Shown: positions 1 through 64,000 of the stretch, one piece after another
How positions within the stretch are numbered: position 1 is the first letter of the stretch
Layout: every line of letters starts with the position of its first letter
From: Pseudoalteromonas piscicida
GTDB lineage: Bacteria; Pseudomonadota; Gammaproteobacteria; Enterobacterales; Alteromonadaceae
NCBI RefSeq assembly: GCF_000238315.3
Contig: NZ_CP011924.1
Location: 2,148,501 to 2,212,500, forward strand
DNA: 64,000 nucleotides
Direction: 5' to 3'
Position numbers and translations under genes: made by a program
The notes under the pieces: model-generated
Databases searched by the model: none
What the model was told of the DNA's origin: nothing
What the model saw: the letters and a program-made list of their open reading frames with translations, nothing else

Positions 1-234
1 ATTAAAAAACAGGCAATAGACGAAGAGCTAACGCCATCCGATATGATCAGAAAGATCCTTGATTTAGAAGTTAAATCGAAGAAAACTCGGCAACGCTTAT
101 CCTTCAATTTAACCGATGATGAAATCGCACTACTGGCAGAACGTTTTGGCGTTGCTCCCAACGACAAACGGGCTGTAAAGCAACAAGTCGCCAATATGCT
201 ACTCAGTCGCTACTCAGATAAAAGAAACAAGTGA
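1..234 (+). CDS. Ribbon-helix-helix-like DNA-binding protein, C-terminal part (5' end outside window)
   Basis: The frame is open from base 1 and reads into the Met codon at 43 without a stop, so this is the 3' end of a longer gene and 43 is probably not its start. The first visible residues (KKQAIDEELTPSDMIRKILD) have the look of the second half of a CopG/Arc ribbon-helix-helix fold: a short helix, a turn with Pro-Ser, then an amphipathic helix. The remaining roughly 45 residues are a second small helical segment rich in basic residues. The gene ends at 234, 68 bases before the next gene. The DNA-binding role is inferred from pattern only; antitoxin or replication/partition regulators are alternatives. 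Confidence 0.55.
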   Translation: MKKQAIDEELTPSDMIRKILDLEVKSKKTRQRLSFNLTDDEIALLAERFGVAPNDKRAVKQQVANMLLSRYSDKRNK

Positions 235-302
235 GCAGTAATACTAGTCCATTAATTTTCCAACTATTTTAAATAGTTAAAGCTACAACCTAAGAGGGAA
301 CG

Positions 303-533
303 ATGACAGAAGCAGAGATTAAGAAAAGTATTGATAAACATAGTGTGAAACCACTTATTTTCGTAGTCATCATGATGTTACTAATAGCATTATTGAATAA
401 CTACTTATTGGAAGATGACCCATTATCTTCCAACCTATTAATTTTAGGAGCATTAGCTGCTGGCATACACATCTTCAAAAATGTCCTCTGTGACGTCCTT
501 GTCACAAAATCAGCACAGGATGGCTCTAAATAA
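303..533 (+). CDS. Small two-helix membrane protein, unknown function
   Basis: A 76-residue protein with a good ribosome binding site (AGAGGGA, 4-5 bases before the ATG). A charged cytoplasmic-looking N terminus (residues 1-17) is followed by a hydrophobic stretch at about 18-37, an acidic turn (EDDP) and a second hydrophobic stretch at about 44-62, so a hairpin in the inner membrane is likely. I do not recognise the family. It could be co-transcribed with the partial gene upstream (68-base gap). No function can be assigned. Confidence 0.6.
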   Translation: MTEAEIKKSIDKHSVKPLIFVVIMMLLIALLNNYLLEDDPLSSNLLILGALAAGIHIFKNVLCDVLVTKSAQDGSK

Positions 534-648
534 CCTGAGCTTAAATAACATCATTTCTCTCTAGCAGTCCACCTTAACAATTGTAGCGACGGTTAATCAC
601 GCTTGGGCAAATAAAAATAGCTGCTAGAGCCTCATCGCTTTGAGATCA

Positions 649-1128
649 TCACTCTACCGCGAGCAGCTCAACTTCAAACACTAACAACGAACCCGGTTCG
701 ATTTTACCTGCTGCGCGGTCACCGTAGCCTAGATCCGGACCAATCCAAAAGCGGTATTTATCCCCTTCGCTCATCAACTGCACACCTTCGGTCCAACCCG
801 GGATCACTTGATTAAGTCCAAAGCTAATGGGTTGGTCACGCAGTACCGAGCTGTCGAATACGGAGCCATCAAGTAAAGTGCCATGATAATGCACTCTAAC
901 TTTGCTCGTTGCATTTGGCTGCTTGCCACCGTCAGTTTGAGTGATTATTTCGTACTGAAGACCTGAGTCAGTTTTATGTACCTCTGCGCGCTTTTCGTTT
1001 TCTTTCAAAAAGTCTGCCGCTTGAATTCGATTAAACTGCGCAAGCTGCTTTTGTTTCTGACCACCTCGAAAAAACACCACTGCAATCACCAGTGCAACGA
1101 TAACGAGGATAATGTTAGTTGTCGTCAT
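649..1128 (-). CDS. Membrane-anchored FKBP-type peptidyl-prolyl cis-trans isomerase
   Basis: Catalyses cis-trans isomerisation of prolyl bonds. An N-terminal hydrophobic segment (about residues 5-21) anchors it in the inner membrane, and the C-terminal FKBP domain (about 60-159) should lie in the periplasm. FKBP landmarks are visible: VRVHYHGTLLDGSVFDSS, the PISFGLNQVIPGWTEGVQLM segment and the final GSLLVFEVELL strand. I chose the ATG at 1128, not the one at 1152, because AAGGAG lies nine bases before it and typical relatives start just before the membrane segment. The 5' end overlaps the 3' end of the Lon-like gene by 14 bases, so the two are probably translated from one message. Related to FklB/FkpA-type proteins; which one is not decided. 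Confidence 0.9.
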   Translation of the reverse strand: MTTTNIILVIVALVIAVVFFRGGQKQKQLAQFNRIQAADFLKENEKRAEVHKTDSGLQYEIITQTDGGKQPNATSKVRVHYHGTLLDGSVFDSSVLRDQPISFGLNQVIPGWTEGVQLMSEGDKYRFWIGPDLGYGDRAAGKIEPGSLLVFEVELLAVE

Positions 1129-3544
1129 GGCTTTCTTCTCCTTTGTCGTCATCGCCGTTTACTACTTTTGCAATACGTTCAAGTTTCGCCATTGCAACTG
1201 CATTGATACTGTTTTCGGGATAGCCTTCATCACTTAGCGCCCCTGCTGGTCTATCCATTAACAAGCTAAGCGCTTCATCTACTGTGGCAACGGCGTAGAC
1301 ATGGAATAAGCCTTTTTCAACAGCCGCAATCACTTCATCATCTAACACTAAGTTGACCTTGTTAGATTCAGGGACAATCACCCCTTGCTTACCTGTGAGG
1401 CCTCGCATTTTGCAGAGTTTAAAGAAGCCTTCGATTTTTTCGTTTACACCACCAATGGCTTGTACTTCACCGTGTTGGTTTATTGAGCCAGTGAGCGCTA
1501 AAGATTGATCTACGGGTAGTTGCGTCACCGCCGATAGCAGCGCACAAAGTTCTGCAAGTGATGCGCTATCACCGTCAATAAAACCATAATTTTGTTCAAT
1601 GGCGATATTTGCGCTAAGTGTCAGGCTAAAGTCTTGCGCATACTTATTACCTAGGTAACCCGTAAGCAGCATCACGCCTTTTGAGTGAATTGACTTACCT
1701 AAATCTACCTCACGTTCAACGTCAATCACCCCGTCAGCACCCGCGTATACCGTAGAGGTAATACGCGCAGGCGTACCAAATGCGGTGTCACCAATATGCA
1801 GTACCGTCAGGCCATTTACCTTACCAATTGCGGTGCCTTCAGTTGCAATCAAAGTATGCCCTTCTTGAATATCGCTGAGCATGTTTTCACTCAACTGCCC
1901 AGTCCGATATTCTTTTCCAGCTATCGCTTCATCGATGTGATTAGCGGCTATTTGGTTTACGCCATCTTGCTTGGCATAAAAACTGGCTTCTGCCACCAGC
2001 TCCAAAACATCAGCAAAGCGCGCCGAAAGCTTACTGTGGTGCTCCGCTTGGCGATAGCTAAATTTAAGCATACGCGCCAGCGCCGCTGAGCTAAGCTCAA
2101 TCTTCAAGGTATCATTACAGTATTCCATCACCTTAGTGATAAATTGATACTGCATTTTGTCCGAGCTTGGTAAATAGTAATCAAAATCGGCCAGCACTCT
2201 AAATAGTTCTGCAAACTCTTCATCGTACTCACCTATGGTGTAATATAGATCTCTCGAACCCAAAAGAATAATTTTGACATCCAATGGAATTAACTGCGGC
2301 TTTAAGGTAAAGCTGCTGCCCACCGAATTGTCTTGATACGGTAGGTCATTTTTAATTTGGTGGGTTTTTAACGACAGTTTAAGGCCATCCCACACTTGCG
2401 CGTTAGCCATGACCTTTTCAGCATCCATGATCAGATAACCGCCATTGGCGCGGTGCAATGCACCGGCTTGAATAGAGCGATAGCTGGTGATCAAATTACC
2501 TTGAGAGGTTGCATATTCCACCTTACCAAAAATATTACCAAAGGTCGGATTTGGCTCATACACCACAGGCGCAGGGTCGTCCTCTTTAAACTCAACCAGA
2601 ATATTGGGCGCAAAAAAGTCCGTGAGCATTCCCTTTGAGTCAAAGTCATCTTTGTTTTCGTCGCTGTTGCTACTATCGTCGTCTAGCCAATCTAATACCG
2701 CATCGACAATTTCAACCTTCAGATCTTTAAGATAACGCAGCACGCCAATGTGTGCGGCATACTTATGCTCAAGTGCTTTTAATAGCGGTTTGGTCGCCAC
2801 TTCGATGGTAGTTTTTTTAAGATTACGTAAGCGCTCAGAAGATTCACGCTTCCATCTTGGCAGCTCAATAAGCGATTCGATTAGGGCATCTTCTAATGTT
2901 TCTATTGCGGTTAAAAAGTGTGCCTGAACATGCTCGTCCAGAGCCGAAAACTCCGTATCACTGAGCTGCTTACCATCGACCACAGGAGCAAAGCCAACAG
3001 TCCCCGTATCTTCTATCAGTGCAACGCTCATATTCATAGCTTGCTGCTCAACAGCGGTGATCGCAGCATCGTATTTTTGTTCGAATTCTTTATCTAGCGA
3101 CTTTTTCTTACGTTGATAACCCGGATTGTCAAAAGCTGCAGGAAAAGTATCTAAGATCTCATCGATGAAGGCGTCTATATCAGCCTCAAGCTGCTTACTT
3201 TCACCCGCCTGCATAAATAGCGCGATAGGCTCGCGGTGGTCGTCGTAGTTGTTGACGTACAACCATTCTTTAGGCGTTGGCTTAGTTTTACTGTGTGCCT
3301 CAAGCTTGTCTTTTACCATGGTAAAACGACCCAGCGCCGCTTCTCCCATGACATACACATTATAACCAGGAAGCTCCATTCCCAAAGCAAAGTCTAGCGC
3401 GGTTTGAGCGCGCTGCTGGCCAATAAACGGTAGTGCTTCTGGATAAGGGTTTTGGATACAATTTTCTATGTGAGTCAACGAAACTGATGGCGCGAGCTGA
3501 CTCGCAGGCAGTGCTTTTTCACACGACAATTTAGATTTGGTCAT
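1115..3544 (-). CDS. Lon-family (S16) ATP-dependent protease
   Basis: An 809-residue cytoplasmic protease of the Lon-related type found beside classical Lon in gammaproteobacteria. The C-terminal proteolytic domain carries the Ser-Lys dyad: Ser660 in DGDSAS and Lys703 in EKIEGFF, 43 residues apart as in Lon. The central part has an AAA-like core (for example the ANGGYLIMDAEKV and LGSRDLYY segments). The N-terminal P-loop-like sequence reads GEAALGRFT, with Arg where the Walker A Lys normally stands. A strongly acidic, Ser/Asp-rich insertion lies at about residues 288-303. This is not the classical lon with an N-terminal LON substrate domain. It is likely co-expressed with the overlapping FKBP gene, suggesting a protein quality-control pair (inference). 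Confidence 0.88.
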   Translation of the reverse strand: MTKSKLSCEKALPASQLAPSVSLTHIENCIQNPYPEALPFIGQQRAQTALDFALGMELPGYNVYVMGEAALGRFTMVKDKLEAHSKTKPTPKEWLYVNNYDDHREPIALFMQAGESKQLEADIDAFIDEILDTFPAAFDNPGYQRKKKSLDKEFEQKYDAAITAVEQQAMNMSVALIEDTGTVGFAPVVDGKQLSDTEFSALDEHVQAHFLTAIETLEDALIESLIELPRWKRESSERLRNLKKTTIEVATKPLLKALEHKYAAHIGVLRYLKDLKVEIVDAVLDWLDDDSSNSDENKDDFDSKGMLTDFFAPNILVEFKEDDPAPVVYEPNPTFGNIFGKVEYATSQGNLITSYRSIQAGALHRANGGYLIMDAEKVMANAQVWDGLKLSLKTHQIKNDLPYQDNSVGSSFTLKPQLIPLDVKIILLGSRDLYYTIGEYDEEFAELFRVLADFDYYLPSSDKMQYQFITKVMEYCNDTLKIELSSAALARMLKFSYRQAEHHSKLSARFADVLELVAEASFYAKQDGVNQIAANHIDEAIAGKEYRTGQLSENMLSDIQEGHTLIATEGTAIGKVNGLTVLHIGDTAFGTPARITSTVYAGADGVIDVEREVDLGKSIHSKGVMLLTGYLGNKYAQDFSLTLSANIAIEQNYGFIDGDSASLAELCALLSAVTQLPVDQSLALTGSINQHGEVQAIGGVNEKIEGFFKLCKMRGLTGKQGVIVPESNKVNLVLDDEVIAAVEKGLFHVYAVATVDEALSLLMDRPAGALSDEGYPENSINAVAMAKLERIAKVVNGDDDKGEESHDDN

Positions 3545-3580
3545 TCTAACTTCTTTGTATTATTCGCATACGTTAGTCTA

Positions 3581-3605
3581 CTCAGCTTGGTGCTTCCAAG
3601 CTGAG
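3581..3605 (-). terminator. Hairpin after the zinc-ribbon gene
   Basis: A perfect 10-bp inverted repeat (CTCAGCTTGG / CCAAGCTGAG, 5-base loop) lies just downstream of the zinc-ribbon gene and upstream of the Lon-like gene. It lacks a clear T run, so it may be a weak terminator or an mRNA 3'-end stabiliser. Confidence 0.5.
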
Positions 3606-3615
3606 CGCCCACACT

Positions 3616-4074
3616 TTAGGGCGCTAATGCTTTTCTAGTATATTCCCCATGCCCGCACTCGCTGCAAGCTGGGATCTTGATGGCATAATAAACATCTAAT
3701 TTATAGCCACAATTCTTACACACTAATTGTCCCAAAGCTATCCATTCACCTTCTTTATAAATGCCTTGGTGTTCAAAATCTTTTAAAAGTGCGGACCACT
3801 CAAGTTGAGTTCTATCTTCTAATTGGGATATTTCGAATAAGATGTTGGCTTTGAGTTCACTCCAAGCCGCTTCATCGTAGAAGGTTTTGTTTTCGAGAAG
3901 ATGTTCCAAGTCACGTTTTAGATAGTAACTATAATCATCATAGGTTTGTTTGGTGTAGTCTTTCAGTGCGCTCTGCGCTTCCCAGAATCGCTTAGATAAA
4001 TCGTCAATTTCATGTTCTTTGACGTCTTTGAGCCAATCGGAAAATTGATCCAGCCATTTTTGATAATCCGCCAT
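3616..4074 (-). CDS. Zinc-ribbon protein of the YbeL/DUF1451 type
   Basis: A 152-residue cytoplasmic protein. The N-terminal 110 residues are highly charged and helical (probable coiled coil); the C terminus has a zinc ribbon with two Cys pairs, CKNCG and CSECG, about 17 residues apart. This layout matches the DUF1451 family (E. coli YbeL), whose role is not established. The start at 4074 is preferred over an upstream ATG at 4128 because CAGGAG sits seven bases before it and the upstream extension is unlike the family. It is followed by a stem-loop. Confidence 0.82.
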   Translation of the reverse strand: MADYQKWLDQFSDWLKDVKEHEIDDLSKRFWEAQSALKDYTKQTYDDYSYYLKRDLEHLLENKTFYDEAAWSELKANILFEISQLEDRTQLEWSALLKDFEHQGIYKEGEWIALGQLVCKNCGYKLDVYYAIKIPACSECGHGEYTRKALAP

Positions 4075-4135
4075 TGCTACACTCCTGTTTCGCCAATAGA
4101 TTAAGTGTAGACCAGATATACCATTCATTGTATTA

Positions 4136-4192
4136 GGGTTTGCTGAACTTGGTGCTCAGCAAACCCATTTGGCTTCGGATTATGAAGCCAAA
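4136..4192 (-). terminator. Two tandem hairpins after the TonB-dependent receptor gene
   Basis: Reading on the minus strand past the receptor stop codon there are two adjacent perfect stems: 4168-4176 with 4184-4192 (TTTGGCTTC type) and 4136-4146 with 4156-4166 (11 bp). This is a probable transcription end of the iron-uptake unit. Neither has a long T run. Confidence 0.6.
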
Positions 4193-4208
4193 AGTCATTG
4201 CTATTAGC

Positions 4209-6344
4209 TTAGAAACGATACTTCACGCCAACCGTTGCTGTTGTACCAAGGCCTTTAATATTGTAGCCACCGTACGTATAGGCTTGTGCGCGAGCTGGGT
4301 AGTAGTCTGAGTTAAATAAGTTTTCAATACCAACAAAAGCTTGCCAACTTTGGTCGAATTGATATTGACCACTAAAGTTAACCACGTTGTAGCTGTCAAT
4401 TGGACCTTGATCGCCAACATAGTTGCCTTTATCGTTCCGCTCAAAACGTTTACGGTCGCCCACATGTAACCAGCTTAACGTCATCGATAGCGCATCAACT
4501 GGCTGCCAGTTTAGGTTTGCCGTAAGCTTTGGTGGGCTAATTTGTCTAGAGCCAAGATAAGTATCGGCTTCGGTATCTTTACCCTCTACATAGCTATATG
4601 TCGCAATGAGTTTTAGCGAGTCGTTGATCTTGTAATCGACAAGTGCCTCATAGCCCCATATTTTTTGTGGTGCTCGAACAGGCTCATAAACTCCGGTTAC
4701 TTCATTGAATTTATTCGTTGTGCCAAACTCAGACGTACTTCTATATGCCGCAAATTCAAATCGTAACGTCTCAAATTGAGAGTTAAAACCGATTTCGTAG
4801 TTATCAACAATCGATGCTTCTGTTTGAATTTGACCTATGTCTTCTACCGTTGCACTGCGCAGCAGACGGCCAATATCGGAGATATCAGAGCCCTGCGAGT
4901 AACTGGCGAATGGGCTGAACTTTTCATTCGCGTTATATTTAATACCCACATTGTAAGTTGTGGCATCATAGTCAATGGTGTCGCCTTTCACGTTAAGTGG
5001 CACAGAGCACTGATCCGCTGAACGGCAAAGTTTTAGTGTTTGGTAATCAGCTACCGCAAGATCAATGCTTTCTTGTCTCACTCCCGCTTTTAACACTAGG
5101 TCATCCGCAACAATCCACTTGGTCTGTAGGTAACCTGCGATGCTTTCCATGTCCATTTCTGGCACCCAAATACGACCATCGACAAGTGGCTGTGAGGTCA
5201 CATCATTCAACGCATCGATACCATAAATGAAGGTAGCTTGGACATTGTCAAAATCAACCAAGGTATTAAATGTCGCACGCGCGCCCTTTTTTTCAGAGCG
5301 GATGATAGATTGACCGCCAGTGTATCCTTCATCAGGGTTTGCTAAGCTTGGAGAGAAGAAGAACACGTTCTCAATGTCTTGCATATACGCATCAAGCGTC
5401 ATTTGTGTATTAGCAAAAACTTCTATATCGGTGTATTTCAAAGTAATGTTTTCATTACCTTCTGGCCCTTGAGGCTTACCTTGTTTTTGCTGAGCTGGTG
5501 GCACGTGAATAGCGTAAGATTTTTCACCTAAATTGATGTTACCAAACACATCACCTAGGTCAGTTTTTTGCTGAGAACTGTAGAAGTTGTAGCTAAATTG
5601 CAGTTGCTTGTCTTCATCAAAGTCATAGCCAAGCTTAGTAAAATAGTTTTCTGTCACAGTATCCGACAGACCATACTGTAAACCCAGAATATCACCTTCA
5701 GCATCACGCTGAACACCATTTTCTTCATAGCTTGCCGTGACTAAATAACTAAATTGGTCAACGCGGCCATTAACCGCGCCCGCAATTCGAGCACCGGCGC
5801 TCTCTGCAAGCTTTACTGCGCTAAAGCGGCTAGATAGGCTAATTTCACCTTCTGGTTTGCCATCGCTTTTGGCCTGCTTGGTGATGTAGTTAATGATCCC
5901 GCCTGAAGCACCATTGCCATAAATTGAGGTTGCCCCTTTGATCACTTCTATACGGGCGATGGCACTTGGATCGAGTGTTTTTACACCTAAAGAACCATTT
6001 CGTAGTGGTGTAGACTGAGGTACACCATCAATCATCACCAGTGGTGCACGTCCACGCAACGATTGCCCAGTATTACTTGAACTACCCGTATCCGGAGCAA
6101 GACCAGGAACAATTTGAGATAACAAACTTTGTAGTTCTGGATTTACTTTTAAATGATCTTCGATTTGTTTTTGATTAATAATCGTAATAGAGGCAGGCAC
6201 TTCATCGATGCTTTCAAACACACGACTGCCCGAGACCACGATATGCTCCATATCTGCAGCTTGAAGATCTTTAACATTGGTATCGTCTGCAATGGCTGCT
6301 GCGCTAACAGCCAACGCTACCATACTGAGAGTAGTTTTTAACAT
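4209..6344 (-). CDS. TonB-dependent outer-membrane receptor, probably for a ferric siderophore
   Basis: A 711-residue outer-membrane transporter energised by TonB-ExbBD. It has a signal peptide (about 1-20, ending AAIADD), a TonB-box-like segment (MEHIVVSG), a plug domain (about 40-150, with LRGRAPLVMIDGVPQ and ARIEVIKGATSIYGNGASGG) and a 22-strand barrel ending in the typical aromatic C terminus (GVKYRF). The start at 6344 has AAGGA before it; the in-frame ATG at 6443 would add a non-signal extension and lies over a Fur-box-like palindrome. The gene just upstream encodes a PepSY membrane protein, a partner often found with siderophore receptors that use reductive iron release. The ligand cannot be named from sequence. 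Confidence 0.9.
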   Translation of the reverse strand: MLKTTLSMVALAVSAAAIADDTNVKDLQAADMEHIVVSGSRVFESIDEVPASITIINQKQIEDHLKVNPELQSLLSQIVPGLAPDTGSSSNTGQSLRGRAPLVMIDGVPQSTPLRNGSLGVKTLDPSAIARIEVIKGATSIYGNGASGGIINYITKQAKSDGKPEGEISLSSRFSAVKLAESAGARIAGAVNGRVDQFSYLVTASYEENGVQRDAEGDILGLQYGLSDTVTENYFTKLGYDFDEDKQLQFSYNFYSSQQKTDLGDVFGNINLGEKSYAIHVPPAQQKQGKPQGPEGNENITLKYTDIEVFANTQMTLDAYMQDIENVFFFSPSLANPDEGYTGGQSIIRSEKKGARATFNTLVDFDNVQATFIYGIDALNDVTSQPLVDGRIWVPEMDMESIAGYLQTKWIVADDLVLKAGVRQESIDLAVADYQTLKLCRSADQCSVPLNVKGDTIDYDATTYNVGIKYNANEKFSPFASYSQGSDISDIGRLLRSATVEDIGQIQTEASIVDNYEIGFNSQFETLRFEFAAYRSTSEFGTTNKFNEVTGVYEPVRAPQKIWGYEALVDYKINDSLKLIATYSYVEGKDTEADTYLGSRQISPPKLTANLNWQPVDALSMTLSWLHVGDRKRFERNDKGNYVGDQGPIDSYNVVNFSGQYQFDQSWQAFVGIENLFNSDYYPARAQAYTYGGYNIKGLGTTATVGVKYRF

Positions 6345-6422
6345 GGTTATCCTTGCTGGATTTAGAATAATAATGATGTAAAAAGCGGCAATATAATATT
6401 GGCAAACCTCAGTAAAAACAAG

Positions 6423-6441
6423 GCAAATGTGAATAATTTGC
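6423..6441 (-). promoter_or_regulatory. Putative Fur box upstream of the TonB-dependent receptor
   Basis: A 19-bp imperfect palindrome (GCAAAT N7 ATTTGC) about 80 bases before the receptor start. It matches the classical 19-bp Fur consensus at 12 positions by eye. Position and gene function both fit iron repression. Confidence 0.5.
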
Positions 6442-6524
6442 ATTACCCTTTACTGAAAAATTATCCTACTCTGCACCACTTTTTGCAATTATATCTACAT
6501 AACAGTAACTTAGAGTGAAGTTAA

Positions 6525-7637
6525 TTACCTCTTCCTGCGATGGCGTTGTAACCAAAAATACAGGCCGGATACCGTGAAAAAGGTCGGAGCTAAGGCAAGT
6601 ATTAACCAGACAAATTGCACGATGGGTCCTGCAAAATCACCAATATGAAACTTGTACTTAAAGTTCCAAACTTGCGTAGCGACTCCCGCTTTTGACGCAT
6701 CATATTGCGCTACAACCTCACTATTATAAGGGTTTACCCAAACCCAGCTATAGGCATGACTTTCGCCTGGATTTTGAACTCTGAAAGCGATGCTGTCGGA
6801 CGCTTTGTCAGGCATATAAATACGGAACAGCTGACTGTCTGGGAAGGTGGTTTTTGCGCGTGTTGTAGCGCTATTTAAATCATAGGGTAAGCCGTGAAAA
6901 TTAACCGCAATAGTGGGCGGTTTTGGTCTTGCTTCGACCTCGTCAAAGCTCAACCACTCAACCACAGCCTTAGTTTGCGGCTTCCAGTTAAACGCCATAC
7001 CACTAAAGGCAATGAGCAGTATAGGTAAAAGCAAATATACCCCCAATACGGTGTGTAACTGATAAAGCAGGATCCTTAGCTTAGCTTTTGGTTTTATCAC
7101 TAGCCGTTTCAAGCGATTTTTAGGCTTTACCCAAAGATAAAAGCCCAACACCAACTCAATAATGAGTACAAGTGCACAAATAGATACCCAGTCTCTAAGC
7201 GGCTTTTTGTTGTCAGCATCTTCAAACAACAACCAACGATGTAGCGCCATCGTATAACCGTATAGCGTAGAGTAATACTCGTAGCGATGAAGGATCTTGC
7301 CACTGTAGGGGTTAACGCTGACATAATCACCGCTAGACAACTTCAGTTGCCACGCCAAATCCGGTTGCTGCTCAGGCATAAACAGTGAAACTTTTTCAGC
7401 GGTTGTAGATTCAACTGAGGTGACTATTTGCTCTACCCCAAGAGGCTTAGACTGCGGCTCAACTCGCCACAACTGAGGCTGAGTAAGGTATTGAATATCT
7501 TTGGCGTATATAAGCAGTGCCCCAGTTAAGCTTAAGCAAATAATAAATGCACCAACCACTATCGCCATTACTAGGTGAGCACGGCGTAACCACAATTTTA
7601 TCAAGGGAATTCTCAAACTTCTTTCGATATTTAGCAA
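6525..7637 (-). CDS. PepSY-associated transmembrane protein (probable siderophore-iron reductase component)
   Basis: An inner-membrane protein of the PepSY_TM family, 359-370 residues, with four hydrophobic segments (about 22-45, 145-168, 190-212 and 340-362) and two periplasmic PepSY-like regions between them. Relatives such as FpvG/FoxB-type proteins act in reduction and release of iron from siderophores at the inner membrane; the neighbouring receptor gene supports that role here. No ATG is available: the longest frame starts at TTG 7637, but TTG at 7604 gives the more typical start (IKLWLRRAH just before the first membrane helix) and leaves room for the Fur-like site upstream. The last residues are strongly basic (LQRHRRKR). 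Confidence 0.85.
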   Translation of the reverse strand: MLNIERSLRIPLIKLWLRRAHLVMAIVVGAFIICLSLTGALLIYAKDIQYLTQPQLWRVEPQSKPLGVEQIVTSVESTTAEKVSLFMPEQQPDLAWQLKLSSGDYVSVNPYSGKILHRYEYYSTLYGYTMALHRWLLFEDADNKKPLRDWVSICALVLIIELVLGFYLWVKPKNRLKRLVIKPKAKLRILLYQLHTVLGVYLLLPILLIAFSGMAFNWKPQTKAVVEWLSFDEVEARPKPPTIAVNFHGLPYDLNSATTRAKTTFPDSQLFRIYMPDKASDSIAFRVQNPGESHAYSWVWVNPYNSEVVAQYDASKAGVATQVWNFKYKFHIGDFAGPIVQFVWLILALAPTFFTVSGLYFWLQRHRRKR

Positions 7638-7644
7638 TAGTAAG

Positions 7645-7659
7645 TGATAATAACTCTTA
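7645..7659 (-). promoter_or_regulatory. Fur-box-like sequence upstream of the PepSY gene
   Basis: TGATAAT A ACTCTTA read on the plus strand: one perfect 7-base Fur half site (TGATAAT) and a 4/7 second half. It sits next to the longest possible PepSY start, which argues for the downstream TTG start. Weak on its own; the second Fur-like site of this locus. Confidence 0.35.
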
Positions 7660-7849
7660 CTTGCAACAGCACAAAATTTACGCTTTTACCGCTGCTGGTC
7701 TTCGCGTAGTTTATCTCCACTTCAACACGCTCTTTCGTCCGCGACAATCGACTAAAATAATTCCACTCTAGGTGCTGTGATTGCTGGCCAATTTCGGGTA
7801 TGCTATCGAGCAATTTTCTATTAATTTTGCCAGATGTTTGGAAACCTAG

Positions 7850-10438
<2,589 letters not shown>

Positions 10439-10439
10439 G

Positions 10440-10934
10440 ATGCGTAGCCTATTTTGGCACACCAGCAAGCTAGCAGTTTTGCTAGCTTGCTTGTTCGTGG
10501 CGAGCTGTGGTTTTCACCTCAAGCAAGCCTCTTATCTGCCTGACGATCTAAAAGAAATCACCTTAAGCGGTGACGACAAGCGTTCAGCCTTGTTTGAACA
10601 GCTACAGTCCGATCTTCAGCGCGCTCAGGTATCCCTTACGCCAAAAAATACCAAACAAGCCGCCGAGTTGTACTTGTACAATGACTCACTTGAACGTCAA
10701 ACACTCAGTTTGTTCAAAAATGGTCAAGTTGCTCAGTATGAACTGGCATATCGCGTGTCATACCGTTTGAGTCGTCCGGGCCAAGAACCCGTTAAACAAA
10801 TGTTCGAGCTGTATCGCAACTATCAGGACGACCCAGACAATGCATTAGCAAAAGCAAAAGAGCTTGAGCTGATCCTAACCGAGATGCGTCGTCTTGCAAG
10901 CCAACGTATTATTCGAGAGTTGTCGCAACTGTAA
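10440..10934 (+). CDS. lptE: LPS-assembly lipoprotein LptE
   Basis: A 164-residue outer-membrane lipoprotein that plugs the LptD barrel and helps insert lipopolysaccharide. A lipoprotein signal peptide is clear: positive start, hydrophobic core and lipobox VASC, with the lipidated Cys followed by GFHLKQ, a typical LptE beginning. The ATG at 10440 comes one base after the leuS stop, giving tight translational coupling. A longer in-frame start inside leuS (10401) is unlikely because it would bury the signal peptide. It overlaps the holA start by one base (TAATG). Confidence 0.95.
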   Translation: MRSLFWHTSKLAVLLACLFVASCGFHLKQASYLPDDLKEITLSGDDKRSALFEQLQSDLQRAQVSLTPKNTKQAAELYLYNDSLERQTLSLFKNGQVAQYELAYRVSYRLSRPGQEPVKQMFELYRNYQDDPDNALAKAKELELILTEMRRLASQRIIRELSQL

Positions 10935-11977
10935 TGCGTTGTTATGCCAATCAACTCTCCAATTACCTAAATAAAGGGCTTGCGCCTTTTTATCTGGTCT
11001 TTGGTGAAGAACCCTTTCAGCAAGGCGAATGTGCACTTGCCATACGAACCGCAGCTAAGCAACAAGGCTTTGACGAAGTCATTAAATTTGCTCTACTTCC
11101 GGGATTTGACTGGCAAGAGCTCAGTGCGCAGTACAACAGTATGTCTTTGTTCAGTGCGCGTACGCTCATCGAGTTCGACTTTAACGAGCAAAAAGTTCCT
11201 ACCCAAGGTGTTGCAGTTTTGAAGTCTTTGGCCGAACAGCTCAATCCAGATGTCGTTGTTATTTTTAAAGGACTGGGCGCGGGTCAAGACATTCAACGCA
11301 CAGCTTGGTTCAAAGCATTAGAGCCTAAAGGCCTGTTTGTCCCTTGCTATGCGTTAACGGGCCGTCATCTTGAACGTTGGTTTGATGACGAATGTAAGCG
11401 GCTGAAGCTGTCGGTGTCTCCACAAGGCAAGCGCGCCCTCCTCGTCGCCACAGAAGGCAACTTGCTTGCAACGCATCAGGAGCTCGAAAAGCTCTCCTTA
11501 CTATTTGGTAAAAACCCGGTTGATGAACAGCAATTGCTGAGCGGCTTATTAAATCAATCTAAGTTCGATATCTTTGATTTAAATACCGGATTGCTAAGTG
11601 GCAACCCTAAACAAATCATCAAAGTATTGAATAAGCTCGCAAGCGATAATGTGGAGCCCGCGAGTATTCTCTGGACCTTGCAAAACCAAGCTCGCACCCT
11701 ACTGGGTGTTAAAACCTTGTGGCAAACCGGCACTACTCTTGCAGATGCCTATAAAAAGCATAATGTCTGGAAAAATCAGCAAACCATCACGCAGCAAGCG
11801 TTAGATAGATTAACGCTAGAGCAGATGAAACAGTTGCTTTGTATGATGGCAGACTTTGATACCGCATATAAAGAAGCCAGGCTCACTGCGCCATATCAAG
11901 CTCTAGCACACATCGCGCTGGCCTTTGCTACACCTATCACGATGCCGCTACCAATTAGCCAGAGTGAGCATGTATGA
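10934..11977 (+). CDS. holA: DNA polymerase III subunit delta
   Basis: Delta subunit of the clamp loader, which opens the beta clamp during replication. The 347 residues match the family length; the N terminus (NYLNKGLAPFYLVFGEEPFQQGE) and the beta-binding segment with MSLFSARTLIEF are characteristic, and the AAA-like fold continues to a helical C-terminal collar. The start overlaps the lptE stop (TAATG) and the stop overlaps the nadD start (ATGA), so the three are translationally coupled. Confidence 0.97.
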   Translation: MRCYANQLSNYLNKGLAPFYLVFGEEPFQQGECALAIRTAAKQQGFDEVIKFALLPGFDWQELSAQYNSMSLFSARTLIEFDFNEQKVPTQGVAVLKSLAEQLNPDVVVIFKGLGAGQDIQRTAWFKALEPKGLFVPCYALTGRHLERWFDDECKRLKLSVSPQGKRALLVATEGNLLATHQELEKLSLLFGKNPVDEQQLLSGLLNQSKFDIFDLNTGLLSGNPKQIIKVLNKLASDNVEPASILWTLQNQARTLLGVKTLWQTGTTLADAYKKHNVWKNQQTITQQALDRLTLEQMKQLLCMMADFDTAYKEARLTAPYQALAHIALAFATPITMPLPISQSEHV

Positions 11978-12609
11978 TAGCTCTGTTTGGTGGTACTTTT
12001 GATCCTCCGCATTTAGGTCATTTAAATATGGCGATGCGCTGCGTCGACGAGTTAAGTCTGGCTGAGTTAAAGTTTTTACCTTGTGCCATACCGGTTCATA
12101 AGCAAAAGCCCAGCATCAGTGACGAGCATCGCCTAGCGATGGTTGCAAATTTGCTATCAGGGCAACAAAAACTGGTTATTGATAGACGTGAGCTTGACCG
12201 ACAAGGACCCTCTTACAGCCTGCTAACCCTGCAAGAACTACGTAACGAATATCAGGACCAGCCGATTTTATTTTTAATGGGTATGGACTCGTTTAATAGT
12301 CTGCACACTTGGTATCAATGGCAAGAAATCACAAAGCTGTGCCATCTTGTGGTGTATCAACGCCCAAAAGAACATTGCTCACCAGATGCTAAAGTCTCGG
12401 CTTATTTAGCTAAAGCACGCACAGATAACTTAAATAAGCTCCAAACCACCAAGGCTGGACATTGCTATTTCCTTCACGGTGAGCAAAAAGACATTGCATC
12501 GAGTACAATAAGAGCTGCAATTGCACAGCGAGATAAAGAATATTTGGAACATTGGCTGCCTGCTTCTGTCATAGATTATATAAATAGCCATGGCTTGTAT
12601 GCTGATTAA
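11974..12609 (+). CDS. nadD: Nicotinate-nucleotide adenylyltransferase
   Basis: Converts nicotinate mononucleotide and ATP to deamido-NAD in NAD synthesis. The nucleotidyltransferase signature GGTFDPPHLGHLNMA is at residues 5-19, and the second ATP-binding motif (ASSTIRAAI) is near residue 170. The 211 residues are normal. It overlaps holA by four bases. Confidence 0.97.
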   Translation: MIALFGGTFDPPHLGHLNMAMRCVDELSLAELKFLPCAIPVHKQKPSISDEHRLAMVANLLSGQQKLVIDRRELDRQGPSYSLLTLQELRNEYQDQPILFLMGMDSFNSLHTWYQWQEITKLCHLVVYQRPKEHCSPDAKVSAYLAKARTDNLNKLQTTKAGHCYFLHGEQKDIASSTIRAAIAQRDKEYLEHWLPASVIDYINSHGLYAD

Positions 12610-12661
12610 CCCTATAAAGCATGTTAAAATCGCCGATTATTTGAAATACAGAGACAAAAAC

Positions 12662-12979
12662 TTGGATTCACAACAGTTATTAGATTTCGCGCTAGACAAA
12701 GTAGATGATATGAAAGCGCGTGATATTGTTAAGCTCGACGTTCGCGAAACTTCTTCAATCACCGATTACTTAGTGATCTGTACAGGCACCTCAAAACGCC
12801 ATGTACAATCGATTGCCGATCATGTCGCAAAAGAAGCACGTCATGCTGGAGAAACACCAATTGGCCAAGAAGGTCAAGACGTTGGTGAGTGGGTATTGGT
12901 TGATTTGGGCGACGTTGTTGTTCACGTAATGCAAGACCAAACCCGTGATTTTTATGACCTAGAAAAGCTGTGGGGCTAA
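12662..12979 (+). CDS. rsfS: Ribosomal silencing factor RsfS
   Basis: Binds ribosomal protein L14 and blocks subunit joining when nutrients are short. The 105 residues from the TTG at 12662 align in length and position with E. coli RsfS ([51 protein letters not shown]). An ATG at 12590 in the same frame would overlap nadD and add 24 residues that the family lacks, so I prefer TTG. It is followed one base later by rlmH. Confidence 0.93.
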
Positions 12980-12980
12980 T

Positions 12981-13451
12981 GTGAAGATCCAACTCATTGC
13001 AGTAGGTACCAAAATGCCGAAGTGGGTTGAAACTGGCTTCACCGAATATCAAAGACGCTTTCCCAAAGATATGCCACTGGAGTTAATTGAAATTAGCGCT
13101 GGCAAACGGGGGAAAAACGCAGATATTAAACGCATTTTGCAACAAGAAGGTGAAAAAACCTTAGCCGCTATTCCAAAAGGCAATCGCATCGTAACCTTAG
13201 AAGTGACTGGCAAGCCATGGGATACACACCAACTTGCGAGCAATATGGAAAAGTGGCAGTTGGACGGTCGTGATGTTAGCTTACTGATTGGCGGCCCTGA
13301 AGGGCTTGCACCAGAATGTATTGCTGCGGCTGAACAAAAATGGTCATTATCAAACTTAACCCTACCCCACCCTTTGGTGCGTATAGTGGTTGCCGAGAGC
13401 TTGTATCGCGGCTGGAGTTTAAATAACAATCACCCTTACCACAGAGAATAA
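12981..13451 (+). CDS. rlmH: 23S rRNA (pseudouridine1915-N3)-methyltransferase RlmH
   Basis: SPOUT-family methyltransferase that methylates pseudouridine 1915 of 23S rRNA, using S-adenosylmethionine bound in a knot. The 156 residues match the family exactly; the signature [13 protein letters not shown] and the C-terminal [13 protein letters not shown] and [15 protein letters not shown] segments are present. It starts with GTG directly after rsfS and is followed by mrdA with a two-base gap. Confidence 0.98.
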
Positions 13452-13453
13452 TA

Positions 13454-15322
13454 ATGATAAAAAAACGGCCGACGATTAGGGATCATTCTGCCGAGGCTAA
13501 CCTCTTTGCGAGACGGGCCTTTGTCGGCTTTGTTTTTGTCGTTATTATTGTTGGGATCTTGTTTCACAATGTCTACAAGCTTCAGGTAACCGAGCACGAG
13601 ACCTATCGCACCCGCTCCAACGATAACCGTATTAAAGTCATTCCGGTCGCCCCTAATCGTGGTCTGATTTACGACCGCAATGGTGTCTTGCTCGCCGAAA
13701 ACCGCCCTGTTTACAACCTTGAAGTGATCCCAGAAGATGTCGAAGATCTCGAAGCATCATTAGCTTCTGTACGTCAACTCATCGAAATTTCTGAGCAAGA
13801 AGTAGAAGATTTCAAAAAGGAAATCAAGCATAACCGTCGCTTCAAAAGCCAAGTATTAAAAGGTCGTCTGAATGAAGAAGAAGTTGCGATCCTTTCGGTT
13901 AACCAACACCGCCTGCCAGGCTTTAGTGTTGAAGCGCGCTTATCCCGTTATTATCCTTATGGAGATACCCTCACACACGCCCTTGGCTATGTCGCAAAGC
14001 TCAATAAAGAGGAACTCTTTGACCTCGAACTAGTAGGCAAAGACACTAACTATCGTGCCACCCATGATATCGGTAAGCTCGGCGTCGAGAAGTTTTATGA
14101 AGAACAGCTACACGGTATTGTGGGCTCTCGTCGCGTCGAGGTGAATAATCGCGGCCGTATCATTCGCACGCTAAGCATGGAAACGCCACAACCAGGTAAA
14201 GACTTGGTGCTAACGCTTGATATCGGCTTGCAGCAAATCGTCCAACATGTACTAAAAGACACCCGAGGCGCGATCATCGTTATGGATCCACGCGATGGCG
14301 GAATTTTAGCGCTCTATTCTAACCCAAGTTACGACCCGAATCTGTTCGTTCACGGGATCAGCGGCAAAGACTACCGAGCCTTGCTCAACCCAGACAGACC
14401 GCTTATCAACCGTGCAACTCAAGGCCGTTATGCTCCTGCTTCCACAGTGAAACCCCATCTTGCAGTGCTTGCACTGGAAGAAGGTGTTGTCACCGAAACA
14501 ACCAAAATTTGGGATCCCGGCTTTTTTCAAATTCCCAATGTAAAACATAAATGGCGTGACTGGCGCCCTTGGGGCCATGAGCATGTTGATGTGTATAAGG
14601 CTATTGAGCAGTCTTGTGACACCTATTTTTACGAAACCGCATATAAACTCGGCATAACCAAAATTAGCGACTTTATGAACCAGTTTGGCTTTGGTGAGCT
14701 TTCGGGTATCGATATTCATGAAGAAACCTCCGCCATTTTGCCATCGGTTGAATGGAAAAGAGAACGTTTTAAAGAGTCATGGTACCCAGGAGATACGATT
14801 TCTGTTGGGATAGGGCAAGGCTACTGGACTGCCACTCCAATGCAAATAGCGAACTCGCTGAGCATTTTGGTCAATAAAGGTATACACCGCCAGCCGCACT
14901 TAGTACAAATTTCTAAGCAAGACACTGAAGTGGAACAACTATTTACGGAAGAAAAACCACCCGTTGTGTTGAAAAACCCTTATCACTGGGATATTGCATT
15001 AAAAGCCATGCACAACACAGTAAAAATAGGTACCGCAAAAAGCGCATTTAAGGGCGTGACCTATGACCACGCAGGTAAAACAGGTACCGCACAAGTTGTC
15101 AGCATTGCTCAGGGCGAAAGATACGATGCCAAAAAGCTAAAAGAAAAACACAGAGACAATGGTATCTACGTAGGTTTTGCACCTTTTGATGACCCTCAAA
15201 TTGTTATCACTGTGGTTGTCGAAAACCAAGGTGGTGGTAGTGCTATCGCAGCGCCAATGGCACGACAAGTGATGGATTATTACTTTTCAGCCTACCCGCT
15301 TGAGAAGGAGCAACAGCAATGA
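13454..15322 (+). CDS. mrdA: Penicillin-binding protein 2, elongasome transpeptidase
   Basis: Class B PBP that cross-links peptidoglycan during cell elongation. It has one N-terminal membrane helix (about 20-41), a dimerisation/pedestal region (about 60-240) and a transpeptidase domain. The active-site Ser330 lies in ASTVKP, the second motif is SCD (EQSCDTYF) and the third KTG (HAGKTGTAQVV). The 622 residues are normal. It overlaps mrdB by four bases; the two proteins form the Rod-system synthase. Confidence 0.98.
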   Translation: MIKKRPTIRDHSAEANLFARRAFVGFVFVVIIVGILFHNVYKLQVTEHETYRTRSNDNRIKVIPVAPNRGLIYDRNGVLLAENRPVYNLEVIPEDVEDLEASLASVRQLIEISEQEVEDFKKEIKHNRRFKSQVLKGRLNEEEVAILSVNQHRLPGFSVEARLSRYYPYGDTLTHALGYVAKLNKEELFDLELVGKDTNYRATHDIGKLGVEKFYEEQLHGIVGSRRVEVNNRGRIIRTLSMETPQPGKDLVLTLDIGLQQIVQHVLKDTRGAIIVMDPRDGGILALYSNPSYDPNLFVHGISGKDYRALLNPDRPLINRATQGRYAPASTVKPHLAVLALEEGVVTETTKIWDPGFFQIPNVKHKWRDWRPWGHEHVDVYKAIEQSCDTYFYETAYKLGITKISDFMNQFGFGELSGIDIHEETSAILPSVEWKRERFKESWYPGDTISVGIGQGYWTATPMQIANSLSILVNKGIHRQPHLVQISKQDTEVEQLFTEEKPPVVLKNPYHWDIALKAMHNTVKIGTAKSAFKGVTYDHAGKTGTAQVVSIAQGERYDAKKLKEKHRDNGIYVGFAPFDDPQIVITVVVENQGGGSAIAAPMARQVMDYYFSAYPLEKEQQQ

Positions 15323-16425
15323 GCCCGCTGAATAAGCCGCGTTCGCTATTTGAAAAAGTTCATATCGACCTACCGTTATTTGCCGCCTTGATCACTATGA
15401 TGATTGGTAGTCTCGCGATTGTGTATAGTGCTAGTGGACAAGATATGGGCATGATGATGCGCCACGGCACACGCATGTTTGGTGCATTAGTTGCCATGCT
15501 ATTTATGGCGCAGTTTTCTCCCAATACACTTAAGCGTGTGGCAATTCCGGTTTACCTCTTAGGTCTTGGCATGCTCGCCGCCGTGCTGTTTTTTGGAGTC
15601 AGTAGTAAAGGGGCTCAGCGCTGGCTCGACTTAGGTGTTACCCGCTTTCAACCTTCTGAAATAATGAAGCTAGCAGTACCCATGACGGTCGCTTGGTTTA
15701 TTGGCCGCTCTCACTTACCTCCTAGTATTTTGAATTTAACAATCGGCTTTGTGATTGTGTTAGTGCCCACTATCCTTATCAAAGAGCAACCCGACTTGGG
15801 TACTTCTATCTTAATCGCCAGCTCTGGTATTTTTGCGCTCTTTTTAGCTGGGTTAAGTTGGCGTTTAATCGGCTCTGGTTTATTACTCGCGGTCCCTGGT
15901 GGCTATGCGTTTTGGCATTACGGAATGCATGCCTATCAAAAGCAACGTGTACTGACCTTTTTAGATCCAGAAAGCGACCCGCTGGGCTCTGGTTACCATA
16001 TTATCCAATCGAAAATTGCGATAGGTTCCGGTGGCGTTGAAGGCAAAGGCTGGCTGCATGGAACGCAATCTCAATTAGAATTTTTACCTGAGCGCCATAC
16101 CGACTTTATCTTCTCGGTGCTGAGCGAAGAATTTGGCTTGTTGGGCGTCACTATTTTACTCAGCTTGTATCTTTTTATAATTGGTCGTGGATTGTATATC
16201 GCAGTGCAAGCACAAGACGCTTTCAGTAAACTGCTTGCGGGAGCACTGACGTTGACCTTCTTCGTCTATGTTTTTGTAAATATTGGAATGGTTTCTGGTC
16301 TTTTGCCAGTAGTAGGTGTACCACTGCCCCTAATTAGCTATGGTGGCACATCGATGGTGACCTTAATGGCCGGTTTTGGCATTATTATGGCAATCGCAAC
16401 AGATAAGAGGATGTTGTTAAAATAA
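15319..16425 (+). CDS. mrdB: Rod shape-determining protein RodA, peptidoglycan glycosyltransferase
   Basis: SEDS-family glycosyltransferase that polymerises lipid II for the elongasome together with PBP2. The 368 residues contain about ten membrane helices. Family hallmarks: GAQRWLDLG, PDLGTSI, FSVLSEEFGLLG and the C-terminal PLPLISYGGTSM. Coupled to mrdA upstream and rlpA downstream (start shares one base with the stop). Confidence 0.97.
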   Translation: MSPLNKPRSLFEKVHIDLPLFAALITMMIGSLAIVYSASGQDMGMMMRHGTRMFGALVAMLFMAQFSPNTLKRVAIPVYLLGLGMLAAVLFFGVSSKGAQRWLDLGVTRFQPSEIMKLAVPMTVAWFIGRSHLPPSILNLTIGFVIVLVPTILIKEQPDLGTSILIASSGIFALFLAGLSWRLIGSGLLLAVPGGYAFWHYGMHAYQKQRVLTFLDPESDPLGSGYHIIQSKIAIGSGGVEGKGWLHGTQSQLEFLPERHTDFIFSVLSEEFGLLGVTILLSLYLFIIGRGLYIAVQAQDAFSKLLAGALTLTFFVYVFVNIGMVSGLLPVVGVPLPLISYGGTSMVTLMAGFGIIMAIATDKRMLLK

Positions 16426-17198
16426 TGACAGTTCGTATTACCCTAATTTCAAAACTGGTTTTAGTATTGGCCCTGTTAAGCGTGCTCAGCGCTTGTGGTA
16501 GCCGTTATCATATTCGTCATGATAAAGCGCCATTGCGCGAACCTACCGAACTGGAAATGCAAGATGCCATTGTCACCAACGAGAAAAAGAGCGTGAGTGC
16601 CAATCGCCCCTACACGGTACTTGGAAAACGTTACACGCCAATTTCGGACGAGCATGGGTATCAGCAACAAGGTATCGCCTCTTGGTATGGCCGTAAATTC
16701 CACGGCTACCACACCTCCAATGGTGAAATTTTTAATATGTTCGATATGACAGCGGCACATAAAACGCTGCCACTCCCTAGCTTCGCTAAAGTAACAAACT
16801 TAGACAACGGACGCTCTGCCATCGTTAGAATTAACGACCGAGGTCCATTCCACGACGATAGATTAATCGACCTATCTTACGCTGCCGCCTATAAGCTAGG
16901 CTATCACCTTCAGGGTACAGCGCGCGTTAAGGTCGAAGCCATTACTCTATCGCGCGAGTCTCCAAGGCTAACCTATGTACAAGTTGCTGCTGGCAGTAAA
17001 CTTGAGAACATACAGTTATTAGCAGGTCAGTTAAAACAAGAACTGGGGTTAGGTACACCCATCACGTTTGAAAACAACCTGTACAAGCTTAGAGTCGGCC
17101 CAATTACCGACGACAATCAAGCACAATCTTTACTAAAAACCTTACAACAAGGTCAATTTAGTCGTGCTTTCTTGCTTTACAGTGAGCAGGAACTTTAG
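16425..17198 (+). CDS. rlpA: Septal ring lytic transglycosylase RlpA (lipoprotein with SPOR domain)
   Basis: Outer-membrane lipoprotein that binds denuded septal glycan and in some species cleaves it. The lipobox LSAC follows a signal peptide (Cys at about 24). The double-psi beta-barrel domain (about 85-175) has ASWYGRKFHGYHTSNGE and IVRINDRGPFHDDR, including the conserved Asp-Arg; the C-terminal 75 residues form a SPOR domain (VQVAAGSKLENIQLLAGQLK). The 257 residues are short to normal. Confidence 0.95.
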   Translation: MTVRITLISKLVLVLALLSVLSACGSRYHIRHDKAPLREPTELEMQDAIVTNEKKSVSANRPYTVLGKRYTPISDEHGYQQQGIASWYGRKFHGYHTSNGEIFNMFDMTAAHKTLPLPSFAKVTNLDNGRSAIVRINDRGPFHDDRLIDLSYAAAYKLGYHLQGTARVKVEAITLSRESPRLTYVQVAAGSKLENIQLLAGQLKQELGLGTPITFENNLYKLRVGPITDDNQAQSLLKTLQQGQFSRAFLLYSEQEL

Positions 17199-17239
17199 AA
17201 TAACCGCAATGAATGCCGATAAACAAAAAAGCGAGCATA

Positions 17240-18403
17240 ATGACTTCTATCAAACCAAAAATCGTTAAAAAAGTCCTTGGACTGGTGTGCACTTTCTCTA
17301 TTATGAGTGCCAGCGCACAAATTATTCCTTCGCCGCCGCAGATCAATGCAAAAGGCTATTTCCTTGTAGATTTCACAACTGGAAAGGTGATTGCAGAAGG
17401 TGAAGCCGATACTAAGCTAGCGCCAGCAAGTTTAACCAAAATGATGACCAGTTATGTTATTGGTACTGAAATCGCGGCAGGTAACATTAGTCCATCTGAT
17501 CAGGTCACCATTAGCGAAAAAGCGTGGGCTAAGAATTTTCCTGGTTCATCGGTGATGTTTATCGAAGTGGGTAAGCAGGTCAGTGTTGATGATTTAAACC
17601 ACGGGATCATTATTCAATCAGGTAATGATGCTTGTGTTGCAATGGCCGAGCATATTGCTGGTAGTGAAAGTGCGTTTGCCGATCTGATGAATGCGCATGC
17701 TGAAAAACTGGGGATGACTAATACCCACTTTATTAACAGCCATGGTTTAGATACTGATGAGCATTACACCACCCCAAGAGACATGGCAACACTCGGGGCG
17801 GCGCTTATTCGTGATGTACCTGATGAATACGCTTTATACAAGAAAAAGTCTTTCTCATACAACGGCATAAAGCAATATAACCGTAACTCATTACTTTGGG
17901 ATGCAAGCCTTGAAGTGGATGGCATAAAAACCGGCCACACCTCAGATGCAGGCTATAGCCTTGTTACTTCAGCGGTTAAAGATGATATGCGTCTTGTTGC
18001 AGTAGTCATGGGCACAGAGAGTGAGCGTGCACGTAAAGTTGAAAGCAAAAAGTTGCTTAACTACGGCTTCCGTTTCTTTGAAACCATTACTCCTTACCAA
18101 GCTGGTGACGCTTTTGCCGATCAGCGCGTATGGATGGGTAACAAAGAAACCGTATCGCTTGGCATTATGGAAGACACGCCAATCACTATTCCACGTGGTC
18201 AAAGCAAGAACTTAAAGGCTAACTTTGAGCTAGATAAAACACTCGAAGCGCCGCTAGCAAAAGGCACTAAGGTTGGTACTTTGTTCTTACAGCTTGAGGG
18301 TGAAGACGTAGCACAATACCCGCTGGTTACGCTTGAAGAGATCCAAGAAGGTGGATTCTTTAGCAAGATCTACGACTATCTACGTTTACAGATCTCGCAA
18401 TAA
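17240..18403 (+). CDS. dacA: D-alanyl-D-alanine carboxypeptidase (PBP5/6 family)
   Basis: Periplasmic, membrane-attached carboxypeptidase that trims the terminal D-Ala from peptidoglycan pentapeptides. From the ATG at 17240 there is a signal peptide (1-26, ending SASAQ), then the penicilloyl serine motif Ser64-Leu-Thr-Lys67, SGN (QSGNDACVAM) and KTG (GIKTGHTSDAG). A PBP5 C-terminal beta domain follows, with an amphipathic anchor at the end (FFSKIYDYLRLQI). A further in-frame ATG at 17213 lacks a better ribosome binding site and would lengthen the signal peptide. Last gene of the conserved run before the accessory insert. Confidence 0.96.
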   Translation: MTSIKPKIVKKVLGLVCTFSIMSASAQIIPSPPQINAKGYFLVDFTTGKVIAEGEADTKLAPASLTKMMTSYVIGTEIAAGNISPSDQVTISEKAWAKNFPGSSVMFIEVGKQVSVDDLNHGIIIQSGNDACVAMAEHIAGSESAFADLMNAHAEKLGMTNTHFINSHGLDTDEHYTTPRDMATLGAALIRDVPDEYALYKKKSFSYNGIKQYNRNSLLWDASLEVDGIKTGHTSDAGYSLVTSAVKDDMRLVAVVMGTESERARKVESKKLLNYGFRFFETITPYQAGDAFADQRVWMGNKETVSLGIMEDTPITIPRGQSKNLKANFELDKTLEAPLAKGTKVGTLFLQLEGEDVAQYPLVTLEEIQEGGFFSKIYDYLRLQISQ

Positions 18404-18413
18404 TTTCTTATCT

Positions 18414-18450
18414 GATAAGCCAGCCGAGACAGACCGGTTGGCTTATCTTT
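18414..18450 (+). terminator. Rho-independent terminator of the leuS-dacA run
   Basis: Nine-bp stem GATAAGCCA / TGGCTTATC with an internal CCG/CGG pairing, followed by TTTTC, 11 bases after the dacA stop. It separates the core cluster from the accessory insert. Confidence 0.8.
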
Positions 18451-18621
18451 TCTGAAAACTTATTTATTTCCCTTAGCTTCCCAGACATCCTACTTTCTAA
18501 TCTAAGACCCCTTTTCAACATAGCACACGGCTGAAAAACCACTTTAATTTTACAATTTAAAAACAATTTGCAATAATTGATTTTAGGTACAAACTCGAAC
18601 TATAAATAAAAGGATATTTAA

Positions 18622-18790
18622 ATGATGATGGTGACAACCGCGGTAATAATGGTGAAGTGTAGAAACTCCTCATGACTGAGGAAATAATGACGGCGGTGGC
18701 AGTAGCTCTTCGGGAGGTTTTTGTTCAGTAGAATATTCTGTCTGTACAGGTTGTGGCTGTTATGAGTGGGAAGAAGTAGAGAGATGTTAA
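18622..18790 (+). pseudogene. Broken Cys-rich small peptide ORF
   Basis: No intact gene spans this stretch, but peptide-like composition appears in pieces. After an AAAGGA box, the frame beginning at 18621 reads DDGDNRGNNGE and stops; another frame from 18689 to 18790 reads DGGG, four Ser, two Gly, then a 23-residue tail with Cys at positions 12, 19, 22, 24 and 33 of the 33 residues, with no start codon of its own. The ATG that follows the box (18622) gives only 17 residues. Simplest view: one small acidic, Gly/Ser- and Cys-rich peptide gene with a frameshift or loss. It lies 32 bases before a membrane-protein gene. It may instead be non-coding. Confidence 0.35.
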
Positions 18791-18822
18791 TCTAATAGGT
18801 GATACACACTAAAGGCTTTCCT

Positions 18823-19404
18823 ATGAACTACATAGATCGTATATATCTAAAACCAGGCTTACCAGTAGCCAAATTGACTATTGCAGTATTACTGCTTTTC
18901 TCTGCTATTTTATACAAGTCAAGCCTACTTTTATATATTGGTTTTTATATGGCGCTAATTATAACTGCATGGGATTTATTATCCGTAGTGGCAAAAGAAC
19001 AAGGAGCTTGTGCAAAAGTTACGCTCATAGCTTACTGTAAACAGCACTGGATACAGTTACCACTTATGCTAGCGTTTGCTTGTATAGGTATTGCCGGGCT
19101 ACACCTTGAATACCCACTACTTACTCTTTTTAATATTGTATTCAGTCTGTTATTGGCTGTCCATGTTATTAAAGTTGTGTATAAAATAAGAAATACGTCC
19201 GCTATTGACGCGATAAAGGAGAGATTAAAAACCAAGTCGAGGTTTATTTTTTCCGTTAACCTGCTACTCATTGTTGTTATGTGTGCCATACCATTTCTAA
19301 CAATGTCTTTAGGAACGTGGGCTGCTAGTTATATGGTTATTTTTAACTGCTACATACAGTTCTTAAACCATATTATTAGTGAGAATATTTTTGCGCCTGA
19401 TTAA
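18823..19404 (+). CDS. Multi-pass membrane protein, unknown function (copy 1 of a tandem pair)
   Basis: A 193-residue hydrophobic protein with about five or six membrane helices (around 18-50, 73-95, 100-125, 150-170 and 172-190) separated by short basic loops (KIRNTSAIDAIKERLKTKSR). The ATG at 18823 is chosen because AAAGG lies seven bases before it; an ATG at 18799 lacks one. I do not recognise the family. A diverged, frameshifted relative follows at 19517-19944. Both sit between dacA and ybeD, genes usually close neighbours in gammaproteobacteria, so this is an accessory insertion. AT-rich relative to the flanking core genes. Confidence 0.65.
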   Translation: MNYIDRIYLKPGLPVAKLTIAVLLLFSAILYKSSLLLYIGFYMALIITAWDLLSVVAKEQGACAKVTLIAYCKQHWIQLPLMLAFACIGIAGLHLEYPLLTLFNIVFSLLLAVHVIKVVYKIRNTSAIDAIKERLKTKSRFIFSVNLLLIVVMCAIPFLTMSLGTWAASYMVIFNCYIQFLNHIISENIFAPD

Positions 19405-19516
19405 ACTAGTTTAGAGTTCTCGCAATAACCTATTTAGATAAAAGTCAATCAGTGGTTAGATACTGATTGACTTTTTACACCCCGAGCAACAATCTCCTAT
19501 CTAGATCCACATTAGC

Positions 19517-19944
19517 ATGGCTGTATTTATTGTCTGCTTCATATTAAGTGATTATTTAAATAAACCTGTACTACTGTATCTTGGTTTTTATATTGCTCTG
19601 TACGACGCACTTTATCAACTTGCTACGCAGCTTAACAATACCCAAGCGGAAAAAGCCAATATGAAGCATTTGGATACATTCCAATATTTATTCTGCTATT
19701 GGTTAGTATTGTTACTCTCTCATCTCCTTCAATGCTTATTACCGGTATCAATCTTGCCGTAGTTAGTATCATCATTTATCAGCTGGTACGAATTCTTAGC
19801 GCTAGAATCAAGCTGTCTAAAAGAAACATAGTAAAGACCTTGAAACGCAACAAAACAGCGCTTTTGATACTACTACTATTAACAACAGTATTTCGATTTT
19901 TCTTTGACTCGGAAGGCTTAGCAATCACTGCTTCCTTCTATTAG
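19517..19944 (+). pseudogene. Frameshifted second copy of the preceding membrane protein
   Basis: Two overlapping frames, 19517-19762 and 19699-19944, together resemble the upstream protein end to end. PVLLYLGFYIALYDALYQLA in the first part matches SLLLYIGFYMALIITAWDLL of copy 1; the second part (LITGINLAVVSIIIYQLVRI, then KTLKRNKTALLILLLL) matches LLTLFNIVFSLLLAVHVIKV and RLKTKSRFIFSVNLLLIVVM. A frameshift around 19700-19760 splits it, the first 20 or so residues are missing, and the C terminus is short. Programmed frameshifting cannot be excluded, but decay of a tandem duplicate is simpler. Confidence 0.6.
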
Positions 19945-20018
19945 CTACTTTAGCAGTTTTTGATAATTGTAAAGACGTAATCAATGGTGAAAGCTAGCTT
20001 CAAAATGACTCAACAAAA

Positions 20019-20135
20019 ACGCCCTTATCGTGAACGTTTTTTTTTGCGCCAAAAATGATAGAATGCGGCCAATAAATGACGACCTTGGCAGCTCTAGGCT
20101 TGAAAGAGCATCTAAGTGGCCAAATAAGGGCGTCA
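20019..20135 (+). promoter_or_regulatory. Promoter and nested inverted repeats before ybeD-lipB-lipA
   Basis: A -10-like TAGAAT lies at 20059-20064. Downstream, 20077-20135 can fold as a nested stem: TGACG with CGTCA, TTGGC with GCCAA, and GCTCT with AGAGC. In addition ACGCCCTTAT (20019-20028) is exactly inverted at 20124-20133, flanking the promoter. This is either a structured 5' leader or an operator-like palindrome; no known riboswitch class is recognised. Confidence 0.4.
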
Positions 20136-20163
20136 GCAAGTAGTTCGTTGTGAGGATACCGTC

Positions 20164-20442
20164 GTGGTAAAACCAGTTAAAAATACTAAGTTTGATGAAT
20201 ACTTAGAATTTCCTTGCCCATTTACATTCAAGATTATGGGCCTTGCAAATGTCGATTTGACGGATCAGATCCTAGCTAAACTGCAGGTTATTGCACCGGG
20301 TGATTATGCACCAAAGGTTAAACCAAGCAGCAAAGGCACCTATGAAGCCGTATCTCTTGTCGTTACCGTAACCAGCAAAGAGCATATCGAGCAGATTTAT
20401 ACCGAGATCGGTGGCATCGAAGACGTCCGTTACATCCTGTAG
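20164..20442 (+). CDS. ybeD: DUF493 family protein YbeD
   Basis: A 92-residue cytoplasmic protein with a ferredoxin-like (ACT/PII-like) fold in the DUF493 family. It begins with GTG preceded by GAGGA. Family features: [11 protein letters not shown] near the start and the ending [14 protein letters not shown]. Its biochemical role is not settled; its place directly before lipB (19-base gap) is conserved and suggests a link to lipoate metabolism. Confidence 0.93.
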
Positions 20443-20461
20443 TTGGTAAGGACCCCTAATT

Positions 20462-21115
20462 ATGGAATCTCGTAAGTTAATTGTGCGCCAACTCGGCCTT
20501 TGTAGTTACGAGCCAATTTGGCACAAAATGCAATCTTTTACCGATGAGCGTGATGACACCACGGCGGATGAAATCTGGCTGGTGGAACATGAGCCTGTTT
20601 TTACACAAGGTCAAGCCGGTAAAGAAGAGCATGTCTTGGCGCCCGGTGATATTCCTGTCGTAAAAGTGGACCGCGGTGGTCAAGTTACCTACCATGGCCC
20701 TGGGCAACAAATGCTTTATGTTCTGCTCAACTTACGACGATTGAAAATAGGGGTACGTGAACTCGTCACTTGGCTAGAAGAAAGCATTATCGACTCCCTA
20801 AAAGAATATGGGATAGAAGCCTACGCTAAAGCCGATGCACCGGGTGTATACGTCAACGATAGCAAGATAGCATCTCTTGGACTTAGAGTCCGCCGTGGCT
20901 GCTCGTTTCATGGACTCGCACTCAACGTCAATATGGATCTTGGTCCATTTTTACGAATAAACCCTTGTGGTTATGCGGGCATGAATATGGTGCAAAGTAG
21001 CGAAATTAATGGACCTCAAACCGTCGCTGATGCGGGGGCTGGTCTGGTAAAACACATGCTAAAACGCATTAATGCTGAGCATGTCGAATACACTGAAGGG
21101 TTTGAAAACGTATGA
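20462..21115 (+). CDS. lipB: Lipoyl(octanoyl) transferase
   Basis: Transfers octanoyl from octanoyl-ACP to lipoyl domains of dehydrogenase complexes. The 217 residues are normal. The active-site pieces are visible: [13 protein letters not shown], the lysine segment [13 protein letters not shown] and the acyl-carrying Cys in INPCGYAGM. The start at 20462 has AAGGA upstream. The stop overlaps the lipA start by four bases. Confidence 0.98.
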
Positions 21116-22077
21116 GTAAACCAGTCAAAATGGAGCCAGGGGTAAAGCTCCGCGATGCTGAAAAAATGGCATTGATCCCAGTTAAAGTCATGCCAACAGA
21201 ACGCGAAGAAATGCTGAGAAAGCCTGAGTGGTTAAAGATCCGTTTGCCAAAATCAAGTGAGCGTATCGATGGCATTAAACAAGCAATGCGTAAGCACGGC
21301 TTGCACTCTGTTTGTGAAGAAGCGTCTTGCCCTAACCTTTCTGAGTGCTTTAATCACGGTACAGCAACCTTTATGATTTTAGGTGCAATTTGTACTCGCC
21401 GCTGTCCATTCTGCGATGTGGCCCACGGTCGTCCATTAAAACCCGACGCTCAAGAGCCGGAAAAGCTTGCACTTACCATCAAAGACATGAAGTTAAGCTA
21501 CGTTGTTATTACCTCTGTTGACCGTGATGATTTGCGCGACGGTGGTGCGCAGCACTTTGCCGACTGTATTCGTGAGATCCGTAAGCACAACCCAGGTATT
21601 ACAATCGAAATTCTCGTGCCTGATTTCCGTGGCCGTATGGATAGAGCGCTTGAAATCTTGAGTGAAACACCACCAGATGTATTCAACCACAACCTTGAAA
21701 CTGCACCGAGACTATACAAGCTAGCGCGTCCAGGTGCCGATTATAAGTGGTCACTCGAATTACTACGCCGCTTTAAAGAAATGCACCCAGAGGTAAGAAC
21801 AAAGTCAGGCTTAATGGTTGGACTAGGCGAAGAAATCTCTGAAATTGAAGAGGTCTTAAGAGACTTGCGCGAGCATAACGTAGATATGCTCACCGTAGGC
21901 CAGTATCTGCAACCTTCAAAGCACCACTTGCCAGTAAAACGCTACGTGCCACCGGTTGAATTTGATGGGCTAAAAGAATATGCCGACGAGATAGGCTTTA
22001 GCCACGCAGCTTGCGGACCATTTGTACGCTCTAGCTATCATGCGGATCAGCAAGCCGCCGGTAAAGAAGTAAAATAA
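21112..22077 (+). CDS. lipA: Lipoyl synthase
   Basis: Radical SAM enzyme that inserts two sulfurs into protein-bound octanoyl groups. Both 4Fe-4S sites are present: the auxiliary cluster [12 protein letters not shown] and the radical [11 protein letters not shown]. The ending with [11 protein letters not shown] carries the conserved Arg-Ser-Ser-Tyr. The 321 residues match the family. Translationally coupled to lipB; together they make lipoate de novo on the target proteins. Confidence 0.99.
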
Positions 22078-22105
22078 CTTCTCTCCGAACTTAAGTTCAA
22101 GTAAC

Positions 22106-22145
22106 GCGGATATTGCTTCTAGTCGTAAATAGGAGCAATTTCCGC
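22106..22145 (+). terminator. Hairpin after lipA
   Basis: Inverted repeat GCGGATATTGCT / AGCAATTTCCGC (one mismatch) 28 bases after lipA, with no T run. A possible transcription end or 3' stabiliser. Confidence 0.4.
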
Positions 22146-22281
22146 TCTCCCCTCTACGCATTCATGTAAATTCAATGTAAAATAGCCAAAGTTCCCTTAA
22201 TTTACACCCTTGTCTAGCCAGAGAGTTTTAGTGGTAACAAGGCATTAATTATCCCCAGCTCAAGTTACTTAGAATAATAAT

Positions 22282-23358
22282 ATGGAATACGGACCAATCA
22301 GCTTTTACGCTATTTTTATTGCCGTTGTGGTACTTGGAGGCTCCTTAGGCGGGCTCCTACAAGCGATGCGTTCAACGTCGTCATATAAATTTCGCAAACC
22401 TAAGTTTAAGAGTGCGAATAGCGCCGCCCCAGAGTATTGGGACTTAGGTGGATTCGGTGTCATTCTAGCCGGTGTGATCTCAGCATTTATGGCAATCGGT
22501 GTGCTCACCATGGCGGGCGCTGCTGACTTCAGCCCAGTCAGTAAGTATGCATTTAAATCATATCAAAATGGGGAGCACGACTCCCACCATCAAAACAATG
22601 ATGAGATACTCATTCCCGTGGCGATGTTTTCATCTGCGCATAACGATAATGCCGTTGAGATCAACCGTATAATCAAAGTGGTCGTTGAGCACAACTTGAA
22701 GCGGGAAAACGACTCAATTACCGGTTCTGATAAAGCATTTTGGACTTGGATTAAAATCTTTTCATTCTCTATTTTAAGCGGTTTTGGTGGTGTAGGACTC
22801 GTTTCTAGCGCCTACAAGCGCTACGTTGGCGAAGATGAATTCAATGACATCCAACAAAAGGTTAAAGAAGAGTATGAAATAGCACGTAAGAATACCGTAG
22901 AAATCGCACTCCAACGCGCTAGGGAATTGATTGCAAACACACAATACGATGAAGCAATTAAGGTTTGTGATGACATTCTTACCAACATTCATCCAAACCA
23001 TGCAAGAGCAATTGGCATAAAAGCCAGAGCACTCAGCCGAGATGGTAAGCTCGCAGAAGCCATCAAGCTGCTAGAAAGCGCACTTTCCATCTCAGATATG
23101 AGTGAGTCCGTCAGAGCTCGTATGCATTGGAATATCGCCTGTTACCAGACTCGTATAGATTTTAGCGAAGGCTTACCTGAGGAGCTAGATTGTATGGTCC
23201 GGACGCTGGGTGAGATCCGCAGCCATTTAGAACGTGCAATTGCGCTTGATGAGCATTTAAGATTGAAGCTACCCGACGGTGAGAGTGACCTTATTGTGCT
23301 AAAGTCGCTCAGTTCGAGAGGTCAAGATTGGTTTGACAATTTAGTACGAGCGCAATAG
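22282..23358 (+). CDS. Membrane protein with C-terminal TPR-like region, unknown function
   Basis: A 358-residue protein. Two hydrophobic segments near the N terminus (about 6-28 and 55-80) and a third at about 155-172 frame a His/Asn-rich hydrophilic loop (DSHHQNND near residue 98). The C-terminal 180 residues are helical and look like tetratricopeptide repeats (ELIANTQYDEAIKVCDDILT, then HARAIGIKARALSRDGKLAE), a protein-protein interaction scaffold likely in the cytoplasm. It stands alone, with about 200 bases before it and over 100 after. The family is not recognised. Confidence 0.7.
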   Translation: MEYGPISFYAIFIAVVVLGGSLGGLLQAMRSTSSYKFRKPKFKSANSAAPEYWDLGGFGVILAGVISAFMAIGVLTMAGAADFSPVSKYAFKSYQNGEHDSHHQNNDEILIPVAMFSSAHNDNAVEINRIIKVVVEHNLKRENDSITGSDKAFWTWIKIFSFSILSGFGGVGLVSSAYKRYVGEDEFNDIQQKVKEEYEIARKNTVEIALQRARELIANTQYDEAIKVCDDILTNIHPNHARAIGIKARALSRDGKLAEAIKLLESALSISDMSESVRARMHWNIACYQTRIDFSEGLPEELDCMVRTLGEIRSHLERAIALDEHLRLKLPDGESDLIVLKSLSSRGQDWFDNLVRAQ

Positions 23359-23440
23359 ACTCTTAGGTAAGTTAGCTTGATACGGTGCAGTTTCATGAGA
23401 GATGAAGACTTTATTTAAAAGTTAAAGGTACAAGCACAAA

Positions 23441-23505
23441 CTCACTGGATGAAAATACCAGTGAGTAGAATAAGCCGCATATTGATATGCGGCTTTTTTG
23501 TTTTT
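23441..23505 (+). terminator. Double stem-loop with a terminator T run
   Basis: First stem CTCACTGG / CCAGTGAG (23441-23465), then a strong second stem GCCGCATAT-TG-ATATGCGGC (23474-23493) followed by six Ts. It is about 80 bases after the TPR-protein stop, so it could end that transcript or be the 3' half of a small RNA. Confidence 0.75.
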
Positions 23506-23611
23506 AACGCATAAATTTTATACGCGAATTGGTATTAGCAGCAAAACGGTTTCATTTCCTCGCTATTCGTTATATCTTGCCTCACCAGATAATAATAATC
23601 AGGGGCAAAAC

Positions 23612-24814
23612 GTGCTTAAGAATAAAACTTTGGGCAGCATGCTGATTGTAGCAGGTACTACAATTGGCGCGGGTATGCTCGCCCTCCCTATTGCATCAGC
23701 AGGACTCGGCTTTTCTACCGCTATCGCATTATTAGCAATCACATGGTTGTTAATGACCTATACCGCTTTGCTTATGTTGGAAGTACATCAATACGCAGAT
23801 CAAGACGCAACGCTAAATACACTGGCGAAAAACTTGCTCGGTAAAACGGGCCAATATGTCGCTAACTTTTCTATGGTATTTTTATTCTATGCACTGTGCG
23901 CAGCTTATATCGCGGGAGGTGGAGCACAACTTCAAAGCAAACTGGTTAGTATACTAGGTGATGGGATCACTCCCCAACTCGGTTCAGTATTGCTTGCTGT
24001 TATCATAGCAACCATAGTGACATTAGGCACAAGTACCGTCGATAAGCTTAACCAATTACTATTTACCATTAAAGTTATCGTGCTCGCGAGTTTGTTTTTT
24101 ATCCTGACTCCCTATGTCCATGGCCAACACCTTATCGATATGCCAGTGGAGCAAGGACTTGTTATTGCAGCAATTCCTGTAATTTTCACTTCATTTGGGT
24201 TTCATGGATCAATCCCGTCAATCGTTAAGTACGTGGGCGTAGATATCCGCCAATTACGTAAAGTAATGATGTTTGGTGCTTCCCTCCCGCTTATCATCTA
24301 TGTATTTTGGCAACTACTAAGCCAAGGTGTTATGGGGCAAGAGAGCTTAATGGCAAGTGAGGGACTGCCAGGTTTTGTCACCAGTATTTCGTCTATCGCA
24401 CACAACGACAACGTACAATTATTTGTGACGGTTTTTGCAGATCTTGCTCTGGCGACTTCATTCTTAGGTGTTAGTCTCGGTTTATTCGACTTTTTTGCTG
24501 ATGCCTTTAAAAAGCAAGATACCAAGAAAGACCGTATAAAAACGGCGTTCATTACCTTTTTACCACCGCTAGGGTTTGCCCTTTTTTATCCCAAAGGTTT
24601 TATCATGGCACTGGGATATGCGGCGATTGCGCTCGTGGTGTTAGCGGTATTTCTACCAGTTGCTATGGTATGGAAACAGAGAAAAGTTAGAGGTAATGAC
24701 GGATATCAGGTTAAAGGCGGTACGCTTGGACTAGGACTTGCCGCCATTTTCGGTGTGATGATCATCACCTCTCAGCTAATGCAAATGGCTGGCCTTATTC
24801 CTAGTTTAGGGTAA
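23612..24814 (+). CDS. Aromatic amino acid transport protein (TyrP/Mtr family)
   Basis: Inner-membrane permease of the hydroxy/aromatic amino acid family, about 400 residues with eleven membrane helices. The family signature GSMLIVAGTTIGAGMLALPI is near the N terminus; further hallmarks are VIFTSFGFHGSIPSIVKYVG and the SFLGVSLGLFDFFAD segment. I set the start at GTG 23612, preceded by AGGGG six bases away; an in-frame ATG at 23498 would add 38 hydrophilic residues and overlap the preceding terminator. Closest by eye to tyrosine transporter TyrP; the substrate (Tyr or Trp) is not decided. Confidence 0.9.
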   Translation: MLKNKTLGSMLIVAGTTIGAGMLALPIASAGLGFSTAIALLAITWLLMTYTALLMLEVHQYADQDATLNTLAKNLLGKTGQYVANFSMVFLFYALCAAYIAGGGAQLQSKLVSILGDGITPQLGSVLLAVIIATIVTLGTSTVDKLNQLLFTIKVIVLASLFFILTPYVHGQHLIDMPVEQGLVIAAIPVIFTSFGFHGSIPSIVKYVGVDIRQLRKVMMFGASLPLIIYVFWQLLSQGVMGQESLMASEGLPGFVTSISSIAHNDNVQLFVTVFADLALATSFLGVSLGLFDFFADAFKKQDTKKDRIKTAFITFLPPLGFALFYPKGFIMALGYAAIALVVLAVFLPVAMVWKQRKVRGNDGYQVKGGTLGLGLAAIFGVMIITSQLMQMAGLIPSLG

Positions 24815-24837
24815 GCATTATCAAGACGACGTAGGTC

Positions 24838-25350
24838 TTAACGGCCTATTTCGATTCTCTCCAGCGCACCGTCTTGCATTCGTTTATGTTTCAATTGAAA
24901 ATAAGCAACTACAGGTACAAATGCTAAGCATAGAGTAGCAAAGTTAACTATTGGGATAATTGTAACGTAGAGATAAGACGAATAGCTAAGTTCCATTAAA
25001 TGCCTATCAACTAAGCGGAACATCTGTAAGATTGGTGCAGGTATAATAATGAGCTGAGCAATTACACTCTGCCACATATAAACTTTGTCCTTAATAGCCC
25101 AAACAGCAATTATAGCCATAAACACAATATCGTTAAATGCCCAAAATATATAGCGATAAACCAACTCATCGTCTATCGCTCTAATAAAATCACCAGTAAA
25201 AGAGCCAATAATATAAAATAAAGCAATCAAAATCGCATAACGAGCGGCTTTTATATCTCTTAAAACTAAACAGACCAACACTGCAATCAGCGATAGTGGA
25301 ATGCTGTATTGGATATAAAAAAGCCTAACCGACTCCCAAGCCTCTAACAT
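24838..25350 (-). CDS. Five-helix membrane protein, unknown function
   Basis: A 170-residue hydrophobic protein with about five membrane helices (around 14-30, 36-52, 70-85, 93-110 and 126-152) and a basic C-terminal tail. AGAAGAG lies before the ATG. The family is not recognised. It is preceded on the same strand, 63 bases upstream, by a 29-codon peptide ORF with a very strong ribosome binding site, and its 3' end converges with the aromatic amino acid permease. Sequence is AT-rich. Peptide plus membrane protein could be a functional pair (inference). Confidence 0.65.
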   Translation of the reverse strand: MLEAWESVRLFYIQYSIPLSLIAVLVCLVLRDIKAARYAILIALFYIIGSFTGDFIRAIDDELVYRYIFWAFNDIVFMAIIAVWAIKDKVYMWQSVIAQLIIIPAPILQMFRLVDRHLMELSYSSYLYVTIIPIVNFATLCLAFVPVVAYFQLKHKRMQDGALERIEIGR

Positions 25351-25413
25351 ATTTACTCTTCTAATTATTAGTTAAGATGATTTTTTAATGGGTCAAGTAA
25401 TTATTACAATCGG

Positions 25414-25503
25414 TTAAGACGGCTTTTTTTCCGCCTCTTCATCACCGCCTTCACCATTACCGCCTGGCAGTCTAAAATTTTGAGGTTTTTTTATTGAAAT
25501 CAT
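25414..25503 (-). CDS. 29-residue peptide, Gly-rich acidic, unknown function
   Basis: ATG at 25503 is preceded by AAAGGAG, the best ribosome binding site in this region, and the frame runs 29 codons to TAA. The peptide has three parts: a basic N terminus (MISIKKPQNFRL), a Gly/Asn/Glu stretch (PGGNGEGGDEEAE) and KKPS at the end. It has no membrane helix and no Cys. The basic leader plus small-residue tail resembles ribosomally made peptide precursors, but no modification enzyme is adjacent; a five-helix membrane protein is. Likely translated; function unknown. Confidence 0.5.
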   Translation of the reverse strand: MISIKKPQNFRLPGGNGEGGDEEAEKKPS

Positions 25504-25573
25504 TCTATTTCTCCTTTAAGTAGAACCAAACGAAACAATAGCGAATTCCCTGTAATTTGGCAATAAACTGTAA

Positions 25574-26503
25574 TTAATTTTGCCTCACTTCAATAGGGTC
25601 TGACTCTTTAGGTTTACCCTGTAAAATTGAGATTTCAACACGCCTATTGCGGCGTCTATCAGCATCGCTGTCATTGGGAACAAGTAGTCTGGTGTCTGCG
25701 TGACCAACCACGACCATTCTATTCTTATCAAAACCACGGACGCGCTCCATCACAGTCGCAACAGCGACCGCTCTCGTCGCCGATAAATCCCAGTTATTAG
25801 AGTAAAGTTCGTTTGTGACTCTAAAATCGTCTGTGTGACCTGATACAGTAATTTCACCGGGTACATCTTTAAGTAGTTCTGCAATTTCGGCAATCACAGG
25901 TTCAAACTTAGGTTGCAAAAACGCACTACCTGCAGGGAAAGAACCATTCTCTTGGATACGAATAATGATTTGCTGCCCTAGAGACTCAAGCTCAATCGCA
26001 CCATCCATTATTTGCTTTTCTAGCTGCTGCGCAATCTTTTTAACAAGCTCATTAACTTGTTCTTGATCTGCGGATGCGATTGCTTGCGTTGACGCCATTT
26101 CTTGAGCTGTACTGGCTGACTCACCACCACGCTTATTGCCCCGCTGCTCTTGCCGACCACCCGCAGACGATTCATCACCAGCCTGAAACTCAAGCATCTG
26201 TTGCGTCATTTCTACGGTTTGCTGTTGGATAGTTTCAATTGGTGTTGGCTCTGGCTTACCAGGAGTAAATTCCATCGCGATAACACTGGTACCTTTTGGG
26301 ATATCCTTCACTTCAATTTTGTTTTGCACACCAAAAGCAAATTTCATCGACCCGGCAATTTGCTTAAACTTCAGCACGTCCATTTCAGAAAATGCCAGTA
26401 GCAGTACAAAGAAGCACATCAGTAATGACATCAGATCAGCAAATGTCCCCATCCAGGCGGGAAGACCTGGAGGAGGACATTTACATTCTTTCTCATCTGA
26501 CAT
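25574..26503 (-). CDS. pomB: Sodium-type flagellar stator protein PomB (MotB family)
   Basis: Stator subunit that anchors the ion channel to peptidoglycan. After a short cytoplasmic start (CKCPPPGLPAWMGTFADLM) one membrane helix carries the ion-binding Asp23; a plug/linker region rich in Gln, Ser and Gly follows (about 90-150), then an OmpA-like peptidoglycan-binding domain (about 185-295, with VSGHTDDFR and ANRRVEIS-type ending). The start closely resembles Vibrio PomB, and the Cys-x-Cys-Pro-Pro-Pro start marks the Na+ type. Directly downstream of pomA (two bases between them). Confidence 0.95.
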   Translation of the reverse strand: MSDEKECKCPPPGLPAWMGTFADLMSLLMCFFVLLLAFSEMDVLKFKQIAGSMKFAFGVQNKIEVKDIPKGTSVIAMEFTPGKPEPTPIETIQQQTVEMTQQMLEFQAGDESSAGGRQEQRGNKRGGESASTAQEMASTQAIASADQEQVNELVKKIAQQLEKQIMDGAIELESLGQQIIIRIQENGSFPAGSAFLQPKFEPVIAEIAELLKDVPGEITVSGHTDDFRVTNELYSNNWDLSATRAVAVATVMERVRGFDKNRMVVVGHADTRLLVPNDSDADRRRNRRVEISILQGKPKESDPIEVRQN

Positions 26504-26505
26504 GG

Positions 26506-27273
26506 TTATTCCTCAGCCTCAGCGCCACGTTTAGATTCAGGCAAATAATTTTTCAAAATGCCTTCAATAACTTTCGGGTTTTGGCCATCCTGAATGCCTA
26601 AAATAGCATCTAAGATGAGCCGCTGATTTCGCTCTTCTTCATCTTTACGAAGCTCAAGCTTAACCTGAATAGGGATCGCAACCACGTTAGCTAAAAACGC
26701 ACCATACAAAGTTGTTAAAAGTGCAACAGCCATGGCTGGCCCGATTGCTTTTGGGTCATCCATGTTAGATAGCATAGCCACCAAGCCGATGAGTGTTCCG
26801 ATCATCCCCATCGCAGGCGCAATATCGGCGAGGGATTTAAATAAACCCGCGCCTAGTTCATGTCTTGAAGACGTTAGGGAAATGTCTTTTTGCAGTGTGG
26901 CACGTACAACATCAGCGTCATGGCCGTCGACTAACATATCAACGCCTTTACGCATAAATTGGTTGGGAATTTCAGCTTCTTCTAACGCTAAGAAACCACC
27001 TTTACGCGCAGAATCAGCAAGCTCAACGGCTTTTTCAATCAGCTCTTCAGGGGTTTCAATCTTAAACATGAAGGCCTTGCCGGCCACTTTACCAATGCCG
27101 AAAAATTGTCCAAGCGTAAAGTTAGACAATACGATAAAAATTGAACCACCAAATACGATAACGACGGAAGGCGTGTTATAGAACATAGCGATCTGGCCAT
27201 CACTACTCAGTACCATCGACATTACAATCAAACCTATGGCACCCAGGATCCCTATTACCGTTGCTAAATCCAC
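26506..27273 (-). CDS. pomA: Sodium-type flagellar stator protein PomA (MotA family)
   Basis: Four-helix inner-membrane stator subunit that conducts Na+ and contacts the rotor FliG. The 255 residues match PomA; the GTG start (MDLATVIGILG) has GGAGG just upstream. Helices lie at about 5-25, 30-50, 150-170 and 180-205; MGMIGTLIGLVAMLSNMDDP is the conserved third-helix region. The charged cytoplasmic loop is at about 55-145. Behind a FliA-like promoter and divergent from xseB, the same arrangement as in Vibrio and Shewanella. Confidence 0.95.
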   Translation of the reverse strand: MDLATVIGILGAIGLIVMSMVLSSDGQIAMFYNTPSVVIVFGGSIFIVLSNFTLGQFFGIGKVAGKAFMFKIETPEELIEKAVELADSARKGGFLALEEAEIPNQFMRKGVDMLVDGHDADVVRATLQKDISLTSSRHELGAGLFKSLADIAPAMGMIGTLIGLVAMLSNMDDPKAIGPAMAVALLTTLYGAFLANVVAIPIQVKLELRKDEEERNQRLILDAILGIQDGQNPKVIEGILKNYLPESKRGAEAEE

Positions 27274-27327
27274 ATGTCCTCCGAGGGAAGTTATTTGTGA
27301 TAAATCACGCAGTTATTATTGTTTGAG

Positions 27328-27354
27328 TTATCGGCAAGTTTCTCTACAACTTAA
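27328..27354 (-). promoter_or_regulatory. FliA (sigma-28) promoter of pomAB
   Basis: On the minus strand: TTAAGTTG, 11 bases, GCCGATAA. The -10 element is a perfect match to the flagellar sigma-28 consensus, the -35 matches at six of eight positions, and the 11-base spacer is exact. It is about 55 bases before the pomA start, so pomAB are likely late flagellar genes. Confidence 0.75.
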
Positions 27355-27507
27355 CACTATTATATTAAAAAGTGTTTAAAATGCGAGTTTATAGCAGATC
27401 TTGTAATGCCGATACTCCGTCAGATCAAAAAGTCTCTGGTTTTTTTGACCTTGGCGCGCAATCCCCCTAAAATTGCCACACTTTTACTTTACGGGTCAGT
27501 GTGACAT

Positions 27508-27747
27508 ATGGCGGTAAAAAAACCTGATAATTTGAGCTTTGAAGAGGCCATGCAAGAGTTGGAACAAATCGTTGCAGACATGGAAAACGGTAGCTTACCT
27601 CTGGATCAAGCACTTAAACAATTTGAGCGTGGGATAAAGCTCGCAAAAGCTTCAAACCAAAAACTTCAGCAAGCTGAGCAGCAGGTCGCTATTTTAATGG
27701 GCGAAGATGAGCAAGCGCAATTACAGCCATTTGAAAACGAAGCCTAA
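27508..27747 (+). CDS. xseB: Exodeoxyribonuclease VII small subunit
   Basis: Small subunit of exonuclease VII, which degrades single-stranded DNA to oligonucleotides. The 79 residues form a helical hairpin with the family pattern SFEEAMQELEQIVADMENGS and LPLDQALKQFERGIKL. The stop codon overlaps the ispA start, giving the standard xseB-ispA-dxs order. Confidence 0.96.
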   Translation: MAVKKPDNLSFEEAMQELEQIVADMENGSLPLDQALKQFERGIKLAKASNQKLQQAEQQVAILMGEDEQAQLQPFENEA

Positions 27748-28646
27748 TGTCAGCAAAATTACAAGAAAAACTCCTGTCAGCTAAGACTCGTGTAGAAACC
27801 ACCGTTTTACACTATTTTGATAATGTGATTGATACTGAAGAAAATATCAAAGCCGCAACGCGCTACAGTATAGAAAATGGTGGTAAACGCTTGCGACCAT
27901 TCTTGGTGTACTGCACTGGTGAATTGTTTGGTGCGGCTCCAGAAGACTTAGACAAGGCCGCTGCAGCAATAGAATGCGTGCATAGCTATTCGTTGGTGCA
28001 CGATGATTTACCCGCGATGGATGATGATGAACTTAGGCGCGGCCGTCCAACCTGCCATATTCAATTCGATGAAGCGGCAGCTATCTTAGCTGGCGATGCC
28101 TTACAAACTCTGGCGTTTGAGCTGTTAAGTGGGCATCAATTCGCAGTAAGCCACCATGCGCAAATAAAAATGATTTCCGCGCTAGCTAAAGCATCGGGTC
28201 TACAAGGCATGGTTGGTGGCCAAGCACTTGATATAGCTGCTACTAATCGTTCAATTTCCATAGACGAACTTGAACGTATTCATAAGCTAAAAACAGGTGC
28301 ACTGCTAAGCTGTGCTGTGGAGCTTGGGATCTTATGCGGCAACCCAGAGCAAGTTACCGAGCAAGCATGTAATGCAATACGCACTTATGGTCGTGCAATA
28401 GGCCTTGCATTCCAAGTCAGAGATGACATTCTTGATGTAGAAGGTGACACTGCGGTGCTTGGTAAGCCACAAGGCTCTGACATAGAACATAATAAGTCTA
28501 CCTATCCTGCACTTTTAGGCTTAGAGCAAGCAAAAGAAAAAGCCGAACAGTTGATAGATGAAGCACTGGATGCGCTTACGAAAATAGATGGTGACACAGA
28601 AATACTTGCAGATTTAGCAAAATACATCATAGATCGAGAATATTAA
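27747..28646 (+). CDS. ispA: Farnesyl diphosphate synthase (geranyltranstransferase)
   Basis: Condenses isopentenyl diphosphate with dimethylallyl and geranyl diphosphate to make farnesyl diphosphate for quinones, undecaprenyl phosphate and others. Two Asp-rich motifs are present: HDDLPAMDDDELRRG (about 85-99) and FQVRDDILDVEGD (about 227-239). The 299 residues are normal. Coupled to xseB. Confidence 0.97.
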   Translation: MSAKLQEKLLSAKTRVETTVLHYFDNVIDTEENIKAATRYSIENGGKRLRPFLVYCTGELFGAAPEDLDKAAAAIECVHSYSLVHDDLPAMDDDELRRGRPTCHIQFDEAAAILAGDALQTLAFELLSGHQFAVSHHAQIKMISALAKASGLQGMVGGQALDIAATNRSISIDELERIHKLKTGALLSCAVELGILCGNPEQVTEQACNAIRTYGRAIGLAFQVRDDILDVEGDTAVLGKPQGSDIEHNKSTYPALLGLEQAKEKAEQLIDEALDALTKIDGDTEILADLAKYIIDREY

Positions 28647-28812
28647 GCTGACGTATAAAATAACTACGCCAAGCTAAGAAAATATTCACAAGTACTTTGT
28701 AAATACTGGCTAACATAATATTATGACCAGTTGGTGACGAATTTTAATAATTATGAAGTGAGCTGCGCGAGTAAGTACTCAGCAAAGACTCACTAGGACT
28801 CTGATAAATACC

Positions 28813-30678
28813 ATGAAACTTGATAGTAGCAAGTATCCTTTACTCGCGTTAATTGACGACCCAAGTCAACTTCGTCAATTACCCCAGCATAAGTTATCTG
28901 CGTTAAGTGATGAATTACGAGAGTATTTGCTCAACTCAGTCTCTCAAAGCAGCGGTCACTTAGCTTCAGGTCTTGGCACGGTCGAACTGACCGTTGCATT
29001 GCATTACGTCTACAACACACCACAGGATAGATTGGTGTGGGACGTAGGTCATCAGGCTTATCCCCATAAGATTCTAACGGGCCGCCGTGACCAGATGCAT
29101 ACTATTCGCCAGAAAGATGGGCTACACCCTTTCCCATATCGAGAGGAAAGTGAATACGATACCTTTAGTGTTGGTCACTCAAGCACCTCGATTTCTGCAG
29201 CGCTCGCAATGGCTATTGCCGCTGAAAGAGAGGCAATAGGCCGTAAAACTGTTGCTATTATTGGTGATGGCGCAATGACTGCTGGTATGGCGTTTGAAGC
29301 CATGAACCACGCAGGGGATGTTAACCCGGACATGCTCGTGATCTTGAATGACAACGAAATGTCTATCTCTGAAAACGTTGGTGCACTTACAAACCATTTC
29401 GCTAAGATCCTCTCTGGTAGCTTCTATACCAATATTCGTGAAGGCAGTAAAAAGCTGTTAGCTGGTGTGCCACCAGTTAAAGAACTTGCTGGCAGAATGG
29501 AAGAACATTTAAAAGGGATGATAATCCCAGGCACTTTCTTTGAAGAGCTTGGCTTTAACTATATTGGTCCAATTGATGGACATGATGTTGGCACCCTAGT
29601 TGATACGCTGCGTAATATGCGTAACCTAAAGGGGCCACAGTTATTGCATGTTAAAACGCAAAAAGGGAAAGGCTATAAGCCTGCAGAGGCGGATCCTATT
29701 GGCTACCACGGTGTACCTAAGTTTGATCCAACCGTGCACAGCTTACCCAAATCAAAACCCAGCGCACCGACCTTTTCAAAAGTATTTGGTGACTGGCTCT
29801 GTGATATGGCCGCACAAGATAATAAGCTGATGGCTATTACACCTGCAATGCGTGAAGGTTCTGGCATGGTGCGCTTCTCTAAAGAGTACCCGGCTCAGTA
29901 TTTTGATGTTGCGATTGCTGAGCAACATGCTGTTACGCTTGGTGCTGGCTTTGCCTGTGAGGGCTTGAATCCTATTGTTGCTATTTATTCTAGCTTTTTA
30001 CAACGTGCTTATGACCAATTAATTCATGATGTTGCACTACAAAACCTGCCAGTACTTTTTGCCATTGACCGCGCAGGTGTCGTTGGTGCGGATGGTGAAA
30101 CACACCAAGGGGCTTATGATCTAAGCTTTTTGCGCTGCATTCCTAATATGGTGATCATGGCACCAAGCGACCTCAATGAGTGTCGCCAAATGCTCTATAC
30201 CGGTCACCGCCTAGATAGGCCAGCTGCGGTAAGATACCCTAGGGGCAGTGCGGGAAGCGCAGAGATTAGTGCAGAAATGAGCGAACTGGAAATTGGTAAG
30301 GGCAAGGTAGTAAGAGAAGGTGAAAAGCTGGCTATTTTAAGCTTTGGTACATTGCTTGAAAACGCTCAAGCCGTAGCCGAAGAGCTAAATGCGACACTAG
30401 TTGATATGCGCTTTGTAAAACCTTTAGATACCGCACTTATCGAAGAGTTAGTGGTAACTCACGAGCGCTTTGTAACACTTGAAGACAATGCGATTGCTGG
30501 TGGTGCAGGTTCAGCTGTGAGCGAATATCTATTAGCCCAAGGCCATCTAAAGCCAATCAAACTACTCGGCCTACCTGATGAGTTTATTAAGCATGGTTCA
30601 CAAACTGAGATCCACGCCGAACTGGGTTTAAACAGCGAAGGAATAAGCCAGCAAATTAAGGCCTGGCTAAATCCATAG
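28813..30678 (+). CDS. dxs: 1-deoxy-D-xylulose-5-phosphate synthase
   Basis: Thiamine-diphosphate enzyme that makes DXP from pyruvate and glyceraldehyde-3-phosphate, the first step of the MEP isoprenoid pathway and a precursor of thiamine and pyridoxal. The ThDP motif [18 protein letters not shown] (about 153-170) and the transketolase-like region ([15 protein letters not shown]) are intact. The 621 residues are normal. A 166-base gap after ispA probably holds its own promoter. Confidence 0.98.
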
Positions 30679-30704
30679 TCTTGACTTTGAGCTGTTCTAA
30701 AAAA

Positions 30705-30728
30705 GGCTTCCATTTGGAAGCCTTTTTT
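30705..30728. terminator. Terminator between dxs and the GGDEF gene
   Basis: Strong stem GGCTTCC-ATTT-GGAAGCC flanked by A and T runs on both sides (AAAAAA before, TTTTTT after), so it can stop transcription from both convergent genes. Confidence 0.9.
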
Positions 30729-30782
30729 ATGCTCTTGTCCCATCCTAAACAAGGTTGACAGTTTAAGCGCTAGTGATGAGTA

Positions 30783-33700
30783 TTACCTCATCCACACTCT
30801 CACTTCCGCAAGTCCATTGCTTTGCAAAAGTTGTAACTGAGACTCTATGTTTGCGCTTTGCTCAAATTCGAATGCATCCAATTGATCGTCAAAGATGATT
30901 GTCGCAGCACCATCACCGCCACGTTGTTTGACCTGATGCAATGCGATATCAGCTAAGTTCACAGATGATTCCCAGCCAATGACCTTACCACCTAGTAGTG
31001 GCAATGGATAATATGACCATCCCATCGACACCGTTAATTTAGTCGTTTTACCATTCGGTAAGCGGTAATCCGTTTCAGCAATCGCCTTACATAAGTCGCT
31101 GACGTACTCTTCGATATAGTCTCTGCTAAAGTCACGTAGCAGTAATAGGAATTCATCACCGCTCCAACGGACGACATAATCAGAACCTTGCGTTCGTGTA
31201 TTGAGTAACGTCGCTAATTGCTGCAAACAGCTATCACCGCCAATTGGACCATAAGAATCATTAATTTTGCTAAAATCATCAATGTTCATGATCATCAATA
31301 CCAAACTCTTATTTTGAGCCTGTAGTGACTGCGCATTGCGCTGATAATGCTCGACATCTTTTGGTAACTGATCAAAGAGGAAGCGACGACTACGTAGCCC
31401 CGTCAATTCATCTGAGTGACTTACAAGCTTAAGCTGAGTATTGACCTGATTGAGCTTTTCATTGGCTTTTCTGAGCTCTGTCGTACGCTCTGCTATCAAC
31501 GCTTCTAGTGCGGCTTGCTTCCTTCTTTCTTGTGCTCTAAATACCCAGAAAATGAGATAGAACATAAATATAAATGCACAAGTGATAAACAGTCTAAAGT
31601 AAATCGTTTCATCAAAACGGCGCGGTAACGTAATGGATAAGTTAAGCACCTTCGCCTGCTCCCAATCTTGCCCTTGGCGCTTAACCTCTAAAACAAAGGT
31701 GAAGTTGCCTGGTGGTAAATTGGTATAAATTGCTTCGCGGCGAGATTGAGCATCACGCCATTGCGTATCGTGCCCTTTTAGCTTGTATCTAAATTCAATA
31801 CTATGCGGCGCGTAAAAATCGATTGCAGTATAATTAATGGTTAGATCACGCTCAGATGTATCAAGCTGGATCACTTGATTTAAGGATTCTGTACTAAATA
31901 CTCTATCGTGGGTAGACAATGACTCTAGCCTTGGCAATAAATCCCCACCACCAAAAAGCTGGACATTTTTAGGGATCTCAACGACACCTTGTAAGCTGGG
32001 GTAAAAAATAGCAGACTCGGTTTCAACCACTGCATCATGCCCAAGCCCCGAACAACATTGGCTTGGTCTGCCATCAAGCTGCCTATCGAATGGGCTTATT
32101 ACTTGTTCAACTTGCAAACTCTCTATAACGTGACCAAATTGCGCAACGGGCATGCGATATACCCCTTTCATTGTGCTCACCCAGATGAGCTGATTGCTCT
32201 TGTCATAATGCAGCGAAAATATCGATCCGTAAGGCAATCCATTTGAAGCATCAAGCTGATACCAATCACCCTCTGAGGTACGATAGAATAACCCATCGTT
32301 GAGTGAGCCAACTAAAGTCGTCACGGTATCCAAATGCAAAATACTGGTGATATAAGCGGTATCCAATGACGTTTGAGAACCGATTTTTTCGATCCCCTTA
32401 TCATTGTAACGATAAGCCCCTTTGTTTGTACCAATGAAGCCGTATCTAGGGAAGTCTTCAACAAAAGTGACGAATTGGCTACCGAGAAAGGCATTATAGG
32501 CAAACGGCGTTATCCCCTTGTAATCAAGGCGATACAAGCCCCTGCCAGTACCAAACCACATCCCCCCACGATTTGAAGGGCTGAGAGAAAATACCGGATT
32601 TTGCCTGAGCTCCCGCTCATTTAACTTTTGCAGTGTGCCATCTTCGTAAATAAGCGCACCACGGTCAGTACCAAGAATGAGCTTTTCACCGATAAATTCT
32701 AAGTCGTGTATTACAGAGCGATTTAACTGAGCACTTGTGAGCACAGGTTGATAACTATCATTTAACCCAATAATTCCAAGACCTTCTCTGCTAGCTACCC
32801 ACAATTGACCATTGGGGCCTTGAGTAATTGCTGAGATAGCTTGATTTGTCCGTTGGCCGATATGATGACGCTCAACCTTACCTGAGTGAGCAAGCCAAAG
32901 TCCCTCATTTAAACTAGCAAGCCAGATATTATTATCGTTATCCATAAAAATATCGGCAAACCAGATGCTCTGATCTAGTTGAATTGGCTCAACAGCTTGC
33001 CAAATGCCATTATTTTGTCGGTATAACAATCGCCCATAAGTGGAAACCCACAGGCCACCTTCCTTATCGTTAAGAAACTTATATACCGCATTGTTACCCA
33101 CTTCTTGGTAACGACGTAGTACTTCATCAATATCTAGAAAATAGGCGCCCAGCTCTGATGCTAAGAACAACTTACCATCGACCCAAGCTAAGTCATGTAT
33201 GATGGTTTGTGCTAACTGTTCAGGTAATGACACTTTACTTGCCAATTCAAGCCGAACCCCATCGCCAGTGCGATTGCTTGATTCGCTGATTTTAAGTAAG
33301 TGACGCTCATTTACCAACCAAATACCATCTGGCACCAGCGCCATTTTAGTCACGGAACCTACAATTTGATTGATTTGGGTAACATCTAACGTACTTTGTT
33401 CGATGTTATTGGCGGCTAACGTCAGCTTTTTCGCAGAAACATAATACAGACCATTTGCAGCAATCCAGATCCCGCCATCTTCATCTTGCAAGATATCCCG
33501 TACGGGCCCCTGCAGGTCGAAACGCCGAGCTTCTAAGGTTTGGGGATTAAGTCTTAGCAATCCTCGACGCGTGCCAACCCAGAGCATGCCAAATCGGTCT
33601 ACCACCAATTTATTAATGGCATTGCTATTTAAAAATTCGGTATTTTGGGTGTTGAAGTTTTGGAATTGATGACCATCAAACCGACTTAAGCCAAACTGAG

Positions 33701-33863
33701 TTCCGAGCCAAATGTAGCCCTGATTGTCTTGAACGACACTCTTAACGCTTTGTGACGGTAATCCACTTTGGATATTCCACTGTTTAACTACGTAATCATC
33801 TATCGCCGCAAAACTCGTAATTGGTAGCAGCAAAGTGAAAATGAAAAACAATAGCCTTGCCAT
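30783..33863 (-). CDS. Two-component-regulator propeller protein with GGDEF domain
   Basis: A 1026-residue membrane sensor. It has a signal peptide (1-19), about 14 propeller repeats forming periplasmic beta-propellers (repeated GXIWXGT/GLXR units such as GYIWLGTQFGLSRFDG and MLWVGTRRGLLRL), a Y_Y_Y domain near 690-745 (the PPGNFTFVLEVKRQG segment), one membrane helix at about 757-775, a coiled coil and a C-terminal diguanylate cyclase domain. The signature reads SGDEF (RWSGDEFLLL), not GGDEF, near residue 900, and the upstream inhibitory RxxD is replaced by QGSD. It likely senses a periplasmic ligand and makes cyclic di-GMP, if SGDEF is active. It ends next to dxs, convergently. Confidence 0.9.
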   Translation of the reverse strand: MARLLFFIFTLLLPITSFAAIDDYVVKQWNIQSGLPSQSVKSVVQDNQGYIWLGTQFGLSRFDGHQFQNFNTQNTEFLNSNAINKLVVDRFGMLWVGTRRGLLRLNPQTLEARRFDLQGPVRDILQDEDGGIWIAANGLYYVSAKKLTLAANNIEQSTLDVTQINQIVGSVTKMALVPDGIWLVNERHLLKISESSNRTGDGVRLELASKVSLPEQLAQTIIHDLAWVDGKLFLASELGAYFLDIDEVLRRYQEVGNNAVYKFLNDKEGGLWVSTYGRLLYRQNNGIWQAVEPIQLDQSIWFADIFMDNDNNIWLASLNEGLWLAHSGKVERHHIGQRTNQAISAITQGPNGQLWVASREGLGIIGLNDSYQPVLTSAQLNRSVIHDLEFIGEKLILGTDRGALIYEDGTLQKLNERELRQNPVFSLSPSNRGGMWFGTGRGLYRLDYKGITPFAYNAFLGSQFVTFVEDFPRYGFIGTNKGAYRYNDKGIEKIGSQTSLDTAYITSILHLDTVTTLVGSLNDGLFYRTSEGDWYQLDASNGLPYGSIFSLHYDKSNQLIWVSTMKGVYRMPVAQFGHVIESLQVEQVISPFDRQLDGRPSQCCSGLGHDAVVETESAIFYPSLQGVVEIPKNVQLFGGGDLLPRLESLSTHDRVFSTESLNQVIQLDTSERDLTINYTAIDFYAPHSIEFRYKLKGHDTQWRDAQSRREAIYTNLPPGNFTFVLEVKRQGQDWEQAKVLNLSITLPRRFDETIYFRLFITCAFIFMFYLIFWVFRAQERRKQAALEALIAERTTELRKANEKLNQVNTQLKLVSHSDELTGLRSRRFLFDQLPKDVEHYQRNAQSLQAQNKSLVLMIMNIDDFSKINDSYGPIGGDSCLQQLATLLNTRTQGSDYVVRWSGDEFLLLLRDFSRDYIEEYVSDLCKAIAETDYRLPNGKTTKLTVSMGWSYYPLPLLGGKVIGWESSVNLADIALHQVKQRGGDGAATIIFDDQLDAFEFEQSANIESQLQLLQSNGLAEVRVWMR

Positions 33864-33906
33864 CTCGATTCCATCACATCAGCACAGTTAGACTAAAATG
33901 CCAGTT

Positions 33907-34371
33907 TTAAACAAAGCTTGCACGCAAATCAATGAAAAAAATGCCAGCTAATACATCATCTAGCATAATCCCCGAGCCACCGTGCAAACGTTTATCGAGC
34001 CATCTAATCGGACCCGGTTTCAAAATATCGAAAAAGCGGAACAAAATAAAGCCAACGATTAATGACTGCCAGCTAAGTGCCGCCCCTATCATGGTAATAT
34101 AAAAGCCTGCCACTTCATCCCAGACAATGGCTGGATGGTCATGAACATTAACATCGTCTGCTGTTTTACCACACACCCAGATCCCAAATAACGTCATGAC
34201 AATCGCAACAAGACATTGCAGCCACATTGGTGCACCTTGGGTTGCAAAAATAAACGGTAATGCAGCGAAGGTACCAAAAGTACCAGGTGCTTTTTTCGCT
34301 AAACCAAGACCAAACCCGAGTGCAAAGAGTTGATGCGGCTTCTTTAAATTAAATACATACTGCTTAGCCAA
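33907..34371 (-). CDS. pgpA: Phosphatidylglycerophosphatase A
   Basis: Membrane phosphatase that converts phosphatidylglycerophosphate to phosphatidylglycerol. The 154 residues have PgpA features: GLGLAKKAPGTFGT near the start, HDHPAIVWDEVAGFYITM and the C-terminal GIMLDDVLAGI. The start is TTG at 34371 with GGAG five to six bases upstream. Eight bases after thiL; thiL-pgpA order is conserved in gammaproteobacteria. Confidence 0.95.
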   Translation of the reverse strand: MAKQYVFNLKKPHQLFALGFGLGLAKKAPGTFGTFAALPFIFATQGAPMWLQCLVAIVMTLFGIWVCGKTADDVNVHDHPAIVWDEVAGFYITMIGAALSWQSLIVGFILFRFFDILKPGPIRWLDKRLHGGSGIMLDDVLAGIFFIDLRASFV

Positions 34372-34379
34372 ACCAACTC

Positions 34380-35342
34380 CTAGCTAAAATGCTCAAAACC
34401 AAGCCCTGCGAGCTGGTAAGGTTGACCTTTTTTGAGCAATTGAATTTCGCCATTATTAGCCGTAATTTGGCCAATGCAAACTGGCTCAACACCATACTGC
34501 TTCAATCTGGTTTCCACGGCATTTTTGTTATTATCATTGACCGTGAAGAGTAACTCGTAGTCATCACCAAAACCGAGCGCGAGCCGCATGCGTGCATCTT
34601 CATCAAGACTTGAGCGCAACGCATCAGACTGTGGGACTTTATCGGCATTTATCTTAGCGCCAACTAACGAGCTACGTAAAATATGCTTAAGATCCGCAAG
34701 TAAACCGTCTGAGATATCGATTGCAGAGGTAGCAAGGCCTCTGAGTACTTGACCCGCAGCAACTCGTGGCGCAGGATAGTGAAACTTTTCAAGCGCTGCT
34801 TTGTAGTGTTTTGGCTCAAGCGTCCAGCCTTGCTTTCGCGCTTCAATAGCAAGCCCTGCGTCACCAAGCGGACCTGTTACATAAATCCAATCACCCACTC
34901 GCGCACCTGAGCGCTTGAGTGCTTTACCAGTTGGTACAATACCTTTTGCACATACAGTGATAGTCAATGGACCTTGCGTTGTATCGCCACCTATTACTTG
35001 TACGTTATAGTACTCAGCGATTTCATGCATGCCTTCGGTGAAGGCCTCTAACCACTCTAAATCAGCGCTAGGTAACGTTAAACCAAGCGACACCCAAGTA
35101 GGTTCCGCCCCCATTGCAGCTAAGTCGCTAAGGTTTACCGCGATCACACGGTGACCAAGTGCCCGAGGTGGAATATCTTCAAAAAAATGCACACCCGCAA
35201 CTAGCGTATCCGTTGTTACCGCAAGCTGATTGCCAGCAGGAACTGAAACTAAGGCGCAGTCATCACCGATCCCAAGCTCTACATCTCGACGAATAATGCC
35301 ACGGCCTTTAAAGTAGTGATTGATTAGCTCAAATTCTTTCAT
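34380..35342 (-). CDS. thiL: Thiamine-monophosphate kinase
   Basis: Phosphorylates thiamine monophosphate to the cofactor thiamine diphosphate. The 320 residues from ATG 35342 show ELGIGDDCALV near the N terminus, TTDTLVAGVHF, IGGDTTQG and DISDGLLADL, all ATP/Mg and substrate sites of the PurM-like fold. A TTG two codons upstream is also possible. Unusually, a terminator-like hairpin ends about five bases before the start, and no Shine-Dalgarno sequence is seen apart from the hairpin G residues. Confidence 0.96.
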   Translation of the reverse strand: MKEFELINHYFKGRGIIRRDVELGIGDDCALVSVPAGNQLAVTTDTLVAGVHFFEDIPPRALGHRVIAVNLSDLAAMGAEPTWVSLGLTLPSADLEWLEAFTEGMHEIAEYYNVQVIGGDTTQGPLTITVCAKGIVPTGKALKRSGARVGDWIYVTGPLGDAGLAIEARKQGWTLEPKHYKAALEKFHYPAPRVAAGQVLRGLATSAIDISDGLLADLKHILRSSLVGAKINADKVPQSDALRSSLDEDARMRLALGFGDDYELLFTVNDNNKNAVETRLKQYGVEPVCIGQITANNGEIQLLKKGQPYQLAGLGFEHFS

Positions 35343-35345
35343 ACA

Positions 35346-35369
35346 CAAAAAAGCCGGCCAAGGCCGGCT
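35346..35369 (-). terminator. Terminator hairpin between nusB and thiL
   Basis: Perfect stem AGCCGGCC / GGCCGGCT (35352-35369), followed on the minus strand by six Ts that run into the thiL start. It is a textbook intrinsic terminator inside the rib-nusB-thiL-pgpA gene run, so thiL-pgpA expression should need readthrough. Confidence 0.8.
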
Positions 35370-35385
35370 ATTCCTATAGTAAAGC

Positions 35386-35796
35386 TTATTTGCGAATAAA
35401 CTTAACCGCTTTGTCTAGTACACCGTTAACGAATTTGTGGCTTTCTTCAGCGCCAAACATTTTCGCTAACTCAATACCTTCGTTGATAGCCACTTTGTAT
35501 GGCACATCTTCACGGAATTTAAGCTCATAAGCACTAACACGTAACACGGCAAGCTCAACCATATCCAATTCTTCAAGTGGACGAGCTAAATGCGGACGAA
35601 TTGCTTCGTCTAGCTGCTTTTGGTTAACAACAACACCACGCGCTAAGTCTTTGAAGTATTCCACATCGACTTTCGTTACGTCGTTTTCGATCAGCATTTG
35701 CTGTTCGATATCGGCAATTGGGTTACCACTTAGCTGCCAAGAATAAATAGCTTGTAAAGCAAGTACACGTGCTTTGCGTCTAGCTGCTGGTTTCAC
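35386..35796 (-). CDS. nusB: Transcription antitermination protein NusB
   Basis: RNA-binding partner of NusE (S10) in rRNA antitermination. The 136 residues match the family: [20 protein letters not shown] at the start and the C-terminal [20 protein letters not shown] and FVNGVLDKA segments. The GTG start has AAGAGGA upstream. Eleven bases after ribH, as in E. coli. Confidence 0.97.
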
Positions 35797-35807
35797 TGAG
35801 ATTCCTC

Positions 35808-36272
35808 TTAAATTTGCTCTAGCACGTTCACCATTTCTAGAGCTCCAAGGGCGGCTTCTCCCCCTTTGTTGCCCATTTTAGTGCCCGCGCGCTCGATAGC
35901 TTGCTCAATGCTTTCAGTAGTAAGTACACCAAAAGCAACAGGGATGTCATAATCTAATGAAACGCTAGCTAAGCCTTTGTTAGACTCGTTAGCAACTAAA
36001 TCGAAGTGTGGTGTACCACCACGAATAATCACACCTAGCGCAATAATCGCGTCGTGCTCTTTTTTCATCGCAACGCGTTTTGCTGCTAGTGGTAGTTCAA
36101 CCGCTCCCGGTACATATACAACCGTGATGTCTTCATCGCTAACACCACCGGTACGTTTTAATTCATCTACAGCGCCTTCAAGTAAGCTGCTACCGATAAA
36201 ATCGTTAAAACGTGAAATGACAATGGCAAATTTTTTGCCAGGAGCGTATTTATTACCTTCGATTACTTTCAT
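35808..36272 (-). CDS. ribH: 6,7-dimethyl-8-ribityllumazine synthase
   Basis: Condenses the 3,4-dihydroxy-2-butanone phosphate made by RibB with the pyrimidine from RibD to give lumazine, the penultimate riboflavin step. The 154 residues carry [41 protein letters not shown] and the substrate-binding [20 protein letters not shown]. Some annotations call it ribE. Separated from ribBX by a 116-base gap with a large nested inverted repeat. Confidence 0.97.
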
Positions 36273-36300
36273 TAGATGTTCCTAATCTGTATGAGCAATT

Positions 36301-36379
36301 GCCAAATTGAGGCGCATGATAGCACAGTAATGTGGCAATCGCCTACTATCAGAATATAGGCGATTGCGATCAATTTGGC
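36301..36379 (-). repeat. Nested long inverted repeat between ribBX and ribH
   Basis: Outer arms GCCAAATTG (36301-36309) and CAATTTGGC (36371-36379) enclose an inner 11-bp stem GCAATCGCCTA / TAGGCGATTGC (36335-36367). It fills most of the gap before ribH. It does not resemble the FMN riboswitch. It may be an mRNA processing or attenuation structure or a small dispersed repeat. Confidence 0.55.
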
Positions 36380-36388
36380 ATTTTGGAA

Positions 36389-37501
36389 TTATTTTGGTTC
36401 GACGTATTCAACCACTTCTAAGTGGAAACCAGACAGTGCATGATATTTTTTCGGTAGACTCATTAGGCGCATTTTCTGAATGCCTAAATCAGCCAAAATT
36501 TGCGACCCCACACCTACGGTGCGCGAAGTACCTTGGAATTTACGGTAGTTCACCTGTTCGCCCGCATCTTCCGCAGCAAACGCCTTAACTAGCGCTTCCA
36601 TTTCTTCGCTGTGTTCTTGCTTACCAAGAATGACTAATACACCTTCGTTGTCAGCGATGTGCTTCATGGCACTTTGCAGCGTCCAGCTTCTATCCGCACT
36701 GCGATCTGAATGAAGAATATCGTTAAACGTGCTTTGCAAATGCACACGCACTAAATTGGCTTCTTCCGATTTGATCTCGCCCTTAACCATCGCATAGTGA
36801 AGTTGATTATCAATGGTGTCTTTGTACGTCACCAGATTAAACTCACCGAACTCAGTAGGCAGTTTACACTCTGCTACTTTTTCGATAGTAGTTTCGTTTA
36901 AGTTACGATACTCAATTAAATCAGCAATGGTGCCGATTTTAATATCGTGTTCTTTTGCAAATACTTCTAGTTGTGGGCGACGTGCCATAGTGCCGTCTGG
37001 ATTGAGAATTTCAACAATCACAGATGCAGGCTCCAATCCCGCCAAACGTGCTAAATCACATCCAGCTTCAGTATGACCTGCACGCGTTAAAACGCCGCCT
37101 GGTTGCGCCATGATTGGGAAGATATGACCAGGTTGTACGATATCTTCAGGCACTGCACCTTTGGCAACTGCAGCTTGCACTGTACGAGCACGATCTGCCG
37201 CTGAAATCCCAGTAGTTACGCCTTTCGCAGCTTCAATAGACAAAGTAAAGTTGGTAGAGAACTGAGCGCCATTGGTTTTCACCATTAGTGGCAAGTTCAG
37301 CTGCTCACAGCGCTCCTGTGTCATGGTTAAACAGATTAACCCGCGACCATATGTTGCCATGAAATTAATTGCATCTGGTGTAATGTGCTCTGCTGCAATG
37401 ATCAGATCACCTTCATTTTCTCGGTCTTCATCATCCATCAAAATAACCATTTTACCGGCTTTAATGTCCGCGATGATTTCCTCAGCACTATTTAAACTCA
37501 T
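36389..37501 (-). CDS. ribB: 3,4-dihydroxy-2-butanone 4-phosphate synthase with degenerate GTP cyclohydrolase II domain (RibBX)
   Basis: The N-terminal 200 residues are an intact DHBP synthase ([40 protein letters not shown]) making the four-carbon unit of riboflavin. The C-terminal 165 residues have the GTP cyclohydrolase II fold ([18 protein letters not shown]) but lack the three zinc Cys: where GCH II has a Cys-rich loop this protein reads [16 protein letters not shown]. It therefore fits the RibBX type described in Shewanella and relatives, not a bifunctional RibBA, and a separate ribA should exist elsewhere. 370 residues; between ribE and ribH in the riboflavin operon. Confidence 0.93.
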
Positions 37502-37529
37502 AGTTTTCCCATTTTTACTTTGTCTGTGG

Positions 37530-38186
37530 CTACTTTATAAAGCCAGCTTTCGCCAATAGACTGGTTGTGAGAGTGGACTCGCTGGCAGCGCTTGGCTCAC
37601 CCTGAATTAGTCTTTCGAGGTAGCGGGCGATTTGATCAACCTCTAAGTTTAGTTTTGACCCGACTTGAAAACCTGCAATCGTCGTTTCTTGCGCCGTGTG
37701 AGGCACAATGGTCAGTTTAAAGCGGTTTTGTTCCACGGCATTGACCGTCAAACTGATACCATCAATGGCAACCGAGCCTTTATACGGAATATACTTCATT
37801 AGCGATGACGGCGCAGCTAGCCAATAATCAGTCGCTCTGGCATTAGCGGTTATCTCTACCACTTCAGCAATACCATCCACATGGCCAGAAACCAAATGAC
37901 CACCTAGGCGTGAAATCGGCTGCAGTGCCTTTTCAAGATTGACCTTTTGGCCTTGTTGGTACTCGGCAAAACGCGTCAAACTTAAGGTTTCGTTAGAAAC
38001 ATCGGCTTTGAAGCCATCATGAAACTTCTCAGTTACGGTCAGGCAGACCCCGTTAGTGGCAATGCTATCACCCAAGTTTACATCGCTCATATCAAGAGAT
38101 GTCGTGGTCACACGAACAATTAAATCGCCGCCCTTGAGCTGCAATTGAGTTAATGTTCCTGTTGCTTCGATAATACCTGTAAACAT
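37530..38186 (-). CDS. ribE: Riboflavin synthase alpha chain
   Basis: Dismutates two lumazines to riboflavin. The 218-residue protein is an internal duplication of a lumazine-binding barrel (repeat 1 about 1-95, repeat 2 about 96-195), with [10 protein letters not shown] at the start, [17 protein letters not shown] and the second-repeat GISLTVN. I start it at MFTGII (38186): a longer frame to 38246 would overlap ribD by 60 bases. The gene is also called ribC in E. coli. Confidence 0.97.
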
Positions 38187-38187
38187 T

Positions 38188-39300
38188 TTACTTCTCTTTA
38201 GTCGCGATAAGTTTGAGATCAGGTCCCACTTGGCAAACGTCGCCAAACACTAACTCTGGTATTTGCGACATGGCACTCAGTGGTGTGGTGTTAAACAGCC
38301 CTTTTCCAGCGCCAATTATTTTCGGTGCCAAATAGATGATATATTCATCAATTAGCCCTTGTTCATGCATTACCCCCGCAAGGGTGGCGCCAGCCTCAAG
38401 CCAAACATAATTACAGTGCTTTTCAGCCAGCTTGTTGAGCACGGCTTTTAGGTCAAGCTTACCGTTGATTTCAGGCACGACAATTTGCTCTACGAAATGA
38501 GGCCATTGCGCTGAATTATCAATAGTACGGCGAAAAATAATCACTGGAGATGCAATTTTAAATAGCGCAAGATCTGGTGTCAGACGATTTTGTGAGTCAA
38601 TAATCGCACGTATCGGCTGGCGTAGCTCAGGTTGAGGATAATCGGTGTCTTGCAAAAACTCTTCACGAACATTGAGTCTTGCATTGTCTACCATAACCGT
38701 ATCCGCTCCGGTCAAGACCACGCAGCTTTGCGCGCGGTGGCGCTGTACGTCTAAGCGCGCTGCCGCTGAGGTAATCCACTTGCTCTGGCCATTGGTTAAT
38801 GTAGTTTTGCCATCAAGAGAAGCAGCAAGCTTACAGGTCACGAACGGCAACCCATACTCCATTCGCTTCAAGAAACCAGTATTTAGCGCCCTTGCTTGTG
38901 GCTCTAGCAAACCAAAAGCCGTTTCAATTCCCGCGGCCTCTAACATTGCCAATCCACGCCCAGCAACTTGTGGGTTTGGATCAACCATAGCTGCAACCAC
39001 TCTGCTGACGCCTGCGTCAATCAGACCTTTAGCACACGGCGGCGTTCTGCCATAGTGACTACATGGCTCAAGTGTTACATAGGCAGTTGCATCAGCGGCT
39101 TTAGCTCCAGCTTGCTTAAGCGCATGCACTTCAGCATGGCCTTCACCTGCTTTTAAGTGCGCGCCTTCGCCGACGATTTCACCGTCTTTTACGATCACAC
39201 AGCCGACGTTTGGATTGGGTGTTGTGGTGTATTTACCGCGCTTTGCTAGCGTGATGGCACGGCTCATGAAATCATGATCTTGCGCTGTGAATTGGCTCAA
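38188..39300 (-). CDS. ribD: Bifunctional diaminohydroxyphosphoribosylaminopyrimidine deaminase / uracil reductase
   Basis: Carries out the second and third steps of riboflavin synthesis. N-terminal deaminase domain (to about 145): zinc site GHAEVHAL and [13 protein letters not shown]-terminal reductase domain (about 150-365): [13 protein letters not shown] and the NADPH-binding [20 protein letters not shown]. The 370 residues are normal. The TTG start at 39300 overlaps the nrdR stop (TTGA); the next in-frame ATG would cut into the deaminase domain. Confidence 0.96.
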
Positions 39301-39746
39301 TCCCCCAACCTCGCAATTTCTTCACCAAACTCACGAATATCTTCGAAAGAGCGATATACCGAAGCAAATCGCACATAAGCCACTTTATCGAGCTTTTTGA
39401 GGGCTTCCATAATACATTCGCCAATCATGTCGCTTGGTACTTCACGTTCGCCCGTACCACGAATTTGAGATTTAATCTGGTGTACCACTTCTTCTATTTG
39501 TTCTGTGCTGACGGGGCGCTTTTCCAGCGCTCGGTGCATGCCATTAAGTAACTTATCTTCATTGAAAGGCTCTCTGGTTCCATCTTGCTTTATTACGCGC
39601 GGCATTAAGAGCTCTGCACCTTCAAAAGTGGTAAAGCGTTCGTGGCATAAAATACACTCACGACGGCGACGGACTTGGTGGCCGGAAGCAACCAAACGTG
39701 AATCTATCACTTTGGTATCTTTGGCTGTACAGAATGGACAATGCAT
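39297..39746 (-). CDS. nrdR: Transcriptional repressor NrdR
   Basis: Nucleotide-sensing repressor of ribonucleotide reductase genes. Zinc ribbon at the N terminus (MHCPFC and CILCHERF), then an ATP-cone (about 49-139). The 149 residues match the family. First gene of the nrdR-rib-nusB run; downstream of glyA, separated by a terminator. Confidence 0.97.
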
Positions 39747-39770
39747 AGACGCTCTCGTTGACTCAAAAAC

Positions 39771-39796
39771 AAAAAAGGCCGCTTGAATGCGGCCTT
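39771..39796 (-). terminator. Rho-independent terminator of glyA
   Basis: Stem AAGGCCGC-loop-GCGGCCTT followed on the minus strand by TTTTTT, 36 bases after the glyA stop. Confidence 0.9.
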
Positions 39797-39831
39797 AATC
39801 ATAACAAAAAACTGCTTTTTTGTGAGCGAAA

Positions 39832-41088
39832 TTATGCGTAAACAGGTAATTTAGCGCAAATTGCTTTTACTTTTTCTTTCACTTGTGCCTGTACAGACTC
39901 ATCATTGATGTTGTCTAGTACGTCACAGATCCAGCCAGCAAGCTCTTTCGACTCAGCTTCTTTGAAGCCACGACGAGTGATCGCAGGAGAACCGATACGC
40001 AGACCAGAAGTAACGAACGGTGAACGTGGATCGTTTGGTACAGAGTTTTTGTTTACTGTGATGTTTGCACGGCCAAGCGCTGCATCTGCATCTTTACCTG
40101 TGATGTCTTTATCAATCAGATCAAGTAGGAACAGGTGGTTTTCAGTTTTGCCAGAAACCACTTTATAACCACGCTCCTGAAGTACCGCAACCATAGCTTG
40201 TGCATTTTTAACCACTTGCTCTTGGTATGACTTGAACTCTGGCTGTAGTGCTTCTTTGAACGCAACCGCTTTTGCAGCGATAACGTGACATAGAGGACCA
40301 CCTTGACCACCAGGGAATACGGCAGAGTTTAGCTTTTTATAGATTTCTTCATCATCACAAGCAGAGATGATAAGACCACCACGAGGACCCGCCAGCGTTT
40401 TGTGCGTTGTTGTTGTTACAACGTGTGCATGAGGCACTGGGCTTGGGTAAATACCAGCGGCAACAAGACCTGCAACGTGCGCCATATCAACAAGTAGGTA
40501 AGCACCTACTTTATCAGCGATTTCGCGGAACTTAGCCCAGTCAACGATACCTGAGTACGCAGAGAAACCACCGATGATCATTTTTGGCTTGTGCTCAAGT
40601 GCTAACGCTTCAACTTGCGCGTAATCGATTTCGCCAGTTTCTTCGTTTAAACCGTACTGAATAGCATTGTACGTTTTACCAGAGAAGTTTACGTGTGAAC
40701 CGTGCGTTAAGTGACCACCGTGAGCAAGGCTCATACCTAGCACAGTGTCATGTGGCTGAAGTAGCGCTTGGAATACCGCCGCGTTTGCTTGTGAGCCTGC
40801 GTGAGGCTGAACGTTTGCGTAAGTCGAACCAAATAGCGCATTGGCACGGTCAATCGCGAGTTGCTCAACCACATCAACGTGCTCACAACCACCGTAATAA
40901 CGCTTACCTGGGTAACCTTCAGCATACTTGTTTGTTAGCTGAGAACCCTGCGCTTCAAGTACACGTGGGCTACAGTAGTTCTCAGAAGCGATAAGCTCGA
41001 TGTGCTCTTCTTGACGTGAAGTTTCTGCTTCAATCGCTGCAAATAGTTCTGGGTCAAAATCTGCAATATTCATGTTACGTTCTAACAT
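39832..41088 (-). CDS. glyA: Serine hydroxymethyltransferase
   Basis: PLP enzyme that interconverts serine and glycine and feeds one-carbon units to tetrahydrofolate. The 418 residues carry the Schiff-base Lys in [13 protein letters not shown] and the N-terminal [26 protein letters not shown] and the GSQANAAV segments. AGGAG sits before the ATG at 41088. Monocistronic by context: a terminator follows and a 257-base gap precedes it. Confidence 0.98.
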
Positions 41089-41306
41089 GGTTTCTCCTAG
41101 GTAAACGTAAGGGTATTTTTAAAGACAATCTAGCATCACAAGATAACCAGTTTGCCTATGAAATCAGCATGGGCATATTTAAGCAGGGATTGAATTTATT
41201 TCACACCCCTATCGCGATGATATTTTTTTATTTAAACATTAATATTTTAAATAAGACAACCTAAGTTGTATTTGAAAAGCTAATATAGTCTTGAAATTGA
41301 CCTTAT

Positions 41307-41331
41307 CTGAGTGGGCGTTCTACCCACTCAG
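41307..41331 (-). terminator. Stem-loop after thrC
   Basis: Perfect 9-bp stem CTGAGTGGG / CCCACTCAG with a 7-base loop, 15 bases after the thrC stop. No T run follows on the minus strand. The rest of the gap to glyA (41089-41306) is AT-rich and should hold the glyA promoter; I see no gene in it. Confidence 0.6.
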
Positions 41332-41345
41332 ACAGGCTCTCTGAT

Positions 41346-42629
41346 TTAGTTGAGTTTTGCTAACATTGCTGCCTTCAAAGCATCATAATCTGCACTAAGC
41401 GGCTCTGCCAAACATGGTTTTTGCAATGCATCGACCAACGGTTTTGGCATGTCAAGCTTCTGATTTAAAACACCTTCTACAGATTCCTTAAACTTCGCAG
41501 GATGCGCAGTGGCAAGGAAAATTCCGGTTTCATCCGCTTGAGAGTCCAGCGCTAATCCTTCGTAGGCTATCGCAGTATGTGGCTCAGCCAAGTAACCTTT
41601 ATCATGTAATTCTTGCATTACTGTCTGAGTTCGCGCTTCCGTCACCGAACGTGAATAAAAGTCATGTTTGTTAAAATCCCCTCTTTCTAGCATGATTTCA
41701 ACTCGAGGCCAGTTATTAGGTTTACTCACGTCCATCGCATTAGAGAGTGACTCCAAAGTGTCGTTTGGTTGCCACTCACCCGAGGCAATATAACGGGGTA
41801 CAGTATCATTTTGGTTTGTCGTGGCACTTAACTTGGCAATCGGCAGTCCAATCGCGGCCGCAATCATCGCCGCACAGACATTACCGAAGTTACCACTTGG
41901 CACTGAAACATGCACTTTATCACGCTGCGACTTAGGTAATTGCGCTAGCGCTTCAAAGTAATAACACACTTGCGCCACTAAACGACTGATGTTGATGGAG
42001 TTTGCCGAATTAAGACCAAGCTTTTGCTTTACTTCGTCATCAAGGAATGCAGACTTTACCATCGCTTGGCAGTCATCAAAGCTGCCATCTACAGCATAAC
42101 AATGAATGTTTTTCCCAAGTGTTGTAAACAGCTTTTGTTGGGCAAGCGAAATTTTGCCATGAGGGTAAAGGATCACCACATCGACATTTTCTTTTTCGTA
42201 AAAGGCATGGGCAACGGCGGCGCCAGTATCGCCACTTGTTGCCGTGAGGATAGTCACGCGCTCACCTTGATTAAACATGCTAATGCATTCAGCCATAAAG
42301 CGGCCGCCAAAGTCCTTAAACGCCAGTGTTGGTCCATGAAAAAGCTCTAAACAATGCTGATTTTTAGCAACTTCGACTAACTTAGCTGGGAAATTAAAGG
42401 CGCGTTTTACCATTGCATCGAGCGTATCTTGTGGTAGTTCATCACCAATAAGGTGATGTAATACCTTGGCACTACGCTCAGCAAAAGGTAATTCAAGTAG
42501 TGCATCAACATCCGCAATACGCTCAAATGTAGGAGGAAAAAAAACCCCTTGGTTACGACCTAAACCGATTTTTACCGCTTCAACGAATGAGACTATCTGC
42601 TGTTCGTCTTTTAAATTCACTAATTTCAT
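41346..42629 (-). CDS. thrC: Threonine synthase
   Basis: PLP enzyme for the last step of threonine synthesis, O-phosphohomoserine to threonine. The 427 residues from ATG 42629 show the PLP Lys in GPTLAFKDFGGRFM, TATSGDTGAAVAHAF and VPSGNFGNV. The ATG shares a base with the thrB stop (TAATG). An upstream ATG at 42677 inside thrB is unlikely. Confidence 0.98.
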   Translation of the reverse strand: MKLVNLKDEQQIVSFVEAVKIGLGRNQGVFFPPTFERIADVDALLELPFAERSAKVLHHLIGDELPQDTLDAMVKRAFNFPAKLVEVAKNQHCLELFHGPTLAFKDFGGRFMAECISMFNQGERVTILTATSGDTGAAVAHAFYEKENVDVVILYPHGKISLAQQKLFTTLGKNIHCYAVDGSFDDCQAMVKSAFLDDEVKQKLGLNSANSINISRLVAQVCYYFEALAQLPKSQRDKVHVSVPSGNFGNVCAAMIAAAIGLPIAKLSATTNQNDTVPRYIASGEWQPNDTLESLSNAMDVSKPNNWPRVEIMLERGDFNKHDFYSRSVTEARTQTVMQELHDKGYLAEPHTAIAYEGLALDSQADETGIFLATAHPAKFKESVEGVLNQKLDMPKPLVDALQKPCLAEPLSADYDALKAAMLAKLN

Positions 42630-43567
42630 TACTTTTGATCCTTTAATTCTCTTGTGCCAAGCATATCTAATCGGCAAACATGGCTAAACCCTGCTTCATT
42701 AATGTAATTTTGTTGCAACCATTGCTGCACTGCATTTGCCTGTTGCTCTGACTTACAAATAGCAAATAATGTGGGCCCTGCCCCTGAAATACTCACCAGC
42801 TCAGCACCTAGGGCTGGTAGCGCGTCTTTTGCCTCACTAAAGCCGGCAATGAGTGGCGCTCTCGCTTCCTCGGCAATGCTGTCTTTCATCATCGACAGTG
42901 CTTTGTCAAATTGACCTGACTGCATCAATAAACAAAAGCCCGACAATCGCTGGGCAAATTCCACCGTATCATGCAAAGAAAATTGCTGTGGTAGTGCTTG
43001 CCTTGCTTTCGCTGTATTCAAGGCAAAGCCAGGATATGCAATAACATAAAACCAGCTCTCATCATGCGCAACACTGATTGCTTTACTTGGGATGCAGTCT
43101 GCCGTCAGTTGTAGTCCACCAAGGTAGCATGGCGTGATGTTGTCATAGTGACGACCGCCACTGACCTTTGCTTCAAAGTCGGCCATCAATTCAATGAGCG
43201 CCTCTTGGCTCAATTGCGTATTGGCAAAATCATTAAGTGCAGCAAAAGCGGCAACCACAGAGCATGCACTTGAACCTAAACCTGAACCAACAGGAAGGCC
43301 CTTATATAAGGTCATAGCAACTGCTGGCATGTTTGGTGCCACATGCAGTTTGAAGTGCTGTAAACACTGAAACGCCAAATTGTCTTTAGGATCGGCGGAG
43401 AGCTTTTCTGCATATGGACCAATACAATTGAACGTATCACGCTCTGCGGCTTCAACACTGACCTGATCGCCCAATAAACTGCCATCAATAGGCTGGATTG
43501 CGGCGCCAAGGGCGTCAAAGCCAACACAAAAATTGCCCATTGACGCTGGTGCATAAAACGTTTTCAT
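42629..43567 (-). CDS. thrB: Homoserine kinase
   Basis: GHMP kinase that phosphorylates homoserine. The 312 residues carry the ATP-binding GLPVGSGLGSSACSVVA (about 86-102) and the late GAGPTLFA motif. Five bases after thrA; overlaps thrC by one base. Confidence 0.97.
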   Translation of the reverse strand: MKTFYAPASMGNFCVGFDALGAAIQPIDGSLLGDQVSVEAAERDTFNCIGPYAEKLSADPKDNLAFQCLQHFKLHVAPNMPAVAMTLYKGLPVGSGLGSSACSVVAAFAALNDFANTQLSQEALIELMADFEAKVSGGRHYDNITPCYLGGLQLTADCIPSKAISVAHDESWFYVIAYPGFALNTAKARQALPQQFSLHDTVEFAQRLSGFCLLMQSGQFDKALSMMKDSIAEEARAPLIAGFSEAKDALPALGAELVSISGAGPTLFAICKSEQQANAVQQWLQQNYINEAGFSHVCRLDMLGTRELKDQK

Positions 43568-43572
43568 AACTC

Positions 43573-45990
43573 CTACCTCGACAGCGTTTTTAGGATATCA
43601 GCAAATACGCCTGCAGAGGTTACTTCTGCGCCCGCACCATAACCTCTGATCACAAAAGGCTTTGGTTGATAATACTGACTTAAAATAGCCAGTGCGTTTT
43701 CACCGTCACGAATATCGTACAGAGCGTGCTCTTTATCTACCGCTTCAATGCCAACGCGGCATTTACCGTCAACGATTGAACCGACATAGCGCAGCACTTG
43801 CCCTTGTGCTTTTGCTGCCGCAATACGCGCTGCGAAAGCATCATCTAATTGTGGTAATTGCGCCATAAATTCATCAACACTGGCGCCCTCAGCAAACCCT
43901 TCAGGTAATACTGATTCAACTTCAATATCACTGAGTTCCAACGGCAGCCCCGATTCACGGGCAATGATAAGCAGCTTACGCGCGACATCCGTACCGGATA
44001 AGTCATCGCGCGGATCTGGCTCTGTAAAACCACTTTGTTTGGCTTTCTCTGTCGCTTCCGATAGCGATAAACCATCCGACAATACGCCAAAGATATACGA
44101 TAGCGAGCCAGACAAAATACCACTGAATGAAAGCAATTCATCTCCTGCGCCAAACAGCAATTTAAGGTTGTCTAATACAGGGAGTCCGGCGCCAACGTTG
44201 GTTTCGTATAGAAAGTGACGGCGCTTGGCTAGCGCAGCCTGCTGTAGTGACTGATAATACTCAAAGCTGCCAGTGTTGGCTTTTTTGTTAGCCGCAACAA
44301 CATGAAAGCCCGCATTAAGAAAGTCTAAATAGCCATCGGCAACGAACTGAGCTGCACTACAATCAACAATCACAGGGTTAATTAAATGATTTTGTCTAAC
44401 AAACTGGCTAACCTGTTGTAAATCAAAGCCCGACTCAGCTTTCTCTAGTGCCAGTTCCCAGTTATCAAACGGTACGCCTTCTGGGTCTAAATAACACTTA
44501 CTTGAGTTTGCAATTCCATAGAGGTTCAAGCGTATATTACGTTTTTCAAGCCATGCTTGTTGCTTATGAAACTGCTTCATTAATTCTTGACCCACTAGAC
44601 CACAGCCAATCAGGAAAACATCGATGGACGGTACATGCGTGAAGAAGTTTTCATGACATACTTTTACTGCATCTTGGCAAAGTTCACCGTCAACCACCGC
44701 CGAAATCGAACTCTCTGTTGAGTCCTGTGCGATGGCGACAATATTCACCTGAGCCTGTGCAAGTGACGCAAAGAATTTGGCCGCAAGACCTTTGTGCGCT
44801 TTCATGTTATCGCCAACCAAAGTAACGATAGCAAGGTTACGTTGCACTTCAATTGGGTCAATTAATCCTGCTTGCGTTTCAAGCTCAAATGCCTGTTCAA
44901 GCGCAACCAGCGCAAGTGTTAAGTCTTGCTCATGGACACAGAAACTGATGCTGAATTCACAAGAAGATTGCGTAATAAGTACGATGGATACATTATCTGC
45001 TGCCAGTGCGGAAAAGACCCGAGCAGCCATGCCAACCTTGCCTTTCATCCCAGGTCCTGCCACGGTCAACATAGCCAGTTTATCAAGACTCGAAAGCGCT
45101 TTTACTGGAGCCTCGCCACCGCCTTGAGCACAAATCAGTGAACCCGGCACTTCTGGATCATGAGTATTTTTAATTTCACAAGGCACATCTGCTTTGGCGC
45201 AAGGTAAAATGGTTTTTGGGTGCAGCACTTTAGCGCCAAAATAAGATAGCTCCATGGCTTCTTTATAAGATAGCACGTCGACCTTAGTCGCTTTCTTTAT
45301 CAGGCGAGGATCTGCACTGTAGACACCATCAACGTCAGTCCAGATTTGGCAGATTTCGGCTTCTAGGCATGCAGCAGCGACTGCCGCAGAGTAGTCAGAA
45401 CCATTGCGACCAAGCGTTGTCAGCTCGCCCGCTTCATTGCTTCCCGTAAATCCTGCCATGATATAAAAACGCGACGCTTGGGCACGCACCAACTCTGCAA
45501 AACATAATTTACTTAGCTTAAGGTCAACCTCGGCATCAAGATACCCGCCCTGCGTTTTTACGCACGCGTCAGCACTAAGCGCTACTGAATCTGATTGCAG
45601 CATGGTGTCCATCAACGCAACGCTAATACGTTCGCCAAAACTAATGACATAGGCTCTTGCTTGATCTGGGCAATGTCCTAGTAACTTGGCGCCATCTAAT
45701 TTATTCTTAAGTAATTCAAAGTCAGGCCAGCCCACAACACCGCCGTACACCGCTTGCACTTCATTGTGTAAGCCTTGGCTGCGGGAAGTAAATGACTGCC
45801 ACTGGGAGTCAAACGCTTCCCCTCGTCCAGCCAAATCAGCAAGCTCAACAAGCTGATCTGTCATGCCACCGGGAGCCGACAGCACGACAAGCGCTTGCTG
45901 CTGGCCGTGGTCTTTAACTAGCTCACTGACTCTTTGTAAACAGGCAAAATCTTTGAGGGAAGACCCTCCAAACTTTAGTACTCGCATCAT
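43573..45990 (-). CDS. thrA: Bifunctional aspartokinase I / homoserine dehydrogenase I
   Basis: Catalyses the first and third steps of the aspartate-to-threonine pathway. Aspartokinase domain (1-285): VLKFGGSSL, the [15 protein letters not shown] site and [12 protein letters not shown]. Two ACT domains (about 310-455) for threonine feedback. Homoserine dehydrogenase (about 460-805): [21 protein letters not shown] and the [10 protein letters not shown] segment. The 805 residues are normal (E. coli 820). The start has two tandem ATGs (45990 and 45987) after GAGGA. Preceded by the thr leader and attenuator. Confidence 0.98.
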
Positions 45991-46009
45991 TTTTCCTCAT
46001 TCCAAAAAC

Positions 46010-46043
46010 AAAAAAGGCCTGTGTTCTTAGTGAACACAGGCCT
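46010..46043 (-). terminator. thr operon attenuator
   Basis: Perfect 11-bp stem (46016-46026 with 46032-46042; GGCCTGTGTTC type) and T run (46010-46015 as A on the plus strand), between the leader peptide stop and thrA. This is the termination hairpin of a classical amino-acid attenuator. Confidence 0.9.
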
Positions 46044-46069
46044 TTTCAAACTCGCACTGACCTATGCCA

Positions 46070-46126
46070 CTATCCCGTTAGGATGGTGGTTGTAATAATG
46101 GTCGTAGTGATAATATTCGTTTTCAT
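46070..46126 (-). CDS. thrL: thr operon leader peptide
   Basis: An 18-residue peptide starting ATG at 46126 and ending TAG: MKTNIITTTIITTTILTG. Eight Thr and five Ile codons out of 18 make ribosome stalling respond to charged tRNA-Thr and tRNA-Ile, as in E. coli thrL. It lies 80 bases before thrA with the attenuator hairpin between. Too short for usual gene finders but clear from composition and position. Confidence 0.92.
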   Translation of the reverse strand: MKTNIITTTIITTTILTG

Positions 46127-46183
46127 AATTTTAGAGTGCCTGAAGTTTAGCCGCGCTGTCAATACGAAAGAGCAAAATAGATT

Positions 46184-46219
46184 ATGCAAATTTTTAATAG
46201 TGACATTTGTAATTTGCAT
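46184..46219 (-). repeat. AT-rich inverted repeat between the response regulator and the thr leader
   Basis: Nine-bp perfect arms ATGCAAATT (46184-46192) and AATTTGCAT (46211-46219), 18 bases apart. It lies eight bases after the response-regulator stop and upstream of the thr promoter region. Could be a weak terminator or an operator. Confidence 0.4.
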
Positions 46220-46226
46220 ATATAAG

Positions 46227-46592
46227 TTATCGGATACCAAACTGGTGCAGTAATCCTAATAACTGCTCTGCTTTAACCGGTTTTTCTAAAAACCCTAACG
46301 CTCCCAAATTCGCTACCCTTTCTTTCATCTTGGCCTGAACATCTGCCGAAATAACCACCACGAAACATTCAATTCGGTGTGCTTTTATTGCCTCTAACAC
46401 AGCAATCCCATCAAGTATTGGCATGGTTAAATCCAGGCACAATAAATCTATTTGCTGAGTTTTCAGTAAATCAATCGCCTGCTGGCCATTCTGTGCTTGG
46501 TGCAAGGTCAGGTCTAATTTGCTCTGTAAGTTTTTAATGACTTGTTTACGGGCGACAGCCGAATCATCGCAAACTAAGACGGAATAACTCAT
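46227..46592 (-). CDS. Single-domain response regulator (receiver only)
   Basis: A 121-residue CheY-like protein without an output domain. Receiver landmarks: acidic pair Asp9-Asp10, phosphorylation site Asp54 in LCLDLTMP, Ser/Thr switch VVVISAD and Lys in FLEKPVKAEQ. Divergent from a sensor histidine kinase gene 198 bases away, its likely partner (inference). It probably acts through protein contacts with a kinase or enzyme. Confidence 0.9.
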   Translation of the reverse strand: MSYSVLVCDDSAVARKQVIKNLQSKLDLTLHQAQNGQQAIDLLKTQQIDLLCLDLTMPILDGIAVLEAIKAHRIECFVVVISADVQAKMKERVANLGALGFLEKPVKAEQLLGLLHQFGIR

Positions 46593-46790
46593 AAAGTGGT
46601 CAGTCTTGTACTATCGTTAATAAAACGGTCACTGGATATCGCTATCTTATAACACATTAAACTTTCCTAGGTAAGGCGCTAAAAAGCATAATTAATGAAG
46701 ATAATTATTTATTTTTAACCATTTATTGGCTAACTTTAAAAACAGATTATACAAAGGCGATGAACTTACCGTAGGAGCTCAGCTTAATTC

Positions 46791-48551
46791 ATGCTGCAAA
46801 AAAGCCTCTCAAAAAAATTGCTCACCAATGTGCTGTCGGTTTACTTCCTTCTAACCTTTGTCGTCACATGTGGTCAAATCGTTGCTGAATACGTCAATAC
46901 CAAAGACTATATTCGCAATGAACTTACCATGCTGCAAAAAACCTTTAGCCGCAGTTTGACCCGTGCCATTTGGGAGCTCAATACGAAGCAGACCGTTACT
47001 ACGGCAGAAGGCCTACTTGCGATCCCCATGATCGAAGGAATTATTGTACGTGATGACAGTGGCGAGATTATTTCACAGCTTGGCCGCTCACTAGATATTC
47101 ACGAGCTGTATAGTCAACAGCTTGTTCAAGAAGAAGCAATAATCGAAGATACACCATCCGGTTTATTTGGTTACACATTTCCGTTGATTTTTGAATTCTC
47201 GGGACGTGCAACACAAGTCGGTGATGTTACATTGTTTTCTAGCCGGGAGGTGGTCTTTAGTCGCATCATGATCTCTATCTACTTTTTGATAGGTAATGCG
47301 ATGATCAAGACGACTTTCTTGATTATTCTATTTTTAATTGCCTTCAGAAAGCTACTTACCGAGCCATTAAGCGACCTCACCGAGCAAATTGAAGACTTTG
47401 AGGTCGACAACGTTGATGGCCATAAAATAGATATCGGCGCAAAAGAGCGCAATGAACTAAAGATCATGGAAGAGGCATTCAATAAGCTAATTGATAAGGT
47501 CTCTGAATATCGTAAAAAGCTCGATCAAACTCAAAAAGAGCTTTTGATCAGCAATGAAAAGCTCGACCAACATAATATTCAATTGGAACAAGAAGTCGCA
47601 CGTAAGACTTCGAACCTTAGCCAAGCGATGATGGATCTTCAACAACAAAAATATGAATTAGAAAAGCAGAAGTTAACGCTCACAGAAGAGATTGATTTAA
47701 GAAAACAAACAGAAGAAGAACTACTAACGAAACAAAAAGAACTTGAGAAATACGTAGACGAGCTAAATATGGCTCAAGAGCGCTTAGTGGGCTCTGAAAA
47801 AATGGCAGCACTTGGTGGTCTCGTTGCTGGTATTACGCACGATATTAATACACCCGTTGGTATTGGCGTGACTGCGACCTCGTTCTTACAGGAACGTTTA
47901 GATCAGCTTGAGGCGGCTTACAACGGAAAAACCTTGTCACCAAAAGCGTTAGAAGAATTCATTAGCGAAGCAAAGCAAAGTGCCAGTCTACTTACCACCA
48001 ATTTAGACCGCGCATCGGAGCTTGTCGCAAGCTTTAAACAAATTGCAGTCGATCAGGCCAGTGAGGCGGTTCGTACTATTAACCTGAAACAATACCTTGG
48101 TGAAGTGATCCGCTCATTGCATCCAAAATTGAAGAAAACTCATCATCAAGTGAATGTTGAATGTCCTGAAGACATGACGCTAAATTTACCAGCTGGGGCA
48201 ATTAGCCAAATATTCACTAACCTTATCATGAACTCTTTGATCCATGGTTTTGAAAATCAAGACCAAGGACAAATAGATATTAAGATTAAAGAAGACAATG
48301 GTATGGTAAATATTGTCTACAAAGACAACGGCAAAGGCGTGAGTAAAGCCCAACTAGACAGGTTGTTTGACCCCTTCTTTACAACCAAACGCGATCAGGG
48401 TGGTAGTGGGCTTGGTACCCATATTACCCTAAACCTCGTAAAACAAACCTTGAATGGGGATATCGAAGTAAATAGCGAAGAAGGCAAAGGCCTCACCTAC
48501 TACATCAGCTTCCCAAAAGACTTACAAAAACCAATGGCGATGTTTAGCTAA
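46791..48551 (+). CDS. Sensor histidine kinase with periplasmic domain and long coiled coil
   Basis: A 586-residue membrane kinase. Helix 1 at about 12-32, a periplasmic sensor region (about 35-155), helix 2 at about 160-186, a HAMP-like linker, then about 120 residues of heptad-rich coiled coil (from 235). The phospho-acceptor His350 lies in GITHDINTPVGI, and the HATPase_c domain (about 460-580) has NLIMNSLIHGF, YKDNGKGV and GGSGLGTHITLNLV. No receiver or output domain of its own; the divergent receiver-only protein is the obvious candidate partner. The signal is unknown. Confidence 0.9.
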   Translation: MLQKSLSKKLLTNVLSVYFLLTFVVTCGQIVAEYVNTKDYIRNELTMLQKTFSRSLTRAIWELNTKQTVTTAEGLLAIPMIEGIIVRDDSGEIISQLGRSLDIHELYSQQLVQEEAIIEDTPSGLFGYTFPLIFEFSGRATQVGDVTLFSSREVVFSRIMISIYFLIGNAMIKTTFLIILFLIAFRKLLTEPLSDLTEQIEDFEVDNVDGHKIDIGAKERNELKIMEEAFNKLIDKVSEYRKKLDQTQKELLISNEKLDQHNIQLEQEVARKTSNLSQAMMDLQQQKYELEKQKLTLTEEIDLRKQTEEELLTKQKELEKYVDELNMAQERLVGSEKMAALGGLVAGITHDINTPVGIGVTATSFLQERLDQLEAAYNGKTLSPKALEEFISEAKQSASLLTTNLDRASELVASFKQIAVDQASEAVRTINLKQYLGEVIRSLHPKLKKTHHQVNVECPEDMTLNLPAGAISQIFTNLIMNSLIHGFENQDQGQIDIKIKEDNGMVNIVYKDNGKGVSKAQLDRLFDPFFTTKRDQGGSGLGTHITLNLVKQTLNGDIEVNSEEGKGLTYYISFPKDLQKPMAMFS

Positions 48552-48706
48552 CCAAGTTTAGAACACAACAACCATCCAATACGCCATACTGCAAAGTGGC
48601 GTATTGGAGCAAGTATCCCCCCACCATCAAACATCATCTAGTGGAATACAAGCTGTGACCTTTTTGCTATGATGACCGCAATTTTATTCCAGACGGGCAT
48701 ATTTCT

Positions 48707-49621
48707 ATGTGGTTCAGTAACTTAATCTGCTACAAATTCAAACAAGATGTAACTTACGCACAAGAAGGTTTCGAAAAAGCACTCGAGCAGGATATTTTTC
48801 GTCCTTGTGGTAGCCAAGACATGACCACTTTTGGCTGGACTAAAGCTTTTGGCAAACATGGCCAAATGCTTTCTCATTTTTCTCAAGACAGTATCTTAGT
48901 TTGTGCTAAGCGCGAAGAAAAGGTGCTTCCTGCAGCCGTAGTCAATGAAATGGTCGCCGAAAAAATTGAGCAAATAGAGCAGCAAGAAAATCGTCCAGTA
49001 AAGAAAAAAGAAAAAGACGATATTAAAGAAAATATCCTAGCCACTTTATTGCCTCAGGCGTTCAAAAAATCGAGCCTACAATTTGCTTTTATCGACCAAA
49101 AGTCAGGTTGGGTGATTGTAAATAGCGCCAGCTTCAATAAAGCGGAAGAACTACTTGCACTACTGCGTAAGTCTCTGGGCACACTTCCTGTTGTACCTGC
49201 GTTTGCAAACTATGATTTAGACTTACAGCTAACACACTGGCTCACCGAGTTTAGTGCACCTGAAGGCTTTGCAATAGGCACCGACGCTGAGTTGCAAGAG
49301 CCAGACGACAACGGTGCTCAGGTAAAGTTAAAACAACATGACCTTTCATCAGACGAAATCAAAACGCACCTAGAAAACGGTAAACGTGTGACTAAACTCG
49401 CGTTAGATTGGCGTGAGCGCGTGAAGTTCGTTTTACAAAACGATGGCACATTAAAACGTTTAAGCTATGCAGAAGCACTTAAAGACCAAAATGCAGATAT
49501 TCCAAAAGAAGATCTAGCCGTTAAACTTGATGCTGACTTTATTTTAGTATCGGAAGAAATCAAAGAATTGTTAGAAGATCTAACCAAAGGTCTTGGTGAC
49601 GACGAAGGCTTAGCGTCTTAA
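48707..49621 (+). CDS. rdgC: Recombination-associated protein RdgC
   Basis: Ring-shaped, nucleoid-associated DNA-binding protein that limits RecA filament formation. The 304 residues match; the N terminus MWFSNLICYKF and FRPCGSQDMTTFGWTKAFG are characteristic, and the central charged linker (QQENRPVKKKEKDDIKENIL) and late LALDWRERVKFVL are typical. Confidence 0.96.
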   Translation: MWFSNLICYKFKQDVTYAQEGFEKALEQDIFRPCGSQDMTTFGWTKAFGKHGQMLSHFSQDSILVCAKREEKVLPAAVVNEMVAEKIEQIEQQENRPVKKKEKDDIKENILATLLPQAFKKSSLQFAFIDQKSGWVIVNSASFNKAEELLALLRKSLGTLPVVPAFANYDLDLQLTHWLTEFSAPEGFAIGTDAELQEPDDNGAQVKLKQHDLSSDEIKTHLENGKRVTKLALDWRERVKFVLQNDGTLKRLSYAEALKDQNADIPKEDLAVKLDADFILVSEEIKELLEDLTKGLGDDEGLAS

Positions 49622-49656
49622 TTTTACCATCTAGAATCTGTTGAGCTTTGAGTACG

Positions 49657-49689
49657 AAAAATTGATAGCGGATATGGCTATCAATTTTT
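49657..49689 (+). terminator. Rho-independent terminator of rdgC
   Basis: Perfect 13-bp stem AAAAATTGATAGC / GCTATCAATTTTT with a 7-base loop, 36 bases after rdgC. The stretch from here to the next start (49690-49968) shows no gene that I can support on either strand. Confidence 0.88.
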
Positions 49690-49968
49690 CTTTATCCAGT
49701 TCAATATTCTATCTTCACAAGGTCACTTTGCGCCAATAGCGAACGGACTGCACGCACTCAAGTGCGAGCGTTTAGTTACTGGCTCGCCACTTTATTTACA
49801 CTAACCAACGCATTTGTCGCGCTTTATTTACTCTTCAATGGCATGATAGGAATTCGGCTTTGGCAGTAACGCTTTACTAACCTGAATTTCAGGCATCGAA
49901 GACTATTTACTCCAGTAGTCCGATACCCAACAACGGTAACTCGTACAATTAAACGGAGTTTGACGCGC

Positions 49969-50862
49969 GTGAATGTAAAAAGCATTTCATTGGCTTTAAT
50001 AGTCGTGATAATTTGGGGGCTTAACTTTTCGGTCATTAAATTTGGCCTAGCAGAGTTGCCTCCTATTTTATTCTCAGGCTTGCGTTTTTTGGTAGTCGCG
50101 ATCCCTGCAGTATTCTTCATTCCTTTTCCTAAAACATCGGTATGGAACGTACTCGGGGTTGGTCTATTTTTAGGTGTGCTTAAGTTTAGCTTGCTGTTTA
50201 TTGCGATGGAATCGAATGCATCAGCCGGCATTGCTTCTTTGCTGCTACAAGCCCAAGTCATTTTCACGATTTTGCTAAGTGTTTTATTGTTAAAGGAAAC
50301 CATGAATCGCTTTCAAGTGGTGGGAATTAGCATCGCAACGTTTGGCTTTAGCTTGTTTTTTATCAACTCGTCTGGGTCAACGACAATATTGGGCGCGGTG
50401 CTCATTCTATTCGCAGCATTATTTTGGTCGTTTTCAAATCTCATTATGAAGCGCCTGCAAGACGTTAATTTACTCCATTTTATTGTTTGGGTAAGCCTAG
50501 TGCCGCCATTGCCACTTTTTACACTATCTTATTTTATTGAAACTGACGCACCATTGACCTTACTACTAAACACCACAACACAGTCTTGGCTATCCATTGC
50601 CTATGTGGGTTATATCTCGACACTGATTGCATTCACAATATGGGGTTGGCTACTTAAAAATCACAAGGCCGCGGCAGTCACGCCTTTTGCTTTATTAATC
50701 CCTATTGTCGGCATTGTAGGTTCAGCCTTATTACTTAATGAGCAATTGATGTTAATGGAAGCCGTTGGGGGCAGTTTTATCTTATGTGGCTTAACGATTT
50801 CTGTTACAGGTGCTCGGATAAGCAAAATATTTAGAAAACCCCAGGCCGAGGCTATACCCTAA
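49969..50862 (+). CDS. EamA-family exporter
   Basis: Drug/metabolite transporter of about 297 residues with ten membrane helices in two EamA repeats (about 5-135 and 145-285). It resembles E. coli EamA/YdeD, which exports cysteine-pathway metabolites (WGLNFSVIKFGL near the start, GLRFLVVAIPAVFF). I use GTG 49969, with GGAG ten bases before it; a TTG at 49960 sits too close to that site. Substrate not certain. Confidence 0.88.
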   Translation: MNVKSISLALIVVIIWGLNFSVIKFGLAELPPILFSGLRFLVVAIPAVFFIPFPKTSVWNVLGVGLFLGVLKFSLLFIAMESNASAGIASLLLQAQVIFTILLSVLLLKETMNRFQVVGISIATFGFSLFFINSSGSTTILGAVLILFAALFWSFSNLIMKRLQDVNLLHFIVWVSLVPPLPLFTLSYFIETDAPLTLLLNTTTQSWLSIAYVGYISTLIAFTIWGWLLKNHKAAAVTPFALLIPIVGIVGSALLLNEQLMLMEAVGGSFILCGLTISVTGARISKIFRKPQAEAIP

Positions 50863-50866
50863 ACGA

Positions 50867-50890
50867 TAAAGACCTCAACAGAGGTCTTTA
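50867..50890. terminator. Terminator between the EamA gene and the HDOD gene
   Basis: Ten-bp perfect stem TAAAGACCTC-AACA-GAGGTCTTTA between two convergent genes, with flanking A/T; it can serve both. Confidence 0.8.
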
Positions 50891-50937
50891 TATTCACGGG
50901 AAACAAAGGCGCTGAAACTGCATATTGAGTACAAGGA

Positions 50938-51777
50938 TTAAGCAAACATTGTTTTAACGTCTTCGAGTACATTCAAGTAAGTGTCATCAGCAAACATATT
51001 TACCTCTCTTATTACCCCTTTTTCTTCATACTGTTTTAGCGCTGCAGACTTATCCGATACCTGCAAAATACCTTCTACAATTGCACCAACACGAATAAAG
51101 TCGACATAACAAACATGTTCAGGCCGATAATTTGGATTTGCCCAGCTTTCTGCGACTTCAACAAACTCATCGGTGAATTCCCACTCTCGCATTATTGCCC
51201 CTCCAATTTTGCCGCCTAATTTCTGGATGGCATGGGCCAAAAAGCTCGGATTAGCAAACACTTCAGGATGGCGTTCGGCCTCCGTCAAAATAGGCAAAAC
51301 ACCGATATTAAACACCAAAGAAGCCAACGTGATTGTATCTTTGTTAAGCGAAGTGTGCTTATTGACGCGAAGATAAAAATCCATCGTTGTTATCGCTTGG
51401 CAAGCGACTTTTAGCGTTTTCTGCCAAGCTTTGTCCATGTATGTCTTGATGAGTTTGTTATTAGAAACAAATAACTGCTCCATTGCCATTGCAGTCGCTA
51501 TATTCTTGATTTGTCTGAGGTCGATACGAGTTACTGCTTGGTTTAAGGTGTTTACCTTCACCGAACGGCCCATAAAAGCGCTGTTGGCAACTTTGATCAT
51601 ACGTGCTGCAAGGGCTGGATCGTGAGAAATAACGTCCGCCATCTGCATCAAGTTAATTTCAGGGTCATCTGCCGCCTGCCTAACCCGCACTGCGATTTCA
51701 GGTAATGTCGGCAATACCAAGGTGTCGTTATTAATTCTGTCAGTTAGAATTGTGAGCAAAGCATTTTCTGTAGACAT
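50938..51777 (-). CDS. HDOD domain protein
   Basis: A 279-residue cytoplasmic protein with an HDOD domain (about 15-215), a metal-free relative of HD phosphohydrolases. Features: LPTLPEIAVRVRQAADDPE, MADVISHDPALAARMIKVANS and LGGKIGGAIMREWEF. Such proteins act in cyclic-di-GMP or chemotaxis-linked signalling; the exact role here is unknown. The 393-base gap upstream (51778-52170) is AT-rich and holds the promoters of this gene and the divergent peptidase; I see no other gene in it. Confidence 0.88.
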   Translation of the reverse strand: MSTENALLTILTDRINNDTLVLPTLPEIAVRVRQAADDPEINLMQMADVISHDPALAARMIKVANSAFMGRSVKVNTLNQAVTRIDLRQIKNIATAMAMEQLFVSNNKLIKTYMDKAWQKTLKVACQAITTMDFYLRVNKHTSLNKDTITLASLVFNIGVLPILTEAERHPEVFANPSFLAHAIQKLGGKIGGAIMREWEFTDEFVEVAESWANPNYRPEHVCYVDFIRVGAIVEGILQVSDKSAALKQYEEKGVIREVNMFADDTYLNVLEDVKTMFA

Positions 51778-52170
51778 GAAACCAAATCCCTTAATAACTG
51801 AATAAAAGACCCGACTACAAGCGTAAGCTTATGGCAAAAGTAAGCACTTGCTTGCTAGAGGTCACACTGCTGATTTTTAGTATCTATGACGTAAGTATTG
51901 TCTAACTTTCGGATAAAGTTAAGAAAATCTAAAAAAATAATATTTTATTTATATACCCTAAATAATTAGCAAGTTAGAATTCAAGACATATAGTACTTTG
52001 TGGCAAACTTTGCCGCAAAAATACTGAAAATGACCCACAGCTGGACACAAATGATGACCTTTCACGTTAACAGCGGCTTGCATACCACATGCTAATCTAA
52101 GTTAACTAAGTATTGTGATACAAAATCGTGTAAGGTGATCACCACAGAATTAAGACAACAAGGGAGCATT

Positions 52171-53871
52171 ATGAAACACTCAATGATTTCGGTTGCAATC
52201 GCGCTTGCAACAGGCCTCACTCTAACAGGCTGCTCTGAGCCATCAACCTCTTCAGAGAAACCTAGTGCACAAACTGAGCAAGCACAAGCTGATACTAAAC
52301 AATCAGGCTATAAGCTCGTTAATGCATCTCAAGACCGGCTAGATATTTATACCCCAGTAACGCTAGAAACAGACTTAAGTCACTTAAACGATAACCAGAA
52401 AAAGATGTTAGCTTTACTCATCGACGCTTCGGTTATTATGGATGATTTATTTTGGCAGCAAGCATTCGGCGAAGACAAAGCAACATTCCTAAGCAAAATC
52501 TCAGACGAAAAAGTACGCCAATTCGCGGACATTAACTATGGCCCTTGGGATCGTTTAAATGGCGACCAAGTTTTTCTTTCTGGCTTTGAAGAAAAAGCAC
52601 TGGGTGCAGAATTTTATCCAAGCGACATCACCAAAGACGAGCTAAATAACGCCGATGTAAAAGATAAAACAGGACTGTATTCTGTTATCCGCCGCGATGA
52701 AAACGGCAAGTTATACAGCACTTCTTACTCATCCGCGTATAAAGCAGAATTGGATAAAGCCGCAGAGCTTTTACGCCAAGCAAGTAAACTGGCACAAGAC
52801 AAAGAGTTTGCAAACTACTTAAACTTGCGCGCAGATGCATTAGTCAATAATAGCTACCAAGCGTCTGATTTCGCTTGGATGGACATGAAGAATAACCCAA
52901 TTGATGTGGTGATTGGTCCAATTGAAACCTATGAAGACCAGCTATTTGGCTATCGCGCCGCTTTTGAGTCTTACGTTCTGGTTAAAGACTTAGCGTGGAG
53001 TGAGCGTCTCGCTAAATTTGCCGCTTTCTTACCTGAGCTACAAACCGGCTTGCCTGTTGATGATAAATATAAGCAAGAAGTACCAGGCTCTGATGCCGAC
53101 CTAAACGCATATGACGTCATTTATTATGCAGGCCACTCAAACGCTGGTAGTAAAACCATTGCGATTAACCTGCCAAATGACGAAGAGGTGCAACTCCAAA
53201 AAGGTACACGTCGCCTACAGCTTAAAAACGCCATGCGCGCAAAATTCGATAAGATCTTAGTACCAATTGCTGACCAACTTATCGTCCCTGAGCAACGTAA
53301 GCACATCACCTTTGATGCTTTCTTTGCTAATACCATGTTCCATGAGGTGGCCCATGGTCTAGGCATTAAAAATACCATTACAGGTAAAGGCACTGTGCGC
53401 CAGTCACTACAGGAACACGCCAGTGCACTTGAAGAAGGTAAAGCCGATATCCTAGGTCTATACATGGTCGAGCAACTACTTAAAAAAGGCGAGATTACCG
53501 AAGGTACACTTGAGGATTACTACATCACCTTTATGGCTGGTATCTTCCGCTCAGTACGTTTTGGCGCATCCAGTGCACATGGTAAAGCGAACATGATCCG
53601 CTTTAACTTCTTTAAAGAAGAAGGCGCGTTTTCTAAGAACACGGACGGTCTATATCAAGTGAATATGGAAAAGATGGGCGCAGCGATGGAGAAACTGTCT
53701 AACCTTATCCTAACGCTACAAGGTGACGGCGACTATCAAAAAGTAGACCAACTGATCGCTACACACGGCGATATCAAAGCGGAACTACAAAAAGATCTAG
53801 ATAAGCTTTCCAAAGCGAACATTCCTGTTGATGTTACCTTTAAGCAAGGTAAGCAGGTGCTAGGACTGTAA
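52171..53871 (+). CDS. M49-like zinc metallopeptidase lipoprotein
   Basis: A 566-residue probable lipoprotein (lipobox LTGC, Cys at about 21) with a low-complexity Ser/Glu/Gln linker. The C-terminal half has the metal site H391-E-V-A-H395 (FHEVAHGLG) and, 30 residues on, E421-E-G-K-A-D426, the second motif of dipeptidyl peptidase III (M49)-like enzymes. Family M49 usually has HELLGH, so this belongs to the divergent bacterial branch; the peptidase activity is likely but untested. The start at ATG 52171 has AAGGGAG upstream; a GTG at 52135 would destroy the signal peptide. It stands alone. Confidence 0.85.
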   Translation: MKHSMISVAIALATGLTLTGCSEPSTSSEKPSAQTEQAQADTKQSGYKLVNASQDRLDIYTPVTLETDLSHLNDNQKKMLALLIDASVIMDDLFWQQAFGEDKATFLSKISDEKVRQFADINYGPWDRLNGDQVFLSGFEEKALGAEFYPSDITKDELNNADVKDKTGLYSVIRRDENGKLYSTSYSSAYKAELDKAAELLRQASKLAQDKEFANYLNLRADALVNNSYQASDFAWMDMKNNPIDVVIGPIETYEDQLFGYRAAFESYVLVKDLAWSERLAKFAAFLPELQTGLPVDDKYKQEVPGSDADLNAYDVIYYAGHSNAGSKTIAINLPNDEEVQLQKGTRRLQLKNAMRAKFDKILVPIADQLIVPEQRKHITFDAFFANTMFHEVAHGLGIKNTITGKGTVRQSLQEHASALEEGKADILGLYMVEQLLKKGEITEGTLEDYYITFMAGIFRSVRFGASSAHGKANMIRFNFFKEEGAFSKNTDGLYQVNMEKMGAAMEKLSNLILTLQGDGDYQKVDQLIATHGDIKAELQKDLDKLSKANIPVDVTFKQGKQVLGL

Positions 53872-53880
53872 TTACCGAGC

Positions 53881-53910
53881 ACACCATGGTAGTGCTTACT
53901 ACCATGGTGT
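53881..53910. terminator. Terminator between the M49-like gene and the small lipoprotein gene
   Basis: Twelve-bp perfect stem ACACCATGGTAG / CTACCATGGTGT with a 6-base loop between convergent genes, followed by AATTAAT. Long stem, weak T run. Confidence 0.75.
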
Positions 53911-53918
53911 AATTAATC

Positions 53919-54200
53919 CTAGATACAATAATCTTTGATTTCTCTTTGGTGTTTTTTGATGGCTTTTGTGGCTTTGTCAGATTTAGCAATCGCTAAATTT
54001 ACTTTCGCATCATCGCATTTGTCTTGTAGCTCTTTGCGCATCAAATAGTTTTGATCTTGCTGTTGCTGCACCAACCCTTCCACACCACTATATTCAGTTC
54101 TGGATTCTGGTTCACGATCTTTTTGATAAGGCTCTGGCACAGTCGCCTTACAGGCGGATAATAATGATACTGCCAAAATAACAACTAAACTTTTATTCAT
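53919..54200 (-). CDS. Small lipoprotein, unknown function
   Basis: A 93-residue predicted lipoprotein: MNKSLVVILAVSLLSAC with lipobox LSAC, Cys at 17. The mature part is charged and helical (QQQQDQNYLMRKELQDKCDD then AKSDKATKAIKKHQREIKDY) with two further Cys. The start at 54200 has AAGGAG upstream; the ATG at 54236 does not suit a signal peptide. Family not recognised. Confidence 0.75.
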   Translation of the reverse strand: MNKSLVVILAVSLLSACKATVPEPYQKDREPESRTEYSGVEGLVQQQQDQNYLMRKELQDKCDDAKVNLAIAKSDKATKAIKKHQREIKDYCI

Positions 54201-54336
54201 ATCGCGTACTCCTTGATTTAAAACGGCAAAAGTCAATTTCAGTTATAACAGTCCCAGATATAAACACAAAACACGTAGAGCTAAAAAGTTTGTAAAGCGC
54301 TTGATGTGTTTACAGTCTTATGGCCTTTTTGAGGCT

Positions 54337-54729
54337 TTAAGCAAAACTCGCTTTTAGCTGCTCAACTTCCTCATCACTATAAGGTTTTGCTGGATAGAGT
54401 CCCCATACGGGTTTTGGCCATGCAATATCAGTTTTAAATCGTGCGATGTGGTGCACATGTAGTTGCGGCACCATATTACCAAGCGCAGCCACATTTAATT
54501 TATCTGGGGTAAAGGTGTCTTGTAACAAACGACTCAGCTTGGCTGATTCTTGCCAAAATTGAACTTGCTGCGACTCAGGTAAATCAATAATTTCTTTCGC
54601 GCCCACAACCCTAGGTACTAAGATAAACCAAGGGTATTGTGAGTCATTCATTAACAATACGCTACACAGCGGCCACTCGGTAATTAAGATACAGTCTCGT
54701 TGTAATTCTTTAGCTAATTCAAATGACAT
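54337..54729 (-). CDS. HIT family (histidine triad) hydrolase
   Basis: A 130-residue cytoplasmic HIT-fold protein. The catalytic stretch reads PQLHVHHIARFKTD, a form common in this subgroup of gammaproteobacterial HIT proteins, and the C-terminal PVWGLYPAKPYSDEE is also typical. Acts on nucleoside phosphoramidates or dinucleotides; substrate unknown. Divergent from the DPP IV-like gene, 112 bases away. Confidence 0.88.
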   Translation of the reverse strand: MSFELAKELQRDCILITEWPLCSVLLMNDSQYPWFILVPRVVGAKEIIDLPESQQVQFWQESAKLSRLLQDTFTPDKLNVAALGNMVPQLHVHHIARFKTDIAWPKPVWGLYPAKPYSDEEVEQLKASFA

Positions 54730-54841
54730 AGTGAAACTCTTTAAATCCTATTTACTCGGCACTCTATCCGAATTTGTTGCTATTGCAAAGCGGCTTCATT
54801 ACCATCCGATCAGACTTTAAAAATATAACAAGGTGGCTACC

Positions 54842-57073
54842 GTGCACTCTCGCATTAAACACTACACCATCGCCCTTCCGTTAGCGCTTGCCTCTGTCAC
54901 CGTTAGCGCAGAGCAACTAACGCTAGAGCGACTTTTTGACGACCCGTCCCTTTCAGGTAAAGCGCCTGTAAAACTGCAATTTTCTCCTGACGGTTCTCGT
55001 GTTACTTATCTTCAAGGTAAAAAAGAAGACTATAACCGTTACGACCTTTGGGAATACAATCTAAAAGACAATACCAACCGCTTGTTGGTAGATTCTGCGG
55101 CGCTATTTTCTGGCCCAGAGAACCTCTCAGATGAAGAAAAAGCACGTCGTGAGCGTCAACGTATTTTTGGCCGTGGTATTTTAGAATACAAATGGTCAAA
55201 AGATGGCAAAGCGCTACTTTTCCCACTCAATGGCGACTTGTACTACTATGAAATCGCTTCTGGTAAGAGCAAGAAACTAACGGAAACGGAAGCATTCGAA
55301 ACCGACGCTCGCTTCTCACCAAAAGGTAACTTTGTTTCTTTTATTCGTGAGCAAAACCTCTATGCCATTGACCTTAAATCGGGTAAAGAAACGCAATTAA
55401 CTAAAGACGGCGGTGGCGTAATTAAAAACGGCATGGCTGAGTTCGTTGCTCAAGAAGAGATGAGCCGTATGACGGGCTATTGGTGGTCGGGTGATGAGCA
55501 ACAAATCGCCTTCACACGCATTGATGAAAGCCCTGTTCAAGAAGCCATTCGTAACGAAATCTATGCCGAAGAGGTCAAGTTATTCAATCAACGCTATCCA
55601 TATACGGGTACTGCTAACGTTGAAATTGAACTGGGTGTTGTAAAGATCAATGACCAAAAGGTGGATTGGATTGATTTAGGCGACGATAAAGATATCTATA
55701 TTGCCCGTGCAAATTGGTTAAAAGACAACAAAACATTGTCCTACCAGTGGCAAAATCGCTCACAGCAAAAACTGGAACTGCGCTTTTACGATACTAAAAG
55801 CAAAAAGCAGCAGGTTGCCCTGACCGAAACCAGTGATACTTGGATTAACCTACACTTTGACCTTGAATTCTTAAAGGACAAAAAGCATTTCGTTTGGGCA
55901 TCTGAGCGCGATGGCTTTAAACACCTTTACCTGTACAGAACCAATGGCCAACTTGTGCGCCAAATCACTAAAGGCGATTGGATTGTTGAAAGTCTTCAGG
56001 GCATTGATGAGAAAAAAGGTATCGTATACTTCTCCGGCCGCAAAGACACGCCGCTCGAAAGCCACCTATACAGCGTACCACTTTTTAAAGATGGCGATGC
56101 AAAACGTATTACCGAAAAAGGCAGCTATCACAGTGTTGTACTGGCAAAAGATAACCGTACCTTTATCGATAAAAGCTCTTCTGTAAACCGTCCACCAGCC
56201 GTTGCGCTACGCAAAGTGAATGGTGACTTTGTGACTTGGCTTGAAGAAAATGCGCTGAATAACGAACATCCGTTAACGCCTTATTTGAGCAATCTAGCCA
56301 CGCCAGAATATGGCACGCTTAAAGCGGAAGATGGTCAAACCATGTATTACCGCTTATTTAAGCCAGCAAAGCTTGAAACCGGTAAGAAATATCCGGTTAT
56401 TGTGAACGTGTATGGCGGACCTCATGCACAACGCGTGACCAACAGCTGGCGTAGCAAAAACTTGTATTTCCAATATCTTGCACAACAAGGTTATGTGATT
56501 TTCCAATTAGATAACCGAGGTTCATACAACCGTGGTAAAAAGTTTGAAGATCCAATCTACAAGCACTTAGGTGTAGTGGAAGTGGCTGACCAAATTAAAG
56601 GCGTTGAGTTCTTACGTACACTAGAGTACGTCGACCCTGAGCGTATCGGTATTTATGGTCACAGCTATGGTGGTTATATGGCGCTGATGACAATGTTTAA
56701 AGCAGGCGACTACTTTAAAGCTGGTGTCTCTGGTGCGCCAGTAACAGATTGGGCTCTATATGACACGCATTATACTGAGCGTTACTTAGGTCACCCAGAT
56801 ACAAATGCTAAGGGCTATGAGCAAAGCGCGGTATTCCCTTATGCTGATGGACTAAAAGGCCCGCTGATGATTTATCACGGTATGGCGGACGATAACGTAC
56901 TATTTACCCATGCAACGAAACTATTTAAGCAGTTGCAGGACGAGGTTAAGCCATTTGAAATGATGACTTATCCAGGCTCGAAGCACAGCTTACGTGGCAA
57001 AAAAGTACAAACCCACTTGCATCAAACTATTACTGACTTCTTTAATCGTCATTTTGACGTTGAAGCTAAGTAA
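54842..57073 (+). CDS. S9 family peptidase (dipeptidyl peptidase IV type)
   Basis: A 743-residue secreted or periplasmic serine peptidase that removes N-terminal dipeptides, often X-Pro. Signal peptide 1-24 (ending TVSAEQ); beta-propeller (about 45-490, many KGNFVSFIREQ-like blades); alpha/beta-hydrolase domain from about 500. The catalytic Ser608 lies in YGHSYGGYM, Asp in GMADDNVLF and His in GSKHSLRG. I use GTG 54842, preceded by AAGGTGG; an earlier GTG at 54833 lies inside that site. Fits the protein-scavenging life of marine bacteria. Confidence 0.93.
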   Translation: MHSRIKHYTIALPLALASVTVSAEQLTLERLFDDPSLSGKAPVKLQFSPDGSRVTYLQGKKEDYNRYDLWEYNLKDNTNRLLVDSAALFSGPENLSDEEKARRERQRIFGRGILEYKWSKDGKALLFPLNGDLYYYEIASGKSKKLTETEAFETDARFSPKGNFVSFIREQNLYAIDLKSGKETQLTKDGGGVIKNGMAEFVAQEEMSRMTGYWWSGDEQQIAFTRIDESPVQEAIRNEIYAEEVKLFNQRYPYTGTANVEIELGVVKINDQKVDWIDLGDDKDIYIARANWLKDNKTLSYQWQNRSQQKLELRFYDTKSKKQQVALTETSDTWINLHFDLEFLKDKKHFVWASERDGFKHLYLYRTNGQLVRQITKGDWIVESLQGIDEKKGIVYFSGRKDTPLESHLYSVPLFKDGDAKRITEKGSYHSVVLAKDNRTFIDKSSSVNRPPAVALRKVNGDFVTWLEENALNNEHPLTPYLSNLATPEYGTLKAEDGQTMYYRLFKPAKLETGKKYPVIVNVYGGPHAQRVTNSWRSKNLYFQYLAQQGYVIFQLDNRGSYNRGKKFEDPIYKHLGVVEVADQIKGVEFLRTLEYVDPERIGIYGHSYGGYMALMTMFKAGDYFKAGVSGAPVTDWALYDTHYTERYLGHPDTNAKGYEQSAVFPYADGLKGPLMIYHGMADDNVLFTHATKLFKQLQDEVKPFEMMTYPGSKHSLRGKKVQTHLHQTITDFFNRHFDVEAK

Positions 57074-57083
57074 GCACTTAATA

Positions 57084-57115
57084 GCGCCCAGCTTCCTATG
57101 AGCTGGGCGCTTCTT
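57084..57115 (+). terminator. Rho-independent terminator of the S9 peptidase gene
   Basis: Ten-bp stem GCGCCCAGCT / AGCTGGGCGC with a 7-base loop, followed by a T-rich tail, 11 bases after the stop. Confidence 0.9.
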
Positions 57116-57201
57116 CTTTTCTCTACATTTTGTTCTAGTCCATTGGTCTAATTGTTTATTCTTCAAGACTAAGAAAAACTGAAATTATTGTTCTATCCAA
57201 G

Positions 57202-57368
57202 TTATATATCAATTGCATTAAGTAAATGAGCTATTTGAAGCGGAGAAATAGCTTTAGTAGCAAGGCAAAAATTTTGCTATTTAGTTGTTCTAAATGAGAA
57301 ATTTTAACGAAGCTAATATGGTATTTCACCCTTCAAATTGGTTGGAGAATGAACGCAATTGGTATTAC
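57202..57368. repeat. MITE-like palindromic repeat element
   Basis: About 165 bases with near-perfect ends: ATATCAATTGC (57206-57216) and GCAATTGGTAT (57355-57365) are inverted copies (10 of 11). The arms continue as an imperfect palindrome (ATTTGAAG ... GAAATA on the left, TATTTCAC ... CTTCAAAT on the right), and the centre has small palindromes (CAAAAATTTTG; ATTTAG/CTAAAT). No coding capacity. The AATACCAATTG-type ends are, as I recall, common in Pseudoalteromonas intergenic repeats; copy number cannot be checked here. It occupies most of the 374-base gap before the chemoreceptor gene. Confidence 0.6.
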
Positions 57369-57447
57369 TACTAAGATTAATTAGTATGAATTGATGAGGC
57401 GTTTTCGCTTCTACTTTCAATAATAAAAACGACATAAGGATTGCGTT

Positions 57448-59088
57448 ATGTCCAAACAGTTTTTTCGAAATCTCACCATTTTCCAGCGCCTCGCGTTACT
57501 TATCATTGTCGTTATTATCGGCGTTATCCTTCAAAGCGCAGTAAGCTTATCGCAACAGTATGATGCTCTCGAAAAGCAGCAATATCATAAAACTCAAAAC
57601 CTTGTTGAAAATACCTATAGTTTAGTGGCTTACTTTCATCAACAATATGTATCTGGGAAACTCCCAGAGGCGCAAGCGAAATCCGCAGCCCTTGATGCCG
57701 TTGCCGCTTTACGATACGAAGGTAATAATTACTTCTGGATCAACGACTATCATCCTAAAATGGTGATGCACCCATTTAAAAGCGAGCTCAACGGCAAAGA
57801 TCTCAGCCAATCAAAAGATCCCAGCGGCAAACGCTTATTCGTTGAAATGGTGCAAGTGGCAGAAAAAAGTGGTGCGGGATTTGTTCCCTACCTTTGGCCA
57901 AAGCCCGGTAAAGAAGCTCCTGTCGAAAAAATATCTTACGTCAAAGCGTTTACACCTTGGGGCTGGATCATCGGCTCCGGTGTGTACCTCGACACTATCG
58001 AAGCTGAGTTTGCACATATTCGAAATTTGCTATTAATAGAGATGGCGGTGCTTATTATTTTGCTATTCCCATTTAGTGCAATCATAGGTAAGAGCATCAT
58101 CACCCCCATTCAACAAGCCAAAGACATGATGAAAGATATCGCTCAAGGCGAAGGCGATTTGACTCGACAACTCGACGAAAGCGGTAAAGATGAGATAACC
58201 GCGCTTGCCAAGTACTTTAACTTATATACTGAAAAGATGCGTCATTCCATCGCGACAGTGGCCCATAACGCCAAGGAAGTGGAAACACTGGCCAATCAGG
58301 TAAAAGCGGCTGGTGAAGAGAATCTTGCATTTATTGAGTCACAAAATGACAATAGTCGCCAAGTAGCTACTGCTGCTGAACAAATGACCATGCAAGTTCG
58401 TGAGATCAGTAGCAATGCAGACACTGCAGAGCATTCCGCCGCAGACGCACGTAATTACAGTGAAAAAGGCAAACAAACTATTTCTCAAACCATCGCCGCC
58501 ATTAAAAAGCTGTCGGAGCAAATTCAATCTGTGAGCGTGACCACAACGAGCCTTGCGCAAGAGAGTCAACATATAGGATCGGTGCTCGATGTTATTCGAG
58601 GTATTGCCGAACAAACTAATTTACTTGCATTAAACGCGGCAATAGAAGCCGCTCGAGCAGGTGAACAAGGACGAGGCTTTGCTGTTGTTGCAGATGAAGT
58701 ACGCACCCTTGCAAGTCGTACAGGTCAAAGCACAGATGAAATCCACAACATGATCGAGCGACTGCAAAAAGAAGCGCAGCAGGCCGTAGCAGCAGTTAAA
58801 ATTAGCCAACAAATCTCGGAGCAAACGGTTGAACAGGTACAGCTTGCCGATAACGCATTAACCGAAATTGAGCGCCTTATTGATGCGATCTCGGATATGA
58901 GTACCCACATCGCCAAAGCCACCGACGAGCAGAGTCTTGCAGCACAAGAAGTTAATGAGCGAATAGCTCAGCTTTCTGACTCCACCCATCACTCTTTGGA
59001 TACCACACATTCACTCAACAACACCAGTGAGCAACTCACACGAGCAAGTCACGAATTGAGTGACATAGTTAATCGCTTTAGAGTATGA
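57448..59088 (+). CDS. Methyl-accepting chemotaxis protein with single Cache domain
   Basis: A 546-residue chemoreceptor. Membrane helix 1 (about 14-32), periplasmic sCache_2 domain (about 38-190, with [16 protein letters not shown] and [15 protein letters not shown]), helix 2 (about 196-216), HAMP (about 217-270) and the cytoplasmic signalling hairpin with [20 protein letters not shown] (about 391-410), the CheA/CheW contact. sCache_2 receptors often bind small carboxylates such as lactate or pyruvate; the ligand is not known. Preceded by the palindromic repeat. Confidence 0.95.
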
Positions 59089-59098
59089 TATCCACCTT

Positions 59099-59126
59099 GC
59101 AGAGCACCTGTCAGTGCTCTGCTTCT
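59099..59126 (+). terminator. Rho-independent terminator of the chemoreceptor gene
   Basis: Nine-bp stem GCAGAGCAC-CTGTCA-GTGCTCTGC followed by TTCTT, ten bases after the stop. Confidence 0.85.
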
Positions 59127-59235
59127 TGCCCAATAGATGATTGATATTCCTTATCTTGTCGATAAAAATAATCCGTGAGCGTCTAAGCTATTTTACCGCT
59201 ATATTGCCAATTTATTTGCTGAGCAAAAATAGCCC

Positions 59236-60282
59236 GTGAAAATCTGTTTTATTATGTACCCTTGGGAGCGTGTAGAAGCTGAAAACGACAGCACGCTAAG
59301 ACTTATCCACGAAGCCGTATCGCGCGGTCACGTCGTTGCCATCACCACCGTAAACAACCTCACTATTCGCGAAAGTGTTGCTAGTGCCTTCTGTGATGTA
59401 TTTGTTGCGGGCCAAAAAGTATCTGACAACTTCGTGAGCTTTTACAACAAAGCTGAGTTTAAAAAAGTACAGCTTCCTTTGGCAGGTTTTGACGCAATAT
59501 TTATGCGCGCTAATCCGCCGCTTGATACCTTAGCGATGAACTTTTTAGACTCTGTTCGTGATGATACTTTCATCATCAACGACATTGATGGCCTGCGTAT
59601 CGCAAATAACAAGCTATACACGGCATCTTTCCAAGGTATTGCGAGAGAGTTTATTCCAAATACGCATGTATCTAAAAACAAAGAGTATTTAGAGCGTATA
59701 TTCTCTGAGTCAGAGCAAGAGAAAATGATCTTAAAGCCGCTTGATGGCTTTGGTGGTCGCGGTGTTATCGTCGTTGAGAAACGCGCGAAACAAAGCTTTA
59801 GCTCACTCCTTGAATTTTATATTGGTGGCGACGAGGCAGGTAAAGGCAGCAACTACGTCATTTTACAAGACTATGTTGAAGGTGCCGACGAAGGTGATGT
59901 TCGCATCCTAATGCTTAACGGTGAACCGATTGGCGCCATGAAGCGTGTGCCTGCAGCAAATGAAGTGCGTGCCAACGTACATGCCGGTGGCAAAGTGGTG
60001 AAACACAAACTCACCAACCAAGAAAAAGCGTTATGTAAGCACATCGGCCCTAAGCTTGTGCGTGATGGTTTGTATTTTGTTGGCATTGACGTGATAGGCG
60101 GCAAGCTTATCGAAGTTAACGTACTCTCGCCTGGCGGGATAACCCGTATTAACCGTTTAAACCGCTGTAAGCTGCAAGTGCAAGTTATCGATTTTGTAGA
60201 AAGTGTGGTGCACGCCAAAGAGCTAGTAACGCATCGCAAAAACCAATTCCGTCAAGTAATAGAAGATGCTCATGCTATCTGA
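59236..60282 (+). CDS. ATP-grasp ligase, glutathione synthetase-like
   Basis: A 348-residue cytoplasmic ATP-grasp enzyme related to the GshB/RimK group: it should form an amide between a carboxylate and an amino compound via an acyl phosphate. Visible elements: N-terminal pre-ATP-grasp fold (MYPWERVEAENDSTLRL), DIDGLRIANNKLYT, the ATP loop LKPLDGFGGRGV, DEGDVRILMLNGEPIGAMKR and the Mg-binding end IEVNVLSPGGI. It differs from ordinary GshB (which has VTSPTGI-like endings), and its neighbours are not glutathione genes. The GTG start at 59236 follows a 147-base gap with a terminator. It overlaps the next gene by 17 bases, so the two are co-translated. Confidence 0.85.
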   Translation: MKICFIMYPWERVEAENDSTLRLIHEAVSRGHVVAITTVNNLTIRESVASAFCDVFVAGQKVSDNFVSFYNKAEFKKVQLPLAGFDAIFMRANPPLDTLAMNFLDSVRDDTFIINDIDGLRIANNKLYTASFQGIAREFIPNTHVSKNKEYLERIFSESEQEKMILKPLDGFGGRGVIVVEKRAKQSFSSLLEFYIGGDEAGKGSNYVILQDYVEGADEGDVRILMLNGEPIGAMKRVPAANEVRANVHAGGKVVKHKLTNQEKALCKHIGPKLVRDGLYFVGIDVIGGKLIEVNVLSPGGITRINRLNRCKLQVQVIDFVESVVHAKELVTHRKNQFRQVIEDAHAI

Positions 60283-62245
60283 ACAAGCCATCATTGCCGC
60301 GCTTGAAGCCGGCAAACCCATCAGTGGACAATTTGCTGAAGGTGCTTTTCACCTTGAAGTGAGAGAATACGTGCCTTATGTCGCCACTGCTGTACACGCA
60401 GGCCACCGTACCCGGGCTAGCCTAAAAGGCTGGTTCGCCATTAGTGATGCTGAGCGTTTACAAGAGGAAGATCCGTTTACCGACGGCATGATTGAATCAT
60501 TACCCATCACGCTTATCGCGCGTGACTCACGTTACGAATACGATCTTAACCGTGCGCCAGAGCTTGCGATATACAAAGAAGCATGGGGTAAACAAGTGTG
60601 GAGCCAAGCGCTACCAAATGCAGACATAGATGTTAGCTTGTCAAAGCATGCAGCCTATTACCGTGTGCTCAGTGCGCTGTTAACCACGCTTGAGCGTAAG
60701 TTTGGTGCCTGCTTGCTATTTGATGTGCACAGCTATAACTATCAAATTCGTAGCTACCCTTATGCACCAACCTTTAATATTGGCACTGCACAACTTGATA
60801 CCTTGCGTTTTCGCGCCGTATTAGATGAGCTGAAAAAGCAGCTAGGACTGAAAAAACTGGCAGGCCAGCTGGTGGATTGTGCAGAAAATACCGTCTTTCA
60901 GGGCCATGGTTATCAAGCGCAATATATTACCAGCCACTTTGATAACACCTTAGTGGTACCGCTGGAAGTGAAAAAAGTCTTTATGGACGAAAACAGTGGT
61001 GAATTGTTCCCTGTGGTGTTTGAAAAACTACAGCGCAACATGCATGTTGCTTTGAGTAAAACGGCAAAAACATTTGCTAAAAATCACTGCTATAAGCCAC
61101 TTCGCAAAGCAAAATCCACGTCGCAGCTTGACCCTGCGCTGATCAACGTGGACTCTGCGCTATACCGCATAGCCAGAAACCTTGAAACGCTGCATTACGT
61201 TAACCCAAGTAATATCGCACAAGAGAAACGTCGCTTTTTCTCGAAACGTCATTATCAGCCTGCGTTTAAATATCGCCCGCTGAAAATTGACCCGTATGAG
61301 TTCAAAGAGCAACTCTATCGCTTGCCCGTTGGAAAAATCCAAGATCCGATCGTAAAAGATTTATATCGTAAAGTGATCGACAGCTACGCCACAAAAATCG
61401 AACTGATCACCCAAATTGGTCGCGAAGCCTTTTTGTATAACTCGCTACGCTATTATGGTGAGCCGGATTACAACGATATAAATAATGCGACCTTCTTGCT
61501 GCACGCGCGCGAAACCGAAACCTTGCCAAAAAAAGACATTACAGCCGAGCAGGCCCTAGTACGTTTTAATCAAGCGATTGAGACCATGGGCTTACCTTGT
61601 AAGGTCGCCATATCAAGCAAACTTGTTGCCAAAGCAATGGTCGACAATAGTAAACGTCTTCTGCTTGTAAATAGCAGTGCGATGCTATCTGAGCTTGATA
61701 TCAATGCCTTGATAGAGCATGAAATTGGCGTGCACTTACTCACGACCTTAAATGCTGACGCTCAGCAACTTAAAGTGCTGCACTTAGGTTTACCTGGCAA
61801 CACCTACACCCAAGAAGGCCTTGCCATCTATCGCGAGTATCAATCTGGGCAAATAAATCTGACACGATTAAAAGTATTAGCGCTTAGGGTGATTGCGGTT
61901 AACATGCTGCTTAAAGGCGATAAATTCTATCAAGTGTATGAGTTTTTAGCTGACTCGGGTGTATTAAATGTCAATGAAGCCTTTGCGCTGACCACGCGAA
62001 TTTTCCGTGGTGGTGGCTTTACTAAAGATCATCTCTACTTAAAAGGCTTTAAAGACATAGTGCAGCTTGCCAATACTCGCAGCTTAGATAATTTATATCT
62101 CGGTAAAACGGGCATTGCGCACTTAGATGCGCTGGACGCGTTAGTAGAGCAAGGTATATTCACGAGGCCTAAATATCTGCCGGATACGAGCCGAGATCCT
62201 AAGCCTGATGCAATCCTAAGTTATTTAATTTCTTCAATTAAATAG
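60266..62245 (+). CDS. Fusion of N-formylglutamate amidohydrolase-like domain and DUF1704 (QEGLA) metallopeptidase domain
   Basis: A 659-residue two-domain protein. Residues 1 to about 275 match N-formylglutamate amidohydrolases (M14-like zinc hydrolases): VHAGHRTR, EEDPFTDGM, DSRYEYDLNRAPE and FDVHSYNY. From about 290 to the end is the DUF1704 domain, often named 'flavohemoglobin expression-modulating QEGLA motif protein'. Its zinc-peptidase site is visible as H485-E-x-x-x-H490 (EHEIGVHLL) and the QEGLA Glu517. Eukaryotic DUF1704 proteins (MATCAP) are tubulin tyrosine carboxypeptidases, so a carboxypeptidase role is inferred. Start ATG 60266 (a second ATG at 60272 is possible) overlaps the ATP-grasp gene. 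Confidence 0.88.
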   Translation: MLMLSEQAIIAALEAGKPISGQFAEGAFHLEVREYVPYVATAVHAGHRTRASLKGWFAISDAERLQEEDPFTDGMIESLPITLIARDSRYEYDLNRAPELAIYKEAWGKQVWSQALPNADIDVSLSKHAAYYRVLSALLTTLERKFGACLLFDVHSYNYQIRSYPYAPTFNIGTAQLDTLRFRAVLDELKKQLGLKKLAGQLVDCAENTVFQGHGYQAQYITSHFDNTLVVPLEVKKVFMDENSGELFPVVFEKLQRNMHVALSKTAKTFAKNHCYKPLRKAKSTSQLDPALINVDSALYRIARNLETLHYVNPSNIAQEKRRFFSKRHYQPAFKYRPLKIDPYEFKEQLYRLPVGKIQDPIVKDLYRKVIDSYATKIELITQIGREAFLYNSLRYYGEPDYNDINNATFLLHARETETLPKKDITAEQALVRFNQAIETMGLPCKVAISSKLVAKAMVDNSKRLLLVNSSAMLSELDINALIEHEIGVHLLTTLNADAQQLKVLHLGLPGNTYTQEGLAIYREYQSGQINLTRLKVLALRVIAVNMLLKGDKFYQVYEFLADSGVLNVNEAFALTTRIFRGGGFTKDHLYLKGFKDIVQLANTRSLDNLYLGKTGIAHLDALDALVEQGIFTRPKYLPDTSRDPKPDAILSYLISSIK

Positions 62246-62304
62246 GCCAAATTCGCCACTGTGGTTATACTAGTGCCATCTAGTATCTACCCAGTGGCTT
62301 TGTT

Positions 62305-63090
62305 TTGACACAACAGGAAATAGATTTACTCGCTTTTGAGCTGGCAAACCTTCGTCTCAAAGCCGATCTTACACTTGCACCGAAGTACAGTTACTTTTCA
62401 GATAAACCCTACCCGCTTGGTCGCTGCCTAGAAATTCGCGATGAAATGTTTAAACTCGTCACCACAGAGCTCAAGCAAAATTCAGAACGTTTATCTGTGC
62501 TCAGAAATTACATGCTTAAAGAAAGTGCCGAGCTCAAAAAAGTATGGGGTTCGCTACGCGATGAGTACTTTCAAAATGCGATGTTGGTGGGAGATTGGTA
62601 TATAGATACCGCAAACGATACGGTCAATGCAAACAAACCCAGAGTTGAAATCAAACCCATCGCACAATCAGGCTTTTCCACCATCACTAATTTCGAGCAG
62701 TTTGTGAAGATTGCTCGCGCTTACTGGCAAGTGGAGGTGTTTAAAAACACCGCCTTTCCAGCCATCGCGCCTTATCTACCGTTAATTTGTGTCAATGCAA
62801 CAGGCGCTACTTGGTTAGCTGCGGCCAATGACGATATGATCAAGGTCGCTACCAACAGTGAGTTTAGGTTATCTGAGCAAATCCTCTGTCAGCTGCCAGA
62901 GCCTGACACTAACCTAGTATCTCGCTGGCAGCAGACCCTAACTGGCGTCGATGCTTTAGATGACATCTTATTGCAAACAGGAAAGCCCGAGGGGTTTTGC
63001 CAACTATACAGAGCTGCCGAAAAAGCAGCGGATTTAGCATTTAGAGATAGAGTCGTACGCGCCTATATGAGCTTACCCAAAGGCGCGTAG
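62305..63090 (+). CDS. Unknown cytoplasmic protein, third gene of the ATP-grasp/DUF1704 cluster
   Basis: A 261-residue soluble protein with no signal peptide or membrane helix. The N-terminal half is helical and charged (LAFELANLRLKADLTLAPK; LRNYMLKESAELKKVWGSLR); the middle has a conserved-looking WQVEVFKNTAFPAIAPYLPL. I do not recognise the family. It starts with TTG at 62305 (no ATG until codon 38) and is 59 bases after the DUF1704 gene on the same strand with no terminator visible, so it is probably co-transcribed. The role could be substrate or regulator; unknown. Confidence 0.65.
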   Translation: MTQQEIDLLAFELANLRLKADLTLAPKYSYFSDKPYPLGRCLEIRDEMFKLVTTELKQNSERLSVLRNYMLKESAELKKVWGSLRDEYFQNAMLVGDWYIDTANDTVNANKPRVEIKPIAQSGFSTITNFEQFVKIARAYWQVEVFKNTAFPAIAPYLPLICVNATGATWLAAANDDMIKVATNSEFRLSEQILCQLPEPDTNLVSRWQQTLTGVDALDDILLQTGKPEGFCQLYRAAEKAADLAFRDRVVRAYMSLPKGA

Positions 63091-63099
63091 CGTAGTGAA

Positions 63100-63378
63100 T
63101 TAGAAAGAAGCGGGATAAGTCGGTTTTTCGTCCGTAATTTCCCATTTATCTTCTGTTGGTCTATCCACTCGACATTGATTTTGCTGTTGGAAACACCTGT
63201 CCTCACAGTTTTGTACTTGCATCGGATCTGAGTAATCTTTGCGACAGCTCATAGAACACGAACGTGAATCACCTTCGCAATCGACCGGCACATTGCTGAC
63301 TCTAGTTGTAAAATGTCCACTACAGCCACTCACAAACACAGCGGCGAACACTGCTGCTACCCATAATTTTGTTGTCAT
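63100..63378 (-). CDS. Cys-rich small lipoprotein, unknown function
   Basis: A 92-residue predicted lipoprotein with a signal peptide and lipobox VSGC (Cys 19). The mature part has six more Cys in about 40 residues ([31 protein letters not shown]), probably disulfide-bonded in the periplasm. Family not recognised. The start overlaps the yaaA stop by four bases, so it is likely co-transcribed with yaaA. It converges with the ATP-grasp/DUF1704 cluster. Confidence 0.75.
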
Positions 63379-64000
63379 TGTTCTGCTCTCAAAAACACCG
63401 GTTCTTGGGCCTTTTGCGTTGCTTCTTCACTAAAGCGGTATCCTGCAATATCAAACGCTTTCAGGCTTTCCAAATCCGATACTTGGTTCTCAATGATATA
63501 CCTTGCCATTATACCGCGCGCTTTTTTCGCGTAAAAACTGACGACTTTGTATTGACCATTTTTACAATCTTTAAAGATAGGAGTGATAATGTCGCCTTTC
63601 AACGCTTTCTTATCTACCGCTTTAAAGTACTCATTTGAAGCTAAGTTTACCAAGTATTGTGTTTGTGCCCCTTCCATGACCTTATTCAGTTTTTCAGCGA
63701 TAATCGTGCCCCAAAACTCATACAGGTTTTTGCCACGCGGGTTACTTAACTTTGTACCCATTTCTAAACGATAGGCCTGCATTAAGTCAAGTGGTTTTAG
63801 GATGCCATACAGCCCAGATAAGATACGTAAATGATTTTGCGCATAATTTAAATTAGCCTCAGTTAGGCTTTGCGCTTCTAAACCAACATACACATCGCCA
63901 TTAAAAGCAAAAATAGCTTGTTTAGCATTGTCTTGTGTAAAAGGCTCTGACCACTCGGCAAACCTTGCCGCATTTAAGCCCGCGAGCTTGTCGCTTATCT
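63375..64000 (-). CDS. yaaA: Peroxide stress protein YaaA, 5' end outside window
   Basis: UPF0246/YaaA protein, which lowers free iron and protects DNA during hydrogen peroxide stress. The frame stays open to base 64000, and residues upstream of the internal Met at 63893 ([17 protein letters not shown], then [10 protein letters not shown]) match the family, so the gene extends past the window end. Other hallmarks: [25 protein letters not shown] and GKNLYEFWG; the C-terminal GYRFSEEAT is also typical. About 209 of some 255 residues are present. Confidence 0.95.

Follow-up and report, generated by a model that had tools for sequence, protein, structure and literature searches.

Gene organization of the locus

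The window, a stretch of 64,000 nucleotides of Pseudoalteromonas piscicida (contig NZ_CP011924.1), carries three consecutive genes of interest on the plus strand. The first (59236..60282, GTG start, 348 aa, from the ORF call) encodes a GshB-type ATP-grasp ligase of the PRK12458 subfamily. The second (60266..62245, ATG start, 659 aa, from the ORF call and family profiles) encodes an FGase-MATCAP fusion protein, and by the ORF coordinates its first 17 bases (60266..60282, plus strand) overlap the end of the ligase gene. The third gene (62305..63090, TTG start, 261 aa) begins 59 bases after the fusion gene; it is treated here as a neighbour and is not counted in the module. The coordinates and domain profiles agree with the earlier note, which had described a ligase gene overlapping an amidohydrolase-DUF1704 fusion gene, with a third gene 59 bases on.

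Among the 35 loci with the gene order of the window, the two genes overlapped in 34, by 8–98 bases as counted from nominal starts, and were separated by a 2-base gap in the remaining one. The ligase and fusion/MATCAP genes occurred in two opposite gene orders, both of them tight. In the order that differs from that of the window, the FGase is a separate protein.

Family assignment of the ligase

The ligase matched the Pfam families GSH-S_ATP (192.5 bits) and GSH-S_N (85 bits) and passed the NCBIfam cut-off of the PRK12458 'glutathione synthetase' subfamily (NF009110, 473 vs 408 bits). The family name assigned by NCBIfam, glutathione synthetase, counts against reading the protein as a tail ligase. 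The cut-off of the RimK family TIGR00768 was missed (78.3 vs 143.4 bits). GshB was the top relative by sequence and, among the matches listed, by fold; no TTL chain was present among the 50 fold matches listed, beyond which others may lie. The nearest analogues of the ligase are GshB and RimK, and TTL is a functional parallel only. The parallel with TTL and MATCAP drawn in the earlier note was retained in this functional sense, with the ligase itself placed closest to GshB and RimK.

Two curated glutathione synthase models gave different outcomes: the ligase passed PRK05246 (285.2 vs 272 bits) and missed the GshB equivalog TIGR01380 (249.3 vs 299.05 bits). A second, distinct GshB scoring 447 bits is encoded in the same genome, which weakens the explanation of plain glutathione synthesis by the ligase. 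This was the counter-explanation named in the earlier note, and the PRK05246 result speaks for it. Another GshB-like match (177–238 bits) was found in all 24 genomes compared, including the eight with the ligase.

Residues 299–301 of the ligase are PGG (60130..60138, plus strand), at the place where the GshB of the same genome and that of E. coli (1gsa) have PTC, a correspondence read from the alignment with 1gsa. PGG was found here in all 49 ligases, with both gene orders represented and near-identical copies counted. This change may affect the choice of acceptor.

Domains and motifs of the fusion protein

The AlphaFold2 model of the fusion protein had a mean pLDDT of 91.9 and a pTM of 0.81. 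Residues 37–235 (60374..60970, plus strand) form an FGase domain (PF05013, 72.6 bits in Pfam), and membership in this family is supported by the domain score, the fold and the conserved putative metal-site residues. The conserved residues are H44, E68, D93, N95, R96, D153, H155 and N158, with K237 just past the domain. The FGase half keeps a putative active site and resembles carboxypeptidases and poly-gamma-Glu hydrolases. It missed the cut-off of the HutG equivalog TIGR02017 (N-formylglutamate deformylase; 12.3 vs 278.75 bits). A duplicated FGase was also observed, with one copy intact and the other decayed.

The MATCAP/DUF1704 domain (PF08014, 328 vs 27 bits in Pfam) covers residues 324–653 (61235..62224, plus strand). 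The HExxxH motif at residues 485–490 (HEIGVH; 61718..61735, plus strand) aligns with HEIGTH of human KIAA0895L, and H485, E486 and H490 were invariant in 66 sequences. The QEG motif at residues 516–518 (61811..61819, plus strand), which aligns with the EEG motif of KIAA0895L, was likewise invariant in these 66 sequences, and E517 is the predicted third metal ligand. From its sequence, the MATCAP half is predicted to be a carboxypeptidase of the HExxxH type. The fusion protein passed the cut-off of TIGR02421 (382 vs 338.65 bits), whose name, 'flavohemoglobin expression-modulating QEGLA motif protein', says nothing of chemistry. Judged by eye, no obvious signal peptide was seen at the starts of the module products, and none of the three proteins encoded at the locus matched a defence system in PADLOC at an E-value of 0.01.

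Phylogeny of the MATCAP domain

A fully supported branch separated the ligase-linked MATCAP members from the other short MATCAPs. A profile of the ligase-linked members scored 40.9 and 20.1 bits against two human MATCAP segments, and a profile of the other bacterial branch scored 22.6 and −2.2 bits. The placement of human MATCAP on the bacterial tree was weak (support 18/51, long branch), and a tree keeping the 45 ligase-type rows together without human MATCAP was not rejected (p-AU 0.31). As for the origin of human MATCAP, it is only the profile scores that lean towards the ligase-linked branch.

Co-occurrence of the ligase and the fusion protein

Neighbouring genes were tabulated at loci retrieved via the fusion protein and, as an independent sample, across 274 genomes. 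The ligase gene adjoined the fusion gene in 28 of the 29 named loci, and in the independent sample it lay beside MATCAP in 12 of the 14 genomes with this ligase type; the adjacency is thus more than chance. Together with the two gene orders, these counts bear out the conserved co-occurrence of the ligase with DUF1704 that had been proposed. The pairing extends to at least two phyla, Pseudomonadota and, by way of a bin, Bacteroidota. Exceptions were two genomes with the ligase without MATCAP (G210 and G192) and one with an intact fusion gene without the ligase (G105).

In a comparison of 24 genomes, the ligase and the fusion protein were jointly present and jointly absent, and the presence of the ligase followed that of the FGase fusion, not that of MATCAP on its own. 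The FGase half had been given too little weight in the earlier reading. Divergence of the two proteins was correlated in Mantel tests: in 2000 permutations each, the observed correlation was never reached for type A (23 pairs) and was reached five times for type B (12 pairs), and shared ancestry contributes to both values.

The third gene and other candidate substrates

The third protein matched no Pfam family at an E-value of 0.1 and no NCBIfam family above its cut-off. Its gene adjoined the pair in the window and at each of the nine named loci from Pseudoalteromonas; at the other 20 of the 29 it was not seen there. Across the order, it was present in three of 148 genomes, two of which were outside the 28 with MATCAP. 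The C termini of 33 sequences were variable, and none was conserved. The suggestion that this protein serves as substrate or adaptor, for which conserved C termini had been sought, was not upheld: among the named loci the gene was seen beside the pair in Pseudoalteromonas alone, and its distribution hardly matches that of MATCAP. We therefore rejected it as a substrate and left it out of the module.

A DUF413 (MaoP-like) gene encoding an acidic C terminus lies upstream of the ligase gene in several loci. It was also rejected as a tailed substrate, since the genome of the window has no DUF413 match and the tails, compared over 30 proteins, are no less acidic where the module is absent. The locus gene lists, which are crude gene calls of at least 60 aa, showed no small gene that accompanies the pair in every lineage and might encode a shared substrate.

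Possible links to osmolarity and retropepsins

In published data, an evident ligase-fusion pair of Photobacterium (RS17020 and RS17025, whose neighbourhood is assumed from consecutive tags alone) is strongly induced at low salt. At one locus (L108), a gene set resembling rloABC lies directly downstream of the module. RimB/RloA genes were near the module in three lineages, and not in 75 of 80 genomes. In the genome of the window, a RimK gene adjoins a RimB-family gene, separate from the module.

Discussion

The analysis established that the two genes are paired, which domains and folds they encode, that the motifs are retained, that there are two gene orders and that one MATCAP branch holds the ligase-linked members. 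On this basis we propose, at close to an even chance, that ligase and fusion protein work as an add-and-trim module, in which the ligase extends a C terminus and the fused hydrolases trim the tail. The GshB-type ligase would activate the C-terminal carboxylate of a peptide or protein as an acyl phosphate and then couple an amino acid to this carboxylate. Tails of this kind, probably rich in glutamate, would be shortened or taken off by the fusion protein through its two separate metallo-hydrolase domains, one an FGase of the M14/aspartoacylase-like type and the other a HExxxH carboxypeptidase of the MATCAP type. The substrate would be shared and the location cytosolic, and the module may serve adaptation to low osmolarity. 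Of the writer and eraser envisaged in the earlier note, the co-occurrence stands, action on a C terminus is what we still infer, and the role of the third gene is unsupported.

We consider it less likely, though not remote, that the pair belongs to a soluble glutathione-like pathway, in which the ligase extends a small gamma-glutamyl dipeptide, or an acid like it, by an amino acid and the resulting non-protein peptide (a thiol, osmolyte or storage compound) is recycled by FGase and MATCAP, for example after osmotic downshift. GshB is the closest match of the ligase in sequence and, among the matches listed, in fold, PRK05246 is passed, and the names of FGase family enzymes point to small N-acyl-glutamates as substrates; the induction of the Photobacterium pair at low salt also fits degradation of a solute. 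However, the genome has its separate 447-bit GshB, a further GshB-like match accompanies the ligase in all eight carriers among the 24 genomes, TIGR01380 is missed, and GG replaces the TC of GshB in every one of the 49 ligases. In addition, PMC10499314 gives protein tails as the target of human MATCAP.

No common small acidic carrier gene or modifying enzymes lay beside the pair in the crude gene lists (at least 60 aa), which makes very unlikely a pathway like that of LysX and LysW, in which an amino acid is loaded onto a carrier protein at its C-terminal Glu, modified while bound and released by a carboxypeptidase. A three-gene cycle with the third protein as substrate or adaptor would suit the position of that gene on the same strand and its constancy in Pseudoalteromonas, but its absence from the other 20 named loci, its patchy distribution in the order and its variable C termini leave this reading with hardly any credibility. 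Adjacency without functional coupling would accommodate the fusion gene lacking a ligase and the two ligases lacking MATCAP; it is contradicted by the opposite gene orders, the correlated divergence, to which shared ancestry contributes, and the joint presence and absence, and we regard it as highly improbable.

The add-and-trim module can be compared with several known systems. RimK and RimB of Pseudomonas carry out poly-glutamylation of the ribosomal protein RpsF and its removal, whereas the module ligase is below the RimK cut-off and the module erasers are two metallo-hydrolase domains in place of the retropepsin RimB. The Rlo operon of Pseudomonas aeruginosa (RloA retropepsin, RloB membrane protein and RloC ATP-grasp), involved in hypo-osmotic tolerance, likewise combines an ATP-grasp protein and a peptidase with an osmotic connection, but the module ligase and peptidases are from different families. 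PMC12239564 gives RloA as a predicted secreted protein, whereas the module products have, by eye, no obvious signal peptide. Compared with GshB, the module ligase has PGG instead of PTC, coexists with a true GshB and is coupled to two hydrolases.

The tubulin detyrosination cycle of TTL and MATCAP/TMCP also has an ATP-grasp writer, since TTL is an ATP-grasp ligase, and an eraser of the MATCAP fold, in which the HExxxH and E motifs align. MATCAP-type action on tubulin was demonstrated only in recent years. In the module, by contrast, the ligase is of the GshB type and MATCAP is fused to FGase, and so far the parallel is one of function only. A more far-reaching version, which we consider improbable, is that the module is a cytosolic bacterial counterpart of the tubulin tail code, switched by falling osmolarity, in which the ligase writes protein tails, MATCAP trims the chain and the M14-like FGase clears the last or branch residue, and also that the ligase-linked MATCAP branch gave rise to the eukaryotic enzyme.

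In a targeted literature search, no paper on the function of bacterial MATCAP relatives was found among the titles listed, nor, in sources accessible in part, one treating the ligase-fusion pair as a system. Iyer et al. 2009, reportedly a survey of ATP-grasp gene neighbourhoods, may already mention the pair, which limits any claim of novelty for it. The conserved link of MATCAP to an ATP-grasp ligase and an FGase, the duplicated FGase and the strong induction of the evident Photobacterium pair at low salt suggest a testable role for an uninformatively named family. If the target is a protein, the module would be a further bacterial writer-eraser system for protein tails, from which part of the tubulin code may derive.

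Ligase, fusion and third gene in the window

The ligase gene (59236–60282, + strand) encodes a prokaryotic glutathione-synthetase-type ATP-grasp protein, and the next gene (60266–62245, + strand) encodes an N-formylglutamate amidohydrolase (FGase) domain joined to MATCAP/DUF1704. These two genes overlap by 17 bases, and a third gene (62305–63090, + strand) lies 59 bases downstream of the fusion, as the earlier note had described. The best NCBIfam match of the ligase was PRK12458 (473 bits against a cut-off of 408). The ligase passed the cut-off of the glutathione synthase model PRK05246 (285 vs 272) and missed that of TIGR01380 (249 vs 299). Four named Pseudoalteromonas records hold fusion copies 96–100% identical to that of the window.

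The third protein had been proposed as a substrate or adaptor, and the family search returned nothing above cut-off for it. Among the named loci, its gene was found beside the pair in Pseudoalteromonas only (nine loci and the window). It was present in 3 of 148 genomes of the order, two of them outside the 28 with MATCAP, and the C terminus was variable across 33 sequences. A part for this gene in the cycle was not borne out, and it is not counted with the module. The family has at least 95 relatives, several from other genera.

A DPP-IV-type S9 peptidase and a Cache-domain chemotaxis receptor are encoded upstream (54833–57073 and 57448–59088), and Pseudoalteromonas rubra-like loci carry different genes at this position. 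On the opposite strand, 63100–63378 encodes a 92-aa protein with a lipoprotein-like start, several cysteines and no Pfam family; its cluster is present in nine loci, including the window.

Conservation and gene order of the pair

In 28 of 29 named loci, gathered with the fusion as query, the ligase adjoined the match. In the exception, L034, only the FGase part (residues 1–270) was matched, without an adjoining ligase. The pair was found in Pseudoalteromonas, Shewanella, Colwellia, Photobacterium, Vibrio, Neptuniibacter, Fangia, others and one Bacteroidota bin. A cyanobacterial relative of the fusion (51% identity) is known as a protein alone, without its gene neighbourhood. In an independent sample of 274 genomes of the class, MATCAP was present in 39 (the G027 copy is broken) and the ligase type, defined as 350 bits or more, in 14, beside MATCAP in 12. 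The other two, G210 and G192, had no MATCAP match. Across the phylum, TIGR02421 matched in 47 of 398 genomes, and the regions of 14 of these 47 were inspected.

Several loci had unusual arrangements. In G163 (G163:C57, L075:1–9000), two tandem PRK12458-type ligases (452.6 and 356.1 bits) lie beside MATCAP and FGase genes, an arrangement suggesting that either the amino acids they join or their acceptors differ. In one Pseudoalteromonas assembly (L014:8001–9815) the fusion gene was called as two frames of 68 and 484 aa, through either gene decay or an error in sequencing. The G210 ligase (L064:8020–12991), of the pair's type without MATCAP, stands in a row with genes named by eye as transporter-like, small membrane protein, RimK-like ligase and AstE/AspA-like.

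Two gene orders were found. In type A, as in the window, the ligase precedes the FGase-MATCAP fusion, with an overlap of 8–98 bases (nominal starts) in 34 of 35 loci and a 2-base gap in one. Type B consists, in this order, of a separate FGase, a ~630-aa MATCAP with an additional N-terminal region, and the ligase, with a MATCAP-ligase spacing of −71 to +25 bases (12 loci). A six-frame scan of 15 type B loci detected the ligase and an FGase frame (272–363 bits) in 14 each, the region of L107 having neither. In L106 and L111, over 1 kb separates the FGase from MATCAP. The type B MATCAP gene of L107 (5158–8110) directly follows an AstE_AspA-type deacylase gene, preceded by histidine-kinase genes.

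Decay of the fused FGase domain

The additional N-terminal region of type B MATCAP aligned with FGase (hhalign probability 97%, E 8e-11, 237 columns, 14 sequences) and, judged from this alignment, is a decayed FGase. H44, E68, D93, N95, R96, D153, H155, N158 and K237 were retained in 34–37 of 37 type A FGase domains and in 10–11 of 11 separate FGases, the L034 piece included. In the 14 decayed domains, the H44 position was never His, and the H155 position was Trp in 13 and Asp in one. FGase and MATCAP have thus remained joined although the fused FGase lost conserved residues that a separate copy kept. This persistence despite decay suggests that they may form a working complex.

MATCAP without the ligase

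In a control set of 24 chosen MATCAP genomes, with types assigned partly by reading-frame length and regions fetched for some, the ligase was above cut-off and adjacent to MATCAP by coordinates for all eight long fusions. In four genomes with short (~390-aa) MATCAPs, in 11 whose MATCAP belongs to the other branch, and in G105, where a fusion is present, the ligase search returned nothing above 240 bits. MATCAP by itself does not entail the ligase.

A tree of 71 MATCAP domains, from which ten near-duplicates among the named loci and some short pieces were omitted, placed the 26 domains of the other branch on one side (support 100/100) and ligase-type and short MATCAPs on the opposite side. MATCAPs of ~380–394 aa without neighbouring FGase or ligase (L096:6498–7679, L097:5997–7151 and L101) were nested among the ligase-type ones. 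Other-branch MATCAPs in L084:5948–8601 and L085:3058–6824 adjoin RimK-like and RimB-family genes, which hints at a possible connection with glutamate tailing for this branch as well. Ligase and MATCAP distances correlate, partly through common species history: r = 0.735 among 23 type A pairs, a value reached by 0 of 2000 permutations, and r = 0.55 among 12 type B pairs, reached by 5 of 2000.

Genomic setting and salt response

Of 48 loci with both ligase and MATCAP, 16 carry HdfR-like LysR regulator genes (>200 bits with a profile from seven of these regulators in the same loci); of 29 with MATCAP alone, none does, locus lengths being unequal. hdfR-maoP neighbours are common in the class. RimB/RloA-family peptidases were present in 60 of 80 MATCAP genomes and lay within 2 kb of MATCAP in five: G152, G029 and three genomes from a single genus (G355, G375 and G434). 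In L108 (G355), rloA-, rloB- and rloC-like genes directly follow the module; the RloA and RloB matches were below cut-off, and the RloC-type TIGR02291 match was above it. L108 is a six-gene array uniting two ATP-grasp systems. FGase, MATCAP, ligase and the three rlo-like genes lie on one strand (1765–8910), with a divergent HdfR-like regulator.

In P. aeruginosa, hypo-osmotic tolerance is governed by the Rlo operon (PMC12239564). A Photobacterium damselae study comparing 1% with 3% NaCl lists 'GshB' RS17020 (up 38.4-fold at 1%) and the QEGLA protein RS17025 (up 27.5-fold) among 1,808 changed genes (PMC10308900). As the tags are consecutive and a 660-aa P. damselae fusion is among the listed relatives (P0112), these two genes are taken to be the ligase-fusion pair.

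Proposed function

The earlier note had cast the ligase as writer and the DUF1704 protein as eraser at the C terminus of a protein or peptide. In the general form of this reading, judged the most likely, the ligase would attach an amino acid to a C-terminal carboxylate, to be trimmed by both hydrolase domains of the fusion: by analogy, chain shortening may fall to MATCAP, and the M14-like FGase may take off what MATCAP cannot. We give this add-and-trim reading, with a protein or a free peptide as target, close to an even chance. A free glutathione-like peptide is given a lower but still appreciable probability.

ATP-grasp ligase and peptidase writer-eraser pairs are an established kind (RimK/RimB, TTL/MATCAP). 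In the literature covered, mostly at title level, we found no work treating the ligase-fusion pair as a system; an earlier ATP-grasp survey may already mention it. Within the writer-eraser kind, the pair would be a variant of its own, since its ligase belongs to a different subfamily, its eraser is a MATCAP and an FGase is fused to that eraser.
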